Source: Rariglobus sp.
Lineage (GTDB): Bacteria; Verrucomicrobiota; Verrucomicrobiia; Opitutales; Opitutaceae
Assembly: GCA_029266495.1 (NCBI GenBank)
Contig: JAQSWS010000012.1
Location: 1 to 64,000 of the forward strand
Direction of reading: 5' to 3'
Length of the DNA: 64,000 nt
Shown here: one piece after another, positions 1 through 64,000 of the stretch
Numbering within the stretch: position 1 is the first letter of the stretch
Layout of the letters: the number at the start of each line of letters is the position of its first letter
Notes under the pieces: generated by a model
Told to the model about the DNA's origin: nothing
What the model saw: the letters and a program-made list of their open reading frames with translations, nothing else
The model's database searches: none
Position numbers and translations under genes: made by a program

Positions 1-213
<213 letters not shown>

Positions 214-248
214 TTAGTTTTTGAGATTTCGATATTAGGTAGTGGTAT

Positions 249-291
249 CCGCAAAGCCAGCGCAAGCTTGGGTTCCTGCGCTGGTTTGCGG
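249..291 (-). other. Intercistronic hairpin between amtB and glnK
   Basis: CCGCAAAGCCAGCGCA pairs with TGCGCTGGTTTGCGG over about 15 bp with a single bulged G and a 12-nt loop. No T-run follows on the minus strand, so it is not a standard intrinsic terminator. An mRNA-stability, processing or attenuation hairpin that separates amtB from glnK expression is more likely. Confidence 0.6.
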
Positions 292-302
292 AATACTGCG
301 CA

Positions 303-1805
303 TTATTTGTGCGCGGGCGTGAAGTCCGGGTAGGCTTCGTTGCCGTGTTCGCCGATATCGAGACCTTCGGTTTCTTCCTCAGCACTCACGCGGATACCAC
401 CGAAGGCTGCCTTGACGACATACCAGACAACCAGTGAGGCCGGGAATACAATGGCACCCACGAGGAGGACACCCTTAAGCTGCACCAGCGTCTGGGCCAT
501 CGCGCTCCAAGTCTGACCCTCGGCCAGAGTGGGAGGCAAGGCGGCGATGGATGAGGCAATGGAGCTATCGTAGAAGAAGCCCAGCGCAAGGGTGCCAAAA
601 ATACCATTCACAAGGTGGACGGAGAGGGCGCCCACGGGATCGTCGATCTTGATCTTATCGAAGAAGAGCACCGCGAAGACCACCAACACGCCGGCAATTG
701 CGCCGATGATGCAGCCGGATTTGATGGTGACGAAGGCACAGGGGGCAGTGACGGCAACGAGACCCGCCAAACAGCCGTTCAGAGTCATGGAGAAGTCAGG
801 CTTCTTCATGACAAGCCAAGCGGTGATCGTAGCGGCGATGGCACCGAAGGCACCACCCATATTGGTGGTAACCAAGATGTGCGAAATAGCGGCACCGTCC
901 ATGGCGGCCATGGTCGATCCGGGATTGAAGCCGAACCAGCCGAGCCAGAGGATGAGCACACCGAGGGCGGCAGAGCTCATGTTGTGGCCGGGGATCGGAT
1001 GAACGCGTCCATCCTTGAACTTTCCGATGCGCGGTCCGAGGACGATGATACCGGCGAGAGCAGCCCAGCCGCCCACGGAGTGAACGACGGTCGAGCCGGC
1101 GAAATCACGGAAATTGATTCCGGCAAGATAGCCGCCGCCCCAGATCATGTGACCGCCAATCGGGTAAATGAAGGCGACCAAGATCAGGCTAAACACGATA
1201 AAGGCCAGGAACTTGATACGTTCGGCAACCGCACCCGAGACGATGGTCGCGGCGGTGCCGGCGAATACGAGCTGGAAGAAGAACTTCGCCCAGAGCGGAA
1301 CAGGAGTCCAGTTGATGGCGCCATAAACACCTTCGTAGGTCGCCGTGGAAAACGGATTCATCGCAGCGTAGGCCGAGCCCAAGGCAGGCGAGTTATCCGC
1401 GCCACTGACAAAGAAAAGCCCGGTGGTGCCAAAGAAACCGTTGCCGTCGCCGAACATCAGACCCCAGCCGATCACATAGAACGAGATGGTCGAAAGGGCG
1501 AATACGATGAAATTCTTCGAAAGAATATTCACGGCATTTTTAGCGCGGCACAAACCGGACTCAACAAGGGCGAAGCCCGCGTTCATCCAAAACACCAACA
1601 TGGCCGCGACAAGGACCCATACCGTATCAAGACCGATGCGCATGCTGCTGAGCGCGGCGGGATCAATGGGTGCAGGAGCGGCGGCAACTGCCTCCGCGAC
1701 GGCGGGAGCGGCATCCTTCGCGGTCGCCGAATGATCAAGAGCCAGCGCTGCGAAGACGGCGAACGTCTTCAACAGACCGGTCAGAGGCTTGGACCATAGC
1801 TTCAT
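303..1805 (-). CDS. amtB: Ammonium transporter AmtB
   Basis: A 500-residue Amt/MEP/Rh family channel that conducts ammonium across the inner membrane. The track ORF begins upstream at 1895, but the start at 1805 (MKLWSKPLTGLLKTF) gives a clean signal peptide with likely cleavage after SATA; the extra upstream residues are not Amt-like. After a short Ala/Pro-rich linker come eleven hydrophobic segments, beginning DTVWVLVAAMLVFWMNAGFALVE. Family landmarks include the GLCRAKNA segment, VHSVGGWAALAG and FNPGSTMAAM. The C-terminal tail is EETEGLDIGEHGNEAYPDF, where GxDxxxHGExAY is the conserved cytoplasmic P-II-responsive tail. The P-II gene follows on the same strand, and a sigma-54-like promoter lies upstream, consistent with nitrogen-limitation control. 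No Shine-Dalgarno sequence is evident. Confidence 0.95.
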   Translation of the reverse strand: MKLWSKPLTGLLKTFAVFAALALDHSATAKDAAPAVAEAVAAAPAPIDPAALSSMRIGLDTVWVLVAAMLVFWMNAGFALVESGLCRAKNAVNILSKNFIVFALSTISFYVIGWGLMFGDGNGFFGTTGLFFVSGADNSPALGSAYAAMNPFSTATYEGVYGAINWTPVPLWAKFFFQLVFAGTAATIVSGAVAERIKFLAFIVFSLILVAFIYPIGGHMIWGGGYLAGINFRDFAGSTVVHSVGGWAALAGIIVLGPRIGKFKDGRVHPIPGHNMSSAALGVLILWLGWFGFNPGSTMAAMDGAAISHILVTTNMGGAFGAIAATITAWLVMKKPDFSMTLNGCLAGLVAVTAPCAFVTIKSGCIIGAIAGVLVVFAVLFFDKIKIDDPVGALSVHLVNGIFGTLALGFFYDSSIASSIAALPPTLAEGQTWSAMAQTLVQLKGVLLVGAIVFPASLVVWYVVKAAFGGIRVSAEEETEGLDIGEHGNEAYPDFTPAHK

Positions 1806-1873
1806 AATATGTCGTGTGTTTGGTGTGTTTGGAGTCGGTGAATGGCTTAAAAACATTAAGCGTGAGTCGGAAA

Positions 1874-1889
1874 AGCAGAGCGTATGCCA
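1874..1889 (-). promoter_or_regulatory. Candidate sigma-54 (-24/-12) promoter of amtB
   Basis: Read on the minus strand the sequence is TGGCATACGCTCTGCT, against the consensus TGGCAYR-N4-YTGCW. The invariant GG and GC are separated by exactly 10 nt. The site ends about 69 bp before the amtB start codon, leaving a plausible leader of about 55-60 nt. RpoN control of amtB-glnK is common in other bacteria. No convincing NtrC enhancer pair was found by eye. Confidence 0.55.
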
Positions 1890-2142
1890 AACCACCCCTT
1901 GGTGTGAATTCCATGCATAACAGCGGAGTGCGACAATAGCGCGGCGGACCGGTGGATTGTAAATCAGCTCAGGATACGTCCCGGAATGCCGTCATCAGAA
2001 TCAGTATAGTTCCAAGCCGCCACTCATCCACAGACCGCTCGCTGGTCATTTCCCCAAGGTAGTGGTTGCACTCCTGATGAGCTTGCGGAAAAGGTGCTCC
2101 GTCTCCTCACGCCGCTGTGCACCAGAAGATGACCGCCTTTTC
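1890..2142. other. Divergent intergenic region, no gene seen
   Basis: This is the part of the gap between amtB (minus) and the membrane protein gene (plus) lying beyond the sigma-54 site. The only open frame is the N-terminal extension of the next ORF from 2062, which is Arg/Cys-rich and unlike a protein start. No repeat or RNA gene was seen. Confidence 0.5.
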
Positions 2143-2730
2143 ATGAAAAAACGCTCCAACGCATCCATACAACCTGCCGATATCCGCCAGACTTACTTCA
2201 AACACGAAGGAGCCCTTATCGCGGCGGGACAGCTTTATTACCTCATCGCATTGGGACTGCTGCTGGCCTCGTTATCAGGCATATTTATTCGCCAATGGCA
2301 TGGAGTTCTTTCCTGGCCGGACACGTTTTGGGTAGCCGGAGTGTTTATTATATTGGCCGGTCTCTACGCCTTGGTCGGGTATGGATTCCGGCGTCTCGCG
2401 CCCTGGTCGCGTTACGGAGCAGGCGCATTGGCGATGCTCTGCCTGTCCTCAGTAATCATCAACCCTTCGGTGCAACACCCTCTTGTTCTCTCGGTGGCAC
2501 TAATCCGGATGTTTGCCCTGCCGATCGGAATCGTGATCACTCTTTACGCTGCGTATCTGACGCTCTTCGCCAAAGGCACCATGATCTTATCTTCCGAATA
2601 CCGGCAGGTTATCCGAGACACGCCTGAGGTCCAATATACGTTCTCCAAGCTTTTTTTAGCAGTAGGAATCGCGCTGGTGAGCGTGCAATCGGTCAAAGTG
2701 CTGATGATCTTTACCGGCAAGCTGGGCTGA
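2143..2730 (+). CDS. Hypothetical four-helix membrane protein
   Basis: The 195-residue start at 2143 (MKKRSNASIQPADIRQ) is preferred over the track start at 2062, because the extra 27 residues are basic, Ser/Cys-rich and not protein-like. After a soluble N-terminus of about 30 residues there are four hydrophobic segments: LYYLIALGLLLASLSGIF, TFWVAGVFIILAGLYALVGY, a third around ALAMLCLSSVI to IGIVITLYAAYL, and a C-terminal FLAVGIALVSVQSVKVLMIF. Between the last two is SSEYRQVIRDTPEVQYTFS. I recall similar EYxxVIxxTP..Y motifs in small membrane proteins of Planctomycetes and Verrucomicrobia, but no function is known to me. The gene is convergent with aspS; the anomalous aspS reading frame runs antisense through its 3' end. 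Confidence 0.7.
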   Translation: MKKRSNASIQPADIRQTYFKHEGALIAAGQLYYLIALGLLLASLSGIFIRQWHGVLSWPDTFWVAGVFIILAGLYALVGYGFRRLAPWSRYGAGALAMLCLSSVIINPSVQHPLVLSVALIRMFALPIGIVITLYAAYLTLFAKGTMILSSEYRQVIRDTPEVQYTFSKLFLAVGIALVSVQSVKVLMIFTGKLG

Positions 2731-4475
2731 CGAGGCCGCTGGTTGGAGGTGCGCCCCTCGCGGCCCAAAGGTTTCCCAACAAAAAAGCCGTCTTGAGAGA
2801 CGGCTTGGATGCTGGTCGTGCCGCAGAGCAGCGCCACCATGCGATCCAGACCGAAGGCAATGCCGCCATGCGGAGGAGCGCCATAGGTAAAGGCCTTCAA
2901 CATGTAGCCAAAGCGGCTTTCCACGACGTCGGCGGGAATCTTGAGAACATCTTCGAAGACCTTTTTCTGAAGGGCGGGCTGGTGAATACGGATGGATCCG
3001 CCACCGAGTTCCATGCCGTTCAGAACAAGGTCGTAATGCTGGCCGCGCACGCGTTTCGGGTCGGTGTCGAGATAGGCAGCATCCTCCGGCACCGGTGCGG
3101 TGAACGGGTGATGGGTCGCCGCATAACCACCACGCTCCTCGTCATACGACATGAGCGGAAAATCGACGACCCAAAGGAATTTCCAATCGTCGGCGCGAAT
3201 CGTGAGCTTGCTGCGTTTGACGAGGAGCTGGGCGGCCTCGAGACGGATGCGACCCAGAATCGCGCAGGCTTTTTCCCATGGGGCGGCCGCGAAGAAAACC
3301 ATGTCGCCTTCCTCGATGCCGAGTTGCTGGGTGATCGCCGCCTTCTCCGTGTCGGAGAAAAACTTGACGATGGGTGACTTCCACTCGCCCTTCTCGGCTT
3401 TGATAAACGCGAGCCCCTTCGCTCCGAGGGATTTTGCGATGTCCTCAAGCGCCTTGAGTTCACCCTGCGTAAGGTCGGCAAGGCCCTTGGCGTTAAATGC
3501 CTTGATGACGCCCCCGCCGGCGACAGTGGCTTGGAATACCTTGAAGGCTGAGTCCTTGAAAGTCGCAGAGAGGTCGGTCAGCTCCATGCCGAAACGGAGG
3601 TCGGGCTTGTCGACGCCGAAACGGTTCATCGCATCGACAAACGGCATGCGGAGGAACGGCGTGGGGATGTCGATGTTAAGAACATCCTTCCATACCTTCG
3701 TCACCATGCCTTCGAAGAGGCGGTAAACATCTTCGCGAGTGATGAACGACGCCTCGACGTCCACTTGCGTGAACTCCATCTGACGGTCGGAGCGCAGGTC
3801 CTCGTCGCGGAAACAGCGGGCGATTTGGAAATAACGCTCCACGCCGGCCACCATGAGGATTTGTTTGAACTGCTGGGGCGACTGCGAGAGGGCGTAGAAT
3901 TCACCCGGATGAATACGCGACGGCACGAGGTATTCGCGGGCTCCCTCGGGGGTGGATTTAAAGAGGGCGGGCGTCTCGACCTCAATGAACTCCTGGGAGT
4001 CGAAATAATCGCGGATCGACTTCGCGGCCCGGTGGCGCACTTGAAGGTTCTTGCGCATCTTCGGACGGCGCAGGTCGAGGTAACGATAAGTGAGGCGCAG
4101 GTCTTCGTTGACCTTGTCGCCGCCAATGTCGTCGAGCGGAAACGGGGGCGTGTCGGAAAGATTATGGATCGTCAGCGCGGTGGCATCGACCTCAATGGCT
4201 CCGGTGGGGAGCGTCTGATTGACGGTGCCTTCGGGACGGGCGACCACAAGGCCGTCCACGCCAACAACCGACTCGGGCTTGATCTGCGCCGCCTGCACCG
4301 CGAGCTCCTTGTTCACCTGGGGATCAAACTTCACCTGGGTGATGCCTTTGCGATCACGCAAGTCGATGAAGAGGATGCCACCGTGGTCACGGATGGAGTC
4401 CACCCAGCCGAGGAGCGAAACGGTGGCGTTGAGGTTGGCCAGGGTGAGCTGGGCACAATGATGGGTGCGCTTCAT
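2544..4475 (-). CDS. aspS: Aspartyl-tRNA synthetase with abnormal C-terminus
   Basis: AspRS charges tRNA-Asp with aspartate. The start at 4475 (MKRTHHCAQLTLANL) matches the usual AspRS N-terminus; the track's seven extra residues are rejected. Visible parts are the OB-fold anticodon domain (LGWVDSIRDHGGILFIDLRDR), class II motif 1 (the FIEVETPALFKSTPEGAREYLVPSR region), motif 2 (FQIARCFRDEDLRSDRQMEFTQVD), the GAD insertion and motif 3 (GGIAFGLDR). Immediately after MVALLCGTTSI at about 2808 the near-universal tail RDVIAFPK and the last 35-40 residues are missing. Instead the frame passes through an intrinsic-terminator-like hairpin and runs on for about 88 unrelated codons antisense to the neighbouring gene, stopping at 2544. 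The real protein is therefore truncated, deleted in this assembly, or produced from a non-stop message. Confidence 0.85.
   Translation of the reverse strand: MKRTHHCAQLTLANLNATVSLLGWVDSIRDHGGILFIDLRDRKGITQVKFDPQVNKELAVQAAQIKPESVVGVDGLVVARPEGTVNQTLPTGAIEVDATALTIHNLSDTPPFPLDDIGGDKVNEDLRLTYRYLDLRRPKMRKNLQVRHRAAKSIRDYFDSQEFIEVETPALFKSTPEGAREYLVPSRIHPGEFYALSQSPQQFKQILMVAGVERYFQIARCFRDEDLRSDRQMEFTQVDVEASFITREDVYRLFEGMVTKVWKDVLNIDIPTPFLRMPFVDAMNRFGVDKPDLRFGMELTDLSATFKDSAFKVFQATVAGGGVIKAFNAKGLADLTQGELKALEDIAKSLGAKGLAFIKAEKGEWKSPIVKFFSDTEKAAITQQLGIEEGDMVFFAAAPWEKACAILGRIRLEAAQLLVKRSKLTIRADDWKFLWVVDFPLMSYDEERGGYAATHHPFTAPVPEDAAYLDTDPKRVRGQHYDLVLNGMELGGGSIRIHQPALQKKVFEDVLKIPADVVESRFGYMLKAFTYGAPPHGGIAFGLDRMVALLCGTTSIQAVSQDGFFVGKPLGREGRTSNQRPRQPSLPVKIISTLTDCTLTSAIPTAKKSLENVYWTSGVSRITCRYSEDKIMVPLAKSVRYAA
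2781..2806 (-). terminator. Intrinsic terminator lying inside the aspS reading frame
   Basis: A perfect 9-bp stem, AAGCCGTCT / AGACGGCTT, with a 4-nt loop is followed on the minus strand by a run of T (six T including two of the stem). It would be an ordinary aspS terminator, except that aspS has no stop codon before it. Confidence 0.75.
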
Positions 4476-4654
4476 GGTAAGTCGAAAGTCGTTCACCTAA
4501 GCGCACCCCGGCGGATGACGGCAAATCTAAAGTCCTCGCCCCGTCCATGTGAACCTAGACATGCGGGGTGTTTTCCTGAGGTAAACGGGAGGGAACGCCT
4601 GATGGGCATATCCGGCGAAATCCGGCATCGTGGAGGGGAACACACCCGATATCT

Positions 4655-4988
4655 CATGACGACGCCCTCTCCTGCTTTTCGCAGCCAAATCATTTTGTCC
4701 GTCCAGGTGCGTTCGATGCAGGCTCCTGTCGTCTTGGTTGTTACACAGAATCCCTCCCTGACGAATGCCGTGACGGAGTTCCTGCACCATTCCAAAGGCG
4801 ATGTATCCGTTATCTGGCTGACCTCGGTGGCAGATGCCTGCCGGCGCCTCGCTTGGAACGCCGCCTCCATGGTCATTGTGGACGACTCGGGCGAGGTGGG
4901 CGCCGACGATAAGGGTCTGGCCGCCCTGCAGGTTGCCGCGCCCAACGCGCGTGTGCTCGTGCTGGCGGAAGATGCCGTCAGATCGTAA
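4655..4988 (+). CDS. Small receiver-like (degenerate response regulator) protein
   Basis: The track ORF from 3765 runs antisense through aspS, so only the part after the aspS start is likely real. Starts are possible at 4655 (110 residues) or 4716 (MQAPVVLVVTQNPSL, 90 residues). The sequence alternates strand and helix like a CheY domain: VVLVVTQNPSLTNAVTEFL, a second strand VSVIWLTS, a helix DACRRLAW, then ASMVIVDDSGEV, with VDD at the phosphoacceptor position, and ARVLVLAED. It ends before the last beta-alpha units and lacks the usual double acidic pair after strand 1, so it is a truncated or pseudo-receiver. It is divergent from aspS. Function unknown. Confidence 0.45.
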
Positions 4989-5028
4989 TCGGCCGGCAAT
5001 CTGACGGAAGACCGAAGGATGACCGTCC

Positions 5029-5087
5029 GGCGGGCAGTAAAGAACTGAAATCCACCCTGCCCGCCCTCCCTGAGCTCACACTCAGGG
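5029..5087. terminator. Inverted-repeat block between convergent genes
   Basis: Two clear hairpins lie between the receiver-like gene and gpmI: GGCGGGCAG pairing with CTGCCCGCC (9 bp), then CCCTGAG pairing with CTCAGGG. Neither has a strong T-run, but the convergent position fits a bidirectional transcription stop. Confidence 0.45.
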
Positions 5088-5109
5088 CCACGCGTCCAGA
5101 CGCGTTCGT

Positions 5110-6702
5110 TTAACCGGCGATCAAACTCACGCCTGTCATCTCGGCCGGCTTGGGAAGGCCCATTAATTGAAGGATCGTGGGCGCGATGTCCGCCAGGCGG
5201 CCGCCTTTGCGCATTGCGGTGCCGGATTTCGTGAGTCCCTCGCCAACGACAAACACCTCGACGAGGTTAAGGGTGTGCGCGGTGTGCGGCCCCTTCAGTT
5301 CGGCGTCCCACATCTGCTCGGCATTGCCATGGTCGGCGCAGATCACGGCCTTGCCGCCCACCTGCGCGATCGCCGCGAGCAACTCTCCCACACCGGCGTC
5401 GGTCGCCTCGCAGGCCTTGATCGTGGCGGGCAGCGAACCGGTATGGCCCACCATGTCGGGATTCGCATAGTTGACGGCGATAAACCCGTATTTGCCGGAA
5501 AGAATCGCTTCCTTGGAAAGCGCGGTCACCTCGGCGGCGGACATCTCCGGCTGCAGGTCGTAAGTCGGCACCTTGGGGCTGGCCGGACAGGCGTTGACCT
5601 GGCCGGGGAACGGATCCTTGCGATAGTTGTTAAAGAAGAACGTCACATGCGGATTCTTCTCGGTCTCGGCGCAACGGAACTGCGGTATTCCCGCATTGGA
5701 TACAACCTCGCCGAGAATGTTTTTGAGGCGCTCGGGCTTCGGCGAGACCACCTTCACCGGCAGGCCCGCCTCGTATTCGGTCATCGTCGCGTAGTAGAGA
5801 TCGAGCTTCGGACCACGGTCGAACTCCGCAAAGCCGTCGAGCACGAAAGCCTTGGTGATCTCCCGCGGGCGGTCTCCGCGGTAATTGTAGAACACAACGG
5901 CGTCGCCATTCTGAAACGTCGCCAGCGGCTTGCCGGCGGCATCCACAATCGCGGTGGCCGGCACGAATTCGTCGCCCTTTTGCGTCTCACTGAGCGGCTT
6001 GTCGTAGTAGGCCTGAATGGCCGCCTCAGCGGAAGGTGCGGTGGCCGCGAAAGCACGACCGGTGAGGGCATCATACGCTTTCTGCACCCGCTCCCAACGG
6101 TTGTCACGATCCATGGCCCAGAAGCGACCGGTGATCGAGGCAATGCGGCCGTAGCCGAGCTCCTTGATCTTTGCTTCGACTTGGCGGACATAACCGAGGC
6201 CGCCGGAGGGCGGCGTATCGCGACCGTCGGTGAAACCGTGAATAAACACGCGATCAGCGGGGATCCCGTCCAGCTTGGCCTGCACAAGCAGACCATAAAG
6301 ATGCTCCAGCATTCCATGGACGCCGCCGTCTGAAATGATTCCCATGAGATGAAGCTTCGCGGCCGGCGAAGCCTTGATACGGGCGACCACGCCATGCCAC
6401 GTGGCATTGTTGGCGAGCTGTTTTTCCGAAAAGAGCTTGTTCAGGCGGACGAGCTCCTGATCGACGATCCGTCCGGCGCCAATGTTTTCATGGCCGACTT
6501 CGGAATTGCCCATCTGGCCCTCGGGCAGACCCACGTCGAGACCGCTCGCCGAGACATAAGCCACCGGTGCGGTGGCCTGTAGCGCGTCATCGACCGGCTT
6601 TTTTGCAAGTGCCACGGCGTTCGTGGAAGCTTGCTCGGGATGCGGGTTGCTACCCCAGCCGTCGCGGATGATGAGGAGGACAGGTTTGCGCGGAGTGCTC
6701 AT
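5110..6702 (-). CDS. gpmI: 2,3-bisphosphoglycerate-independent phosphoglycerate mutase
   Basis: Interconverts 3- and 2-phosphoglycerate in glycolysis and gluconeogenesis using two metal ions. The start at 6702 (MSTPRKPVLLIIRDGWG) is chosen because the metal-binding DGWG motif then falls about residue 15, as in the family; the track's seven extra N-terminal residues are unsupported. The phosphorylated serine lies in QMGNSEVGHENIGAGR. Other landmarks are HGFTDGRDTPP, SITGRFWAMDRDNRW, FYNYRGDRPREITKAF, AVNYANPDMVGHTG, and the C-terminal metal site CADHGNAEQM with GPHTAHTLN. The length of 530 residues is normal for the family (about 510-550). It appears monocistronic. Confidence 0.95.
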   Translation of the reverse strand: MSTPRKPVLLIIRDGWGSNPHPEQASTNAVALAKKPVDDALQATAPVAYVSASGLDVGLPEGQMGNSEVGHENIGAGRIVDQELVRLNKLFSEKQLANNATWHGVVARIKASPAAKLHLMGIISDGGVHGMLEHLYGLLVQAKLDGIPADRVFIHGFTDGRDTPPSGGLGYVRQVEAKIKELGYGRIASITGRFWAMDRDNRWERVQKAYDALTGRAFAATAPSAEAAIQAYYDKPLSETQKGDEFVPATAIVDAAGKPLATFQNGDAVVFYNYRGDRPREITKAFVLDGFAEFDRGPKLDLYYATMTEYEAGLPVKVVSPKPERLKNILGEVVSNAGIPQFRCAETEKNPHVTFFFNNYRKDPFPGQVNACPASPKVPTYDLQPEMSAAEVTALSKEAILSGKYGFIAVNYANPDMVGHTGSLPATIKACEATDAGVGELLAAIAQVGGKAVICADHGNAEQMWDAELKGPHTAHTLNLVEVFVVGEGLTKSGTAMRKGGRLADIAPTILQLMGLPKPAEMTGVSLIAG

Positions 6703-6828
6703 AAATTCAAAGCCTTCACGCATGAAGACAGATCAAGCCGGATAGAAGGCTAAACTCATCGCGCTTTTTGTCGAAACCGTCCTTAAATTTGCGCGGAACC
6801 GCACCGATATGGCAATGGTCATGCTGAA

Positions 6829-7164
6829 ATGCCTTCCTCGATGAACCTCATCATTCGAGACCAGTTGCTCAACCCGCCGACGTGGTTCGCGTCATTCCGG
6901 GATCTCACGCTTTACTGCAACGTCTTCCTTCGGGATCACATCGTGATCGAGTCGGATGACCCCGACCCATATTATCGCTGGATCAAACCCAAAGGCGGCA
7001 TGGACTTCATCGAGGACTTTGTCCGCCCCGGCAGCGAAGACGGTTTGCACCTCGACATCTCCCACAACTATCCGCGCACCGTGGTCACGGATCGCATCGC
7101 TCCTGAAAACGTCCACCGATTGATCGCGTTGATCAGCAATCTGCGCGGCCTCACCAAATCATGA
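6829..7164 (+). CDS. Conserved-looking small hypothetical protein
   Basis: The 111-residue soluble protein has no signal peptide or membrane segment. It begins MPSSMNLIIRDQLLNPP; a start four codons later (MNLIIRDQ) is equally possible. It is rich in Asp, Arg and aromatic residues (DLTLYCNVFLRDHIVIE, DPYYRWIKPKGGMDFIEDF). I do not recognise the family. It lies 45 bp upstream of hemH on the same strand and may be co-transcribed with it. Coding is supported by its placement between two genes and by ordinary protein-like composition, not by any motif. Confidence 0.6.
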   Translation: MPSSMNLIIRDQLLNPPTWFASFRDLTLYCNVFLRDHIVIESDDPDPYYRWIKPKGGMDFIEDFVRPGSEDGLHLDISHNYPRTVVTDRIAPENVHRLIALISNLRGLTKS

Positions 7165-7208
7165 GCACCGGTTGACATTGGCGTAAAAAAGCCGACGAAT
7201 CCGGCCGC

Positions 7209-8294
7209 ATGTCCAAGCGCGCCGTCCTCCTCGTCAACCTAGGTTCACCCGACTCCACGTCCGTTCCTGACGTGCGTCGCTATCTCAACGAGTTTCTCGG
7301 CGACGAACGGGTGATCGACAAGCCCGGCGTGAAATGGATGCGCACCGTCCTCGTCAGAGGCATCATCACACCCCGCCGCGCGCCCAACTCCTCCAAGGCC
7401 TATCAGGAAATCTGGACCCCCGAAGGTTCCCCGCTCGTCGTCACCTCGAAAAGCGTCACCCAAAAACTCTCCGCCGAACTCGGCACGGAGGCTCCCGTGT
7501 ATCTGGCGATGCGCTACGGCAACCCGTCCGTCGCCTCCGTGCTCGCAAAGATGGTTGCCGATGGCGTGACCGACATCCTGCTCTTTCCTCAATACCCGCA
7601 CTATGCCATGTCGTCATGGGAGACCGTGGTGGTCAAAGTCCGCGAGGAGGCCGCCCGCATCGGCAATCCGTTCCACATCGACACGGTCCAGCCGTTTTAC
7701 GAGGACGCCGACTACATCGAGGCCCTTTACCAAGTGTCCGCTCCCTATCTCGCACAACCTCACGACATGCTGCTGGTGAGCTACCATAGCATTCCCCAGC
7801 GCCACCTCCGCGAAGCCGACTCGTCCCATGCCCACTGCACCGTGGTGGACGATTGCTGCAACACTTGCAGTCCCGTGCATGCAACGTGTTACAAGGCCCA
7901 GGTCCTCAAGACCACGCAGGCCTTCGTCAAACGCGCCGGCATCTCCGCCGACAAACACACGGTGTCCTTTCAATCGCGGCTCGCGGGTGAACCGTGGATC
8001 ACCCCCTACACCGACCATGAGTTGGAGCGCCTGCCCAAAGAGGGTAAGAAACGCCTGCTCGTGATGACTCCCGCCTTCGTCACCGACTGCCTGGAAACAC
8101 TCGAAGAAATCGCCGGCGAGGGCAAAGAATCGTTCCTCCACGCCGGTGGCGATTGGTTTCAACACATTCCCTGCCTCAACGATCAGCCCCCCTACATCGA
8201 GTTCCTTGCCGGCCGGGTGCGCGCCTGGCTGGGAGGTCGCAAGCCCGTCGAGGTGCAAGCCGGTCAGCGCGGGCAGACGCTGGCCGCTGAATAA
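7209..8294 (+). CDS. hemH: Ferrochelatase (protoporphyrin or coproporphyrin type)
   Basis: Inserts ferrous iron into a porphyrin in the last steps of haem synthesis. The 361-residue protein starts MSKRAVLLVNLGSPDSTSVPDVRRYLNEFL, the standard N-terminus, and contains LLFPQYPHYAMSSWETV, the catalytic-histidine motif SYHSIPQRHLREAD, the FQSRLAGEPWITPYTD segment and TPAFVTDCLETLEEI with the conserved glutamate. Between the histidine motif and the next helix is a cysteine-rich insertion (CTVVDDCCNTCSPVHATC, five Cys in 18 residues). Some bacterial ferrochelatases carry a [2Fe-2S] cluster on internal cysteines, so a cluster is possible here. The sequence alone does not decide between protoporphyrin and coproporphyrin as substrate. 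Confidence 0.93.
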   Translation: MSKRAVLLVNLGSPDSTSVPDVRRYLNEFLGDERVIDKPGVKWMRTVLVRGIITPRRAPNSSKAYQEIWTPEGSPLVVTSKSVTQKLSAELGTEAPVYLAMRYGNPSVASVLAKMVADGVTDILLFPQYPHYAMSSWETVVVKVREEAARIGNPFHIDTVQPFYEDADYIEALYQVSAPYLAQPHDMLLVSYHSIPQRHLREADSSHAHCTVVDDCCNTCSPVHATCYKAQVLKTTQAFVKRAGISADKHTVSFQSRLAGEPWITPYTDHELERLPKEGKKRLLVMTPAFVTDCLETLEEIAGEGKESFLHAGGDWFQHIPCLNDQPPYIEFLAGRVRAWLGGRKPVEVQAGQRGQTLAAE

Positions 8295-8366
8295 GGTTGT
8301 CGCGGAGCCGCCTCGCGCAACAGTTTCCGCAGCCTTGTCTCCCCTGCCATTGCCGAAGATCGCAGA

Positions 8367-11051
8367 GTGAATTCCACCGCCACGAACCCGTCCTTTTCCG
8401 AAGCCGCCCTGCTGGTGCTTGACGCATCCGGCACCGTTCGCGCGGCCAACGACGCCGCCGGCCGGCTTTGGCAGACGGCGCCCGCCGACCTCGCCGGCCA
8501 GCTCGTGGTCAGCTTGTTTGCGTTTGAAGTCACGTCCAGCGACCCCGGCTGGCGCGAGTCGCAATGGGAGGTTCTGGTCGCGACCTCGCTGGGACGTTCG
8601 CTCACCCTGCAAGCCCAGCCCTTCGAGCCAGTGCCTCCGATCGACGTGCGCATCCAATTGCAGGCTGCCCATGGTTCGGAGAGCGCCTACTTTGCCCGTG
8701 TGGAAACCGCCACCCGCGCCCCGTCCTTATCGGAAAACACACCTGCGGTCGCTGCTGTCGCCGCGGTATCAAACCCCACGCCAGTTGACGACGGCCCCTC
8801 CCTTCTGGCCGCCCGGGGCCCCCTAGGTTTCTTCGATCTGGATCTCACCTCCGGTCGCGTGGCCACCTCCCCCGCATGGAAAAAAATGCTTGGTTACGCC
8901 GCCGGCGAATTGCCCGACACGCATGAATCGTGGCGGAGCCTGATTCACCCGGATGACACCGCAGCATTGCCTGATCGCGCCGGTAAACCACCGCTCACCG
9001 GCAACCGTGATTTCTCCGTCGAGATTCGTCTTCGTCACCGTCTTGGCCACTACGTCTGGGTGCAATCCTCCGGCATCCAGCTCTTCGGCTCCGACCACAG
9101 CCTGCAACGTGTCCTTGGCATCAACCTCGATATCAATGAACGCAAGGAAGCCGAGGAACTGGGCTTCGCCAGCGAAGATCGCCTCGACCGCCTCGCCGAC
9201 GCAGGGCGGCTCGCCGTATTCGATCTCGATTTTGCCAAGGCCGAGTATTGGGGCTCCGCCGCATTCTCCGCCCTGGCCGGAGCGGACGACACCGCCGCCG
9301 TCCCCGATGCGCTTCTTCAGCTTCTCCCTGGCGCCGCAACCGAGGAAGGGCTGCCGGCGTTTTTCTCGGCGCCCGATCCCGCCAATGCATTTTTCAGCCA
9401 GACGATCGCCGTGCGCTCCGCCGGCGGGGAAAAACCCGCCATGATTGGCGCGCACCGCCAATGGTCGCGCAAACGAGAGTTGCTCCGCGTCGTCGGCTTT
9501 ATCCTGCCCCTCCCCGCAGGTCTCGGCGACGGGCCCGTGCCTTCCGCGCTCCTTCCCGGCATGCTCGATACGCTCGGCGAAGCCGTGATCGTCACGGATG
9601 CCCGCGCCCAACTCGTCTACCTCAACGAAAAAGCGGCGCACCTCACCGGCTGGACCCTCGCCGAGGCCCGCAATCTCAAGCTCGGCGACGTGTTCAAACT
9701 CGTGCGCCGCGAGGACGGTCACCCCGACGACACCGCCGTGGACCTCGTGCTTGCCGCCGAGGAACAGCCCCGCCTCTACGCCGAGCACGCACTTGTATCG
9801 CATGCCACCGACAAGGCACCGACACCGGTCGTTTGGACCACCCGCCAGATCCGCGCGTCCGGCGAGGGCGCTGCGACCGGGATCGTCGTTGTCTTCCGGG
9901 ATCCGAAAGAGATGACCCTCACGCCCGAGGAGATCATTCGCGCCAATCGCTTCGACTCGCTCGGCCAGCTCGCCGGCGGCATCGCGCACGATTTCAACAA
10001 TCTTCTCACGACCATCCTCGGGGGCATTTCCACCGCCAAGGACAACCGCGATTACACGAAGCTGGAGGATGCCGAGAGCGCCTGCCTTGCCGCCAAGCTG
10101 CTCACCCGCCAGCTCCTGACCTTTGCCAAAGGCAGTGCCTCCACCGCCCAGCAGGTTGTCGCCACCAGCGATATTCTTCACGATGCCGTGCGCATCGCCG
10201 CCGCCGGCACGACCGCGGTCGTGGAGGTCCACGCCCCCGAAAACATCTCACCCATCCAGGCCGACCGCGGGCAGATCATCCAGGTTTTCCAAAACCTCGT
10301 CATCAACGCGCTTCAGGCCATGCCCGACGTGAGCAAGGGCCGCGTGCAACTGCGCGCCACCAATGTCCGGCTCGCCGAAAACGACGTCCCTCCCCTGCCG
10401 GCCGGCGACTACGTGCAGATCGAGGTGCAGGATAACGGCAGCGGCATCGCGCCCGCCCACATCGACAAGATTTTCGACCCGTTTTACACCACGAAGAAGA
10501 CCGGCACCGGACTCGGCCTCGCCACCGTGCTCTCCATTGTCCGCCAGCACGGCGGCCAGATCGGGGTCGACTCCACGGTCGGCACCGGCACGACCTTTAC
10601 GTTGTTTTTCCCGAAGGCCGACCGCCCCGTGGAGACCGCCGCACGCATCGCGCCCGCCCTGCGTTTTGGCACCGGCCGCATCCTATTCCTCGACGACGAT
10701 CCCAAGATTTGCGAACTCACCGGCGGCATGCTCACGAGTCTTGAATACACCCACGACATCGTTCGCACGGGCGAGGATGCGATCGCCTTTTACCGGCGCT
10801 ATCTCAACGTCGGCCGGCCCTACGACGCAGTCGTCCTGGATCTCAACGTCGTGGGCGGCATGGGCGGCGAGGAATGCTTCAAACACCTTCGCGACCTGCA
10901 CCCCGAGGTGCGCGCGATCGTCAACAGCGGCTACGACAGCGAAGACATGGCCCGCCATTATCTCGACATGGGTTTCGTCGGCTACCTCACGAAGCCCTAC
11001 CGCGTCGGCGATCTCGGCCGCGCGCTCAAGGCCGCGCTGGGCAAGACGTAA
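8367..11051 (+). CDS. PAS-containing hybrid sensor histidine kinase with C-terminal receiver
   Basis: The 894-residue protein uses a GTG start at 8367. No membrane segment is seen, so a cytoplasmic sensor is likely. Order: an N-terminal PAS-like region (about 10-115), a PAS/PAC module (about 150-265, with LGYAAGELPD and LGINLDINERKEAEE), a degenerate third segment, another PAS (about 395-515, with LGEAVIVTDARAQLVYLNEKA), then the kinase. The phospho-accepting His is in GGIAHDFNNLLTTILGG near residue 539. The HATPase part shows NLVINALQAM, DNGSGI and GTGLGLATVLSIV. The C-terminal receiver (about 770-890) has LFLDDDPKICELTG and the phosphoacceptor in AVVLDLNVVGG, near residue 823. HDFNN kinases often regulate their own receiver or a distant regulator; no partner is adjacent. 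The signal is unknown. Confidence 0.9.
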   Translation: MNSTATNPSFSEAALLVLDASGTVRAANDAAGRLWQTAPADLAGQLVVSLFAFEVTSSDPGWRESQWEVLVATSLGRSLTLQAQPFEPVPPIDVRIQLQAAHGSESAYFARVETATRAPSLSENTPAVAAVAAVSNPTPVDDGPSLLAARGPLGFFDLDLTSGRVATSPAWKKMLGYAAGELPDTHESWRSLIHPDDTAALPDRAGKPPLTGNRDFSVEIRLRHRLGHYVWVQSSGIQLFGSDHSLQRVLGINLDINERKEAEELGFASEDRLDRLADAGRLAVFDLDFAKAEYWGSAAFSALAGADDTAAVPDALLQLLPGAATEEGLPAFFSAPDPANAFFSQTIAVRSAGGEKPAMIGAHRQWSRKRELLRVVGFILPLPAGLGDGPVPSALLPGMLDTLGEAVIVTDARAQLVYLNEKAAHLTGWTLAEARNLKLGDVFKLVRREDGHPDDTAVDLVLAAEEQPRLYAEHALVSHATDKAPTPVVWTTRQIRASGEGAATGIVVVFRDPKEMTLTPEEIIRANRFDSLGQLAGGIAHDFNNLLTTILGGISTAKDNRDYTKLEDAESACLAAKLLTRQLLTFAKGSASTAQQVVATSDILHDAVRIAAAGTTAVVEVHAPENISPIQADRGQIIQVFQNLVINALQAMPDVSKGRVQLRATNVRLAENDVPPLPAGDYVQIEVQDNGSGIAPAHIDKIFDPFYTTKKTGTGLGLATVLSIVRQHGGQIGVDSTVGTGTTFTLFFPKADRPVETAARIAPALRFGTGRILFLDDDPKICELTGGMLTSLEYTHDIVRTGEDAIAFYRRYLNVGRPYDAVVLDLNVVGGMGGEECFKHLRDLHPEVRAIVNSGYDSEDMARHYLDMGFVGYLTKPYRVGDLGRALKAALGKT

Positions 11052-11057
11052 AAACCG

Positions 11058-11672
11058 TCACTCCCGCCAGGTGAACGCATGGCACAACGCCACGCCCGCT
11101 GCGTCAGCCTCGTCGCTCGCCAGCATGCTGCCGTGTCCGAGCATCGCCATCACCGAGCGGGCCATCTGCTCCTTGCTCGCCCGGCCTCCCCCCGTCACCG
11201 CCTGCTTCACCCGCAAGGGCGCGTATTCAAAAACATCCAGCCCGCCCAGCGCCGCCGCCGAGATCGCCGCGCCCCGCGCCGCGCCGAGGATCTGCGCCGT
11301 CTGAAAATTCTGCACGAAAATCGTCTGCTCCAGCGCCACGTGCCGCACGGTGTAGTCCGCCAGGAACGCCGCGACCGCGCGGTGGATTTCCCCCAGTGCA
11401 TACGACATCGGACGACTCGCCGGAATTTTCACCGTCCGGCATTTCAACAACACCGGCTGGCGTGCGTGCGAAAACTCGATCAACGCCAGTCCCGTCCCCC
11501 GCAGCGACGGATCGATCCCCAGCACCGTGCCGATAAACGGCGTGCGTTGCAGCGAGAACGTCGCCTGCGAGCCGCCTGCGCCGGCCGTGCGTGACGGCCC
11601 CGCCTTCGGCGCGGGCATCGCCCCGCCCGCCAGCTTCGCCGCCCACATTTGTCTGACGTTCATCCGCGCCAT
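11058..11672 (-). CDS. ruvC: Holliday junction endodeoxyribonuclease RuvC
   Basis: Resolves Holliday junctions with RuvAB during homologous recombination. The RNase H-fold core is recognisable: VLGIDPSLRGTGLALIE with the first catalytic Asp, HVALEQTIFVQNFQTAQILGAARGAA with the catalytic Glu, VKQAVTGGGRASKEQM, and the C-terminal SDEADAAGVALCH with the last acidic pair. At 204 residues it is longer than usual (about 160-180). The surplus is an N-terminal Ala/Gly/Pro-rich extension of about 45 residues before GTVLGIDPS, so a start further downstream (for example the Met in GGAMPAPK) is possible. It is the last gene of a minus-strand recF / permease / ruvC group. Confidence 0.92.
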   Translation of the reverse strand: MARMNVRQMWAAKLAGGAMPAPKAGPSRTAGAGGSQATFSLQRTPFIGTVLGIDPSLRGTGLALIEFSHARQPVLLKCRTVKIPASRPMSYALGEIHRAVAAFLADYTVRHVALEQTIFVQNFQTAQILGAARGAAISAAALGGLDVFEYAPLRVKQAVTGGGRASKEQMARSVMAMLGHGSMLASDEADAAGVALCHAFTWRE

Positions 11673-11674
11673 GT

Positions 11675-12415
11675 TTAAAAGAAGAGCAACCTTACGCCCG
11701 CCACCGCGCTCAGGCCAAGCGCCAGGTTTTCAAATAACTTCTGGTTGATCTTCGGCAGCAGCTTCCGCCCCAGCATCGCCCCGAGAAACACCGCCGGGGC
11801 CAGCATGAGATTGAAGCCAAAACTGTCCGTCGTGATCAGCCCCAAATCCACCATGAACGGCACCTTGAACACATTGAGCAGCAGGAAAAACACCGCGCCC
11901 GTCCCCACGTATTCCATCTTCGGCAGCCGCATCGCCAGCAGGTAAATCGCCATGAGCGGACCCGCCGCGTTCGCCACCAGCGTCGTGAATCCCGCCAGCA
12001 CGCCCACCGTCGGCGCAAACCAGGCGCCCAGCTCCTCGACTTCGCCCGGCTTCAACCGCGAGCGTCGCCACAGTTGCGTCGCCACCATCACCAGAATGAT
12101 CGTCCCGATCAACACGCGGGCCTGCCGGTCGTCGATCCGCCCCATCGCAAAATAACCCAGCAACACGCCCGCCGCCGTCCAGGGCATCAACCGCCACACA
12201 TGCGCCCATTTCGCGTGTGTCCGATAAGACCACACCGCCACCACATCGCCGAAGATCAACAGCGGAAGCACGAACCCGCTCGACTGCTTCGCCGGAATGA
12301 CATTCGCGAACATCACGACAAACAACATGCCGAGACCCGCAATGCCGGTCTTGGAAATACCCACGAGCAGCGCCCCGCAAAGCGCCAGCACCAGTTGCCA
12401 GGGTTCGAGGTTCAT
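11675..12415 (-). CDS. TauE/SafE (TSUP) family membrane permease
   Basis: The 246-residue start at 12415 ([29 protein letters not shown]) overlaps the recF stop codon as ATGA, which argues for translational coupling and against the longer track ORF. Seven to eight hydrophobic segments are visible, including [25 protein letters not shown]. The family signature is the N-terminal [13 protein letters not shown] half and the internal repeat [12 protein letters not shown]. Members export or import small organic or sulfur anions such as sulfite, sulfoacetate or taurine derivatives; the substrate here is unknown. It sits between recF and ruvC, an unrelated function, probably through operon sharing. 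Confidence 0.85.
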
Positions 12416-13500
12416 GCGCCGGCCTCCTTCGCAAACGTCCCGCCGCTCACCCGGAATACCTCCCAGGTCCCCAGCTCCGCGTCGGGCAGCGTCGTGCCGG
12501 TCGCGATCACCTGGCGCGCCTCTCCCAAGGTCGCCCAAAAACGCCTTCTCCGCTGCGGATCGAGTTCACCCAGCACATCGTCCGCGAGCAACAGCGGCTC
12601 CACGCCCGAGCGCGCGCGGAAGAAGCTCACCTGCGCCAGTTGCAACGCGAGCACCAGGCTGCGTTGCTGCCCTTCCGAACCGAACTCCTTCGCCGCCCGT
12701 TCTTCCAGGGTGAACAGCAACTCGTCGCGGTGCAGCCCCGCCAGCGTGGTTCGAAACTGCTGGTCGCGCGTCCGTCCCCGCTCGAACACCCCGAGCCACC
12801 CGTGCGCATTCTCCGCCGTCACGTCCGGCGCGTAACGCAGCCCCGCGCGTTCGGCACCGTCGGCGATTTGCGAGTAAGCCGCCGCCACGTGCCCCGCCAG
12901 CTCCGCCACGCCCGCCTCCCGTTTCACCTGCAATTCCGCCGCCGCGGCCGCGAGGGGTTTCTCAAACGCGCTCAGCTCGGCGCCCCCCGCCGCTCCGCCG
13001 CGTTTCAACAACGCGTTTCGCTCGGCCAGCGCCTTGTGATAACCCTGCAACGCGCGCAGGTAGGCCGTGTCCATCGCCGCCAGCGTGAAATCCAGCCACC
13101 GCCGTCGCAACCCGGGCGCGCCGCGCACGAGCTGCTGGTCCTGCGACGAAAACACCACCGTCGGAAACCGCCCGAGATAATCGCCCAGCCGCGTCACTTT
13201 TTCGCCATCGCACCACACTTCTTTGCCGCCGCTGCGCAGCTTGATCACGAGCTTGGTCGGCCCGAGTCGTTCATGCTCAAACTCGCATGCCAGCGCCGCC
13301 TCCGGCTGTCCGTGCGCGATCAGCACGCGCGTGTCCGCCGTCCGGAACGACCTCAATGCGCTCACGAAGCCCGCCGCCTCCAGCAGATTCGTTTTCCCCT
13401 GCCCGTTCGCGCCCACGAAAAACTGCTGCCTTCCGGCGAACGTGAGCTCGGCGAGGGCGATATTGCGAAAATGCTGCAGGGTAATCCGGCGAAGGCGCAT
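12412..13500 (-). CDS. recF: DNA replication/repair protein RecF
   Basis: An SMC-like ATPase that helps load RecA at single-strand gaps. The 362-residue protein begins [21 protein letters not shown] and has the Walker A motif [15 protein letters not shown], the RecF segment [24 protein letters not shown], the signature [34 protein letters not shown], and Walker [18 protein letters not shown]. Length and motif order are standard. The gene is first in a minus-strand group, overlaps the permease start by four bases (ATGA), and is divergent from the RND efflux operon. It is not next to dnaA/dnaN here. Confidence 0.95.
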
Positions 13501-13691
13501 GAAAGGGAACGCGCATTAGGCAGACATCCGCCCGTCACCGGAATCAAATTCCAACGCAAAAATCCCATCCTTGTCCGCCGTCCCCGCGTTCACTCGTTAT
13601 GCACCGTCCGCACTTTCGCTTGTTTTGCCACAAACCCCTGCGAGCGTTTGCCATCTGTCGCATCCTGATTCCAGTCCCTGCTTCCTTTAAC

Positions 13692-14861
13692 ATGCAGCTG
13701 AAACACGTTCTCCCGTTCGCAACCCTCGGCGCCGCGCTCGCCCTCGCAGGCTGCGCAAAAAAATCCACCGCAGCCAGCGCGCCCGCCCCCGTCGAAGTCG
13801 GGGTGATCACCGTCGCCGCCACCCCCCTTACACTCACGCAGGAATTGCCCGGCCGCACCTCCGCCTTCCGCATCGCCGAGGTTCGCGCACGCGTCAGCGG
13901 CATCGTCCTGAAACGGCACTTCACCGAGGGCGGCGACGTGAAGGAGGGTCAGCTCCTCTACACCATTGATCCCGCGCCCTACCAGGCCGCACTCGACAGC
14001 GCCAAAGCCAACCTCGCCCGCGCCGAGGCCAACGCCGCCGTCACCCAGCTCCAGGCCAATCGCTCCAAAAAGCTCATCGAGGCCCAGGCCATCAGCCAGC
14101 AGGAATACGATGACGTCGCCGCCGCCGACCTCGCCGCCCAGGCCGATGTCGCCGCCGCCCGGGCCGCCGTGCAAACCGCAGGCATCAACATCGGCTACAC
14201 CCAGGTCACCGCCCCCGTCTCCGGCCGCATCGGCCTGTCCCAGGTCACCGAGGGCGCCTATGTCCAGCAGGGCACCGCCACCCTTCTCGCCACCGTCCAG
14301 CAGCTCGACCCACTCTACGTCGACCTCACCCAATCGAGCACCGAACTGCTCCGCCTCCGTCGCGCCTTCGCCGAGGGCAAGCTCCAGCGCTCCCACGACG
14401 GCGGCGCCCGGGCCAAACTTCTCCTGGATGACGGCCGCATCTACGCCGAGGACGGCACGCTCCAGTTCTCCGATGTCACCGTCGATCCTTCCACCAGCTC
14501 GATCACCCTCCGCGCCCTTTTCCCCAATCCCAAAAACGACCTGCTCCCCGGGATGTTTGTCCGCGCCCGCCTCGAGGAAGGCAGCACGCCCGACGCAATC
14601 CTCGTTCCGCAACTCGGCGTGACGCGCAACACCCGGGGCGAAGCCACCGCGCTCGTCGTCGGCGCCGATAACAAGGTCGAACTCCGCGTGCTCAAGACCG
14701 ACCGCACCGTCGGCAACCAGTGGCTGGTCTCCGACGGCCTCAAGCCCGGCGACCAGCTCATCGTGCAAAATCTCCAGCGTATTCGCCCCGGCGCCGCCGT
14801 GAAGCCGATCCCCGCCACCAACGTCCCCGCGGTTCAATCCACCGTCGCCGCCGCCCGCTAA
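13692..14861 (+). CDS. RND efflux periplasmic adaptor lipoprotein (AcrA/MexA family)
   Basis: The start at 13692 ([24 protein letters not shown]) gives a signal peptide with lipobox LALAGC, preferable to the longer track ORF. The 389-residue protein has the adaptor layout: a beta-barrel/lipoyl half ([44 protein letters not shown]), a helical hairpin ([37 protein letters not shown] region), the second lipoyl half ([20 protein letters not shown]) and a membrane-proximal domain near the C-terminus. It links an inner-membrane RND pump to an outer-membrane channel. The pump gene follows after 5 bp; no TolC-type gene is adjacent, so a channel encoded elsewhere is presumably shared. Confidence 0.93.
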
Positions 14862-14866
14862 TCACC

Positions 14867-17800
14867 ATGGCACGCTTCTTCATCGACCGTCCCATCTTCG
14901 CATGGGTGATCGCCATCGTCATCATGGTGGCCGGCATTCTTTCCATCCTCGGCCTGCCCATCTCGCAATACCCGAGCATCGCCCCGCCCGCCATCACCAT
15001 CAACGCCGTCTATCCCGGCGCCTCCGCCAAGACGCTCGAAGACACCGTCACCCAGGTCATCGAGCAAAAACTCAACGGCATCGACAACCTCCGCTACATG
15101 GAGTCCACCAGCGACTCCGCCGGCAATGTCGCGATCACCCTCACCTTCAACGGCGGCACCAATCCCGACACCGCCCAGGTGCAGGTGCAGAACAAGCTCG
15201 CCCTCGCCATGCCGCTCCTTCCGCAGGAGGTGCAGCAGCAGGGCGTCCGCGTCAGCAAGTCCGTGCGCAACTTCCTCCTCGTGGTCGGCTTCGTCTCCGC
15301 CGACGGCTCCCTCTCCGCCGCCGACCTCGGTGATTTTCTCGTCAGTTCCGTCCAGGAGCCGCTCAGCCGCGTCCCCGGCGTCGGCGACATCCAGGTATTC
15401 GGAACCCAATACGCGATGCGCATCTGGCTCGATCCCGGCAAACTCAACAATTTCCGGCTCAGCACCACGGAGGTCGCCGCCGCCATCCAGGCGCAAAACG
15501 CCCAGGTCTCCGCCGGCCAGCTGGGCGGCCTGCCCTCCGTCAAGGGCCAGCTTCTCAACGCCACCATCGTCGCGCAGACGCGCCTCGAGACCCCCGAGCA
15601 GTTCGGACGCATCCTCCTCCGCGTCAATCCCGACGGCTCGCGCGTGCTCCTGCGCGACGTCGCGCGCATCGAACTCGGCAGCGAAAACTACACCAACAAC
15701 GCGCGCTTCAGCGCCCAGCCCGCCGCCGGCATGGCCATCCGCCCCGCCGTCGGTTCCAACGCCCTCGAAACCGTCGACGCCATCCGCGCCAAGGTCGCCG
15801 AACTCGAGCCGTTTTTTCCGCCTGGTGTGAAGGCCGTCTTCCCGCTCGATACCACGCCGTTCGTCCGTCTCTCCATCAAAGAGGTCATCAAGACCCTCGT
15901 CGAGGCCGTCATCCTGGTTTTCCTGGTGATGTATCTCTTCCTGCAAAATTTCCGCGCCACGCTCATTCCCACCATCGCCGTGCCCGTCGTGCTGCTGGGC
16001 ACGTTTGCAATCATGGCGATCGCCGGCTTCTCCATCAACACGCTCACTCTCTTCGGGGTCGTGCTCGCCATCGGCCTGCTCGTGGACGACGCCATCGTGG
16101 TCGTCGAAAACGTCGAGCGCATCATGTCCGAGGAGGGCCTCTCCCCGCTCGAAGCCACGCGAAAATCCATGGACCAGATCACCGGCGCGCTCGTCGGCAT
16201 CGGCCTGGTGCTCTCCGCCGTGTTCGTTCCGATGGCGTTTTTCAGCGGCTCGACCGGCGTCATCTATCGCCAGTTCTCCATCACCATCGTCTCGGCCATG
16301 GCGCTATCCGTCCTCGTCGCGATCGTGCTCACGCCCGCCCTCTGCGCCACCCTGCTCAAACCCATTGCCAAGGGTCACCACGCCTCCGATCGGGGCTTCT
16401 TCGGCTGGTTCAACAAGGTCTTCGATCGCAACGCCGATCGCTATGCCTCCGGTGTCGGCGGACTCATCCGTCGCGGCAGGCGCTCGATGCTCGCCTACGC
16501 AATCATCCTCGGGGTGCTCGCGTTCCTCTTCGTCCGCATCCCCACCGGCTTCCTCCCGGCCGAGGACCAGGGCATCCTTTACACTCAGGCCCAGCTCCCG
16601 CCCGGCTCGACCGTCGAGCAGTCCTTCGAAGTCCTCAAAAAAATCGAGCAGCACTTCCTTGTGGATGAAAAGGAATCCGTCGAGGGCATGTTCGGCGTCA
16701 CCGGCTTCAGTTTCAGCGGCGCCGGCCAGAACCAGGTCTTCGGTTTCATCCGCCTCAAGGACTGGGAGGAGCGCAAACGCGCCGACCAAAAGGTCTCCGC
16801 GATCCAGGCCCGCGCGATGGCCAAGTTCGGCAAAATCAAAGAGGCCTTCGCCTTCGCTTTCGTGCCTCCCGCGGTGTTCGAACTGGGCAACGCCACGGGC
16901 TTCGATTTTCGCGTCACCGACAACGCCGGCCTCGGCCATGACGCCCTCGTCGAGGCGCGCAATAAACTGCTCGGTCTTGCGCGTGAAAATCCCGCGCTGA
17001 CCAACGTGCGCCCGAACAGCCTCGACGACACGCCGCAATACCGCATCGACATCGACCAGGAAAAAGCCGGCGCACTCGGCCTTTCGCTCGCGGACATCAA
17101 CCGCACGCTTTCGACCACCTGGGGCTCCTCCTACGTCAACGACTTCATCGACAAGGGGCGCGTGAAGAAAGTCTACCTGCAAGGGGACGCCCCGTTCCGC
17201 ATGCAGCCGTCCGATGTCGATCTCTGGTATGTGCGCAACAACCGGGGACAGATGGTTCCCTTCTCCGCCTTCTCCACCGCCCGCTGGACGATGGGTTCCC
17301 CCAAGCTCGAGCGTTTCAACGGCACTCCCTCGCTTGCCATTCAGGGTGAAGCCGCCCCCGGGCACAGCACCGGCGAGGCCATGAACATCATCGCCGAACT
17401 CATGAAGCAGCTCCCCGCCGGCATTGGCTACCAATGGAGCGGGCTCTCCTACGAGGAACGCCTCTCCGGCTCGCAGGCGCCCGCACTCTACGCGATTTCG
17501 CTCCTGATTGTCTTCCTGTGTCTCGCCGCTCTCTACGAAAGCTGGTCGATCCCGGCCGCGGTCATCATGGTCGTTCCGCTTGGCGTCATCGGCACGCTGA
17601 TCGCCGCGTTGCTCCGGGGCATGCCCAACGACGTCTATTTCCAGGTCGGCCTGCTCACCATCGCCGGCCTCTCCGCCAAGAACGCGATCCTCATCGTCGA
17701 GTTCGCCAAGGAGAACTACGAACAGGGCATGGGCCTGGTCGAATCCGCCATCCACGCCGCCCGCCAGCGGCTGCGCCCGATTCTGATGACCTCGCTCGCC

Positions 17801-17980
17801 TTCGGCCTCGGCGTGCTCCCGCTTGCCATCGCCAGCGGAGCCGGCTCGGGGAGCCAGAACGCGATTGGCACCGGCGTGATTGGCGGAACGCTCACCGCCA
17901 CCCTCCTCGGCGTCTTCCTCGTGCCCGTGTTCTTCGTCACCGTGCTGAAACTCTTCCGGGTAAAAGCAAAGCGCGGCTGA
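14867..17980 (+). CDS. RND multidrug efflux pump, HAE1 family (AcrB-like)
   Basis: A proton-driven inner-membrane pump of 1037 residues. The start at 14867 ([26 protein letters not shown]) is the classic HAE1 N-terminus and rules out the track's upstream start. Features: the first large periplasmic loop with [25 protein letters not shown]4 with the proton-relay pair in [22 protein letters not shown], the [16 protein letters not shown] region, a second periplasmic loop, and the C-terminal [16 protein letters not shown]. It is transcribed with the adaptor gene immediately upstream. The drug or metabolite exported cannot be read from sequence. It is convergent with the following lacI-type gene, with only an 18-bp gap. 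Confidence 0.95.
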
Positions 17981-17998
17981 GGCCGCCCCGGACAAGGC

Positions 17999-19072
17999 TC
18001 AGGACCGCATGCTCGATCCGTCCACCCATTTGCCCTCGATCAACACATGGCGGTTCACCGGAGGAATCCCGCGGTCGTTGTCATTGATCAACGACTGCAA
18101 CATCAACACGGATACCCGCCCGATCTCCTCCGGATTCTGATAAATGCCGGCGTCGATCGGACAATCCAGCACCGTCAGGCCGGCCAGGCCGATATTCTTG
18201 GGGACCTTCAGCCTCAACTTCGCGACCATCTCCGGCACGCGCGGATAATCAGTCAGAATGGCATCCGGCTTGTTGGCATGAACCCACTGCTTGAACGCAG
18301 CCTGAACGGCATCACGATCCTCGTTGGGATGAAAAAGAAACGGAGGGATCTGATGCTCCGCGGGGATCTCCACCCGTTGAAACCATAAATAGCCCGCGCA
18401 ATAAATCCGTCCGATCCACGGTTCCCCGACATAGCCGATGCGCTTGTAGCCGCGCTCGCGAATCTTCTTCATGGCCAGCATCGTATTTGAAGTCTGGTCA
18501 CTGGTGACGACATGGAACGGCAGTCCCACGGAGGAGCGGCTGATGGCCACCACTGAAAACTGATCCCATGGAAATTGCTCGGCCCACCCGCCGGGAAACA
18601 GGCCGGGCGGCAGGAGGATGCCGCGCACGTTTCGCGTATACAGGATTTGCGCCATGCGCGCGGGTGACATCGCATCGTTGACAATAAACTCCTCCAGGTG
18701 AAATCCCACCCGCTCCGCCGCCAACTTCGCCCCCTTCCAGTAAAAATCGAATTCACGGTATTTCCGTAATTGAGCCGGGTCCGGCCACGGATTGAACCAC
18801 GCCATCGCCGAACGCACCGGTGTCGCCATGCGACTGTGGCGGTAGTGGACCAACGCGGTCAGCACCGGATCGGGATGATAACCCATTTCAAGCGCCTTGG
18901 CCTGGATCTTGTCCCGCATGGCCGCGGAAATCCGCGCCTGGTTGCGAAGCGCGCGCGACACCGTCATCGGCGTCACGCCCACCTCCCTGGCAATGTCCCT
19001 CAGCGTAACCCGGCGCGCCGACGGTTGAGGTTCGGAGGAATCGGACGACTCAGGCTGGGAAGAAGAAGCCAT
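17999..19072 (-). CDS. LacI-family transcriptional regulator (paralogue 1)
   Basis: A 357-residue DNA-binding sugar-responsive regulator. After a Ser/Glu-rich N-terminal tail of about 20 residues comes the HTH VTLRDIAREVGVTPMTVSRALRN and a hinge GYHPDPVLTALVHYR, then a periplasmic-binding-protein-type sensor domain ending CPIDAGIYQNPEEIGRVSVL and GKWVDGSSMRS. It shares this C-terminal pattern and overall layout with the second LacI gene at 35272, so the two are paralogues. Their recognition helices differ (TPMTVSR against SQVAVSM), so they probably bind different operators. An inverted repeat of the GCGTTA/TAACGC type lies 80 bp upstream of its start, suggesting autoregulation. The effector is unknown; arabinose, galactose or an oligosaccharide is plausible from context. 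Confidence 0.93.
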   Translation of the reverse strand: MASSSQPESSDSSEPQPSARRVTLRDIAREVGVTPMTVSRALRNQARISAAMRDKIQAKALEMGYHPDPVLTALVHYRHSRMATPVRSAMAWFNPWPDPAQLRKYREFDFYWKGAKLAAERVGFHLEEFIVNDAMSPARMAQILYTRNVRGILLPPGLFPGGWAEQFPWDQFSVVAISRSSVGLPFHVVTSDQTSNTMLAMKKIRERGYKRIGYVGEPWIGRIYCAGYLWFQRVEIPAEHQIPPFLFHPNEDRDAVQAAFKQWVHANKPDAILTDYPRVPEMVAKLRLKVPKNIGLAGLTVLDCPIDAGIYQNPEEIGRVSVLMLQSLINDNDRGIPPVNRHVLIEGKWVDGSSMRS

Positions 19073-19151
19073 GATGACTGCAAAGGGGTAAATCAGGGGT
19101 GGGAAAACGAAGGCGAAACCCGGGGGAGAGGCGCACCGATCACATCCCCGT

Positions 19152-19167
19152 GGATTACAATTAACGC
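19152..19167. promoter_or_regulatory. Putative operator, variant of GCGTTA-N4-TAACGC
   Basis: The sequence GGATTACAATTAACGC matches the inverted-repeat consensus with an intact right arm and two mismatches in the left arm. It lies 80 bp upstream of lacI paralogue 1 and 146 bp upstream of the divergent prepilin-like gene. Confidence 0.5.
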
Positions 19168-19205
19168 ACAGTCAAGCTAGTGCCATTCTGAGCCGTTGGA
19201 TAGCG

Positions 19206-19252
19206 TTTGATCAATCCAGTTACCCCCTCGTTCTCAGACCGGCTTTGATCAA
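19206..19252. repeat. Two copies of TTTGATCAA in a divergent promoter region
   Basis: TTTGATCAA occurs at 19206-19214 and 19244-19252, 38 bp apart (start to start), each containing the palindrome TTGATCAA. The spacing is near 3.6 helical turns. They could be protein-binding sites for the prepilin-like gene, but short AT-type palindromes arise by chance. Confidence 0.3.
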
Positions 19253-19312
19253 CGCCCTGCAGCCGGTTTTTCACCCCTCCCCGCGTCGCTTTACCCCGCT
19301 TGCACGTCAGTC

Positions 19313-22300
19313 ATGGCATCGCTCCACACTCGTCTTTTAGAAGCAAGGTCCGTTCCCCCATCACGTTCGAAACGCGGTTTTGCGTTGCTGATCACGATCA
19401 CCCTGCTCGCGTTCCTCGTGCTGCTGCTCGTGAGCCTCGCCAGCCTCACGCGGGTGGAGACCCAGGTCGCAGGTAACAACCAACACCTGTCCGCCGCGCG
19501 TCAAAACGCGATATTCGCGCTGAATATGGCCCTCGGCGAACTTCAACGCACCACCGGGCCAGATCGACGTGTCACGGCCCCGGCAAACCTCGCAAACGCG
19601 ACCGCGGCCAGCCCGCGTTGGGTCGGCGTTTACGGAAACAGCGCTGCTGCGGACTATGCGCAGGCGCCATCCGCCATCACTCCGTCCAGTTCGCTCCTGC
19701 TCCAGTGGCTGGTGAGCGGCAATGAAAACGTTCTGCTCACAGCCGACGCGTCCGGCACCATTACCTCCGGCACGCCCGGCTTCACGCCCTCACCTGCCAG
19801 TCCCTCGGCGGCCTCACCTGCTGACGCTGTTTCTGTTAAAAACGGCGACGCTCTCGCGACCGCGACCGCCACATCTGATTTGGTCATCGGGTCCAACGCG
19901 GTGCCCGCACGGCTTCTGGTCGGGCCAAACAGCGTGGATTCCACGAAGGCGGCCTCCGATTACGTCGCCGCCCCCCTTGTCGAGCTCAAGGCAGCCGCCG
20001 GCTCCGTGCCCGGCCTCTCGGCGACCGCGACTCCGGTGATCGGCGCTTACGCCTGGTGGGTTGGCGACGAAAGCACGAAGGCCAAGATCAACCTCCGAAA
20101 CAGTTACCTCTCACAAACGTCCGCCGCCGATCAAACCGACTTCCAGCGTTACAGTTTCATCACGGCCCAGCGTTCCGGCATCGACCGCATGGACCACGTT
20201 TTGACAGCGACGGCCGGGGGAGGCGCGGCGGTTGACGTGCTTGGCACCGCCTATCCGGCGATGGGCGCCGACACCATTCTCGCCAATGCAATCTCGCCCG
20301 GCCAGCTGCCCCTTCTCTCCTCCGATGCGGCTTCGCGGGCCAAGCTCGCTTCCGCGCTCAAGCAGCGTTTCCACGACGTAACCGCACATGGTTACAGTGT
20401 GCTGGCCGACTCCTACGCGGGCGGCTTGAAAAAGGATCTGACTGCGGACGTCGCCAACACGACCACGACCGCCTCCGGGAACCGTCCGGGTGACGAAGAT
20501 CCTATTTTCCCCAGGCAAAAACCGACCGACCATGTGCCGACTTGGGGGCTGCTACGCTCATTCCCGCGCACCCGCCCGGATGCCAGCGGGGCGATGGATC
20601 CGGTCGCCCCCCTGATCACTTCCTCCGGCGATTACATCGGAGGCGGCGTGTCCCCCGTGATCAACTTCGCCGCGTTTGGTCTGGATTTCTATCTGGACAA
20701 CACCGGCAACATCCAGATCGCCATGTTTCCGGTGGTGATCCTCTGGAATCCGCATGCCGCCCGGCTGAAGCCCAGCGATTACGAACTAGGTTACCATTTC
20801 AGCACCATCGGAGGAGGAACCGAGCACTGTCGTTATTTCATCGAAACCTCTGCCACGGCCACCGGCGCGATGAGCCCGGTCGCGACCTTGGATTTGCGCG
20901 GAGGAGATCTGCTCGCGGGCAGTGTGGGCGGCAACAACCCCGGCTTCGTTCGCTTCAAGATCAGCGGCGAAGAGATGGCCCCGGGCGAGGCCCAGGTGTA
21001 TGTCCTGGGTTCGAGCGGCTCGGTGTATTCGCCCGGATCAAACACGCTGGTCCGGGGACAAAACGGCATCACGAATTACGTGTCGTGGACGATACCGGCC
21101 ATGGGCATCACATCCGCGATGTATGCCAGCGGGTCGATGCAGGTAAGAACCGTCGCACCGTCCGGCAGGCATGCGCTGAATGTCGTGCTCGCCAAGCCGG
21201 GGGCGCTGACGAGCTGGGACGGGACCAGCGTCGGCAGCGACTGGTATCAAGCCGTGATGGACGCGAACGCCGCTTACCGCGGCGGGTCCGGCTATTGGCT
21301 GTATCCGTTCCCGCGGACTCTCTTCAACAGCGCCAGCCTGGGTTCGGTTTCCACGGGAGCAACCACGACGATGTATGCCAGCGCGATCATGGAAGGGCGC
21401 GGAGGTTTTAATTCGTCGGCCACCTTCATCGGTGCCATGGGAACCGGAGGCGGCCAAGGCGGGCGTTTTCGCTGGCTCGTCACCGGCAACCCCCGGGCGC
21501 CAATCTTGCGTAATACCAAGGTGGAGAATGCCGGCTACATGCGCGGGAATGTGGTTTTCGGAACCATGGAGTTGTTCACCAAGCTGGGCGGCAACACCGG
21601 CAACACCGGTCGCGACCCGTTTTTCCCCTATAACAACTGGACCGTCGGCTATAACACCAAGATCGGCTCGTCGCAGGATAACGGCGAGCTGCGGGCCGTC
21701 CTTTTCGATGTGTTGCAAGACCCCGGCCTCCTGCTCTCGGTCGGGCAGCTCCAGCATGCCGCGTTCGGCACCTATGGCTTTTATCCCACCTATGCGTTTG
21801 GGAATTCTTGGGCCGACGTCCGTATCCCGAGCGAGAAGCAGCACCTGACCGACACGTTCAGTTCCAAGTTCTCCACCACGTCCACCACGGCGCAGACGAC
21901 CGAGACCCTTTACGATCTGTCCTGGCATCTGAACCGCGCCCTGTGGGACCGCTATTTCGTCTCCGGGGTGCCCGGCTCCTGGACCAGTTCGGACGTGACG
22001 AGCGGCAGAACCCTGCCCAATGCCCGCATGACCTACTACGCCCCCAATGGCATCGATCCCGGCATCGGCGACCTCCGTTATTCCGCAGCGGGCGACAACG
22101 CTTACGACAAGGCCGCCGCCAATCTCCTCGTTGAGGGCGCCTTCAATGTGAACTCCACTTCCGAGCAGGCATGGCGGAGCCTGCTCGGCTCCACGCTGGG
22201 CCTTCCGGACAACGCCGCCTACGCCACGCCGGGCACGGCCGGTTCCGGAGATGCGGTTGGGACCGTCGCGGCCATTCCGCGCTTCAGTGGCAACCTGGCC

Positions 22301-23020
22301 CAGACCGGCTACACCAGCACGATGGGCAGCAAGGGAGGGTCGTATCTCGGAAACCGCGGCCTGATGACGAACGCCGCCGGCACCACGGATGAATTGACCC
22401 GCCTGGTCAACGAACTGGCCCGCAGCATTGTCGTCGAAACCAAGGCCAGGGGGCCGTTCCTCTCGGTGGCGGATTTTGTGAATCGTCGTCTGGTCGCCGC
22501 CGACGGCACCGCCAACCCCATCGGCGTCCGCGGCGCCCTGCAAGCCGCCATCGACAAGATGGGCTACACGCCGGCCTCTCCCGTAAAGATCCCCACCGTC
22601 GTATCGAGCCCGATTGGTGCCGGAGACATCCCCAAGTCGGGTTGGCCCGCGTCGGGTTGGAACCCCGACCACTTTCTCGGCGCCCCCGCGGCATCCTCCA
22701 CCGGCGAGAACGCAACCCGCGCGGCCGCCTGCCCCAAATTTCTCACTCAGGCGGACCTCCTGTCGCTGCTCGGTCCGGCGCTCACCGTGAGAGGCGACAC
22801 CTTTGCCATTCGCACCTATGGCGAGGTCCGCAATCCCACAACCGCTAACATCGAGGCTCGCGCTTGGTGTGAAGCGATCGTTCAGCGCCTGCCCGATTAT
22901 GTGGTCTCGGGCGATTCTTCCGAGACTGCTCCTTCTGCACTGACCCAGGCGGCCAACCGCACGTTTGGCCGGCGTTATCGCATCGTCTCGATGCGCTGGC
23001 TGAGCCCCTCCGATATTTGA
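19313..23020 (+). CDS. Giant prepilin-like protein (Verru_Chthon cassette A-like)
   Basis: The 1235-residue protein has a type IV prepilin-like N-terminus: a basic leader ending SKRG, then FALLITITLLAFLVLLLVSL and a helix with SLTRVETQVAGNNQ, as in PilX/GspK minor pseudopilins. Cleavage by a prepilin peptidase after KRG is expected. The rest is a long, Gly/Ser/Thr-rich extracellular region with WWVGDESTKAKINL, a middle part rich in Asn/Gly/aromatics, and conserved-looking segments near the C-terminus (NELARSIVVETKARGPFLSVADFVNRRL; FAIRTYGEVRNP). I recall very large proteins of this kind in Verrucomicrobia, named Verru_Chthon cassette protein A; assignment is by resemblance only. No B, C or D cassette member is seen here. 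A small secreted protein follows after 17 bp. Confidence 0.75.
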   Translation: MASLHTRLLEARSVPPSRSKRGFALLITITLLAFLVLLLVSLASLTRVETQVAGNNQHLSAARQNAIFALNMALGELQRTTGPDRRVTAPANLANATAASPRWVGVYGNSAAADYAQAPSAITPSSSLLLQWLVSGNENVLLTADASGTITSGTPGFTPSPASPSAASPADAVSVKNGDALATATATSDLVIGSNAVPARLLVGPNSVDSTKAASDYVAAPLVELKAAAGSVPGLSATATPVIGAYAWWVGDESTKAKINLRNSYLSQTSAADQTDFQRYSFITAQRSGIDRMDHVLTATAGGGAAVDVLGTAYPAMGADTILANAISPGQLPLLSSDAASRAKLASALKQRFHDVTAHGYSVLADSYAGGLKKDLTADVANTTTTASGNRPGDEDPIFPRQKPTDHVPTWGLLRSFPRTRPDASGAMDPVAPLITSSGDYIGGGVSPVINFAAFGLDFYLDNTGNIQIAMFPVVILWNPHAARLKPSDYELGYHFSTIGGGTEHCRYFIETSATATGAMSPVATLDLRGGDLLAGSVGGNNPGFVRFKISGEEMAPGEAQVYVLGSSGSVYSPGSNTLVRGQNGITNYVSWTIPAMGITSAMYASGSMQVRTVAPSGRHALNVVLAKPGALTSWDGTSVGSDWYQAVMDANAAYRGGSGYWLYPFPRTLFNSASLGSVSTGATTTMYASAIMEGRGGFNSSATFIGAMGTGGGQGGRFRWLVTGNPRAPILRNTKVENAGYMRGNVVFGTMELFTKLGGNTGNTGRDPFFPYNNWTVGYNTKIGSSQDNGELRAVLFDVLQDPGLLLSVGQLQHAAFGTYGFYPTYAFGNSWADVRIPSEKQHLTDTFSSKFSTTSTTAQTTETLYDLSWHLNRALWDRYFVSGVPGSWTSSDVTSGRTLPNARMTYYAPNGIDPGIGDLRYSAAGDNAYDKAAANLLVEGAFNVNSTSEQAWRSLLGSTLGLPDNAAYATPGTAGSGDAVGTVAAIPRFSGNLAQTGYTSTMGSKGGSYLGNRGLMTNAAGTTDELTRLVNELARSIVVETKARGPFLSVADFVNRRLVAADGTANPIGVRGALQAAIDKMGYTPASPVKIPTVVSSPIGAGDIPKSGWPASGWNPDHFLGAPAASSTGENATRAAACPKFLTQADLLSLLGPALTVRGDTFAIRTYGEVRNPTTANIEARAWCEAIVQRLPDYVVSGDSSETAPSALTQAANRTFGRRYRIVSMRWLSPSDI

Positions 23021-23037
23021 TCGCCGCCCCCACGCAC

Positions 23038-23751
23038 ATGAAATCCCCCTTTTTCTTTTGGCTGCTCCTGATCGTCGCCCTGCCGCAGCTGTCGCACGCC
23101 GAGGATCCCGCGCGAGTGTTTCGAGCGGTCGGCCTCGGCGACGAGGGCTTCAGCGACCTCCTTTACGATGTCAAAGGCGCGCCCGTCGCGTTCTCGGCAA
23201 ACTCCGGATCCTTCTCCAAAGACTATCCGGCGCCCGCGGGCTCCAAGCTTTCTTTCTATCGGCTGACGCCTCCTCCGGCCGACGCTCCTGCCGGAACCCT
23301 GCCCAAGAAAACGGTGGTTGCGCAAGTCGCCTATCCCGAGGACGCGACCAAGGTCATTCTACTGCTTTATCCGGCTCCCGCGCAGAGCGCCCTGCCAATC
23401 ACCGGCATGGTCATCACCGATCTGGAGGATCAGCACCGTTCGGGACATGCCCGCATCTGCAACCTGTCGTCGTTGCGTGCGGCATTCTCGGCTGGCGGTG
23501 ACATCGCCGAAGTGTCCCCGCGCACCACGGATCGTATCATGGCCACCGGCACAGGACCCTTGTTTCTCAAGACGGCGGCGCAGGGGGGCAACGGATGGCA
23601 GGCGGTCGACGCGATGGAGCGGAACCTGCCCGCCGATCTTCGTCTCTTCGTGATCATGGTCGATGCCCCGCCGTCCTACGAAGGAGGACCGCCCGTCCGC
23701 GGCGCGTTCCTCTACGATTTCAAGCGCCCGCCGATGAAGTTTCGCGAGTAA
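23038..23751 (+). CDS. Secreted hypothetical protein, partner of the prepilin-like protein
   Basis: The start at 23038 (MKSPFFFWLLLIVALPQLSHAED) gives a clean signal peptide with cleavage after SHA; the track start is a TTG overlapping the upstream stop. The 237-residue product has a mature part of mixed strands with no recognised catalytic motif. It contains VFRAVGLGDEGFSDLLYDVKG and repeated short hydrophobic strands (KVILLLYPAPA, LFVIMVDAPP). It begins 17 bp after the prepilin-like gene and is very probably co-transcribed, suggesting a role in the same surface structure. The family is not recognised. Confidence 0.7.
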   Translation: MKSPFFFWLLLIVALPQLSHAEDPARVFRAVGLGDEGFSDLLYDVKGAPVAFSANSGSFSKDYPAPAGSKLSFYRLTPPPADAPAGTLPKKTVVAQVAYPEDATKVILLLYPAPAQSALPITGMVITDLEDQHRSGHARICNLSSLRAAFSAGGDIAEVSPRTTDRIMATGTGPLFLKTAAQGGNGWQAVDAMERNLPADLRLFVIMVDAPPSYEGGPPVRGAFLYDFKRPPMKFRE

Positions 23752-23828
23752 GGGCTCCTCTGCCGGGTCACCGGCATCGCGACGCCCTGAATTGCCCCTG
23801 CCTGAAAACCGCCTCGTTCACCCGGATC

Positions 23829-23844
23829 GCGATACAGTTAACGC
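23829..23844. promoter_or_regulatory. Putative operator, GCGATACAGTTAACGC
   Basis: It matches GCGTTA-N4-TAACGC with one mismatch (GCGATA in the left arm). It lies 99 bp upstream of the PEP-CTERM repeat protein gene in a 191-bp intergenic region. Confidence 0.55.
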
Positions 23845-23942
23845 AACAGCCCGCTCTGTGTGCCGGTAAAACTATCCTACTGTTCATCAACCCCGACAGC
23901 TCCCCCCGCCCCTGCATTTATTCCCGTCTGAATTTTTGTATC

Positions 23943-26900
23943 ATGAAAATCCCTACACTCCAAAAAACACGGCATGGACGCTCCTTCGCCACCATGCTTT
24001 CCGCCGCCGGTATTCTGCTGGCGAGTCCCGCAATGCAGGCGGCCACATTGAGCTGGGACTCCGATGGCATCTTCAATAACGGCACGCTCGGCGGCACGGG
24101 CGCTTGGAACACCTCGTCGGCATTCTGGGACGACGGCACGACCGATACCGCGTGGGCGACGAACACCATTACTGACGACACCGCGCTGTTCGCCGGCACG
24201 GCCGGGACGGTCACCCTGGGCTCGGCGATCAATGCCTTGGGACTCCAGTTTATCACGACCGGTTACACCATCGCCACCGGTGCGAACACCCTCACGCTGG
24301 GTGCCGGCGGCATTGATGCCAGCGGACTCTCCAGCGGCACGACCGCGCTCACTGGCTTGATCTCGTTGGGCTCCGGCCAGTCGTGGAACGTCGGCAGCGG
24401 TTCGATCCTGACCTCCTCCGCCGTGATCAGTGGCACCGGCAATCTTGTTAAGACCGGCGCGGGCACGCTCACGCTGACAAATGCAACGAACACCTTCAGT
24501 GGTGGTTTAACGATCAACGCAGGCGTGGTCTCCATTGATAATAACGTGCGGCTGGGCGGCGCGAGCGGCACGGCGGGCGCGGTGACCTTGGACGGCGGCA
24601 CACTGCGGACGACCAATGCGACTGCCCTGACAAATACCCACGCCGTCACGATCGGCGCTAGCGGCGGCACGCTCAACATCGCGGGCGGCGCAACAACCGG
24701 CCAGGGCAGCCGCGTCATCTTTGGCACGGCCAATACCCTTTTGGGCAGCGGCGCACTCACCGTCACCGGCAACGGAACGGTAAGCCAAACGGGTGGCTCC
24801 GGTGTATTGGTGCTGACCGCCGCCAATAACGGAGTGGGAGGCTTTAGCGGAAATATCACGCTTCAAGATGGCGGCTTGCTGGCGATCGAAGCGGTCAACG
24901 GCCTCGCCTCGGCGGCAACGGTGACGCTTGGCAACAACTCCGAGTTTTCAATCGGAACGGGCAGCACGACCGTCACGGCGGCGAACAACATCACGGTCAA
25001 CGGCACGAACAGCGTGCTGAGTTTCACCGGCAGCGGATCGAGTGTTTACTCCGGATCCATTACCCTGAACGCCGACCTGACTGTCAGCCTGCGCGACTGG
25101 TATCAGCAAACGGGAAGAAACGGCGTGATCTCCGGCACCATCTCAGGTTCTAAGAAAATCACGGTCAACACGACGACCGCCAATACCGGAACCGGCAACA
25201 CGCTCACCCTCGCAGGGTTTGATGCGAAAGCGAGTTCGGCCGACTGGGTGATGAACGGAGCGAACTTGTCGATTAACAGCAACTCGGGAACTGCGGTAGC
25301 CTCGGTGGCGCGCGGGAACAGCCTCACGATCAACACCGGCAATCTCACGGTAACCGGTGTCGCCAGTCAGGCGACAAACGACGTTTTCGGCACCCTCAAC
25401 CTCGGCGGAGGTTCGTCGGGTAACCTCCAAGGCTACAGCACGTGGACGCTTACTCCGAACGCGGCCACGAACGCCGCCCTCACCTTCACCAACATGGGCA
25501 CCCGCACGGCAGGAAGCTGGGTTGCCCTGACAGGCACCTTCGGCGGCACGCCCGCCGCAAACATGGGGAACATCTATTTCACAAACGGGCTTTCCGGTGC
25601 GAACCTGATCGGTGCCGGCGGAACGCTCGCGAGCGGAACCGCAAGCGTCATTCCCTGGCTGCGCGACAACGGTGGCAACACCATCTATGGCTATGACGCC
25701 ACCAACGGCGTCGCCGCCATCACGTCGGTATCTACCACGAATCTCAACACGACAACGTCCGGCCAGAATATCGTCTTGGGTGGCACCAATGGAACCACTC
25801 AGACCCTCACGGGAGACAAAACCATCAATTCGCTCAAAGCGGGTTTCATCAATGTCAATATGGGTGGCAACACGCTGACGGTCGCCAGTGGCGTCATCAC
25901 AGCCGACAACTCGACCTTCAGCAACGGAACGCTCAATTTCGACACAGCCGAAGGACAACTATCCGTGCACAATGCCCGCACGCTGACCATCAACAGCGCC
26001 ATCGCCGGCAGCGGCGGTCTTACCTATGTCGGTTTCCGCACCACCGTCGATCCATCCCTGATCCTGGCCGGAGCTAACACCTACACCGGAGTCACCAACT
26101 TCTACGGCTACGGCGGCAACACCAACGTCCGGTTGACCAACTCGCTGGCCCTGCAGAACAGCACGCTCAACCATGTGGCCAGCCGCGGCTACACGATGAC
26201 CTTTGGCAACGGCGGCACCTCCGGACAGACCGCCTATACCTTCGGCGGCCTGTCAGGTAATGCGAACCTCAACCTGAATAACAACAATACCACGGTGGGT
26301 GCGGTTGCGCTCACCGTCGGTGGCAACAACGCGAGCACCACCTACAGCGGCGTCCTCAGCAGCACCGTCGCTGGCGGCAGTCTCACCAAAGCCGGCAGCG
26401 GCACACTGACGCTCTCGGGCGTCAACACCTACACCGGTGCGACCACCGTCAGCGACGGCACGCTCGCCCTCGCATCGACCGGCACGCTCGCCTCCACCGC
26501 CTACACCGTCGCCAACGGCGCCGTCTTCAACGCCTCCACCAAGTCCAGCTACAGCCTGGCCTCCGTCGCCACGACGATCGGCGTGGGTGCGACCACCGCC
26601 GGTTTCTTTAACGGACCAAGCGGCGCATTGACCCTCGGTAACAGCCTCACGCTGGACTTCTCCACCTCGTTGCTCGCCAATGGTCAGACTTACAACCTCT
26701 TCGACTTCGGCAGCCAGACCGGTGACTTCAGCTCCGTTACCCTCGGCGGCAGCATCGTCGCCTCGCTCCTGCTCACCAGCGCCGACACCTGGACCGGTTC
26801 CGACAGCTTGAACACCTACACCTTCAGCTTCAGCGAAGTATCCGGCATCCTCTCCGTCTCCGCCGTCCCCGAGCCTTCCACCTACGCCGTGCTCGTCGGG

Positions 26901-26957
26901 GTGCTCATATTCGGCACGGTGGCTCTTCGCCGCCGCCGCGCCTCCCTCCAAGACTGA
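23943..26957 (+). CDS. Autotransporter-type beta-strand repeat protein with PEP-CTERM anchor
   Basis: The start at 23943 (MKIPTLQKTRHGRSFATML) gives a signal peptide ending PAMQA; the track extension upstream overlaps the previous gene and is rejected. The 1004-residue protein is Thr/Asn/Gly/Ala-rich and built of passenger-like beta-helix repeats. Clear autotransporter-associated repeats read LVKTGAGTLTLTNATNTFSG near residue 168 and LTKAGSGTLTLSGVNTYTGA near residue 814. The C-terminus is a PEP-CTERM sorting signal: VPEPSTYAVLVGVLIFGTVALRRRR, a motif plus hydrophobic helix plus basic tail processed by an exosortase. There is no outer-membrane beta-barrel, so it is exported and anchored rather than self-transported. 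An operator-like repeat precedes it and a strong terminator follows. Confidence 0.85.
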   Translation: MKIPTLQKTRHGRSFATMLSAAGILLASPAMQAATLSWDSDGIFNNGTLGGTGAWNTSSAFWDDGTTDTAWATNTITDDTALFAGTAGTVTLGSAINALGLQFITTGYTIATGANTLTLGAGGIDASGLSSGTTALTGLISLGSGQSWNVGSGSILTSSAVISGTGNLVKTGAGTLTLTNATNTFSGGLTINAGVVSIDNNVRLGGASGTAGAVTLDGGTLRTTNATALTNTHAVTIGASGGTLNIAGGATTGQGSRVIFGTANTLLGSGALTVTGNGTVSQTGGSGVLVLTAANNGVGGFSGNITLQDGGLLAIEAVNGLASAATVTLGNNSEFSIGTGSTTVTAANNITVNGTNSVLSFTGSGSSVYSGSITLNADLTVSLRDWYQQTGRNGVISGTISGSKKITVNTTTANTGTGNTLTLAGFDAKASSADWVMNGANLSINSNSGTAVASVARGNSLTINTGNLTVTGVASQATNDVFGTLNLGGGSSGNLQGYSTWTLTPNAATNAALTFTNMGTRTAGSWVALTGTFGGTPAANMGNIYFTNGLSGANLIGAGGTLASGTASVIPWLRDNGGNTIYGYDATNGVAAITSVSTTNLNTTTSGQNIVLGGTNGTTQTLTGDKTINSLKAGFINVNMGGNTLTVASGVITADNSTFSNGTLNFDTAEGQLSVHNARTLTINSAIAGSGGLTYVGFRTTVDPSLILAGANTYTGVTNFYGYGGNTNVRLTNSLALQNSTLNHVASRGYTMTFGNGGTSGQTAYTFGGLSGNANLNLNNNNTTVGAVALTVGGNNASTTYSGVLSSTVAGGSLTKAGSGTLTLSGVNTYTGATTVSDGTLALASTGTLASTAYTVANGAVFNASTKSSYSLASVATTIGVGATTAGFFNGPSGALTLGNSLTLDFSTSLLANGQTYNLFDFGSQTGDFSSVTLGGSIVASLLLTSADTWTGSDSLNTYTFSFSEVSGILSVSAVPEPSTYAVLVGVLIFGTVALRRRRASLQD

Positions 26958-26988
26958 GCAGTCCGTTTCAGCTAAATCTCGGTTTCAC

Positions 26989-27031
26989 AAAAGGGAGGGC
27001 GCGTTTTTACGCCGTGCCCTCCCTTTTTTTT
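26989..27031 (+). terminator. Strong intrinsic terminator after the PEP-CTERM gene
   Basis: AAAAGGGAGGGC pairs with GCCCTCCCTTTT around a loop that itself contains a GCG/CGC pair, and the stem ends in an uninterrupted run of eight T. It lies about 30 bp after the stop codon and isolates the following GH51 gene. Confidence 0.9.
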
Positions 27032-27111
27032 CGTCACGACACCTGTCAAATCTGACGATTTCCATAAAGCCCCCGGCAGGGCCATCAGTCCGCCACGTTT
27101 TCCCCGCCCCT

Positions 27112-29631
27112 ATGAGTTCCTCCTCCCCTTCGTCGCGCAGCTCACGCTTTCCACGTTCAGCGGCCAGGCCACTTGCACCTCGTCGTGCGCCGAGCGCCAC
27201 GCTCCTGGCGGCGAGTCTCTTGGGCGCAATGTCCTTGGTCCCTGCATGGGCGGGTCCCGGCGATCGAGGAACTCCTCCGCAGGTCGCCGCTCCCGCAACA
27301 ATCTCCGTGCAGGCCGACAAACCCGGTCACGCGATTTCACCGCTGCTCTGGGGAATCTTTTTCGAGGACATCAACCTCGCCGCCGACGGCGGGCTCTATC
27401 CGGAGCTCATTCGCAACCGCTCCTTCGAGGGCAGCGATGCGCTGCGTTTTTGGAAGTTCACCTCCGCCGCCGGGACCGGAGCCGAGCCGTCCCGATCCAT
27501 CGACGAGTCCCGCCCGCTGAACGCCTTCAACCGCCGCAGCCTGCACGTGCGCCCCGGCGGCGCCGGCTGTGTGCTGGAGAACGAAGGCTACTGGGGCATG
27601 CGTTTCGTCGCCGGCGAAACGTGCACCTTCCGCGTCGCCGCCCGCACGGGCGATGGCTTCAATGGCGCCCTCCGCGTCCAGCTTTGCGATTCCACCGGCG
27701 CCGTGATCGCTTCCGGCGAACTCTCCGGCTTCGGCCCCGGCTGGAAACAGCACAGCCTTGCGCTCACGCCTTCGAAGTCCGATCCGCGTGGCCAGCTGAA
27801 GCTGCACGTGCCGGGCGATGCATCCGGCAAGGGGTCCCTGTTTCTCGACATGATCTCGCTCATGCCGGTGAAAACCTGGAAAGGCCACGGCCTGCGCGAG
27901 GACCTCGCGGAAGCAATGAGCTCGCTGAAGCCCGCGTTCTTCCGGTTCCCCGGTGGCTGCTGGGTGGAAGGTGAGGACATCGCCGGCGCCTACCGGTGGA
28001 AGGAAACCATCGGCGACGTCGCCTCCCGCACGCAGCTCGAGAACCTGTGGGACTACAACGCCACGCAGGGCCTCGGCTACCACGAGTATCTCCAGTTGTC
28101 CGAGGACCTCGGTGCGGAACCGGTCTTCTGCATCAACGTCGGCATGGCGCACCACGAGTCCGTGCCGCTCGACCGCATGGGCGCGTGGGTGCAGGACGCG
28201 CTCGACGCCATCGAATACGCCACCGGCCCCGCGGATTCCGTGTGGGGCTCGCTTCGTGCGAAAAACGGACACCCCGCGCCCTTCAATCTCCGCATCGTCG
28301 AGATCGGCAACGAAAACGGCGGCGCCGACTACGCCGCGCGCTGGCCGCTCTTCGTCAAGGCGATCAAAGCCAGATATCCCGAGATCACCCTGATCGCGAA
28401 CCACTGGCAGAATGGCTATCCGAAGGAACCCATGCCGGAGGTCGTGGACGAGCATTACTACGACACTCCCGAAGGCTTCATGCGCCGCGCGACGCACTAC
28501 GACGGCTACGACCGCAAGGGCCCGAAGATATTTGTCGGTGAATACGCCGCCACCAAGCGCGCCGGTCTCGGCAACCTCCGCGCCGCGATCGGCGAAGCCG
28601 CCTTCATGACCGGTCTGGAGCGCAACGCCGACATCGTGACGATGGCCGCCTACGCGCCCTTGTTCACCAATGTTAACCACCGCGCGTGGAATCCCGATCT
28701 CATCAATTTCGACAGCGCGGGCTGGTATGGCATCCCCGGCTACCACGTGCAGCAGCTCTTCAGCCTGAACGCCGGCGACGTCACGCTGCCCATCGACGTG
28801 CAGAGTGCGGAACTGCCGCAGGAGAATCCGCGGGGGCGGATCGGCCTCGGCACCTGGAACACGCAGGCCGAATTCAAGGATCTCAAGGTGACCGCTCCCG
28901 ACGGAAAGGTCCTCTTCGCCGCGGACTTCGCCGGCAGGGGCACCGAGGGCTGGACCTTTCTCGGCGGCGGCGAGTGGAGCGTGAAGGACGGCGTGTTGCG
29001 CCAGACCTCCGAAAAACAAAAACTCCGTGCGCTCGTCGGCGACCCTGCCTGGACGGACTACACCATCGAATTGAAGGCCCGGAAGCTCGCCGGCCGCGAA
29101 GGCTTCCTGGTGCTTTTCCACAACGAATCAGACGAGGATCGCACCGCCTGGAACCTCGGCGGTTGGGGCAACAAGTATTACGCCTTGGTTCTCGCCGACT
29201 CCGACGAACGCAAGGAAGGCTCGATCGAGACCGGTCACTGGTATGATGTGCGCGTGCAGCTCGACGGCGACCGCGTCCGCGGGTGGCTCGACGGAAAACT
29301 CGTCCACGACTTCCGCCGCCCGCACCTCACCACGAAGGCGATCTATGCCAGCGCCACGCGCGACAAGGACACCGGCGAGATCATCCTCAAGGTGGTCAAC
29401 ACCGCCGCCGGCCCGACCGAGACAACCATTCATCTCGCCGGCATCACGGCCATCTCCGGCCAGGCGCAGGCCACCGTGCTCACCTCGGAAAAACCCACCG
29501 ACGAGAACTCCCTCGCCGAGCCGCGCAAAGTCGCGCCGCGCACAGAGGAAGTCACGATCCCGGGCCCGCGCTTCACCCGCAGCTTCCCCGGCAACTCCCT
29601 CACCGTGCTGCGAATCCCCGTCGGAAAATAA
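27112..29631 (+). CDS. Secreted GH51 alpha-L-arabinofuranosidase with inserted jelly-roll module
   Basis: Predicted to release arabinofuranose from arabinan, arabinoxylan or arabinogalactan. The 839 residues start with a long basic, Ser/Arg-rich signal region ending VPAWA. A GH51 N-terminal part (ISPLLWGIFFEDINLAADGGLYPELIRNRSFEG) leads into the barrel with FRFPGGCWVEGEDI, the acid/base glutamate in VEIGNENGGADYA, and the probable nucleophile in VVDEHYYDTPEGF. Around residues 570-755 a concanavalin/LamG-like domain (WNTQAEFKDLKVTAPDGKVLF to WLDGKLVHDFRRP) interrupts the C-terminal beta domain, which then resumes with DTGEIILKVVNTAAGPTE. It lies 36 bp upstream of an alginate-lyase-family gene on the same strand. 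A paralogue without the insert is at 48878. Confidence 0.92.
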   Translation: MSSSSPSSRSSRFPRSAARPLAPRRAPSATLLAASLLGAMSLVPAWAGPGDRGTPPQVAAPATISVQADKPGHAISPLLWGIFFEDINLAADGGLYPELIRNRSFEGSDALRFWKFTSAAGTGAEPSRSIDESRPLNAFNRRSLHVRPGGAGCVLENEGYWGMRFVAGETCTFRVAARTGDGFNGALRVQLCDSTGAVIASGELSGFGPGWKQHSLALTPSKSDPRGQLKLHVPGDASGKGSLFLDMISLMPVKTWKGHGLREDLAEAMSSLKPAFFRFPGGCWVEGEDIAGAYRWKETIGDVASRTQLENLWDYNATQGLGYHEYLQLSEDLGAEPVFCINVGMAHHESVPLDRMGAWVQDALDAIEYATGPADSVWGSLRAKNGHPAPFNLRIVEIGNENGGADYAARWPLFVKAIKARYPEITLIANHWQNGYPKEPMPEVVDEHYYDTPEGFMRRATHYDGYDRKGPKIFVGEYAATKRAGLGNLRAAIGEAAFMTGLERNADIVTMAAYAPLFTNVNHRAWNPDLINFDSAGWYGIPGYHVQQLFSLNAGDVTLPIDVQSAELPQENPRGRIGLGTWNTQAEFKDLKVTAPDGKVLFAADFAGRGTEGWTFLGGGEWSVKDGVLRQTSEKQKLRALVGDPAWTDYTIELKARKLAGREGFLVLFHNESDEDRTAWNLGGWGNKYYALVLADSDERKEGSIETGHWYDVRVQLDGDRVRGWLDGKLVHDFRRPHLTTKAIYASATRDKDTGEIILKVVNTAAGPTETTIHLAGITAISGQAQATVLTSEKPTDENSLAEPRKVAPRTEEVTIPGPRFTRSFPGNSLTVLRIPVGK

Positions 29632-29667
29632 GCCCCTGGGGACGTATCCATCGTCTCCCGACAAGCC

Positions 29668-32600
29668 ATGTCTCGCCCTACCCCTGTCTCCATTCTCCTG
29701 TTGCTCCTGTTTTTCGTCGCCGGCGGCCCGGCCGCTACGACGGCGCAACCAGCCTCGACGATCTTGACGAACAACGTCGTCGAGCTGCGCGAGACCGTCT
29801 CGCCGCAGGGCTTCGTGCACCCGGGCGTCAGTTGCAACGCCGGGACGCTCGCCGTCATGCGTGAAAAGGTGATCGCGGGTGTATCCCCTTGGGTGGACCA
29901 CTTCGAGGGCATCCGTCGCACGCGTTTCGCCGACCCGAAGCGCAAACCCGCGCGCGTCGATCAAATCGTCAACGATAGAGGGATCGGCAGCTTCGCGCAC
30001 GACGCGCATCTGGCCTGGGCCCAAACCATCCTCTACGTGGTCACCGGCAACGAGGAATACCGGAAACTCCCGGTGGAAATCATCAAGTGGTATGGCTCGC
30101 GCACCGAAAAGAGTTTTTTCCCGGCGTATTTTGAAGACAGCCACATCAAGATCGGCAAATACGTCTATACCCTGGCCAGCGCCGTCGACATCCTGCGCGC
30201 GACCACACCGAAGGATCCGCGGCTCGCCGTGACGCCGGCGATGATCGCCGCGCTTCAGCAAAACTGTTTTCTCCCGATCCGGAAAAACTGCATCGAGCGT
30301 AACGACTACTTCATGAACCAGCATTCCTATGCGGTCATGGGCTATCTCGCGTCCACGATTCTCGGGGATGAAGTCGAGTCCTACAAACAGGCCGTGGAGT
30401 GGACCACCGTGAACGCCACGACCACCAATCCGGGGCGCGACGGCTCGATCAAAAACCAGATCCGCTTGGTGACGCGTAACGACAAAACCGGCGAAGCCGT
30501 CGAGCCGTCCCTTCAGCTGGCGGAGATGGGCCGCGACATGCCTCACGCGGAGGGCAACCTCACCAATCTGTTGATGATGGCGAAGACCATCGATTTTCAG
30601 AAGACGAAGGTCGACCCGGTCGCTGGCACCGTCACCGCCAAGGCGGACGGGCTTTCTCCCATTCGTTTTCTGGACGACCGCCTGCCCAAGGGCGCGGCGC
30701 TCTTCGCGAAGTTCAACCTGGGCTTCGGACTGCCCTGGGTGCCGATCTATTCCGAGACCGATCCCAAGCATCCGGATTATCTGGCCCGCTATGATCACAT
30801 CAGCCCCCGGGGACGCGGTGTAGCCGGTGTCACTCACCACTACTACTATTACAAGGGCATAGGACTCGACATGGAGACCGGGTCGAACCGCTACATCAAA
30901 GCGGCCTTTGACGCCACGGCCGCCGGCCGGGAGCACGCGCGCTCCGGCAGCTACTTTGATAGCATCCATAATTACGGTTTCGATTTCTGGATCGGCCTTC
31001 CCGCGACCTCATCCGACGCCGCGCCGGACCCGAAGAAAGCGAAGCGCGCGCTCGCGAAAGTGCTGCCTCCGCTCGAAGTGACGCACGAGGGGCGTCCCCT
31101 GGACGGACGGCAATTCGAGTATCGCTTCGTGGATTTGTCGGCCATCGCCCAGCCCGGCGATATCTATCCCGGCTCGCCGGACGATATTCCCCTGAAGGTT
31201 CAGCGCGACACCGACGGCACGGGCTACGTCCGCATGGCCATCAACCAGGCCCCCCGCACCGTGGTGGTCACCGGCCGCGTCCCCCGGGACTCCGGCTTGC
31301 GCGTGCGCAGCGACGGTTTTGTGAAACTGCGTTTTTACCGAAACGAGGATTTTTCCCGGACCGGCGGTCCGCTCCAGGAACTCTACATCCCGAACACGGG
31401 CGGGGAGTGGGTTCACGTGATTCCCGACGTGGTGGGCTACGGCCTGCTCTATATCCAGGCCACTCCGCTCGCCGGTGCCGCGACACTCGATTTCGACCGC
31501 ATCGAGACGGACGCATCCGCCATCCGCCCGCTCGCGTTCGATCCCCCGGGCGACGCCCTCGCCATCCCCGCCTATGCCGGAGCGCGTATCGGGAAAACCA
31601 TTAAGATTTCGGGCGGTTCGAGATCCGCGACCCTCCGGACGCTGAATCTTCCTGCCGGCGCGGCCTTCGACGCCGTCACTGGCACGTTCTCGTGGACGCC
31701 TGCCGCGAAGCAGACGGGCGATCATGCGCTCTACGTCGTCGCGCGCGACAGCGACACGATGCGGACGTTGCGCGTGGATATCCACGTGGCCCGTGACCTG
31801 CAGGCGGCGCTGGACTTCGTCGCCCGCCCCTACGATCCGGCGCAGCGTTACCTTTCGACGACCGAGCAGCCGTTCAAGGCGGCACTGGCGGCCCGCGACC
31901 TGACCGCTTTGCGGCGGGCCGTTGATGGGTTGAAGCTCGTGAGCCCCCGCCTGCCCGACGGCACCCTCGACTATCGCGTGGCCGTTAATTCCTCGGAGCA
32001 CGGCGTCAACAACATGGCCGACGCCGATCCGTTCTCCTTCGGCGGCATCTGGGGCTTCGATAAAAACGTCACGCTGGATTTCGGAAATAACTTTAAGGTG
32101 AAGTCCGAGGCGTTCCGCATGCTGGCCCGCGACGGCCATCCGGTGCGCGTGTCGGAAGCCGTCGTCTATGGCTCGAACGACCGCAGACACTGGACCCTGT
32201 TGACCGAGAACAAAACCGTCAGCTCCTCCGACTGGCACATCCTCACCGTCAAAGCGGAGGAGCGGAACAAGCCCTACCGGTATATCCGTCTGTTCATGCC
32301 GGCCAAACCGTTCCCCATTTTCGAGATCGCGGAGTTCCGCATCGTCGGCGAACGCGTCGAGGACCACAGCCCGGATCTGCGCGTGGCCTACATCTCGGGT
32401 TATGCGGACGGCACCTTCCGTCCGGACCAAAAGCTGACCAAGGCGGAGGCGGTCTCGTTGCTGGCCGGCTTGGTCGACGACTACACCGACAAGGGCGCTT
32501 ATGACTGCGCCTTCGTCGATGTGCCGCGCACCGCGCCCTACTTCGACGACGTGGCCTACATATCGCGCAAAGGCGTCGGGAATAAATTTTTCCAGCCGGT

Positions 32601-32913
32601 GAAGTATGTCGTCGGCGATGCCGCCAACCGTTTCCATCCCGACGCGCCCATCACGCGCGGGGAGCTGGCTGCGATCATGGCGCGCATGCAGGGATTAAAA
32701 GAAGGCGACTCCCCTGCATCGAAGAAGGTGTCATCCAACGCCCCCGTGACCCGCGCGGAGTTTGTAATCGCCGTCAACCGCATGACCGGGCGGAACGGCA
32801 CCGAGCTGCCACGCGAGAACCTGCCGAAGTTCTCGGACGTGCGTGCCTCTCACCCGGCCTACGACGACATCATGCGAGCCGCCGCCACGTATCCGGTTCT
32901 GGTGGCGAAGTGA
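29668..32913 (+). CDS. Secreted alginate-lyase-superfamily protein with discoidin and S-layer homology repeats
   Basis: The 1081-residue protein has a signal peptide (cleavage near TTAQP), then an alpha/alpha-toroid alginate-lyase-type region (about 40-430): FVHPGVSCNAGTLAVMREKV, a helix-rich middle and NQHSYAVMGYLASTILG. Next come a beta-sandwich, a putative Ig-like unit (about 640-710, LPAGAAFDAVTGTFSWTPAAK) and an F5/8-type discoidin domain (about 770-895, VYGSNDRRHWTLLTEN). The last 175 residues hold three S-layer homology (SLH) repeats: YISGYADGTFRPDQKLTKAE, RFHPDAPITRGELAAIM and PVTRAEFVIAVNRMTG. SLH repeats bind secondary cell-wall polymers in Gram-positives and are uncommon in diderms, hinting at transfer or a cell-surface role. 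The substrate is not certain to be alginate. Confidence 0.82.
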   Translation: MSRPTPVSILLLLLFFVAGGPAATTAQPASTILTNNVVELRETVSPQGFVHPGVSCNAGTLAVMREKVIAGVSPWVDHFEGIRRTRFADPKRKPARVDQIVNDRGIGSFAHDAHLAWAQTILYVVTGNEEYRKLPVEIIKWYGSRTEKSFFPAYFEDSHIKIGKYVYTLASAVDILRATTPKDPRLAVTPAMIAALQQNCFLPIRKNCIERNDYFMNQHSYAVMGYLASTILGDEVESYKQAVEWTTVNATTTNPGRDGSIKNQIRLVTRNDKTGEAVEPSLQLAEMGRDMPHAEGNLTNLLMMAKTIDFQKTKVDPVAGTVTAKADGLSPIRFLDDRLPKGAALFAKFNLGFGLPWVPIYSETDPKHPDYLARYDHISPRGRGVAGVTHHYYYYKGIGLDMETGSNRYIKAAFDATAAGREHARSGSYFDSIHNYGFDFWIGLPATSSDAAPDPKKAKRALAKVLPPLEVTHEGRPLDGRQFEYRFVDLSAIAQPGDIYPGSPDDIPLKVQRDTDGTGYVRMAINQAPRTVVVTGRVPRDSGLRVRSDGFVKLRFYRNEDFSRTGGPLQELYIPNTGGEWVHVIPDVVGYGLLYIQATPLAGAATLDFDRIETDASAIRPLAFDPPGDALAIPAYAGARIGKTIKISGGSRSATLRTLNLPAGAAFDAVTGTFSWTPAAKQTGDHALYVVARDSDTMRTLRVDIHVARDLQAALDFVARPYDPAQRYLSTTEQPFKAALAARDLTALRRAVDGLKLVSPRLPDGTLDYRVAVNSSEHGVNNMADADPFSFGGIWGFDKNVTLDFGNNFKVKSEAFRMLARDGHPVRVSEAVVYGSNDRRHWTLLTENKTVSSSDWHILTVKAEERNKPYRYIRLFMPAKPFPIFEIAEFRIVGERVEDHSPDLRVAYISGYADGTFRPDQKLTKAEAVSLLAGLVDDYTDKGAYDCAFVDVPRTAPYFDDVAYISRKGVGNKFFQPVKYVVGDAANRFHPDAPITRGELAAIMARMQGLKEGDSPASKKVSSNAPVTRAEFVIAVNRMTGRNGTELPRENLPKFSDVRASHPAYDDIMRAAATYPVLVAK

Positions 32914-32946
32914 TCCCCATCCGCTGCGGTCTTTTTTTCCAAGCAC

Positions 32947-35223
32947 ATGATTCCTCGTCTGCCCCGCATCGGCCTTTTTCTGCTCGCGCTGTTCATCGGG
33001 CAGGCCGGCTCGGCTCTCGCCCAGGAATTCGTTCACCCCGGCGGCCTCCATTCCCAAGCCGACATCGATCGCATGAAAGCCAAGGTGGCCGCGGGCGAGA
33101 GTCCGTGGATTGACGGCTGGAATGCGCTTATCCGGGACTCCAAAGCGAAGGCCGATTACAGGCCCGCGCCTCACCGTCACATGATGGACCGCGGGCGGGC
33201 GCAGCGGGACGCCAGCGCCGCCTACCTCAACGGTCTGCGTTGGGTTATTTCTGGCGACACCGCGCATGCCGACTGCGCCGTGCGCATTCTCAACGCCTGG
33301 TCCGGAACGGTGAACGAGGTTTCCCATGGCAACGATCAGCCGGGCTTGGGTGGCATCCCCATCGGCACCTTCGCGGTCGCGGCGGAGTTGCTGCGTGGAT
33401 ACACCGGCTGGTCCGCCGCCGACCAGACACGCTTCAAGCGCATGCTCGTGGATTACTTTTATCCCGTCTGCCACGATTTCCTCACTCGTCACAACGGCCG
33501 TTGCGACTCGGCCTTCTGGGCCAATTGGGACACCTGCAATATGCGCGCGATCATGGCCATTGGCGTCTTCTGCGACGACCGCGCAAAATTCAACGAGGCC
33601 GTCGAGTATTTCAAAAACGGCCGCGGCACCGGCTCGATTCGCAACGCCACGCCCTTCCGTTTCGAAAACGGTCTGGTCCAATGGCAGGAGAGCGGTCGCG
33701 ACTACGCCCACGTCATGGGCGGCCAGGGTCTGCTCATGGAAATGTGCCAGATCGCCTGGAACCAAGGACTCGACCTCTTCGGCTACGACAACAACCGCCT
33801 GCTCGGCGCCGCCGAACACGCCGCCCAATACACCCTCTGGAAAGGCGTCCCCTACACCTATTACAACAACTGCGACAACGCCAACCAGTTCTACATCTCC
33901 GAGAACTACCACGGGCGTCTCGACGCCTCCCATTTCGAGCTGGTCTACAACCACTACGTCGTTCGCCAAGGACTGAAGGCGCCGCACGTGAAACTCTTCG
34001 CCGCGCTCCGCCGTCCCGAGCCGGGCGAGATCGATGTCCTGGGTTACGGCACGCTCACCTACACGCTCGATGTCGCCGCGTCTCCGCTGCAGACCGAAGC
34101 GCCGCCGACACCGCGCGAAGTCATCGCGATTCCGGGACTGCAACGCGTCGAACTGAAATGGTCGCCCTCCGGCGCCTACAGCGCGCACGGCTACGAAGTC
34201 AGCCGCGCCACCTCTCCGGGCGGCCCGTTCACCTCCATCTATTCGACCAGCCGCTGGACCACGCCTTCCTACACTGACACCGATGTCGAGCCCGACCGCA
34301 GCTACCACTACACCGTCGCCGCGCTCAACAAGGCCGGCAAAAGTGCGCCGTCTGCACCCGTGAGCGTCGTCCCGGCCAAGGGAGAAGCGCTGCCCCGCGA
34401 CAGCCGGCGTGTCTCCGCCACCGGCACGCTCTATTCCAAGGCGGCCAAAAATTCGTTCGTCGTGCCCGCCACGGGCCGCGAGTTGGACGGGAGTTTCGCC
34501 GGCCAATCCGTGGACGGTGACTTCAGCATCACCGCACGACTGGTTGATTGGAATGGATCCGTCGGCATGGCGGGACTGACTGTTCGGGCACCGGGTGCGA
34601 ACAAGCCTCGCGCCCTGGCGGTGACCTTGGGCGAAATCGGCGGACGCCTCGCGCGCTTTCGCACGCGGAACGATGGGAAAACCACCGTCCAGTCCGGCTG
34701 CGACTACACCTGGTTGTCCGTCTGGTTCCGCATCCGACGCGTGGGCGACGAATTCACCGCCTACCAATCTTCCGATGGCATCGAGTGGTTCAAGGTCGGC
34801 CAGAGCACCGTCGCGCTGCCCCGCACCGCGCTGGTCGGCCTGCTCGCGAGCACCGGCGGGACTCCGCCCGGCCGAAAAGCAACAGATTCGCCCCAAGGCG
34901 TCTTCGACCACGTCGCGATCGAGCGGCAGCCGCCACCCCCGCCTTCCGCTCCCGTCGCGCTCGCCGCGACCGCGCTCGACGGCGGCATGGTGCGCCTGGA
35001 CTGGGAAAATGCCTCCGGAACAGCTCAAGCCGGCGTGAAGATCGAAGCTTCGCTGGACGGCGCACCGTTCTACGAAATCGCCGACCTCGCTGCCAACACC
35101 TCCCGCTTTGAAAACACCGGAATCGAGCGTTCCTCCGCCCTCCGTTATCGTATCCGTTCCTACAATACAGGCGGCTATTCGACCTACTCGAACGTCTCTC
35201 CGGACGCGCCCGCACCGCAATAG
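32947..35223 (+). CDS. Secreted alginate-lyase-superfamily protein with Fn3 and sandwich modules
   Basis: The 758-residue protein has a signal peptide (cleavage after SALA) and starts its mature part FVHPGGLHSQADIDRMKAKVAAGESPWIDGW, the same entry motif as its two paralogues here. The alginate-lyase-type helical domain spans about 26-370, with ANWDTCNMRAIMAIGVFCDD and GRDYAHVMGGQGLLMEMCQIAW. A fibronectin type III domain (about 385-475) is followed by a concanavalin-like sandwich (DUF1349-type, about 490-660, FTAYQSSDGIEWFKVGQ) and a final Fn3-like unit (VALAATALDGGMVRLDWEN). It lies 33 bp after the SLH-bearing paralogue and 48 bp before lacI paralogue 2. It probably cleaves or binds a uronate-containing plant or algal polysaccharide; exact activity unknown. 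Confidence 0.82.
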   Translation: MIPRLPRIGLFLLALFIGQAGSALAQEFVHPGGLHSQADIDRMKAKVAAGESPWIDGWNALIRDSKAKADYRPAPHRHMMDRGRAQRDASAAYLNGLRWVISGDTAHADCAVRILNAWSGTVNEVSHGNDQPGLGGIPIGTFAVAAELLRGYTGWSAADQTRFKRMLVDYFYPVCHDFLTRHNGRCDSAFWANWDTCNMRAIMAIGVFCDDRAKFNEAVEYFKNGRGTGSIRNATPFRFENGLVQWQESGRDYAHVMGGQGLLMEMCQIAWNQGLDLFGYDNNRLLGAAEHAAQYTLWKGVPYTYYNNCDNANQFYISENYHGRLDASHFELVYNHYVVRQGLKAPHVKLFAALRRPEPGEIDVLGYGTLTYTLDVAASPLQTEAPPTPREVIAIPGLQRVELKWSPSGAYSAHGYEVSRATSPGGPFTSIYSTSRWTTPSYTDTDVEPDRSYHYTVAALNKAGKSAPSAPVSVVPAKGEALPRDSRRVSATGTLYSKAAKNSFVVPATGRELDGSFAGQSVDGDFSITARLVDWNGSVGMAGLTVRAPGANKPRALAVTLGEIGGRLARFRTRNDGKTTVQSGCDYTWLSVWFRIRRVGDEFTAYQSSDGIEWFKVGQSTVALPRTALVGLLASTGGTPPGRKATDSPQGVFDHVAIERQPPPPPSAPVALAATALDGGMVRLDWENASGTAQAGVKIEASLDGAPFYEIADLAANTSRFENTGIERSSALRYRIRSYNTGGYSTYSNVSPDAPAPQ

Positions 35224-35271
35224 AAGCTAGACTCCCCTTGGTCGAACGATGACCCCACGGGTGCCCCCCGT

Positions 35272-36318
35272 ATGAATTCACCAACCGATCCCCCCACTCG
35301 GCTCATGCAGCGGGACCTCGCCCAAGCCTTGGGGGTTTCCCAAGTCGCCGTCTCCATGGCGCTCAGGAACAGTCCGGACATTTCCGCAGCGCTTCGCAAA
35401 AAGATCCAGGCTTACGCCGAGCAAATGGGTTATCGCCCCAATCCGGTGGCGACGGCCCTCGCTCATTCGCGGTTGGGCGAGAGAAGCCAGCCCGTGCAGG
35501 CCGCGCTGGCCTGGGTGAATTGCTGGCCCGCTCCCGGGCAGTTGCGGAGCTACCGGGCGTTTGAACAATACTGGCAGGGAGCCAGGGCTGCGGCCGGCAA
35601 GTTGGGATACCGGCTGGAAGAGTTTGTATGCAACGAGCAGCTGACGCCCCAGCGTCTGGAAACCATTCTGGTTGCACGGGGCATTCTTGGGATTCTGCTC
35701 CCGCCGCACGCCGCACAGCCCGACTGGGGGAATTTTAACTGGAAGCGTTTTTCCATCGTGCGCCTGGGTCGCGGCATCACGGAGCCGGGCGGACACGTGG
35801 TGACGGCGGATCAGGTCGCGAACACCCTTTTGGCCGTCGAAAAAATGCGTGCTCGTGGCTACCGGCGCATCGGCTTCGTCGGCTTCAAGACGACTGCGGA
35901 CACCCGGTGGTTGTTCGACGCGGGTTTTCTTCGCGCGCAAATGGGAATGCCGCCGAAGGAGCGCGTGCCGATTCTCGGGCTCGACAAGCTCAACCCGCGG
36001 GCCAGCCAGCCAGCCTTGATGCGCTGGTTGAAAAAGGAAAAGCCCGACGCCGTGCTCACCGTATTCCTGGGGCTGCCCGAAATGTTGGCCCAATGTGGCT
36101 GTCGCGTTCCCGATGACATCGGCCTGGCCGCCTTGTCGGTGGTTGATTTCCCCATCGACGCCGGGATCGACCAAAACGCCTTGGAGATAGGTCGGGCATC
36201 AATCCTGACGTTGAACTCGCTCATCCACGACCAGGACCGCGGCATACCGGAGAACTGCCGGCAAATCCTGATCCCCGGCACCTGGGTGGATGGCTCGATG
36301 CTACCGGTCCGCTCGTAG
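35272..36318 (+). CDS. LacI-family transcriptional regulator (paralogue 2)
   Basis: The 348-residue protein has HTH LMQRDLAQALGVSQVAVSMALRN, hinge GYRPNPVATALAHSRL and a sugar-sensor domain ending FPIDAGIDQNALEIGRASIL and GTWVDGSMLPVRS. It is clearly paralogous to the regulator at 17999-19072; shared blocks include the W-x-N-x-WPxPxQLR segment and the PIDAGIxQNxxEIGR block. Position 22 of the HTH, usually Arg in LacI proteins, is Met (VSM), so its operator probably differs from the paralogue's. It lies within the alginate-lyase-superfamily cluster, last in line after two of these genes and 153 bp upstream of the third, which suggests it controls them. It may be co-transcribed from upstream. 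Confidence 0.92.
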   Translation: MNSPTDPPTRLMQRDLAQALGVSQVAVSMALRNSPDISAALRKKIQAYAEQMGYRPNPVATALAHSRLGERSQPVQAALAWVNCWPAPGQLRSYRAFEQYWQGARAAAGKLGYRLEEFVCNEQLTPQRLETILVARGILGILLPPHAAQPDWGNFNWKRFSIVRLGRGITEPGGHVVTADQVANTLLAVEKMRARGYRRIGFVGFKTTADTRWLFDAGFLRAQMGMPPKERVPILGLDKLNPRASQPALMRWLKKEKPDAVLTVFLGLPEMLAQCGCRVPDDIGLAALSVVDFPIDAGIDQNALEIGRASILTLNSLIHDQDRGIPENCRQILIPGTWVDGSMLPVRS

Positions 36319-36397
36319 CTGCCGGGCGATGTAGCCGGAGACCGTTCCTGGCGGAAGGGGCAGCCTGCTTATGCGCAAAAGCTCCGCGCGGCTTCTG

Positions 36398-36407
36398 TCG
36401 TATACGA
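36398..36407. promoter_or_regulatory. Palindrome TCGTATACGA upstream of the third alginate-lyase-family gene
   Basis: A perfect 10-bp palindrome lies 64 bp upstream of the ATG at 36472. LacI proteins bind palindromes of this general kind, and lacI paralogue 2 ends 79 bp upstream. It is a weak candidate operator because it was seen only once in the window. Confidence 0.3.
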
Positions 36408-36471
36408 GTCCACTTATGATCGGCTCCGTTCACCCCTGTCAGCCCCTCCCGTTAGAAACAGTCACTACCCC

Positions 36472-39324
36472 ATGAAAAAGACACTGCTTGCCCTGGTGTG
36501 CGCGCTTTCGTGCACCCTTACCGCGGCTCTCGCCTACGTCCATCCAGGCGCTCCGCTTACCCTCTCGGATCTCCAGACTCTGAAGGCGAACGTCGACAAC
36601 AACCGGGAGCCCTGGAAATCCGGCTACGCGGCGCTGGCGGCCGACTCCCGCTCCCAGCTCACCTACACCATGCAGGGGCCGTTCGCGACCGTGAGCCGCG
36701 CCCCCCACCTGAACCGCAACCAGTGGATGAACGACATGACCGCGGTCTGGAATCTCTCGCGCATGTGGTATTTCACCGGCAATTCCGCCTACGCGCAGAA
36801 GGCACACGACATCCTGCTCGCGTGGGCGAACACGCAGACTGCGTTTTCCGGCGGCGAATCGATGCTCGATTTGGGAGACTTCGCCTACGCATTCGTGGGC
36901 GGCGCGGACATTCTGCGCGGCACCTGGGCGGGCTGGACGGCGGCCGACACAACTACGGTGAAGGCTTATTTCACCAACGTCCTCCTGCCTGCCAGCAATC
37001 CGTATGGCGAGAGCATGTTCGGCGCCGCGAACAAAGGTGCGCTGGCCCTCGTCGCCTGCGGGCTGATGTCGATTTTCAACGACGACACCGCCAGGCTCGA
37101 CACGGTCACATACCAGGTTCGCACACTCGCGCATATCGGCCTGCGCAGTTCCAACGACATCGGCCTGCTCGGCGATTCCCTCCGCGACCAGGGCCACGGC
37201 CACGGGCAGCTTGTCTCGCTGGCCATGCTCGCCGAAGCGCTCTGGAAACAGGGCATCGACGTCTACTCCGATTCCAACAACCGCCTGCTCGCCGCCGGCG
37301 AATATTTCGCGCGGGTGAACAACCTCGTCCCCACGCCGTTTCTTCCCTTCGGCACCACCGATTGGTATTATTACACCGACGGCACCAACCGCGGCTGGGG
37401 AGGCGGAAACACGGCGCTCAGCATCCTTCACGGCGCCTATGTCGTCCGCAAGGGCCTCCCCGCTCCCTATATGGCGCGGAGGCTCCAGGAGATGCCGGTG
37501 AGTGCGGACAGCTTTATGTTCCTCAAAGAGGCCGACTCCTCCACGGCAACGCCGGCGGCGGCGCTGCCGATTCCCTCCACCACCTCGATCACCTCGGGGT
37601 TCACCAACGTCCAAATCGGTGGCGCCTCCCCCGCTGGCGCGGCCTCCTACTCCGGCGGCACCTGGACGGTGCAGGGCGGCGGCGCGGAAATATGGGGCGA
37701 GAACGACAGTTGCCATTTCACCTACAAAGCGGTCACCGGCGACTGCGCCATCATCGCGAAGGTCAATTCGGTTCAGAACACCAGCCTTTCCACCAAAGCC
37801 GGCGTGATGATTCGCACGAGTCTCAGCCAGGGCGCTCCCCGCGTCTGGATGGCCGTCACTCCCCGGATCCAGTTCGAGCAAAATCTCAAGGGCCTCGCCG
37901 TGTATGGCGGCGCCAACTACGGCAACAAGGCCTACGACATCGGAACTCCCACTGCCTCGTATTGGGTGAAGCTCGAGCGCATCGGGAACATCGTCACCGG
38001 CTATGTTTCCCCCGATGGCACCAACTGGGCGGCCACCGAGGTCGGCCGCCTCGATTCACCTCCGGCCACGTGGTATGTCGGACTGGTGGTCTGCTCGGTT
38101 GCGAATGGCACGCTGAACACATCGACCTTCAGCAACGTCGAGATCACCGGCGGCAATGGTGGCGCTCCCGTCGTCACTCCCGCCGCGCCCGCCGCCCTCC
38201 TGGCCGCACCGGGTGAGAATGCCGTCCCGCTGCGCTGGCAGCCGTCCTTCGGCGCCACCAGCTACACGATCAAGCGTGCCACCACCAGCGGCGGCACCTA
38301 TTCAACCGTTGCCTCGGGCGTCATCGCCAGCAGCTACACGGACAAGACGGTGACCAACGGCACGACCTATTACTACGTCGTCAACGCGATCAATTCCGCA
38401 GGCACGAGCGCCAATTCTCCCGAGGACAGCGTGACACCGGTCAGCCCGATGGTGAACCTCGCCTTCGGCGGCACGGCCAGCTCCAGCGTGGTTGGCGCCC
38501 CCGCCTGGGAGCAAGCCGACCAGGCCTTCAACCGCAACTCCGGCTCAAAATGGCATAACGGCAACGCCACCAACCCCGGCCCCGCCGGCTGGCTTCGCTA
38601 CGACTTCGGCGCGGGCAACGCCCAGACCGTGAAACGCTACACGCCGGTCAGTGCCGACGTGGCAAACCGCGACCCCAAGAGCTGGACCTTCCAAGGCTCG
38701 AACGACGGTTCGACCTGGACGACGCTCGATACACAAAGCAACCAGGTCTTCCCAACCCGGAATCATGCCAACACCTACAACATCGGCAACACGACCGCCT
38801 ACCGCTACTACCAGCTCAATATCACCGCCAACAACGGCGGCGGCTCGCTGGCGATCGGCGAACTCGGTCTCTGGTCCGACACCGGCCGCACGATAATGGA
38901 CGGCACCTACCGCGTCATCAGTAAGAAAAGCAAGAAGGTCCTCGACGTTTACAACAGCGGCACCACCGATGGCATGAATGTCCAGCAGTGGGGCTGGACC
39001 GGTGGCAACAACCAGAAGTGGACACTCACGCACCTGGGCAACGGCCAGTATCAGGCCATGGGTGTTGGCAGCGGCAAGTTGCTCGAAGTTGCGGGTGCCT
39101 CCACTGCCAATGGTGCGAACATCCAAATTTTCACCTCGAACAATAACAATTGTCAGAAGTGGACCGTCACACCGACGGGCGACGGAAACTACAAATTCCT
39201 GAACGTGAACAGCGGCAAAGCCGTCGACGTGAGCGGCGGAAGCACCGCCGACGGGGCCAACGTCCTCCAATGGTCCTATAGCGGCGCGGATAACCAGCAA
39301 TGGAGGATCTCCATCGCTCCGTAA
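36472..39324 (+). CDS. Secreted alginate-lyase-superfamily protein with Fn3, discoidin and ricin-type lectin
   Basis: The 950-residue protein starts MKKTLLALVCALSCTLTAALAYVHPG, a signal peptide followed directly by the alginate-lyase-type entry motif. The helical domain (about 20-345) includes NQWMNDMTAVWNLSRMWYFTG and LRDQGHGHGQLVSLAMLAEALW. Then follow a DUF1349/concanavalin-like sandwich (about 365-560), fibronectin type III (about 570-655), F5/8-type discoidin (about 660-805, GSKWHNGNATNPGPAGWLRYDF) and a ricin B-type lectin (about 808-950). The lectin carries three QxW-type motifs (NNQKW, NCQKW, DNQQW). It shares its catalytic domain with the genes at 29668 and 32947 but not their tails. 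The lectin and discoidin parts suggest galactose- or glycan-binding; the true substrate is unknown. Confidence 0.83.
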   Translation: MKKTLLALVCALSCTLTAALAYVHPGAPLTLSDLQTLKANVDNNREPWKSGYAALAADSRSQLTYTMQGPFATVSRAPHLNRNQWMNDMTAVWNLSRMWYFTGNSAYAQKAHDILLAWANTQTAFSGGESMLDLGDFAYAFVGGADILRGTWAGWTAADTTTVKAYFTNVLLPASNPYGESMFGAANKGALALVACGLMSIFNDDTARLDTVTYQVRTLAHIGLRSSNDIGLLGDSLRDQGHGHGQLVSLAMLAEALWKQGIDVYSDSNNRLLAAGEYFARVNNLVPTPFLPFGTTDWYYYTDGTNRGWGGGNTALSILHGAYVVRKGLPAPYMARRLQEMPVSADSFMFLKEADSSTATPAAALPIPSTTSITSGFTNVQIGGASPAGAASYSGGTWTVQGGGAEIWGENDSCHFTYKAVTGDCAIIAKVNSVQNTSLSTKAGVMIRTSLSQGAPRVWMAVTPRIQFEQNLKGLAVYGGANYGNKAYDIGTPTASYWVKLERIGNIVTGYVSPDGTNWAATEVGRLDSPPATWYVGLVVCSVANGTLNTSTFSNVEITGGNGGAPVVTPAAPAALLAAPGENAVPLRWQPSFGATSYTIKRATTSGGTYSTVASGVIASSYTDKTVTNGTTYYYVVNAINSAGTSANSPEDSVTPVSPMVNLAFGGTASSSVVGAPAWEQADQAFNRNSGSKWHNGNATNPGPAGWLRYDFGAGNAQTVKRYTPVSADVANRDPKSWTFQGSNDGSTWTTLDTQSNQVFPTRNHANTYNIGNTTAYRYYQLNITANNGGGSLAIGELGLWSDTGRTIMDGTYRVISKKSKKVLDVYNSGTTDGMNVQQWGWTGGNNQKWTLTHLGNGQYQAMGVGSGKLLEVAGASTANGANIQIFTSNNNNCQKWTVTPTGDGNYKFLNVNSGKAVDVSGGSTADGANVLQWSYSGADNQQWRISIAP

Positions 39325-39386
39325 CGCGCCCCGCCGCCCCACACTCCTTTGATCGGAGCGCGGGGCGGCTCTCTCTTTTTCCCAAC

Positions 39387-40049
39387 ATGCGTCCCGCCCA
39401 CCGCGTTCCCGTCGGAGCCGTTCTCGCCTGCGCGATGGGCCTCGTCGCACACCGCGTCGTCGCGCCTCGTCCGCTCGCGTCGCCCACCGCTCCTCCGTCC
39501 GCGTCCATCCCCGCCCACACACTTGCGGGTCCCGTCGAGTCCGCCCCGCCGCCCCCGGCCCCACCTTTATTATCGTCGTCCGGCAGGGACGCCGGTCACC
39601 GCCTTCTGCTCGCGCGCCGCTGCCTCGCCCTCGCCGAGCACGACCCGCTCGCCGCGATGGAAATGGCCCTCGCCAACCAGCTTCAAGACGTCGACCCCGG
39701 CCTGCTCGCGAGCCTCGTCAATCAATGGGCGATCCACGATTTCGACGGAGCCCACGCCTGGATAAAAACCCAGGAAACCGGCGTCTGGCGAAACGACATG
39801 CTCGCCCGTCTCGCCTATCTGCGCGCGCAGACCGATCCTCTCGCGGCCACACGCCTCGCGGTGGCCGACATCTCCCCGGGGCCGGCTCGCGACGAAGCGA
39901 TGATCTCCGTCCTGCACCAGTGGGCGCTACGAGATTCCGAGACGGCCAGGGCCTGGGCCGATTCCTTTCGAGACGATGGACTGAAAACCCGGGCCTTGGC
40001 CGAGATCCAGGGACTGCAAACCCGGGGCTTATCCGACCTTCGCAATTAA
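39387..40049 (+). CDS. Secreted or membrane-anchored helical-repeat hypothetical protein
   Basis: The start at 39387 (MRPAHRVPVGAVLACAMGLVAH) gives an N-terminal hydrophobic segment; the longer track ORF overlaps the upstream gene. The 220-residue product has a Pro/Ala/Ser linker and then alpha-helical units of about 35 residues with a recurring pattern: LVNQWAIHDFDGAHAWIKTQ, LAYLRAQTDPLAATRLAVA and LHQWALRDSETARAWADSF. This W-A-x-x-D-x-x-x-A-x-x-W pattern resembles repeats I recall in Verrucomicrobia and Planctomycetes proteins of unknown function. It is separated from the GH35 operon by a 293-bp gap containing an operator-like repeat. Confidence 0.65.
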   Translation: MRPAHRVPVGAVLACAMGLVAHRVVAPRPLASPTAPPSASIPAHTLAGPVESAPPPPAPPLLSSSGRDAGHRLLLARRCLALAEHDPLAAMEMALANQLQDVDPGLLASLVNQWAIHDFDGAHAWIKTQETGVWRNDMLARLAYLRAQTDPLAATRLAVADISPGPARDEAMISVLHQWALRDSETARAWADSFRDDGLKTRALAEIQGLQTRGLSDLRN

Positions 40050-40225
40050 ACTCACGCAACCTCGCCTTCTCTCCCTCGTCTCGGCCCCCCGCGCTAGAAG
40101 CACCCGGCTCGGCCGGTGCGTTCAGCCGCGAAACCCGCACTCGCAAGTGACGCTCCGGCCTTCCTGCCGGTCCGGCGCCTTCTGATGGGCAGGAATGCTC
40201 GTGTTCCGGCCCTGACCGCCCGCGC

Positions 40226-40241
40226 GCGTTACAATTAACCC
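40226..40241. promoter_or_regulatory. Putative operator, GCGTTACAATTAACCC, ahead of the GH35 operon
   Basis: It matches GCGTTA-N4-TAACGC with one mismatch in the right arm and lies 101 bp upstream of the GH35 start. It shares the 11-nt core TTACAATTAAC with the site ahead of lacI paralogue 1. Confidence 0.55.
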
Positions 40242-40342
40242 CCGGAGAGCCTCGGACGCAGCAACCCTTCGAGGCATCAAGAGACTGCTCTCTTCTCCGG
40301 AGAACCACCGACCCCTTTCGAGGTGATCCCCCGGCCCCGTCA

Positions 40343-42712
40343 ATGAAGCCTCCATCCCTCTTGATTCCCTTGCTCGCCTCCATGCTCATCGCATCGTCCA
40401 TCCCTGCCGCACCGGCGGCGGAGGCGAAGCACTCCTTCACCATTGGTGAGCAGGACTTCCTCCTCGACGGGAAACCATTCGTCATCCGTTGCGGTGAGAT
40501 CCATTTCCCCCGCGTTCCCCGCGAATATTGGAAACACCGTCTCCAGATGTGTCGCGCGATGGGTCTCAATACCGTCTGCGTCTACCTCTTCTGGAATTTC
40601 CACGAATGGGAACAGGGTAAATACAACTGGTCCGGCCAGGCCGACGTCGCCGAGTTCTGCCGCCTCGCCCAAGCCGAGGGCCTCTGGGTGATTCTCCGCC
40701 CCGGCCCCTACTCCTGCGCCGAATGGGAAATGGGCGGACTTCCCTGGTGGCTGGTCAAACACGACGGCATCGCGCTCCGCTCCACCGACCCTCGCTTTCT
40801 CGAACCCGCCACCCGTTTCCTCAAGGAAGTCGGCCGCATGCTCGGCCCGCAGCAAGTCACCCGCGGCGGCCCCCTGCTCATGGTTCAGGTCGAAAACGAA
40901 TACGGCTCCTTCGGCAAGGACGCCGCCTACATGGGCGCGATCCGCCAGGCTCTGCTCGACGGCGGGTTCAACGTGCCCCTCTTCGCCTGCAATCCCGCCG
41001 GCGCCATCGCCAACGGACATCGCGACGATCTTTTCCAGGTCGTCAATTTCGGGACGGGCACCGCTAAAAAATCCTTCGAAACCCTGCGCCGCTTCCAAAA
41101 AACCGGCCCGCTCATGAACGGCGAATATTACCCCGCCTGGTTCGACACCTGGGGCCGGGCCCATCGCACCGGGGCGTCCGCGCCGATCGCAGCCGACCTC
41201 GATTACATGCTGAAGCACCGGCACTCGTTCAGCATCTACATGGCCCATGGCGGCACCTCCTTCGGTCTCTGGGCCGGCGCCGACCGTCCGTTCGTGCCCG
41301 ATACCTCCAGCTATGACTACGACGCCCCCGTCAGCGAGGCGGGCTGGATCACTCCCAAGTTCGGGGCGATCCGCGATGTATTCAGCAGACACCTACAGGC
41401 CGGGGAAACCCTCCCCGCCCCGCCGCCCGCCAATCCGGTCGTCACCATCCCGTCCTTTACGCTCTCCGAGACCGCACCCGTTCTTGGCAACCTGCCCGCC
41501 CCCGTCGCCGACACCACGCCGCGCACGATGGAGTTCTACGACCAGAGCCGGGGTGTCATCGCCTACCGCACTCAGCTCCCCGCCGGTCCGGCCGGCACCC
41601 TTTCCGTAAAAGCCGCGCACGACTTCGCCTGGGTCTTTTTAGACGGGCGCCCCGCCGGCGTGATGGACCGTCGCAGCAAGCGCTACCGGATCACCCTCCC
41701 CGCCCGCACCGCCGCCACGCGACTCGACATCGTGGTCGAAGCCATGGGGCGCGTGAACTTCGGCACCGAGGTGTTTGACCGCAAGGGCCTGCATGCCCCC
41801 GTGCTCTTCACCCCTTCCGTGGCGGGCTCGGCGGTCGAACTCAAAAACTGGCTCGTCTACCCGCTCCCGCTCGAATCCACGCAGCTCTCCTCCCTTAAAT
41901 TTGAACCTGCCATCGCGCCCGTTCTCGCCCGGCCCGCCTTCTGGCGGGGCACATTCCGCCTGACCGTCCCCGGCGATACTTTCCTCGACGTCCGCTCCTG
42001 GGGCAAAGGTGTCGTCTGGATCAACGGTCATTGCCTCGGCCGCTTCTGGAACATCGGCCCCACCCAGACCATGTATATGCCCGGCCCCTGGCTCCGCGCC
42101 GGATCCAACGAGGTCGTGGTGCTCGACATGCTCGGACCGCAGCGGCCCGAACTCGCCGGCCTGGACAAACCCATTCTCGACGAACTCCGCCCCGAACTCG
42201 ATTTCGCCCGCTCCGCCCGCGCCCACGGCCGTTTCAACACCACCGGTCTCACACCCGCCTCCGCCGGCCAGCTCCGTCCCGAGCCCGAGTGGCAGGCCGT
42301 GCGGTTCACCCAACCGGCCACCGGCCGCTACCTCGCGTTCGAAGCCCTCGACGCGCATGATGGAAAACCCTTCGCCACCGTGGCCGAGCTCGACGTGACC
42401 GATTCCCGCGGCGAGGTCCTGTCCAAATCCACCTGGAAGATCCTCTGGGTCGACAGCGAGGAGTTCACCGCCGAACCGGGTCACGCCGAAAACATGCTCG
42501 ATGGCCAGCCCAACACCCACTGGCACTCCGCCTACGGTTCCGGCGCCCCCTCGGGTTATCCGCATCGCGTCGTCCTCGATCTCGGCGAAACGCAGACACT
42601 CGGCGGTTTCCGCTATCTCTCCAGGTCCGGCGACAACAACAGACCCGGCCGCATTAAATCCTACCAGGTCTACCTCTCGGAGCGTCCGTTCGGGCTCGCC
42701 CCCGCTCCCTAG
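40343..42712 (+). CDS. Secreted GH35 beta-galactosidase with C-terminal discoidin-like domain
   Basis: Predicted to remove terminal beta-galactose from galactans or arabinogalactan side chains. The 789-residue protein has a signal peptide (AAPAAEA), then the GH35 barrel. FVIRCGEIHFPRVPREYWKHRLQMCRAMGLNTV opens it; the acid/base glutamate lies in LLMVQVENEYGSFG and the nucleophile in LMNGEYYPAWFDTWG. FSIYMAHGGTSFGLWAG follows. Beta-jelly-roll domains come next (WINGHCLGRFWNIGPTQTMYMP), and the last 150 residues look like an F5/8-type discoidin module (NTHWHSAYGSGAPSGYPHRVVLDL). It is the first gene of the probable operon running to the ABC transporter, with an operator-like site about 100 bp upstream. 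Confidence 0.94.
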   Translation: MKPPSLLIPLLASMLIASSIPAAPAAEAKHSFTIGEQDFLLDGKPFVIRCGEIHFPRVPREYWKHRLQMCRAMGLNTVCVYLFWNFHEWEQGKYNWSGQADVAEFCRLAQAEGLWVILRPGPYSCAEWEMGGLPWWLVKHDGIALRSTDPRFLEPATRFLKEVGRMLGPQQVTRGGPLLMVQVENEYGSFGKDAAYMGAIRQALLDGGFNVPLFACNPAGAIANGHRDDLFQVVNFGTGTAKKSFETLRRFQKTGPLMNGEYYPAWFDTWGRAHRTGASAPIAADLDYMLKHRHSFSIYMAHGGTSFGLWAGADRPFVPDTSSYDYDAPVSEAGWITPKFGAIRDVFSRHLQAGETLPAPPPANPVVTIPSFTLSETAPVLGNLPAPVADTTPRTMEFYDQSRGVIAYRTQLPAGPAGTLSVKAAHDFAWVFLDGRPAGVMDRRSKRYRITLPARTAATRLDIVVEAMGRVNFGTEVFDRKGLHAPVLFTPSVAGSAVELKNWLVYPLPLESTQLSSLKFEPAIAPVLARPAFWRGTFRLTVPGDTFLDVRSWGKGVVWINGHCLGRFWNIGPTQTMYMPGPWLRAGSNEVVVLDMLGPQRPELAGLDKPILDELRPELDFARSARAHGRFNTTGLTPASAGQLRPEPEWQAVRFTQPATGRYLAFEALDAHDGKPFATVAELDVTDSRGEVLSKSTWKILWVDSEEFTAEPGHAENMLDGQPNTHWHSAYGSGAPSGYPHRVVLDLGETQTLGGFRYLSRSGDNNRPGRIKSYQVYLSERPFGLAPAP

Positions 42713-42937
42713 CCTCCCACGTCCCGTGCGTTCCGTCATGCATCGCAAACCTCTCGTGAAGACCCCGGCCCGTTTCGCCGCATTCGCCACCGCGCCTCTG
42801 CCTCCGCGCCGTCGCAAGCTGGTCCGCCGGCTCGCGGCATCACCCGGTGCGCCGGACAGGGAGGACAATCAGTCCTGCCCGTCCCTCCGTCGTCCGATCT
42901 GCGGACAGGAACGTGCCTCCGCCTTCCCTCCCCGTCC

Positions 42938-43939
42938 ATGAAACGACTCAAGGGACTTTACCTTTTGGAAACCCAATCCCTGCCGTTGATCTACGGATCG
43001 CCGGAGCAGAGGGACATCGCCCGCCACGTGGACTTCGTCGCGCCGCCGCAAACGCGCGAGTCCATCCGCCTCGATCCCTCGCCGCTTCACGAAGCCGAGG
43101 TCATTTTCTCCGGGTGGGGCGCGCCGATGATGGACCTCCCGTTCCTGCTGGAGGCGCCGTGCCTGCGCGCGGTGTTCTACGGTGCGGGCACGACCGGCTA
43201 TTTCACGAGCGATGCTTTTTGGGAGCGTAACATCACGCTCACGAGCTCCTACGCCGCCAACGCCGTGCCCGTCGCCGAATATACCCTCGGCGTGATTCTC
43301 CTCAGCCTGCGGAGCTTTTGGAGCTACTCCGTCCACGCCAAGGCCGGCGGTGCCTGGGGCGACCAGACACGCTTCATGCCCGGCGCCTACCAAACGACCG
43401 TGGCCCTCGTCGGTTGCGGCATGATCGCCCGCCGGCTCATCGAACTGCTGAAACCGTTCGATCTTAACTGCATTGTTTACGACCCCTACCTCGACGATTA
43501 CGAAGCCGCCAAACTGGGAGTCACCCGTTGTTCGCTGGAAGAGGCGTTCATCCATGGCGACGTGGTCTCCCTCCACGCCGCCAACAAGGTCGAAACCAAG
43601 GGACTCGTCACCGGCGAGCTCTTCGCCCTCATGAAAAAAAGCGCGACATTCATCAACACCGCGCGCGGCCCCATCATCCGCGAACTCGAGTTGACCGACG
43701 TGCTGCGCACACGGCCCGACCTTACCGCCGTGATCGACGTGTGCGACATCGAGCCTCCCCTGCCCGGCAACCCGCTCCTGACCACGCCCAATGTCATCCT
43801 CACGCCCCATATCGCCGGCTCGCATGCGGCGGAGGTCCGCCGCCTCGGCCGTTACATGGTCGAGGAGCTGGAGCGCTATGTTAAAAACGAGCCTCTGCGC
43901 TGGCAGATCACCCGCGAACGCTCCGCCCGCCTGGCCTGA
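42938..43939 (+). CDS. D-isomer-specific 2-hydroxyacid dehydrogenase
   Basis: An NAD-dependent cytoplasmic oxidoreductase of 333 residues, family of phosphoglycerate, lactate and glyoxylate reductases. The Rossmann segment is TVALVGCGMIARRLIELL (GxGxxA in place of the usual GxGxxG). The catalytic set is intact: Arg in FINTARGPIIRE, Glu in AVIDVCDIEPPLPGNPL and His in LTPHIAGSHAAE. Homologues often accompany carbohydrate operons in this group of bacteria; the substrate here, perhaps a sugar-acid or keto-acid intermediate, is unknown. It sits between GH35 and a GH43 gene, 15 bp before the latter. The 225-bp gap upstream holds no convincing gene. Confidence 0.9.
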   Translation: MKRLKGLYLLETQSLPLIYGSPEQRDIARHVDFVAPPQTRESIRLDPSPLHEAEVIFSGWGAPMMDLPFLLEAPCLRAVFYGAGTTGYFTSDAFWERNITLTSSYAANAVPVAEYTLGVILLSLRSFWSYSVHAKAGGAWGDQTRFMPGAYQTTVALVGCGMIARRLIELLKPFDLNCIVYDPYLDDYEAAKLGVTRCSLEEAFIHGDVVSLHAANKVETKGLVTGELFALMKKSATFINTARGPIIRELELTDVLRTRPDLTAVIDVCDIEPPLPGNPLLTTPNVILTPHIAGSHAAEVRRLGRYMVEELERYVKNEPLRWQITRERSARLA

Positions 43940-43954
43940 CCGCCAGCACCCGTC

Positions 43955-44962
43955 ATGCGTCTTTCATTTACCTCCGCCCTCCTGATCGCCGGTGCCGTCC
44001 ACACCGGAGTGGCCGCCGCCGCCACGCCCGAAACCGCCGGCCCACTCGTTGCCAGCGCGCCCAGACCCATCCTCGACGGGTTTACCGCCGATCCGGCGAT
44101 CCGCGTCTTCGGCGACACCTACTACATTTATCCGACATCCGACCAACCCAACTGGAACACCACCGAGTTCGCCGTCTGGTCATCGGAAAACCTCGTCGAT
44201 TGGAAAAAGGAAGGCGTCATCCTCGACGTCACGAGAGACCTCAAGTGGGCCAACCTTCAGGCATGGGCTCCCGACTGCATCGAGCGCAACGGAACCTACT
44301 ACTTTTATTTTTGCGCCCGCGGAAAAATCGGCGTCGCCACCGCCAGGTCCCCCACCGGCCCCTTCTCCGACGCCCTCGGACGTCCCCTCGTCCAAAAGGG
44401 CGGCAAGGTCGATCTGCACACCATCGATCCCCACGCCTTCATCGACGACGATGGTCAAGCCTGGCTCTTCTATGGCAACGGTCGTTGCGCGCAGGTCTTC
44501 AAGCTCAAGTCCGACATGATCACCCTCGACGGCGATCCCGTGGACATCCCGCTCAAGGAATTCCGCGAGGGCGTCGTCGTCTTCAAGCGCTCCGGCAAAT
44601 ATTATTTCATGTGGTCCGTGGACGACGCCCGGAGCCCCAACTATCGCGTCGCCTATGGCATCGCCGGTTCCCCGACCGGTCCTGTCGCCAGTCCCGCCGG
44701 CGACCACATCGTCCTGCGCAAAAACGGCGCCGCCATCGGCACCGCCCATCACAGCGTCCTCAACATCCCCGGCACCGATCGCTGGTATGTTGCCTACCAC
44801 CGTCACGCCATCCCCGGCGGCAGCGGCTACCAGCGCGAAACCTGCCTCGTCCGCATGGAATTCAACCCCGACGGCTCGATTAAACCGATGGACCCGCTGA
44901 CCACTCCGTTCCATACTGGCGACATCGGCGAACCCCTCGTCAACGGACACGGCCGGCCCTGA
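43955..44962 (+). CDS. Secreted GH43 glycosidase (arabinosidase/xylosidase type)
   Basis: The 335-residue protein has a signal peptide (cleavage near AAAATP) and a single five-bladed beta-propeller. The GH43 catalytic trio is readable: base Asp in DGFTADPAIRVFGDTYYIY, pKa-modulating Asp in HTIDPHAFIDDDGQAWLF, and acid Glu in EFREGVVVFKRSGKYYFMW. Substrate specificity within GH43 (arabinofuranosidase, arabinanase, xylosidase or galactosidase) cannot be fixed by eye. It is followed after 41 bp by the transporter permease, so imported monosaccharide is presumably its product. Confidence 0.92.
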   Translation: MRLSFTSALLIAGAVHTGVAAAATPETAGPLVASAPRPILDGFTADPAIRVFGDTYYIYPTSDQPNWNTTEFAVWSSENLVDWKKEGVILDVTRDLKWANLQAWAPDCIERNGTYYFYFCARGKIGVATARSPTGPFSDALGRPLVQKGGKVDLHTIDPHAFIDDDGQAWLFYGNGRCAQVFKLKSDMITLDGDPVDIPLKEFREGVVVFKRSGKYYFMWSVDDARSPNYRVAYGIAGSPTGPVASPAGDHIVLRKNGAAIGTAHHSVLNIPGTDRWYVAYHRHAIPGGSGYQRETCLVRMEFNPDGSIKPMDPLTTPFHTGDIGEPLVNGHGRP

Positions 44963-45003
44963 CCCGCGCGCCGCCCCACCCCTAGCCTCAACGTTTTTCC
45001 ACT

Positions 45004-46089
45004 ATGTCCTCCCCGTCCTCCGTCGCCGCGCCCTCCACCGCGGTTCACGCCTCCCCGAAGCCCGCCCCCCGCCGCCGCCGCTCCTTCGGCCAGGAGGTCG
45101 GCCTTTGCCTCGTCGTGCTCGTCCTCGGCGCCATCCTCGGCATCTACGGCTGGCACGACGCCCCCGCCGGCCGGCCCAATACCTTCCTCAGCCTCGACAA
45201 CCTCGTCGACGGCATCGCCACCCCGATGTCCTACTACGCCATCATGGCGGTGGGACTCACCCTGGTGATCATCACCGGCGGCATCGACATCTCGGTCGGT
45301 TCCATCATGGCACTCTCCGCCCTCGGCGGCGCCGCGGCATTGCAAACCCTCCCCGCCGACGCCTCCGCCTGGCTGGTGCTGCCCGTCGCGATCCTCACCC
45401 CGCTTGTGATCGGCCTTGTCTGCGGCCTGCTCAACGGCTCCCTGATCATCGGACTCTCGTTGCACCCGTTCATCGTGACGCTCGGCACCATGAGTATTTT
45501 CCGCGGACTCGCCAACGTGCTCCCGCCGGAGAAAACCCTGCCCGCCGCCGGCAAACGCCTGCCCGCCGCCTTCACCACCGACTTCATGCGTCTCGAATGG
45601 TTCGGCCAGCAGCTCATGCCACTGGTCATCATGCTCGTCTGCGTCGCCTTCGGCTGGTTCTACCTGCGGCTGATGGTCGCCGGACGCGAAACCTACGCCA
45701 TCGGCGGCAACGAGGAAGCCGCGCGCTTCAGCGGACTGCGCGTCAACCGGATCAAGCTCCGCACCTACGCGCTCTCCGGCCTCGCCGCCGGCCTCGCCGG
45801 CATGGTTTCGCTGGGCCGCTTCGGCACCGCCTCCACCAGCACCGGCACCGGCTATGAACTCACCGTGATCGCCGCCGCCGTCGTCGGCGGCGCCAGCCTG
45901 ATCGGCGGTCGCGGCACCGCCATCGGCGCCCTCCTCGGCACCCTCATCATAGCGCTGATCGAAAACGGCATCATCATCCTCCGCATGGCGCAGGAATACC
46001 GCCTCATCATCATCGGCCTCGCCATCGTCGTCGCCGTTTCGCTCGACCGCCTGAGCCTCTACCTCCGCGCCCGCCGCGCCTCCCGCTAA
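45004..46089 (+). CDS. Sugar ABC transporter permease (RbsC/AraH/YtfT family)
   Basis: An inner-membrane subunit of a CUT2-type monosaccharide importer, 361 residues. After an Ala/Pro/Arg-rich cytoplasmic tail there are about nine hydrophobic segments, with the family signatures GGIDISVGSIMALSALGG, LHPFIVTLGTMSIFRGLAN and AAAVVGGASLIGGRGTAIGALLG, plus the EAA-like YAIGGNEEAARFSGLRVNRIK. The binding protein (46139) and ATPase (47273) follow. The neighbouring hydrolases argue for arabinose, galactose or arabinofuranose as cargo. Confidence 0.94.
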   Translation: MSSPSSVAAPSTAVHASPKPAPRRRRSFGQEVGLCLVVLVLGAILGIYGWHDAPAGRPNTFLSLDNLVDGIATPMSYYAIMAVGLTLVIITGGIDISVGSIMALSALGGAAALQTLPADASAWLVLPVAILTPLVIGLVCGLLNGSLIIGLSLHPFIVTLGTMSIFRGLANVLPPEKTLPAAGKRLPAAFTTDFMRLEWFGQQLMPLVIMLVCVAFGWFYLRLMVAGRETYAIGGNEEAARFSGLRVNRIKLRTYALSGLAAGLAGMVSLGRFGTASTSTGTGYELTVIAAAVVGGASLIGGRGTAIGALLGTLIIALIENGIIILRMAQEYRLIIIGLAIVVAVSLDRLSLYLRARRASR

Positions 46090-46138
46090 CCCCCTCCCTC
46101 GTTCTCCGTCTCATCCTCCAAGCCCCCCAAACTTCCCC

Positions 46139-47146
46139 ATGAAATCCCATCCACGGTTCCTCCAATCCCTCGCGCTCGCCTCCGCCGCGCTGCTCACCCT
46201 CACCGCCTGCTCGAAAAAAGCCGACCCCGCCGCCGACGGCACGCCCGCCCAGCGAAAAGTCGTCCTCGGCTTCATCGGCAAGAGCCAGACCAACGACGTC
46301 TTCCAGGCCGCCCATGCTGGAGCCCGTGACGCCGCCAAAGAACTCGCCGCCAAATACGGCGTCTCCATCGAGGTCGAGATCCGCACCCCCAATGACGAGG
46401 ACGCCACCAAGCAGGCCGAGGCCGTGGAGGCCCTCACCCGCCGCGGCGTCGACGGCATTTCCGTTTCCTGCTCCGAGGGCAACACCCTCACCCCTTCCAT
46501 CGACAAGGCCGTCTCGAAAGGCATCCCCGTGATGTGCTTCGATTCCGACGCGCCGAACAGCAAACGCTTCGCCTACTACGGCACCGAGGATCGCTCCTGC
46601 GGCGCCCGCATCGTCGATGAGCTGGCTCGCGTCATGGGCGGCAAGGGCACCATCGCCATCATCGCCGGCAACCAGAGCGCCCCCAACCTCCAGGCCCGCG
46701 TCGCCGGCGCCAGGGAAGCCCTCGCCAGGCATCCCGGCATGAAGCTCAACACCCCCGGCGTCTTCTATCACATCGAGACCCCTGAAAAATCCGCCGAGGC
46801 CGTCACCTCCGCCCAAAACGCCAATCCCGGCATCCAGGGCTGGGCCTTCATCGGCGGCTGGCCGCTCTTCACCGCTGACGCCCTCAAGTGGCCCGCCGGC
46901 TCCATCAAGGTCGTCTCCTGCGACGCCCTCCCCGCCCAGTTGAACTACCTGCGTAGCGGACATGTGGATACGCTCTACGCCCAGGACTGCTACGGCTGGG
47001 GCTACAAGTCCGTCGAGATGCTCCTCGAAAAAATCCTCAACAACAAGGAACCCGCCAACCCCATCGTCATCGACCCCCTCACCGAGGTCACCCAGGCCAA
47101 CGTGGATGCCTTCGCCAAGAACTGGGAAAAATGGCTCGCCAAGTAA
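46139..47146 (+). CDS. Sugar ABC transporter substrate-binding lipoprotein (RbsB family)
   Basis: The 335-residue type I periplasmic binding protein has lipobox LTLTACSKK. It starts its mature fold KVVLGFIGKSQTNDVFQAAHAGARDAAKELAAKYG and continues with EAVEALTRRGVDGISVSC, VMCFDSDAPNSKRFAYYGTED and GTIAIIAGNQSAPNLQARVAG, all typical of the pentose/hexose-binding group. It should bind a monosaccharide and deliver it to the permease encoded just upstream. The 126-bp gap before the ATPase gene contains two palindromes, which may set different expression of this usually abundant subunit. Confidence 0.93.
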   Translation: MKSHPRFLQSLALASAALLTLTACSKKADPAADGTPAQRKVVLGFIGKSQTNDVFQAAHAGARDAAKELAAKYGVSIEVEIRTPNDEDATKQAEAVEALTRRGVDGISVSCSEGNTLTPSIDKAVSKGIPVMCFDSDAPNSKRFAYYGTEDRSCGARIVDELARVMGGKGTIAIIAGNQSAPNLQARVAGAREALARHPGMKLNTPGVFYHIETPEKSAEAVTSAQNANPGIQGWAFIGGWPLFTADALKWPAGSIKVVSCDALPAQLNYLRSGHVDTLYAQDCYGWGYKSVEMLLEKILNNKEPANPIVIDPLTEVTQANVDAFAKNWEKWLAK

Positions 47147-47173
47147 CCCGCCTCCCCAAGTGGCCCTCCGGAC

Positions 47174-47200
47174 TATTTGTCACTTAATAAGTGACAAATA
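47174..47200. promoter_or_regulatory. Perfect palindrome I between binding-protein and ATPase genes
   Basis: Arms TATTTGTCACTT and AAGTGACAAATA (12 bp, perfect) flank a 3-nt centre AAT. As RNA it forms a stable A/U-rich hairpin; as DNA it resembles a dimer-binding operator. The core GTCACTTAATAAGTGAC recurs inverted 56 bp downstream. Confidence 0.65.
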
Positions 47201-47230
47201 CCCCCTCCCTTCCGACACCCCACCAATCCA

Positions 47231-47255
47231 GTTTGTCACTTATTAAGTGACTAAC
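47231..47255. promoter_or_regulatory. Palindrome II, inverted copy of palindrome I
   Basis: GTTTGTCACTT pairs with AAGTGACTAAC with one mismatch, around the centre ATT. The 17-nt core is the exact reverse complement of palindrome I, and the shared block extends to 20 nt (GTCACTTAATAAGTGACAAA on opposite strands). It ends 17 bp before the ATPase start codon. Confidence 0.65.
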
Positions 47256-47272
47256 CCTCCGTCCATCCCTCC

Positions 47273-48778
47273 ATGTCCGACGCCTTTGTCCAGTTCCGCG
47301 GCATCACCAAAACCTTCGGCGGCGTCAAGGCGCTCACCGGCGTCTCCCTCTCCATTCCCCGCGGCGAGTGCCACGGTCTCATGGGCGAGAACGGCGCCGG
47401 CAAGTCCACCCTCGGCAAGGTTCTGGCCGGAATCCACAAGCCGGATACAGGCGACGTCGTCATCGGCGGCACCCCTCACGTCTTCGGCTCACCTCGCGAG
47501 GCGATGGACGCCGGCGTCGCCATGGTTCACCAGGAGCTCGCCTTCTGCGCCGAGCTTAGCATCGCCGAAAATCTCTGCATGGGCCGCTACCCGCGCCGCC
47601 TCGGCGGACTGCTGCTCGACCGTCCCGCCATGCAGCACCGCGCCGAACAACTCCTCGCCGCCATCGGCATCAGCCTGGATGTGTGGCAGCCGATGAGCGC
47701 CCTTTCCACCGCGCAGGAACAACTCGTGCAAATCGCCGCCGCCGTCGGCAGCGAGCCGCGCATCCTGATCTTCGATGAACCCACCAGCTCGCTCTCCGAA
47801 CCCGAGGCCCAGGCGCTCTTCACGCTCATCGAGAATCTCAAAACCCGCGGCCTCACGATGATCTACGTCTCCCACCGCATGCCCGAGCTGTTCCGCCTTT
47901 GCGACCAGATCAGCGTGCTGCGCGACGGCCACTACGTCGGCACCCTGCCCAAGGCCGAAATGACCCACGACGCCGTCGTGCGCATGATGATCGGTCGCAG
48001 CGTCGCCGAGTATTTTCCGCAACACCTCTCCGCCTCCCCCGGCGATGTCGTCCTGCGCGTCCGCAACCTCGCCTCGCCCCGAAAATTCACCGGCATCAAT
48101 TTCGAGGTTCGCGCCGGCGAGATCGTCGGCTTCGCCGGCCTGGTCGGCGCCGGGCGCAGCGAAGTCGCCAAGGCCATCTTCGGCCTCGATCCCCGCGCCA
48201 ACGGCGAAGTCGAACTCGCCGGAAAGCCCCTGCCGCTGGGCTCCATCAAGGCCGCGATGCAGGGCGGCGTCGGCCTCGTCCCCGAGGACCGCAAACGCCA
48301 AGGCTGCGTTCTTGGCATGCCTTGCCGCGCCAACATCGGCATGGCCATGCTGGATCGCCTCCGCCGCGCCGGCCTGCTCGACTACGCCCGGGAAAAAACG
48401 ATCGCCACCGATTATTTCGAACGTCTCCGCGTAAAGGCCGCCTCACTCGACGCCCCCGTCAACTCGCTCAGCGGCGGCAACCAGCAAAAGGTCGTCCTCG
48501 CCAAGTGGCTCGCCCGTGGCGGACGCCTCCTCATCGTCGACGAACCCACGCGCGGCGTCGACGTCGGTGCCAAGGCCGCCATCCACGCCCTCATCGACGA
48601 CCTCGCCCGCCAGGGCATGGCGGTGATCCTGATCTCCTCCGAACTGCCCGAGGTGATTAATCTCTCCACCCGCATCCTCGTCATGCGCGAGGGCCGTCTT
48701 GCCGGCGAACTCTCCCGCAAAGACGCCAGCCAGGACGCCGTCCTCCGCCTCATGGCCGGCGTCGCCCAGGCCGCCTGA
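47273..48778 (+). CDS. Sugar ABC transporter ATPase with two nucleotide-binding domains (RbsA/MglA/AraG family)
   Basis: The 501-residue tandem ATPase powers the CUT2 importer encoded with 45004 and 46139. The first domain has Walker A GLMGENGAGKSTLGK, a signature region MSALSTAQEQLVQIAAAV and Walker B ILIFDEPTSSLSEPE. The second has the degenerate Walker A typical of this family, GLVGAGRSEVAKAIFG, the signature LSGGNQQKVVLAKWLARGG and Walker B LLIVDEPTRGVDVGAK. The order permease, binding protein, ATPase is the reverse of the common rbsACB-like arrangement, and the ATPase is set apart by the palindrome pair. Confidence 0.95.
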   Translation: MSDAFVQFRGITKTFGGVKALTGVSLSIPRGECHGLMGENGAGKSTLGKVLAGIHKPDTGDVVIGGTPHVFGSPREAMDAGVAMVHQELAFCAELSIAENLCMGRYPRRLGGLLLDRPAMQHRAEQLLAAIGISLDVWQPMSALSTAQEQLVQIAAAVGSEPRILIFDEPTSSLSEPEAQALFTLIENLKTRGLTMIYVSHRMPELFRLCDQISVLRDGHYVGTLPKAEMTHDAVVRMMIGRSVAEYFPQHLSASPGDVVLRVRNLASPRKFTGINFEVRAGEIVGFAGLVGAGRSEVAKAIFGLDPRANGEVELAGKPLPLGSIKAAMQGGVGLVPEDRKRQGCVLGMPCRANIGMAMLDRLRRAGLLDYAREKTIATDYFERLRVKAASLDAPVNSLSGGNQQKVVLAKWLARGGRLLIVDEPTRGVDVGAKAAIHALIDDLARQGMAVILISSELPEVINLSTRILVMREGRLAGELSRKDASQDAVLRLMAGVAQAA

Positions 48779-48877
48779 TCCCTCATAGCACCTTTGTCCG
48801 CTCCCGTCTGGTCGCCAGTGCCGTGTCCGCGATGCCCCCGGTCGTGCCCGCCTGACCCTCCTTTACCCAAAATCCCG

Positions 48878-50842
48878 ATGATCACTCGCGCCAAGCCTTT
48901 CTGCTGCGCCGCCCTTCTCTCCGTCCTGCTGCCAGCAGCTCACGCGCAAACCACCGTGACAGTGCAGGCAGGCGCGCCCGGCAAGGCGATCAGCGCGGAC
49001 CTCGTTGGCATCTTTTTCGAGGATCTCAGCTACGCCGCCGATGGCGGCCTCTATGCCGAACTGATTCAGAATCGCTCCTTCGACTACTCGTCCGCCGATC
49101 ACCAGGACTGGACTTCTTTGACCGCCTGGCAACTCGTCCAGCGGGACGATGGTCGGGGCTCGGTCACGGTCGAAACCGCCAGACCGCTCAACGCACAAAA
49201 CCCCGGCTACGCCGTCCTCGTCGTCGAGGCCGCCGGCCACGGCGTCGGCCTGCTCAACGAGGGCTTCGACGGCATCGCGGTAAACGCCGGCGACACCTAC
49301 CACCTCTCGCTCTTCGCCCGTCAACTCGTCGGCACCGCCGCCCCGATTATCGTCCGCCTCGAAAGTAAAACGGGCGCCCCTCTCGCCGAAGACATTCTGC
49401 ATCCGCCCACCGGCGCCTGGGAAAAATTCACCGCCACCTTGCGTCCCGCGACCACCGATGCGGACGCCCGTCTCGTCGTCCTCGCCACCGGCGCGGGCCG
49501 GCTCGCACTCGACATGGTTTCCCTCTTCCCGGAAAAAACCTTCCGCAACCGCCCCAACGGCCTCCGCGCCGACCTCGCCCAGGTCATCGCCGACTTGAAG
49601 CCAAAGTTCATGCGTTTCCCCGGCGGCTGTCTCGTCCACGGCGACGGACTCGACAACATCTACCACTGGAAGGATACCATCGGCCCCGTCGAGCAGCGCA
49701 AAGGCCAGCCCAACATCTGGCGCTACCACCAGACGGCCGGCCTCGGCTATTTCGAATATTTCCAATTCTGCGAAGACATCGGCGCCAAGCCGCTGCCCGT
49801 CGTCGCCGCCGGCGTCTGCTGCCAAAACTCCAATTATCTCGTCACCAAAAAATATGGTGTCGGCCAGGAAGGCCTGCCGATGGAGAAGATGCCCGCCTAC
49901 GTGCAGGACGTGCTCGACCTCATCGAGTTTGCCAACGGCCCCGTCGCCTCGACCTGGGGCGCCAGGCGCGCCGCCGCCGGCCACCCCGAGCCCTTCGGAC
50001 TCCACTACCTCGGCGTCGGCAACGAGGATAAAATCACCCCGGTCTTCGAAGAACGCTTCCGCCTGATCAACGATGCCGTGAAAGCGAAGCATCCCGAGAT
50101 CGTGGTCATCGGCACCGTGGGCCCCAACCCTCAGGGCGAGGACTACGAAAAAGGCTGGAAATTCGCCAACGAACTCCGCCTCCCGATCGTGGACGAACAC
50201 GGTTACAAGTCGCCCCAGTGGTTCTGGGACAACCTCCGGCGCTACGACGCCTACGACCGCACCAAGTCCCAGGTTTACCTCGGCGAATGGGCCGCGCACG
50301 ACAACAAGCGCCGCACCACCTTGCGCGCCGCTCTCGCCGAAGCCGCCTTCCTCACCAGCCTCGAACGCAATGGTGATATCGTGCGCATGGCGTCCTACGC
50401 CCCGCTGCTCGCCAAGCGCGGCCACACGCACTGGGAGCCCAACCTCATCTATTTCACGAACACGGAAATCTTCCGCACAATCGGCTACCACGTGCAGCAG
50501 TTGTTCAGCGTGAACAATGGCGATACTTACCTCGCCACCACCGTGAGTCCCTCCGCCGCTCCCGGGCGTTTCGCCGCCTCGTCCGTGCACGACAGCAAAA
50601 CCGGCGACCTCATCTTGAAATTCGTCAACGGCGACGACACCGCCAGGTCGCTGCACATCGAACTCGCCGGTGCAAAAAATCTTCCCGCCACGGCGATGAA
50701 GACCGTCCTCGCCGGATCCGACGCCAGCATGACCGACGCACAGTCCGTCCGGCCGCAGTCCTCGTCCATGCCCATCGCCTCTGCGTTCGACTACGAGGCT
50801 CCGGCAAATTCGCTGACCGTGATTCGGGTCAAATTACGTTGA
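48878..50842 (+). CDS. Secreted GH51 alpha-L-arabinofuranosidase
   Basis: The start at 48878 (MITRAKPFCCAALLSVLLPAAHAQ) gives a signal peptide; the track start upstream is Pro/Cys-rich and unlikely. The 654-residue enzyme has ISADLVGIFFEDLSYAADGGLYAELIQNRSFD, RFPGGCLVHGDGLDNIYHWKDT, the acid/base glutamate in LGVGNEDKITP and the probable nucleophile in IVDEHGYKSPQWF. It ends with a C-terminal beta domain (LILKFVNGDDTARSLHIEL). It is a paralogue of the GH51 at 27112 but lacks that protein's inserted jelly-roll. It lies 99 bp after the transporter ATPase and 4 bp before a decayed GH43 fragment. Confidence 0.94.
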   Translation: MITRAKPFCCAALLSVLLPAAHAQTTVTVQAGAPGKAISADLVGIFFEDLSYAADGGLYAELIQNRSFDYSSADHQDWTSLTAWQLVQRDDGRGSVTVETARPLNAQNPGYAVLVVEAAGHGVGLLNEGFDGIAVNAGDTYHLSLFARQLVGTAAPIIVRLESKTGAPLAEDILHPPTGAWEKFTATLRPATTDADARLVVLATGAGRLALDMVSLFPEKTFRNRPNGLRADLAQVIADLKPKFMRFPGGCLVHGDGLDNIYHWKDTIGPVEQRKGQPNIWRYHQTAGLGYFEYFQFCEDIGAKPLPVVAAGVCCQNSNYLVTKKYGVGQEGLPMEKMPAYVQDVLDLIEFANGPVASTWGARRAAAGHPEPFGLHYLGVGNEDKITPVFEERFRLINDAVKAKHPEIVVIGTVGPNPQGEDYEKGWKFANELRLPIVDEHGYKSPQWFWDNLRRYDAYDRTKSQVYLGEWAAHDNKRRTTLRAALAEAAFLTSLERNGDIVRMASYAPLLAKRGHTHWEPNLIYFTNTEIFRTIGYHVQQLFSVNNGDTYLATTVSPSAAPGRFAASSVHDSKTGDLILKFVNGDDTARSLHIELAGAKNLPATAMKTVLAGSDASMTDAQSVRPQSSSMPIASAFDYEAPANSLTVIRVKLR

Positions 50843-50846
50843 TCCG

Positions 50847-51030
50847 ATGAAACCCCCAACCTCGTTCCTGATTTCCGCCATCGCGCTTCTGTCTGCCGCC
50901 ACGCCCACGGAGGCGTCCGATCCGCTGAATACCGGCGACCGTGCCACCCTCGTGCGAGTGATCCGCTGGCGGCCGATGGCACCCTGACTTCGGCAGCCCC
51001 ACCCCGACGGCTCCCGCCTCTTTCCTGTTC
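50847..51030 (+). pseudogene. Remnant of a GH43 gene: signal peptide joined to a C-terminal fragment
   Basis: The ATG at 50847 opens a 46-codon frame. MKPPTSFLISAIALLSAATPTEA is a complete signal peptide, followed directly by DPLNTGDRATLVRVIRWRP. That block matches the C-terminal DPLNNPDRATRAQIIRWRP of the intact GH43 at 53283-54308. After the stop at 50987, other frames continue the match (TP-DFGSP-like, with small indels). The whole catalytic propeller is missing, so an ancestral GH43 gene, a paralogue of the downstream one, has suffered a large internal deletion plus frameshifts. It is too short for the ORF track. Confidence 0.7.
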
Positions 51031-51046
51031 AATAAATTTCTTCCTC

Positions 51047-53101
51047 ATGACGATGTCCCTCGTTCCCCTCGCCCTCCGCCTGCTCTCCGCTTGGGCGGTC
51101 TTCACCGCACTCGTTTTCGCGGGCGGCAGCATCTGCGTCGCCGCCCCGTCCGAGCCGGCGAGCGCGTATCTGATGGTCCACTTCACCGGCGAGTCTCCGC
51201 GCGGCGAGCAGATCTACTTTTCCGTGAGCGAAGACGGCCTCCACTGGACCGACCTCAACAACTCCGAGCCCGTCCTCGTCTCCACGCTCGGCGACAAAGG
51301 CGTGCGCGATCCCGCGATCGTCCGTTCGCCCGACGGAAAAAAATTCTACCTGCTCGCGACCGACCTCCGCATCGCCAACCGCAAGGGCTGGGGCGCCGCC
51401 CGCGCCCAAGGCAGCACCTCGCTGATCATCTGGGAATCGACCGATCTCGTGAACTGGTCCGCGCCTTGGATGGCGGACGTCGCGAGCGCGATCCCCGAAG
51501 CCGGGTGCGCCTGGGCCCCCGAGGCGATCTACGACGAGAGCACGGGCGACTACTTCGTTTACTGGGCCACGATCTCGCCGCGCGAGGGCGTGCGCGAGGC
51601 CCGCATCTATTCCGCCCGCACGAAGGACTTTCGCTCCTTCACCCCGCCCGTGCTCTACATTGAGCGCAACGGCTCCAGTGTGAATGCCGGCGACATCATC
51701 GATACGCAGATCATCGAGGTGAAGGGGCAGAAGCACCGCTATTATCGCTCCTCGCGCGACACCCAGATCCCGCTCGAAGGCGCCAATTCCCTCACCGGCC
51801 CCTGGGAGCGCGTCGGCGACCTTTCCCACCTCGGCTACACCGGCCGTCAGGTCGAAGGCCCGGCTCTCTTCCAGTTCAACCAGGAACAGAAGTGGGCCCT
51901 CCTCGTCGATAAACCCGGCAAGGGGGGATATTTCCCGGTCATTATCACGGACTTCTCCGATCCGAGCGGCTTCAAGCTGCTCCCCTCCGACGCCTATTCG
52001 TTTGGCGAAGGCGAAAAGCGCCACGGCGGCGTCATCAACATCACCCGCAGCGAACTCGCCGCCCTCCGCGCCAAGTGGCCCTCGCACCCCGCCCCTCTCG
52101 CCTGGTTGAAAAACAAGCTGGCCGGCTCGGGGGTTGCCATCGCCGCGCCCGCCAAGTCGTCCTCGGTGGTCCACCCCGGCGAACCTTGGCCGGACAACCG
52201 TGGCCAACACATCCAGGCGCATGGTGGCGGCGTCATCCAGGTGGGCGACACGTGGTATTGGTTCGGCGAGGACAGAGGCCACGAGACGACCGAGGCTAAA
52301 CCGAACGAGCGCTACGTCTCCTGCTACGCTTCCCGGGATCTGATCCATTGGGAGTTTCGCAATAAAGTCGTTGGCGGGCTGCCACCCGTGCCCGAGCTCA
52401 AGGCCCCCTTCGCCTTCGAGCGACCCAAGGTGTTCCCCAACGAAAAGACCGGCAAATTCGTGATGTATGTCCATCTGGACGACCCTGGCTACAGATTCGC
52501 CCGCGTCGGCGTCTATGTGTCTGACAAGGTGGACGGGGACTACACATTCGTGCGCGCATTCCGGCCGCTCGAAAAAGAAAGCCGCGACATTGGCCAGTTC
52601 ATCGACGACGACGGCTCCGCCTATCTCATCTTTGAATGTCGTCCGACGAAGGGCTTTTTCATCGCGAAGCTCTCCGCCGATTACCTCGATGTGGAAAAGT
52701 CGGTCGGCTTCATCAAGTCGCCGCTCGAGGGCGGCTCCCTGGTCCGCTACGAGGGCCTCTATTACTTGATCGCCTCGCACCTCACCGGCTGGTTCCCCAA
52801 TCCGAATCTCTATGCCACCGCCGAGCGCCTCGAAGGCCCCTGGTCGGAGTTCAAACAGATCGCCCCGCCGGAGACGAAGACCTACGGCTCGCAATCGACC
52901 TACCTGCTGAAAGTCACCGGATCGAAGAAGACCTCGGTCATCTATATGGGCGATATCTGGAACCCAAAGAATCACGCCGACGGTCGCTACCTCTGGATGC
53001 CGCTTGAAATCGGCGGCGGCCAACTCCGGCTGCCTCCGCCGACCCCGTGGACGATCAACGTCAAGACGGGCGAAGTCCGCATCGCCCCCGCTCAGAACTG
53101 A
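51047..53101 (+). CDS. Secreted two-propeller GH43-type glycosidase (second half exo-beta-1,3-galactanase-like)
   Basis: The 684-residue protein has a signal peptide (VFAGGSICVAAP) and two beta-propeller domains. The first (about 35-340) has GVRDPAIVRSPDGKKFYLLATD, WAPEAIYDESTGDYFVYW and QVEGPALFQFN, a GH43-like set. A linker (about 345-375) leads to a second propeller opening GQHIQAHGGGVIQVGDTWYWFGED, with FERPKVFPNEKTGKFVMYVH, DIGQFIDDDGSAYLIFE and SLVRYEGLYYLIASHLTGW. That pattern recalls subfamily GH43_24 exo-beta-1,3-galactanases, which lack the canonical base Asp. If right, the enzyme would pair an arabinosidase-like unit with a galactanase acting on the arabinogalactan backbone. Subfamily assignment is from memory of motifs. 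Confidence 0.85.
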   Translation: MTMSLVPLALRLLSAWAVFTALVFAGGSICVAAPSEPASAYLMVHFTGESPRGEQIYFSVSEDGLHWTDLNNSEPVLVSTLGDKGVRDPAIVRSPDGKKFYLLATDLRIANRKGWGAARAQGSTSLIIWESTDLVNWSAPWMADVASAIPEAGCAWAPEAIYDESTGDYFVYWATISPREGVREARIYSARTKDFRSFTPPVLYIERNGSSVNAGDIIDTQIIEVKGQKHRYYRSSRDTQIPLEGANSLTGPWERVGDLSHLGYTGRQVEGPALFQFNQEQKWALLVDKPGKGGYFPVIITDFSDPSGFKLLPSDAYSFGEGEKRHGGVINITRSELAALRAKWPSHPAPLAWLKNKLAGSGVAIAAPAKSSSVVHPGEPWPDNRGQHIQAHGGGVIQVGDTWYWFGEDRGHETTEAKPNERYVSCYASRDLIHWEFRNKVVGGLPPVPELKAPFAFERPKVFPNEKTGKFVMYVHLDDPGYRFARVGVYVSDKVDGDYTFVRAFRPLEKESRDIGQFIDDDGSAYLIFECRPTKGFFIAKLSADYLDVEKSVGFIKSPLEGGSLVRYEGLYYLIASHLTGWFPNPNLYATAERLEGPWSEFKQIAPPETKTYGSQSTYLLKVTGSKKTSVIYMGDIWNPKNHADGRYLWMPLEIGGGQLRLPPPTPWTINVKTGEVRIAPAQN

Positions 53102-53105
53102 CGAT

Positions 53106-53211
53106 CAAGCGCCCGTGATCCGCTACACCGTGAGCAAGTCCGATCGGCTCGTGCTGCGTGAATCGCGGTTCGGCCTCGCGCGCGACGACGCCGGCTTCTC
53201 CCAAGGCCCGC
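53106..53211 (+). pseudogene. Fragment resembling the N-terminal domain of a GH97 enzyme
   Basis: Between two GH43 genes the sequence reads PVIRYTVSKSDRLVLRESRFGLAR, closely following the GH97 N-terminal pattern (YxVxxxGKxVIxxSxLGL). It has no start codon of its own and after about 35 codons loses all resemblance. It forms part of the track ORF 53004-54308 only by frame coincidence. It is probably a leftover from a deleted GH97 gene, another sign of gene loss in this locus. Confidence 0.5.
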
Positions 53212-53282
53212 TCACCCCGCCGAGGCCCGCACACTCGCCGCCCACTGGAAGCTCTCCTCTTTCTGATGCCCTTCCGCACCCC

Positions 53283-54308
53283 ATGAACTCCCGTGTCTTG
53301 CTCGCTCCCCTTGCCTGTATGCTTCTCGCGACCGTCGCCCCGACCGCTGCCGCAACCGATCCGCTTTCGTGGAGCAATCCGCTCGTTTCGCAGCGCGCCG
53401 ATCCACACGTCACTCTTCACACCGACGGTTACTACTACTTCACCGCCACCGTTCCTGAATACGACCGCATCGAATTGCGCCGTGCCCGCACGCTCGGCGA
53501 ACTCGCCACCGCCGAGGCCAGGATCATCTGGCGCAAGCACCCCACCGGACCGATGGGCGCGCACATCTGGGCCCCCGAACTCCACTTCATCGACGACAAG
53601 TGGTATGTTTACTTCACCGCCGGCGAGGCGGAAAACAAATGGGCCATCCGCCCCTACGTCCTCGAAGGTGAAGGCGTCAATCCGCTCGAAGCCCGCTGGT
53701 CCGAGAAAGGCCGCTTAAAACTCGGCTGGGACTCCTTCTCCCTCGACGGCACCACCTTCGCCCACCGTGGTGCGCGCTACTTCGTCTGGACGCAGATGGA
53801 GAACGGAGCAAAGGGCACCAACCTCTACATTGCCCGCATGGATACACCGTGGTCCATCACCGGCGTCATCACCTGCCTCACCAAGCCCGAATACGACTGG
53901 GAGCGGCGCGGTCACTGGGTCAACGAGGGACCTGCCGTCCTCGTCAAAAACGGACGCGTGTGGATGAGCTATTCCGCCAGCGCCACCGATGCCAATTACT
54001 GCCTCGGCCTCCTTTCCGCTCCCGCCGGCACCGACCTCCTCCGCGCCGACTCGTGGTCGAAATCGCCTGATCCCGTCTTCCGCAGCGACGTCGCCGCAAA
54101 CCAGTTCGGTCCCGGTCACAACGGATTCACCACCACGCCCGACGGAAAAACCGACATCCTCGTGTATCACTCACGCAACTACGAAAAAATCAAGGGCGAC
54201 CCGCTGAACAATCCCGACCGGGCCACCCGCGCCCAGATCATCCGCTGGCGCCCCGACGGAACCCCCGACTTCGGCTCCCCCGTCGCCGACGGCCCTTTCA
54301 AACCCTGA
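53283..54308 (+). CDS. Secreted GH43 glycosidase (probable exo-alpha-L-arabinofuranosidase)
   Basis: The start at 53283 (MNSRVLLAPLACMLLATVAPTAAA) gives a signal peptide; the track start in the preceding gene is rejected. The 341-residue single propeller has the base Asp in SQRADPHVTLHTDGYYYFTA, WAPELHFIDDKWYVYFTAG, the second Asp in FSLDGTTFAHRGARYFVW and the acid Glu in VNEGPAVLVKNGRVWMSYSA. It ends with the GHNGFTTTPDGKTDILVYH block common in arabinofuranosidase-type GH43 proteins. A decayed paralogue lies at 50847. It is followed after 21 bp by GH31. Confidence 0.93.
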   Translation: MNSRVLLAPLACMLLATVAPTAAATDPLSWSNPLVSQRADPHVTLHTDGYYYFTATVPEYDRIELRRARTLGELATAEARIIWRKHPTGPMGAHIWAPELHFIDDKWYVYFTAGEAENKWAIRPYVLEGEGVNPLEARWSEKGRLKLGWDSFSLDGTTFAHRGARYFVWTQMENGAKGTNLYIARMDTPWSITGVITCLTKPEYDWERRGHWVNEGPAVLVKNGRVWMSYSASATDANYCLGLLSAPAGTDLLRADSWSKSPDPVFRSDVAANQFGPGHNGFTTTPDGKTDILVYHSRNYEKIKGDPLNNPDRATRAQIIRWRPDGTPDFGSPVADGPFKP

Positions 54309-54329
54309 TTCTTCGACTTCCCCTCCGGC

Positions 54330-57260
54330 ATGAAACCCCGCCATCACCCCTTTCTTTCACTCGGCCTCGCGCTGCTCACCACCACCGCTTTTGCCGCTCT
54401 GCCAACCGGGACAAATACCGCGGGCCAGCTCCAGCTCACCAGCCAGCTCACCACCACCAAGCCGGAGTCCTTCGCCTTCACCCCGCTGCAAAACGGCGTC
54501 CAGCTCCGCGTCGGCGACGTGGTCAAAAACGTCCTCTTCTACGGGCCCGGCATCGTGCGCGTGAACGCCAGCTTGGGCCAGGCCCACACCGCGCATCCCA
54601 GTCTCACCGTCGTGCTCACACCGCCGGCTGTGCCGTTCGAGGTCACCGACACCGCCGCGGACCTTCAGCTCTCCACCGCCAGCCTGCGCGTGGTCGTCGA
54701 TAAAAAAACCGGCTCCCTCACCTTCCTCCGTCCCGACGGCAGCGTCATCACCCGCGAGCGCGCCGACCGCCCCGCCGAAATCAAACAGGTGGCGATCTCC
54801 GGCGCCCCCACCTACGAGGTGAAACAAACCTTCACCCTCGCGGCCGACGAGTCCTTGTATGGCCTCGGTCAATACGACAATCGCTACATGGATTATCGCG
54901 GCCAGCAGGTCCACATGGTCCAGACCAACATCGGCATCGTCGTTCCCTTCCTCCTTTCGACTAGACGCTACGGCATCATGTGGGACTCCGCCTCCAGGAG
55001 CACCTTCAAGGACGACGCCTCCGGCGCCACCTTCTGGTCCGAAAGTTCACCCGCCGGCGTGGACTACTACCTCGTCGCCGGCGAGTCCATGGACGGCGTC
55101 ATCGCCAGCTACCGCCGCCTCACCGGACCGGCTCCGATGTTTCCCAAGGCCGCCTTCGGCCTCTTCATGAGCAAGGAGCGTTACAAGACCCAGAACGAGC
55201 TCGTCGGCGTCGTGAAACGCTTCCGCCAGGACGGGTTCCCTCTCGATTACATCGTCCAGGACTGGCAATACTGGGGCGGCGACAAGGACGGCACCTGGAG
55301 CGGCATGACCTGGAACAAGGACCGCTTCCCCGATCCCGCCGGCGCCATCCGCGAAATCCACGGCCTCAACGCCAAGGTGATGATCTCCATCTGGCCCTCC
55401 GTCGGCAACGACACCGAGCTCGCCCGCGAACTCGACGCGAAGGGACTCCGCCACGAGCCCCTCCACTGGATCTCCAAGAAAGCGCGCATCTACGACGCCT
55501 TCAGCCCCGAAGGCCGCGCCATTTATTTCAAACACATCAAGAAAGGCCTCTTCGACGTCGGTATCGACGCCCTCTGGATGGACGGCACCGAGGTCGAGGT
55601 CGGCACCGCCTGCCACGACCCGAAACGCGTCGAGGCCGACATCAAAAGCCTCGGGAATAACGCGCTGGGTGATTACACCCGCAACCTCAACGCCTACACC
55701 CTCGTCACCACGCAAGGCACCTACGAAGGCCAGCGCGCCACCTCCGACAAACGCGTTCTCACCCTCACCCGTTCCGCCTGGAACGGCCAGCAGCGCTACG
55801 CCGCGCTTTCCTGGTCCGGTGACACCACCGCAAGCTGGGAAACCTTCCGCAACCAGATCGCCGGCGGCGTCAACGTCGCCATGGCCGGCCAGCCCTACTG
55901 GACCCAGGACACCGGCGGCTTCTTCATCCCCGGCCAATATCGCAGCGGCGAACACAGCAACGCCGAATACCGCGAACTCTTCACCCGCTGGCACCAGTTC
56001 GCCGTTTTTAATCCCGTCTACCGCATCCACGGCACCGCCATTCAACGCGAACCCTATCTCTTCCGCGACAGCGACCCCGAGTTCTACGCCTCGCTCCGCT
56101 CCGCCGCCAGCCTTCGGTATCGACTTATCCCCTACATCTACGGCCTCGCCTGGCAGAGCACCGACCGTGGCTACACGATGATGCGCGGCCTCCCGATGGA
56201 CTTCCCCGACGACCCGAAGGCCCGCAAACTCGACGATCAGTTCCTCTTCGGCCGCTCCTTCCTCGTCCACCCCGTCACCCGCGCCATCCAGCGCGTGGGC
56301 ACCCCGCCGCCGCCCGCCATCCAGGCGGAATTCCTCCAGACCCCCGACGGCCGCCCCGGCGTCGCCGTCGAATACTTTGAAGGCCGAAACTTCGAGAAAT
56401 CCGTCAGCAAGGCCGTCGACCCAAAGATCGATTACACCTGGCCCGGCCCGCCCCTCGCCGAGCCGCCCGCCGGCCTTCGCGGCCTCGACAACTTCTCCGG
56501 CCGCTGGGCAGGCGTGATCGTCGCCGCCGAGGACGGCGAGCACGAGATCGGCGTCGAGGGCGACGACGGTTTCCGCCTCTGGCTCGACGGCAAACTCGCC
56601 GCCGAAGACTGGCGCGACGCCGGCATGCGCTTCAAGGGCACGAAGGTCACTCTTCGCAAAGGCCAGCGCCTCCCCTTCAAGATCAACTATTACCAAGGCA
56701 TCCACGCCCGCGGCCTCCGCCTCGGCTGGCGCACCCCGGGTCAGCTCGCCTCCGGCGCGGGCGGCATCAACAACGCGGTCGAGACCTACCTCCCCGCCGG
56801 CGCCGACTGGTATGATTTCTGGACGAACGCGCGCCACTCCGGCGGAGCCCTCGTCTCCACGGCCTGTCCGCTCGATCGCTTCCCGCTCTTCGTGCGCGCC
56901 GGCTCCATTGTCCCGATGAGCCCGGTCATGAATTACGTCACCGAGAAACCCGACGCGCCTTACGAAATCCGCGTCTACTCAGGCGCCGACGCCACGTTCA
57001 CGCTCTACGAAGACGACAACGAAACCTACGCCTACGAAAAGGGCCAGCGCGCCACCGTCACGCTCACCTGGGATGACGCCCGGCGCACCCTCTCCATCGG
57101 CAAGCGCCAGGGCTCCTTCCCCGGCATGATCGCCGCGCGCAAGCTCCGCATTGTCTGGATACGCCCGAATCACGGCGCGGGCATTTCACCAGTTGAACAA
57201 CCCGACACCGAGATCAACTATACCGGCGGGCATGTAACCGTCTCTGCGCCTCGTCCATAA
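54330..57260 (+). CDS. Secreted GH31 alpha-glycosidase (alpha-xylosidase type) with PA14 insert
   Basis: The 976-residue protein has a signal peptide (TTTAFAALP) and the GH31 N-terminal sandwich ending SLYGLGQYDNRYMDYRG. The barrel has PLDYIVQDWQYWGG, the nucleophile Asp in DALWMDGTEVEVG and the acid/base Asp in ALSWSGDTTASWETF. After IYGLAWQSTDRGYTMMRGLPMDF a PA14-type carbohydrate-binding module is inserted (about 675-805, VAVEYFEGRNFEKSV to HARGLRLGWRTPG). The C-terminal sandwich resumes at TYLPAGADWYDFWTN. GH31 with PA14 is common in alpha-xylosidases from xyloglucan loci. In this arabinogalactan-like context alpha-galactosidase or alpha-xylosidase are both possible. Confidence 0.92.
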   Translation: MKPRHHPFLSLGLALLTTTAFAALPTGTNTAGQLQLTSQLTTTKPESFAFTPLQNGVQLRVGDVVKNVLFYGPGIVRVNASLGQAHTAHPSLTVVLTPPAVPFEVTDTAADLQLSTASLRVVVDKKTGSLTFLRPDGSVITRERADRPAEIKQVAISGAPTYEVKQTFTLAADESLYGLGQYDNRYMDYRGQQVHMVQTNIGIVVPFLLSTRRYGIMWDSASRSTFKDDASGATFWSESSPAGVDYYLVAGESMDGVIASYRRLTGPAPMFPKAAFGLFMSKERYKTQNELVGVVKRFRQDGFPLDYIVQDWQYWGGDKDGTWSGMTWNKDRFPDPAGAIREIHGLNAKVMISIWPSVGNDTELARELDAKGLRHEPLHWISKKARIYDAFSPEGRAIYFKHIKKGLFDVGIDALWMDGTEVEVGTACHDPKRVEADIKSLGNNALGDYTRNLNAYTLVTTQGTYEGQRATSDKRVLTLTRSAWNGQQRYAALSWSGDTTASWETFRNQIAGGVNVAMAGQPYWTQDTGGFFIPGQYRSGEHSNAEYRELFTRWHQFAVFNPVYRIHGTAIQREPYLFRDSDPEFYASLRSAASLRYRLIPYIYGLAWQSTDRGYTMMRGLPMDFPDDPKARKLDDQFLFGRSFLVHPVTRAIQRVGTPPPPAIQAEFLQTPDGRPGVAVEYFEGRNFEKSVSKAVDPKIDYTWPGPPLAEPPAGLRGLDNFSGRWAGVIVAAEDGEHEIGVEGDDGFRLWLDGKLAAEDWRDAGMRFKGTKVTLRKGQRLPFKINYYQGIHARGLRLGWRTPGQLASGAGGINNAVETYLPAGADWYDFWTNARHSGGALVSTACPLDRFPLFVRAGSIVPMSPVMNYVTEKPDAPYEIRVYSGADATFTLYEDDNETYAYEKGQRATVTLTWDDARRTLSIGKRQGSFPGMIAARKLRIVWIRPNHGAGISPVEQPDTEINYTGGHVTVSAPRP

Positions 57261-57358
57261 AGGCCGGACAATACCCGGCCCCTCGGCAGGCACGCCACCA
57301 GTCGTAGATCACCTGCGATCGGCCGGCGTGCTGACGGACGCATTTCGCCAGACTCCTC

Positions 57359-57374
57359 GCGTTATGGTTAACGC
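57359..57374. promoter_or_regulatory. Putative operator, perfect GCGTTA-TGGT-TAACGC, ahead of GH27
   Basis: A perfect 6+6 bp inverted repeat with 4-bp spacer lies 124 bp upstream of the GH27 start in a 238-bp gap. It suggests that GH27, GH43 and the alpha/beta hydrolase form a separately controlled unit. Confidence 0.6.
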
Positions 57375-57498
57375 TCGCTCATCCTCGGCGAATGCCCCGC
57401 ATCCGGTCGTCTTGGGCTTACCCCGCACGGTGTCCGCCCCCTCACTCGTGTGCCATCAGGCCACACATTACCCTCCATCCTGTTCGCGCCCCTCGCTC

Positions 57499-58842
57499 AT
57501 GATCCGAACCACCCTTTGTTCTCTGCTGATCGTCTGCACCGCCTCGGCTGCGTCCGATTTCCACGCGTGGGCGCCCGCACCTCCCATGGGATGGAACAGC
57601 TGGGACTGCTTCGGCACGACCGTGACCGAGGCGCAAACCAAGGCGCAGACCGACTTCATGGCGGAGAAACTCAAGTCCCACGGCTGGGACTACATCGTCG
57701 TCGACATCCAGTGGTATGAGCCCTCCGCCAAGGGCCACGACTACAAGAAGGATGCTCCCCTCGCCATGGACGCGTTCAGCCGGCTCGTCCCCGCCCCTGA
57801 AAAGTTTCCCTCCGCCGCCAACGGCGCCGGTTTCAAGCCGCTCGCCGATTACGTCCACGCCAAGAGCCTCAAGTTCGGCATTCACATGATGCGCGGCATC
57901 TCCCGCCAGGCCGTAAAACAAAACACCCCCATCAAGGGCACCACCGCCCGCGCCGCCGATATCGCGGACACCACCAGCACCTGCCCGTGGAATCCCGACA
58001 TGTATGGCGTCGATATGAGCAAGCCCGGTGCACAGGCCTACTACGACTCGCTCATGGAACAGGTCGTCTCCTGGGGCGTGGACTTCGTTAAAATCGACGA
58101 CCTCAGCCGCCCCTATCACCAGGCCGAAATCGAGGGTATCCGCAAAGCCATCGACAAAACCGGCCGGCCCGTCGTCTTCAGCACCTCTCCCGGCGAAACA
58201 CCCCTCTCCGCCGGCCCGCACGTCAATCGACACGCCAACATGTGGCGCATCAGCGACGATTTCTGGGACGACTGGAAGGCCCTGCTCGCCCAGTTCAAAC
58301 GCCTCCACGACTGGACCCCGTTCCGCGCTCCCGGCGCGTATCCCGACGCCGACATGCTGCCGCTCGGCGCCATCAAGTTCGGCAAGAAAACCCGCTTCAC
58401 GCCCGACGAACAGATCACAATGATGACGCTCTGGAGCATCGCCCGCTCTCCGCTCATCCACGGCGGCGACATGACCAGGACCGACGAATTCACGCTCTCC
58501 TTGCTCACCAACGACGGCGTGCTCGCCGTCAATCAGCACAGCGAAAACAACCGCCAGCTCTTCCGCACCGACGACGATCTCATCGCCTGGATCGCCGACG
58601 TGCCCGCCTCCGCCGACAAATACCTCGCCGTCTTCAACACCCGCAACGCTCCGAAAGATGCCGCGAAAGGCGCAACTGTGCCCGTCCCTGTCACACTCGC
58701 CGACACCGGTCTCACCGGCTCCGGTCCCGTGCGTATTCACGATCTCTGGACAAAAAAAGACCTCGGCACCGCAAGCGCCGGGTTCGCTCCCGAGGTTCCC
58801 TTCCACGGCGCCCGCCTCTTCCGCCTCACCCCCGCGAAATGA
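57499..58842 (+). CDS. Secreted GH27 alpha-galactosidase or beta-L-arabinopyranosidase
   Basis: The start at 57499 (MIRTTLCSLLIVCTASAASDF) gives a signal peptide; the long track N-terminus covers the promoter region. The 447-residue protein opens with APPMGWNSWDCFGTTVTEAQ, the GH27 signature, and has YIVVDIQWYEP, the nucleophile Asp in GVDFVKIDDLSRPYH, the acid/base Asp in NMWRISDDFWDDWKALL and SIARSPLIHGGDMT. A C-terminal beta domain follows. GH27 includes alpha-galactosidases and enzymes removing beta-L-arabinopyranose from arabinogalactan proteins; the motifs seen do not separate them. The GH43 gene follows after 1 bp. Confidence 0.93.
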   Translation: MIRTTLCSLLIVCTASAASDFHAWAPAPPMGWNSWDCFGTTVTEAQTKAQTDFMAEKLKSHGWDYIVVDIQWYEPSAKGHDYKKDAPLAMDAFSRLVPAPEKFPSAANGAGFKPLADYVHAKSLKFGIHMMRGISRQAVKQNTPIKGTTARAADIADTTSTCPWNPDMYGVDMSKPGAQAYYDSLMEQVVSWGVDFVKIDDLSRPYHQAEIEGIRKAIDKTGRPVVFSTSPGETPLSAGPHVNRHANMWRISDDFWDDWKALLAQFKRLHDWTPFRAPGAYPDADMLPLGAIKFGKKTRFTPDEQITMMTLWSIARSPLIHGGDMTRTDEFTLSLLTNDGVLAVNQHSENNRQLFRTDDDLIAWIADVPASADKYLAVFNTRNAPKDAAKGATVPVPVTLADTGLTGSGPVRIHDLWTKKDLGTASAGFAPEVPFHGARLFRLTPAK

Positions 58843-58843
58843 C

Positions 58844-59818
58844 ATGAAACTCCCCTTCTCGTTAGCCGCCGCCCTGCTGTTGCCCTGCGCACTCCGGGCC
58901 GCCAATCCCATCATCACCGACGTCTTCACCGCCGATCCCGCCGTCATCGTGCACAACGACACGGTGTATCTCTACGTCGGCCAGGACGAGTCGCCCGAGA
59001 AAAATTCCCGCTACGTGATGAATCGCTGGCTGGTCTATTCCTCGACCGACCTCGTCAACTGGACCGCCCATGGTTCCCCGCTCTCCCCCGCCGACTTCAC
59101 CTGGGCCAAAAATGACGCTTGGGCCGGCCACGTCATCGAGAAAGGCGGCAAGTTCTATTGGTATGTCCCCATGAACCACGCCACCATCGGCGGCAAATCC
59201 ATCGGCGTCGCCGTAGCCGACTCGCCCCTCGGCCCGTTCAAAGACGCCCGCGGTTCCGCTCTCGTGACGAACGATATGACCAAGGCCACCAAGATCGGCT
59301 GGGACGACATCGACCCCACCGCCTTCATCGACGATGACGGTCAGGCCTGGCTCTTCTGGGGCAACCAAAAGTGCTACTACGCCAGGCTGAAACCCAACAT
59401 GACCGAGCTCGACGGCCCCATCCAGGTTGTCCCCGACGACCAGGTTAAAAACTTCACCGAGGCCCCGTGGGTTCACAAACGCGGCAACCTTTACTATCTC
59501 TCCTACGCCACCGGCTTCCCCGAGAAAATCGCCTACGCCACCTCCGATAAAATCACCGGCCCCTGGACCCCTCGCGGCCTCCTCTCCGAAGGCGCGTTCA
59601 ACAGCAACACCATCCACCAGGCGATCATCGACTACAAAGGGCAGTCCTACTTCTTCTACCACAACGGAGCTGTCCAGCATCCCAATACCGGCGACAGCCA
59701 CCGCCGCTCCGTCTGCATCGACCACCTCTACTACAACCCCGACGGCACCCTGAAGCGCGTCCTCCAGACCACCGAAGGCGTAAGCCCGCCCCCCGCCCGC
59801 CCGACAGCGCCCCGCTGA
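58844..59818 (+). CDS. Secreted GH43 glycosidase
   Basis: The start at 58844 (MKLPFSLAAALLLPCALRAANP) lies one base after the GH27 stop and gives a signal peptide; the track start inside GH27 is rejected. The 324-residue propeller has the base Asp in TDVFTADPAVIVHNDTVYLY, the second Asp in WDDIDPTAFIDDDGQAWLFWG and the acid Glu in VKNFTEAPWVHKRGNLYYLSY. The overall sequence is of the beta-xylosidase/alpha-L-arabinofuranosidase type. The stop overlaps the next start as TGATG, showing tight coupling to the alpha/beta hydrolase. Confidence 0.93.
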   Translation: MKLPFSLAAALLLPCALRAANPIITDVFTADPAVIVHNDTVYLYVGQDESPEKNSRYVMNRWLVYSSTDLVNWTAHGSPLSPADFTWAKNDAWAGHVIEKGGKFYWYVPMNHATIGGKSIGVAVADSPLGPFKDARGSALVTNDMTKATKIGWDDIDPTAFIDDDGQAWLFWGNQKCYYARLKPNMTELDGPIQVVPDDQVKNFTEAPWVHKRGNLYYLSYATGFPEKIAYATSDKITGPWTPRGLLSEGAFNSNTIHQAIIDYKGQSYFFYHNGAVQHPNTGDSHRRSVCIDHLYYNPDGTLKRVLQTTEGVSPPPARPTAPR

Positions 59819-61343
59819 TGCCCCACCGCCTGGCCCAGCTCATCCTTGCGCTCGGCTGCGTCGTCCTCTGCGTATTCGGTTCTCCCTTACAAGCTGCCGA
59901 ATGGCAGTGGTCCGCCCCCGACGGCGAGGCGCGTGCCTACCTGTGGATTCCACCGGATTGCCTGCGCGTGCGAGGCATCGTCGTCGCCAGCCACAACATG
60001 GTCGAGCAAGGCATCCTCGAACACCCGGCCCTGCGCGGCACACTCGCCCGGCTCGGCTTCGCCGAGCTCTGGGTCGTGCCCTACCTCGACGCCACGTTCG
60101 ATTTCAACCACGGCGCCGGTGAACACTTCGAACGCATCGTCGCCGATCTCGCCGCCCGCTCCGGCTATCACGAACTCCGACACGCCCCCGTCGTGCCCCT
60201 CGGCCACTCGGCGTGCGCGACGTTTCCCTGGAACTTCGCCGCGTGGAACCCCGCCCGAACCCTCGCCCTCATCTCCTATCACGGCGACGCGCCCCGCACC
60301 ACGCTCACCGGCAACGGCAAACCGCGCATTGACTGGGGCGATCGCACCATCGACGGCATCCCCGCCCTCATGGTCATGGGTGAATACGAATGGTGGGAGG
60401 ACCGCCTCACCCCCGCCTTCGCCTTCCAGTCCGCGCATCCGCGCACACCGGTCGCCTTCCTCGCCGACGCCGGACGAGGCCACTTCGACTACGCCGACCG
60501 CACCGTTGCGTTTCTCGCCCGCTTCATCGAAAAAGCCGCCACCCTCCGCCTCCCCGGCGATGCGCCCCTCGATCGTCCCATCGCGCTCAAGCCGGTCGAC
60601 CCACGCAACGGCTGGCGCATCGACCGCTGGCACCCCGGCGCCCCGCCCTCTGCCCCGGCCGCGCCTTACGCCACCTACACCGGCGACCCGCACACCGCCT
60701 TCTGGTGCTTCGATGAAGAAATGGCCCGCACCACCGAGGCCATCTATGCCGGGCAACGTCATAAAAAGCCGCAGCTCCTGAGCGTCACCGATGGACATCA
60801 ACCTGGACCGGTCTGCCCGCCGACAATCCCCTCAGCCACGCCAGCGGCGGCGGCCCCATCACGCTCTCCCGCATTGTCGGCCCCTTCGTCCAGACCAGTC
60901 CCGATACGTTCGAACTCCGCTTCGGCCGCGCCGAATACACAGCCAACCGCCGCAACCACGACCTCTGGTTCGTGGCCGCCCACCCGGGCGACGAGCACCA
61001 CAAGAGCGCCGTGCAACAGGCGATGGTCCGGGTCACCCCCACCCGCGACGGCGCGCCCCAACGCATCACCTTCCCCGAAATCCCCGATCAGCCCGCCGGT
61101 GCAGCCACCCTCCGCCTCGACGCCTCATCCGACGCCGGCCTGCCCGTTTCCTACTACGTCCGTGAAGGTCCCGCCGAGATCGACGGCGCCACGTTGCGTT
61201 TTACCCCGGCCCCACCCCGTGCCCGCTATCCCCTCGAAATCACCGTTGTCGCCTGGCAATTCGGCCGTCCCGCCGAACCGAAGGTCAACACCGCCGCACC
61301 CGTCGAGCGCACGTTCCGCATCCTCGGACCCGCCGCCCGCTGA
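59818..61343 (+). pseudogene. Secreted alpha/beta hydrolase-like protein, frameshifted
   Basis: Starts at 59818 overlapping the GH43 stop. Signal peptide (GSPLQAAEW) and alpha/beta hydrolase features: nucleophile elbow VVPLGHSACATFPWNF, ALISYHGDAP, ALMVMGEYEWWED and a probable catalytic His in GRGHFDYAD. At about 60800, after KKPQLLSVTDG, the frame turns into Pro/Ser/Arg low-complexity sequence. In the +2 frame a protein-like sequence resumes at once (TWTGLPADNP, then ELRFGRAEYTANRRNHDLWFVAAHPGDEHH) and runs to a stop at 61343 (RILGPAAR). Loss of one base near CATCAACCTGG would explain it. Either the gene is broken or the assembly has an indel. The role may be carbohydrate ester removal; unproven. 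Confidence 0.75.
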
Positions 61344-61345
61344 CA

Positions 61346-63730
61346 CTATGCCCCCTTTCCCTTGCCGTGCGCCCAGGCACGCAGCAATGCGTCGCTGAGA
61401 TCACTCAGCTTGACCGGCTTGCTGACGTAGTCGTCGATGCCTTCGCTCAGAAATCGTTCCCGATCCCCCACCATGGCCGTCGCCGTCATCGCGATAATCC
61501 ACGGCTGCGGCATTCCGGTCCGTGCCCGCAATTTCCGCGTCGCCTCCAGTCCATCCATCACCGGCATGTGTATGTCCATGAAAACGACATCGTAGTTGCG
61601 ACTGGTGAACGCGTCGACCACCTCGCTCCCGTTGCCAGCGACATCGACCCGGTAACCCAGCTTCAACAACATGCGCCGCGCCACGAGCTGATTCACCGAA
61701 TTGTCCTCCGCGACGATGATCGAAATCGGATGATCCCGCGCAATTTCGACTATGGACGGTGGGGGCGCCGCGGACTCAACGCCCAATACCCCGGTCCGAT
61801 CGAATGATTTCAACAGGGCGTCGTGGAGGACGTGGGGCCTTACCGGCTTGTCGATGATTTGAGTGATCCCGAGGCCTTGGGCCGCCGAACGAATGGATTC
61901 CTTTGAGCCGGACGTCAGAAAAATGATCGGGACGTTGCCGGGCGTGTGCTGCGCGCGTAATTTTCCCGCCAGCATCAACCCGTCGCACTCCGGCATATGA
62001 AAATCCAGCAGGCATGCGTCGAAACTTTTTTCCGACAACACAACCCGGAGCGCCTCCGCCGCTCCCTCCGCTTCGCGAACCTTCGCCCCCCAGCCTTCCA
62101 CATAGAGCTGGAGGATTCGCCGGTTGGTCGCGTTGTCATCCACCACGAGTATTCTCCGGCCGGCGACTGATGCTCCGCGCGACGCCGGGATGCTCGTCTC
62201 CCGCGTTTCCCCCGTCGCGACGTTCCCCACCCTTGTCGTGAATCGAAACGTCGAACCCACGCCTTCCTGGCTTTCGACTTCAATGGTTCCTCCCATGATT
62301 TCCACCAGTCGCTTGCTGATCGCCAGGCCCAGGCCCGTCCCTCCGAACCGCCGCGTCGTCGATGAGTCAACCTGGCTGAAGTTCAGGAACAGTCGGTCCT
62401 GCTTGTCCTTTGGAATTCCAATCCCCGTGTCACGCACGCTGAACGCGAGCATGCACGTCGTTGGATCATCGCCCGGTTGGGATAGCAACTTCACCGCCAC
62501 TTCGACTTCGCCACCTGCGGTGAACTTCACCGCATTGCTGCCAAGGTTCGACAGGATCTGGCGGAGGCGGGTCACATCGCCTGTCACCAGATGCGGCACG
62601 TCGCGATCGATTCGATACATCAATTCGATCTTGGCTTCGTGCGCCTCCGCCTTGAAGAGCATGAGCGATTCCTCGACGCAGGATATCAAATCGAATTCCT
62701 GCTGTTCCAGTTCGAGGCTTCCCGATTCGATTTTCGAAAAATCGAGGATGTCGCTGATCAATACCAGCAGGGTCTCGCCAGACCCGCGGATCGTTTCCAC
62801 GTATTCCTGCTGCTCCGGAGACATCGGGGTTTCGAGCAGCAGGCTGGTCATTCCGATCACCCCGTTCATGGGCGTTCGGATTTCATGGCTCATGTTCGCC
62901 AGAAACGCGGAACGGGCGCGCAGCGACTGCTCCGCGATCTCCTTCGCCTCCTCCAGTGCTTTTTCGTCCGCCTTGCGGCCCGTGATGTCAGAAACGATCC
63001 CCAGCATCTTTGCCGGTTTCCCCTCGGCGTTCCGATACACGCGTCCCTTGGACTCGATCCAGTGCAGCGAATCATCCGGCCAGGCAATCCGGCATTGCAT
63101 GCTGAATTCCCCGGTGCTGAACGCCTGCTCGAACGCCTGCTTCACGCGTCCGTAATCCTCGGTCACCACGTGACGCATGAAAATGTCGAAGTCCCACTTG
63201 GGCTGCAGCGAATCGTATCCGAAAATCTGATCGTGCCGAAGCGAACGCATCGAGGTATTGGTGACCAGGTCCAGCTCCCACGCGCCCATCTGCGCGGAAT
63301 CCAGGGCGAGTTCCAGCCGGCGCCGGTTTTCCAGGAGTTCTTCTTCAGCCTGACGATGCTTGATCGCGTAGCGGATTGAGCGATCAAGCATTGCCGGCGT
63401 GATTTGCCCCTTCACCAGATAGTCGGAAGCACCGGCGGCCAGGGCGGTCTGGTCCAGATCCGGCATCTCCGAACCGGTGAGTAAAATGAACGGCAACCTC
63501 GCATTCAACTCCCGGGCTTGACGCAAAAGGTGCACCCCGTCCTCCACGCCAAGGTGGTGGTCCAGGAGACAAACGTCGTAAATGCCACTTAGGATCTCCT
63601 TCAATCCTTCATCGTAACTAGCCGCGCATCGCACCTCATACCGGGCTCCGTAAGCCCCCCTGAATAGATGCTTGGTAAGCTCAAGGTCCTGGGGACTGTC
63701 ATCAACTACAAGCACTCGAAGGTTGGCCAT
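61346..63730 (-). CDS. Hybrid sensor histidine kinase with three receiver domains (BarA-like layout)
   Basis: The 794-residue cytoplasmic protein begins with a receiver (about 1-125; LRVLVVDDSPQDLELTKH, phosphoacceptor in VCLLDHHLG), then a PAS/PAC domain (about 140-265, ending MLGIVSDITGRKADE). The HisKA phosphosite is in FLANMSHEIRTPMNGVIGM, near residue 288. The HATPase (about 395-515) shows NLGSNAVKF, DTGIGIP and GGTGLGLAISKRLVE. Two more receivers follow: about 530-645 (ILVVDDNATNRRIL, CLLDFHMPECDG) and about 665-785 (IIVAEDNSVNQLVARRML, VVFMDIHMPVMDG). There is no Hpt domain, so phosphotransfer to a separate protein is expected. A perfect operator-like repeat lies 120 bp upstream. It is convergent with the polysaccharide operon. 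Confidence 0.92.
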   Translation of the reverse strand: MANLRVLVVDDSPQDLELTKHLFRGAYGARYEVRCAASYDEGLKEILSGIYDVCLLDHHLGVEDGVHLLRQARELNARLPFILLTGSEMPDLDQTALAAGASDYLVKGQITPAMLDRSIRYAIKHRQAEEELLENRRRLELALDSAQMGAWELDLVTNTSMRSLRHDQIFGYDSLQPKWDFDIFMRHVVTEDYGRVKQAFEQAFSTGEFSMQCRIAWPDDSLHWIESKGRVYRNAEGKPAKMLGIVSDITGRKADEKALEEAKEIAEQSLRARSAFLANMSHEIRTPMNGVIGMTSLLLETPMSPEQQEYVETIRGSGETLLVLISDILDFSKIESGSLELEQQEFDLISCVEESLMLFKAEAHEAKIELMYRIDRDVPHLVTGDVTRLRQILSNLGSNAVKFTAGGEVEVAVKLLSQPGDDPTTCMLAFSVRDTGIGIPKDKQDRLFLNFSQVDSSTTRRFGGTGLGLAISKRLVEIMGGTIEVESQEGVGSTFRFTTRVGNVATGETRETSIPASRGASVAGRRILVVDDNATNRRILQLYVEGWGAKVREAEGAAEALRVVLSEKSFDACLLDFHMPECDGLMLAGKLRAQHTPGNVPIIFLTSGSKESIRSAAQGLGITQIIDKPVRPHVLHDALLKSFDRTGVLGVESAAPPPSIVEIARDHPISIIVAEDNSVNQLVARRMLLKLGYRVDVAGNGSEVVDAFTSRNYDVVFMDIHMPVMDGLEATRKLRARTGMPQPWIIAMTATAMVGDRERFLSEGIDDYVSKPVKLSDLSDALLRAWAHGKGKGA

Positions 63731-64000
63731 ATACGGAAATGAAGGACGTCAATAAAACGACTGTGGCAACCTGATTGCTGGAGCTGTTGGCGTTGTTTTG
63801 ACGCTCGGACCGGATCGTTTCCGGATCCGCCAACCCCAAAGCGCCCGTCGAAGCGTTATCGTTAACGCTTACAACACCCTCGGCGGGGCCACGGTCCTCG
63901 CTGATCATCAGCCGTTAACCCGCTTTTGCCGGCGCCCCGCCACCTCTTTACCCGGCCTGCCCTTGCCCTTCGTTGTTCGTCCCCTCGCCACGGCTCCCGT
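63731..64000. other. Intergenic sequence at the window end
   Basis: Apart from the operator-like repeat at 63851-63870, no gene with coding character is seen. The 68-codon track ORF at 63702-63908 (minus) is Ser/Asn-rich, overlaps the kinase start and is probably chance. Confidence 0.5.
63851..63870. promoter_or_regulatory. Putative operator, extended perfect repeat AAGCGTTA-TCGT-TAACGCTT
   Basis: The longest form of the recurring repeat: 8-bp perfect arms around a 4-bp spacer. It lies 120 bp upstream of the hybrid kinase start on the minus strand; it could equally serve a plus-strand gene beginning beyond the window. Confidence 0.6.

Follow-up and report, generated by a model that had tools for sequence, protein, structure and literature searches.

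An orphan, circularly permuted SLH module on a putative polysaccharide lyase of a Rariglobus genome: evidence for lateral acquisition and probable re-use

Results

The SLH lyase gene and its surroundings

The window, a 64,000-nucleotide stretch of a Rariglobus contig, carries a gene for a large protein ending in S-layer homology (SLH) sequence (Table 1). This gene, hereafter the SLH lyase gene, starts 36 nt after a GH51 gene and ends 33 nt before a second lyase gene, so that an operon is likely. The interval 27112-61398 has the makeup of an arabinose/galactose polysaccharide locus, with two GH51, four GH43, GH35, GH31 and GH27 enzymes, three lyase-like proteins, LacI regulators and a sugar ABC importer. 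Positions 23595-26957 encode a large repeat-rich surface protein whose end (VPEPSTYAVLVGVLIFGTVALRRRR) is PEP-CTERM-like, a type of tail not present in the SLH lyase.

Table 1. Features of the SLH lyase gene and neighbouring genes (positions in the window)
Feature	Position	Strand	Basis
GH51-type alpha-L-arabinofuranosidase	27112..29631	+	Pfam, sequence
Whole SLH lyase gene, encoding a secreted polysaccharide-lyase-like protein of 1081 aa with several domains and an SLH tail	29668..32913	+	ORF, Pfam, homologues
Probable Sec signal peptide, residues 1-27	29668..29748	+	sequence; unconserved in relatives (10-17% identity)
Catalytic core, residues about 33-500, alginate-lyase-like alpha/alpha toroid	29764..31167	+	family tree, motifs, Foldseek
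Beta-rich part after core, residues about 500-645	31165..31602	+	alignment, model strands
Junction at absent LamG (Laminin_G_3), in frame	31600..31632	+	alignment columns about 651-868
He_PIG Ig-like module, residues 648-697	31609..31758	+	Pfam 27.2 bits, over cut-off
Discoidin/CBM32-62-like module, residues 799-879	32062..32304	+	Pfam F5_F8_type_C 18.8 bits, cut-off 28.2
SLH unit 1, reduced to its second half (loop, core helix; YISGYADGTFRPDQKLTKAE)	32389..32484	+	Pfam positions 24-43; alignment
SLH unit 2, complete (FVDV...ITRGELAAIM), Trp13 replaced by Pro957	32512..32700	+	Pfam, alignment; residue roles PMC6081394
Junction of 27-aa loss (SLH unit 3: first helix, loop)	32733..32740	+	alignments with all relatives
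SLH unit 3, reduced to its core helix (NAPVTRAEFVIAVNRM)	32737..32784	+	alignments
C-terminal first helix of permuted trimer (FSDVRASHPAYDDIMRAAATY), Trp13 replaced by Pro	32830..32892	+	alignment; confident helix in L002 model
Second lyase (Alginate_lyase, fn3)	32947..35223	+	Pfam 72.4 bits, sequence
Third lyase (Alginate_lyase, discoidin, ricin-B)	36472..39324	+	Pfam
GH51 arabinofuranosidase	48794..50842	+	75% identical to GH51 near SLH gene in L003

Only three full-length relatives were found, all 68-70% identical to the window protein: L002 (JAFGFZ010000495.1, a contig binned as Pirellulales) and the two copies of the Lentisphaerae MAG GWF2_50_93, L003 (MHBI01000045.1) and L004. GH51 genes flank the SLH gene in both Lentisphaerae copies, accompanied by GH43 in L003 and by GH127 and L-arabinose isomerase in L004, while in L002 the SLH gene is flanked by relatives of the third lyase of the window (46% and 45% identity). 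Our best guess is that the substrate is an arabinan or an arabinogalactan-like acidic polymer. Directly upstream of the Lentisphaerae SLH lyases lies a type-IV-pilin-like gene (N_methyl, DUF1559; L003:7000-7890 and L004:6994-7890), 88% identical between the two.

A lyase-like core with carbohydrate-binding modules

The initial annotation placed the protein in the alginate-lyase superfamily and described discoidin and Ig-like modules next to SLH repeats. The Pfam model Alginate_lyase (PF05426, cut-off 22.2 bits) does not match the SLH lyase itself; among its homologues L138 just passes (22.3 bits), L141 falls just under (22.1 bits) and several score below the cut-off. Foldseek aligned the window protein with alginate, ulvan and GAG lyases (PL39/PL17/PL40/PL33) at E values of 1e-7 to 1e-4, using an AlphaFold model of the full-length protein whose low confidence (pLDDT 57) makes it too weak for active-site mapping. 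No sequence relative of the core was found in the PDB. The core contains the invariant motifs NxxFMNQ and EMGRDxxH. The protein is probably a polysaccharide lyase of alginate-lyase-like fold, located outside the cell or in the periplasm, with predicted lyase activity. As to the modules, He_PIG was recovered by Pfam; the discoidin part, under its Pfam cut-off, resembles CBM62 by profile (E 7e-4) as well as galactose-binding CBM32 modules, and its fold matches CBM32/CBM62 in Foldseek.

The core family is multi-copy in Paenibacillaceae (17 of 105 genomes, mostly 27-38% identical), where several of its members end in canonical SLH trimers. One further family of the window's phylum (f49; L140-L142) has a related core lacking SLH.

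The tail is a circularly permuted SLH trimer

Presence of SLH-type repeats was confirmed. The Pfam SLH model (PF00395, cut-off 20.8 bits) matches the whole protein in three stretches with 54.3 bits (E 1.3e-14) and the isolated C-terminal part with 61.1 bits. The three TRAE-like motifs noted initially are all in place: LTKAE (residues 923-927), ITRGE (995-999) and VTRAE (1027-1031). They do not, however, mark three complete units. The first helix is missing from unit 1, unit 2 is whole, unit 3 is reduced to the second helix, and a fourth piece, consisting of a first helix only, ends the protein. The start of the region, initially set at 32370, falls at codon start 32371.

Alignment of the three relatives resolved this pattern, for their tails read second half unit, whole unit, whole unit and C-terminal first helix. 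Since the two terminal halves joined together make one unit, the tail is best described as a circularly permuted SLH trimer. In an AlphaFold2 model of the tail of L002, the closest relative (pLDDT 83.5, pTM 0.84), six helices are seen, the C-terminal one among them. Both chain ends form a short strand, consistent with the ends meeting. All of the top 15 PDB matches that Foldseek returned for this model are Sap/SpaA SLH trimers (3pyw: E 7e-7, TMt 0.72). The trimer fold is thus seen in a relative; the window tail gives a low-confidence model and misses one lobe helix.

Two Firmicute proteins, L047 of Paenibacillus and a Monoglobus amidase (WP_320691378.1), share this layout. This marks the SLH type as Firmicute-like, and the idea that the permutation was a PVC invention was dropped. 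A profile of the PVC tails has its best match in L047 (96 bits); affinities of the SLH part were judged by such profile scores, since this part is short and does not align in register with canonical trimers.

In two genomes of the same genus (G012 and G002), GH16 proteins carry an SLH-like segment between Golvesin_C and the catalytic domain (L031:934-2652 and L032:838-2709). At 18-22 bits the segment is borderline; it would be a second such use on a secreted carbohydrase in the genus.

Losses particular to the window copy

The relatives are 1308-1318 aa long and contain a LamG module (104-114 bits), whereas the window copy has 1081 aa and no LamG found by Pfam. Also missing are 27 aa common to all relatives. 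They correspond to the first helix of SLH unit 3 together with its loop, which is why this unit keeps only its second helix. Both deletions are in frame. The SLH tail itself is retained in all four copies of the family. Elsewhere in the same class, an FAD-dependent oxidoreductase (L112:1-2025, genome G331) bears a degenerate C-terminal SLH in which HPAF replaces the usual HWAY. Its third unit likewise lacks the first helix. As the protein is otherwise unrelated, such a loss may be tolerated.

Lateral spread among PVC bacteria

No full-length relative was found among 93 relatives from the window's order. Across 388 genomes of the phylum, full-length members are confined to the window and the two Lentisphaerae copies, and 298 genomes of the class to which Pirellulales belongs yielded none beyond L002. 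The family amounts to four known sequences, and for two of these the binning of the contig is doubtful. In the core tree the four PVC proteins form a 100/100 clade. Their cores are 76-78% identical (dN 0.13-0.16), as against 57-62% for RecA of the same genomes (dN 0.31-0.42). A core more conserved than RecA over such distances points to a lateral move; vertical inheritance, which would have accounted for the architecture had close verrucomicrobial homologues shared it, was rejected on this comparison and on the absence from the 93 order relatives. Carriage by a mobile element found no support, plasmid records and viral contigs being free of full-length relatives.

A local codon and GC comparison, proposed initially as a check on transfer, revealed no trace of a recent event: codon use is native and the gene resembles its neighbours. 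Recent transfer was accordingly rejected. The tetranucleotide profile of the window agrees with that of its own genome (r 0.99) and that of L004 with its own MAG (0.93). With codon use and composition both native, the arrival is not recent. The L002 and L003 contigs resemble other genomes more than their own MAGs in profile, and could be misbinned or acquired islands. Hence transfer is firmest for the pair formed by the window lineage and the Lentisphaerae MAG.

The closest pair among the PVC proteins is L002-L003, for core and SLH alike, which suggests that both parts travelled together within PVC. Their tail layout differs from that of the Paenibacillus core homologues, making it likely that a tail swap occurred before or during entry into PVC. 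Comparison of the sequences thus supports the view that enzyme and SLH were acquired laterally, though not recently, and that lyase core and SLH tail both have a Gram-positive root. The transfer from a Paenibacillus-type Gram-positive originally proposed is borne out in its general sense; the proximate relatives, however, are PVC bacteria and not Paenibacillus.

Ligand residues and selection

Canonical SLH anchoring is described as requiring pyruvylated ManNAc made with CsaB (PMC6030368). Searching three PVC genomes (G000, that of the window, G094 and G095) with the CsaB profile, another check suggested at the outset, gave nothing over cut-off. The best TIGR03609 score in the window genome was 11 bits against a cut-off of 213; Paenibacillus genome G096 gave 272 bits. 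No SLH proteins other than the SLH lyases (one or two per genome) occur in these PVC genomes, and in that of the window (4.9 Mb, 99.8% complete) nothing else scores over the SLH cut-off. One protein of the PF04230 polysaccharide pyruvyltransferase family was detected there (36-43 bits), so that some pyruvylated surface glycan is possible in the organism.

In SpaA, each active groove is built from Arg43, Gly29 and Trp13, each contributed by a different unit, with Trp13 as the ligand-stacking residue (PMC6081394). The corresponding residues of the PVC tails were read by hand from the alignment. Position 43 is occupied by Lys, Arg and Arg; position 29 by Gly in two units and mostly by Ala in unit 3. 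At the position of Trp13, unit 2 has Pro in three of the four PVC proteins and Leu in L004. In unit 3 the relatives have Pro and the window copy a deletion, and the closing helix carries Trp, Arg or Pro, with Pro in the window copy. Arg43 and Gly29 thus persist in part of the PVC grooves, and no groove of the window copy combines all three residues. The dN/dS ratio of the SLH part is about 0.2-0.3 (about 0.25), close to that of the discoidin and LamG parts. Judged by these rates, the tail is under purifying selection and is not junk.

Discussion

The explanation that we consider probable is that of a laterally acquired lyase whose orphan SLH is re-used as a polysaccharide-binding or scaffold domain; substrate, activity and binding role are our inferences. 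The enzyme would belong to a locus for an arabinose-rich, probably uronate-containing polysaccharide, and its C-terminus is a genuine SLH module in the circularly permuted form shared with Firmicutes. Enzyme and SLH unit would have moved as a whole among PVC bacteria from an older Firmicute root. In a diderm lacking CsaB, the SLH would no longer bind a pyruvylated wall polymer as canonical modules do, and may have been kept under selection as an extra, CBM-like or scaffolding domain, partly reduced in the window copy. The genome having no recognisable maker of the wall sugar, the tail is probably either a re-used or a decaying sugar-binding module. We would suggest only tentatively that in PVC diderms without CsaB the transferred SLH trimer has become a CBM reading an acidic plant or microbial polysaccharide substrate in place of the wall polymer of its host, and that such re-use recurs on the GH16 proteins and the FAD oxidoreductase.

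The second of these alternatives, decay, is the main rival, albeit a rather unlikely one: the tail would have come along with the transferred enzyme and, ligandless in its new host, be undergoing stepwise loss. Absence from the window copy of LamG, of the first helix and loop of unit 3 and of the last Trp13 fits this scheme, as does failure to find CsaB in the three PVC genomes. Yet the frame is intact, through two deletions, the SLH dN/dS is nearly as low as that of discoidin, no family copy has shed the tail, and the helix-less third unit recurs in L112.

Quite improbable is a tether to the organism's own envelope through a different ligand, the unusual envelope ligand of the initial annotation. 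SLH ligands besides the pyruvylated polymer do exist: in Veillonella, the SLH of OmpM binds polyaminated peptidoglycan (PMC10628300). Purifying selection on the tail and the single PF04230 protein would also suit such an anchor. Against it, several PVC lineages would need an identical ligand, and a genome with one SLH protein over cut-off is unlikely to have a dedicated anchoring system. PVC phyla are usually assigned to the Gracilicutes. OmpM is reported absent from this group (PMC10628300).

The canonical role, attachment to a pyruvylated secondary wall polymer, is compatible with the trimer fold modelled for L002 and with the partial retention of Arg43/Gly29, but very improbable given the diderm host, the CsaB searches in three genomes, the loss of Trp13 and the missing lobe of the window copy; the sequences do not support it. 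The initial reading as a surface-anchored enzyme in the usual sense is likewise not supported, since no CsaB was found in the three genomes, the canonical ligand residues are lost and the window copy lacks one lobe. Equally remote is an artefact of binning or assembly that would make the contig or the deletions unreal: all PVC sequences are draft contigs, and the L002 and L003 profiles are atypical, but the window and L004 match their genomes in composition, codons are native and the deletions preserve the frame.

SLH modules are automatically read as wall anchors, and the present case warns against annotating such proteins as surface-anchored. SLH-tailed enzymes of diderms without a known ligand-making enzyme, with ligand residues changed and the module still under selection, offer a natural test case for the function of an SLH module deprived of its ligand. 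The permuted half-unit layout explains the odd partial units that Pfam reports in such proteins. Finally, the family is a documented case of a polysaccharide-degrading cassette spreading between groups of PVC bacteria.

Among known systems, the lyase fold nearest to the window core is that of the PL39 alginate lyase Dp0100 (6JP4; Foldseek E 3.6e-7, from the model of pLDDT 57). Dp0100 is likewise a large multimodular lyase with a discoidin module, but there is no sequence match, and SLH is not among the Dp0100 modules mentioned in the available text. OmpM of diderm Terrabacteria shares with the window protein the occurrence of SLH in a diderm, and has other SLH partners (PMC10628300). It differs in being a porin of the outer membrane, each chain bearing a single N-terminal SLH, whereas the window protein is soluble and lyase-like, with C-terminal SLH and no barrel; neither Pfam nor the low-confidence model showed an OmpM-type combination of N-terminal SLH and outer-membrane barrel. 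Paenibacillus genome G096 combines CsaB with 75 SLH matches, unlike the PVC genomes. The SpaA and Sap trimers (6CWH, 3PYW, 6BT4) have the three-lobed fold of the PVC tail (TMt 0.72 with the L002 model) but are unpermuted, with a functional pocket for a pyruvylated wall polymer (PMC6081394). The Paenibacillus lyases L133, L135, L136 and L138 resemble the window protein most in composition, with a homologous core (about 30% identity), discoidin modules, a C-terminal SLH trimer and, by Pfam in L133, L135 and L138, He_PIG. Their tails differ in having the canonical unit order, with Trp13 in all three units of L133, L135 and L136. Lastly, L047 and the Monoglobus amidase share the half unit, unit, unit and closing first helix of the window tail, but bear it complete and on other proteins, and the L047 units keep Trp13.
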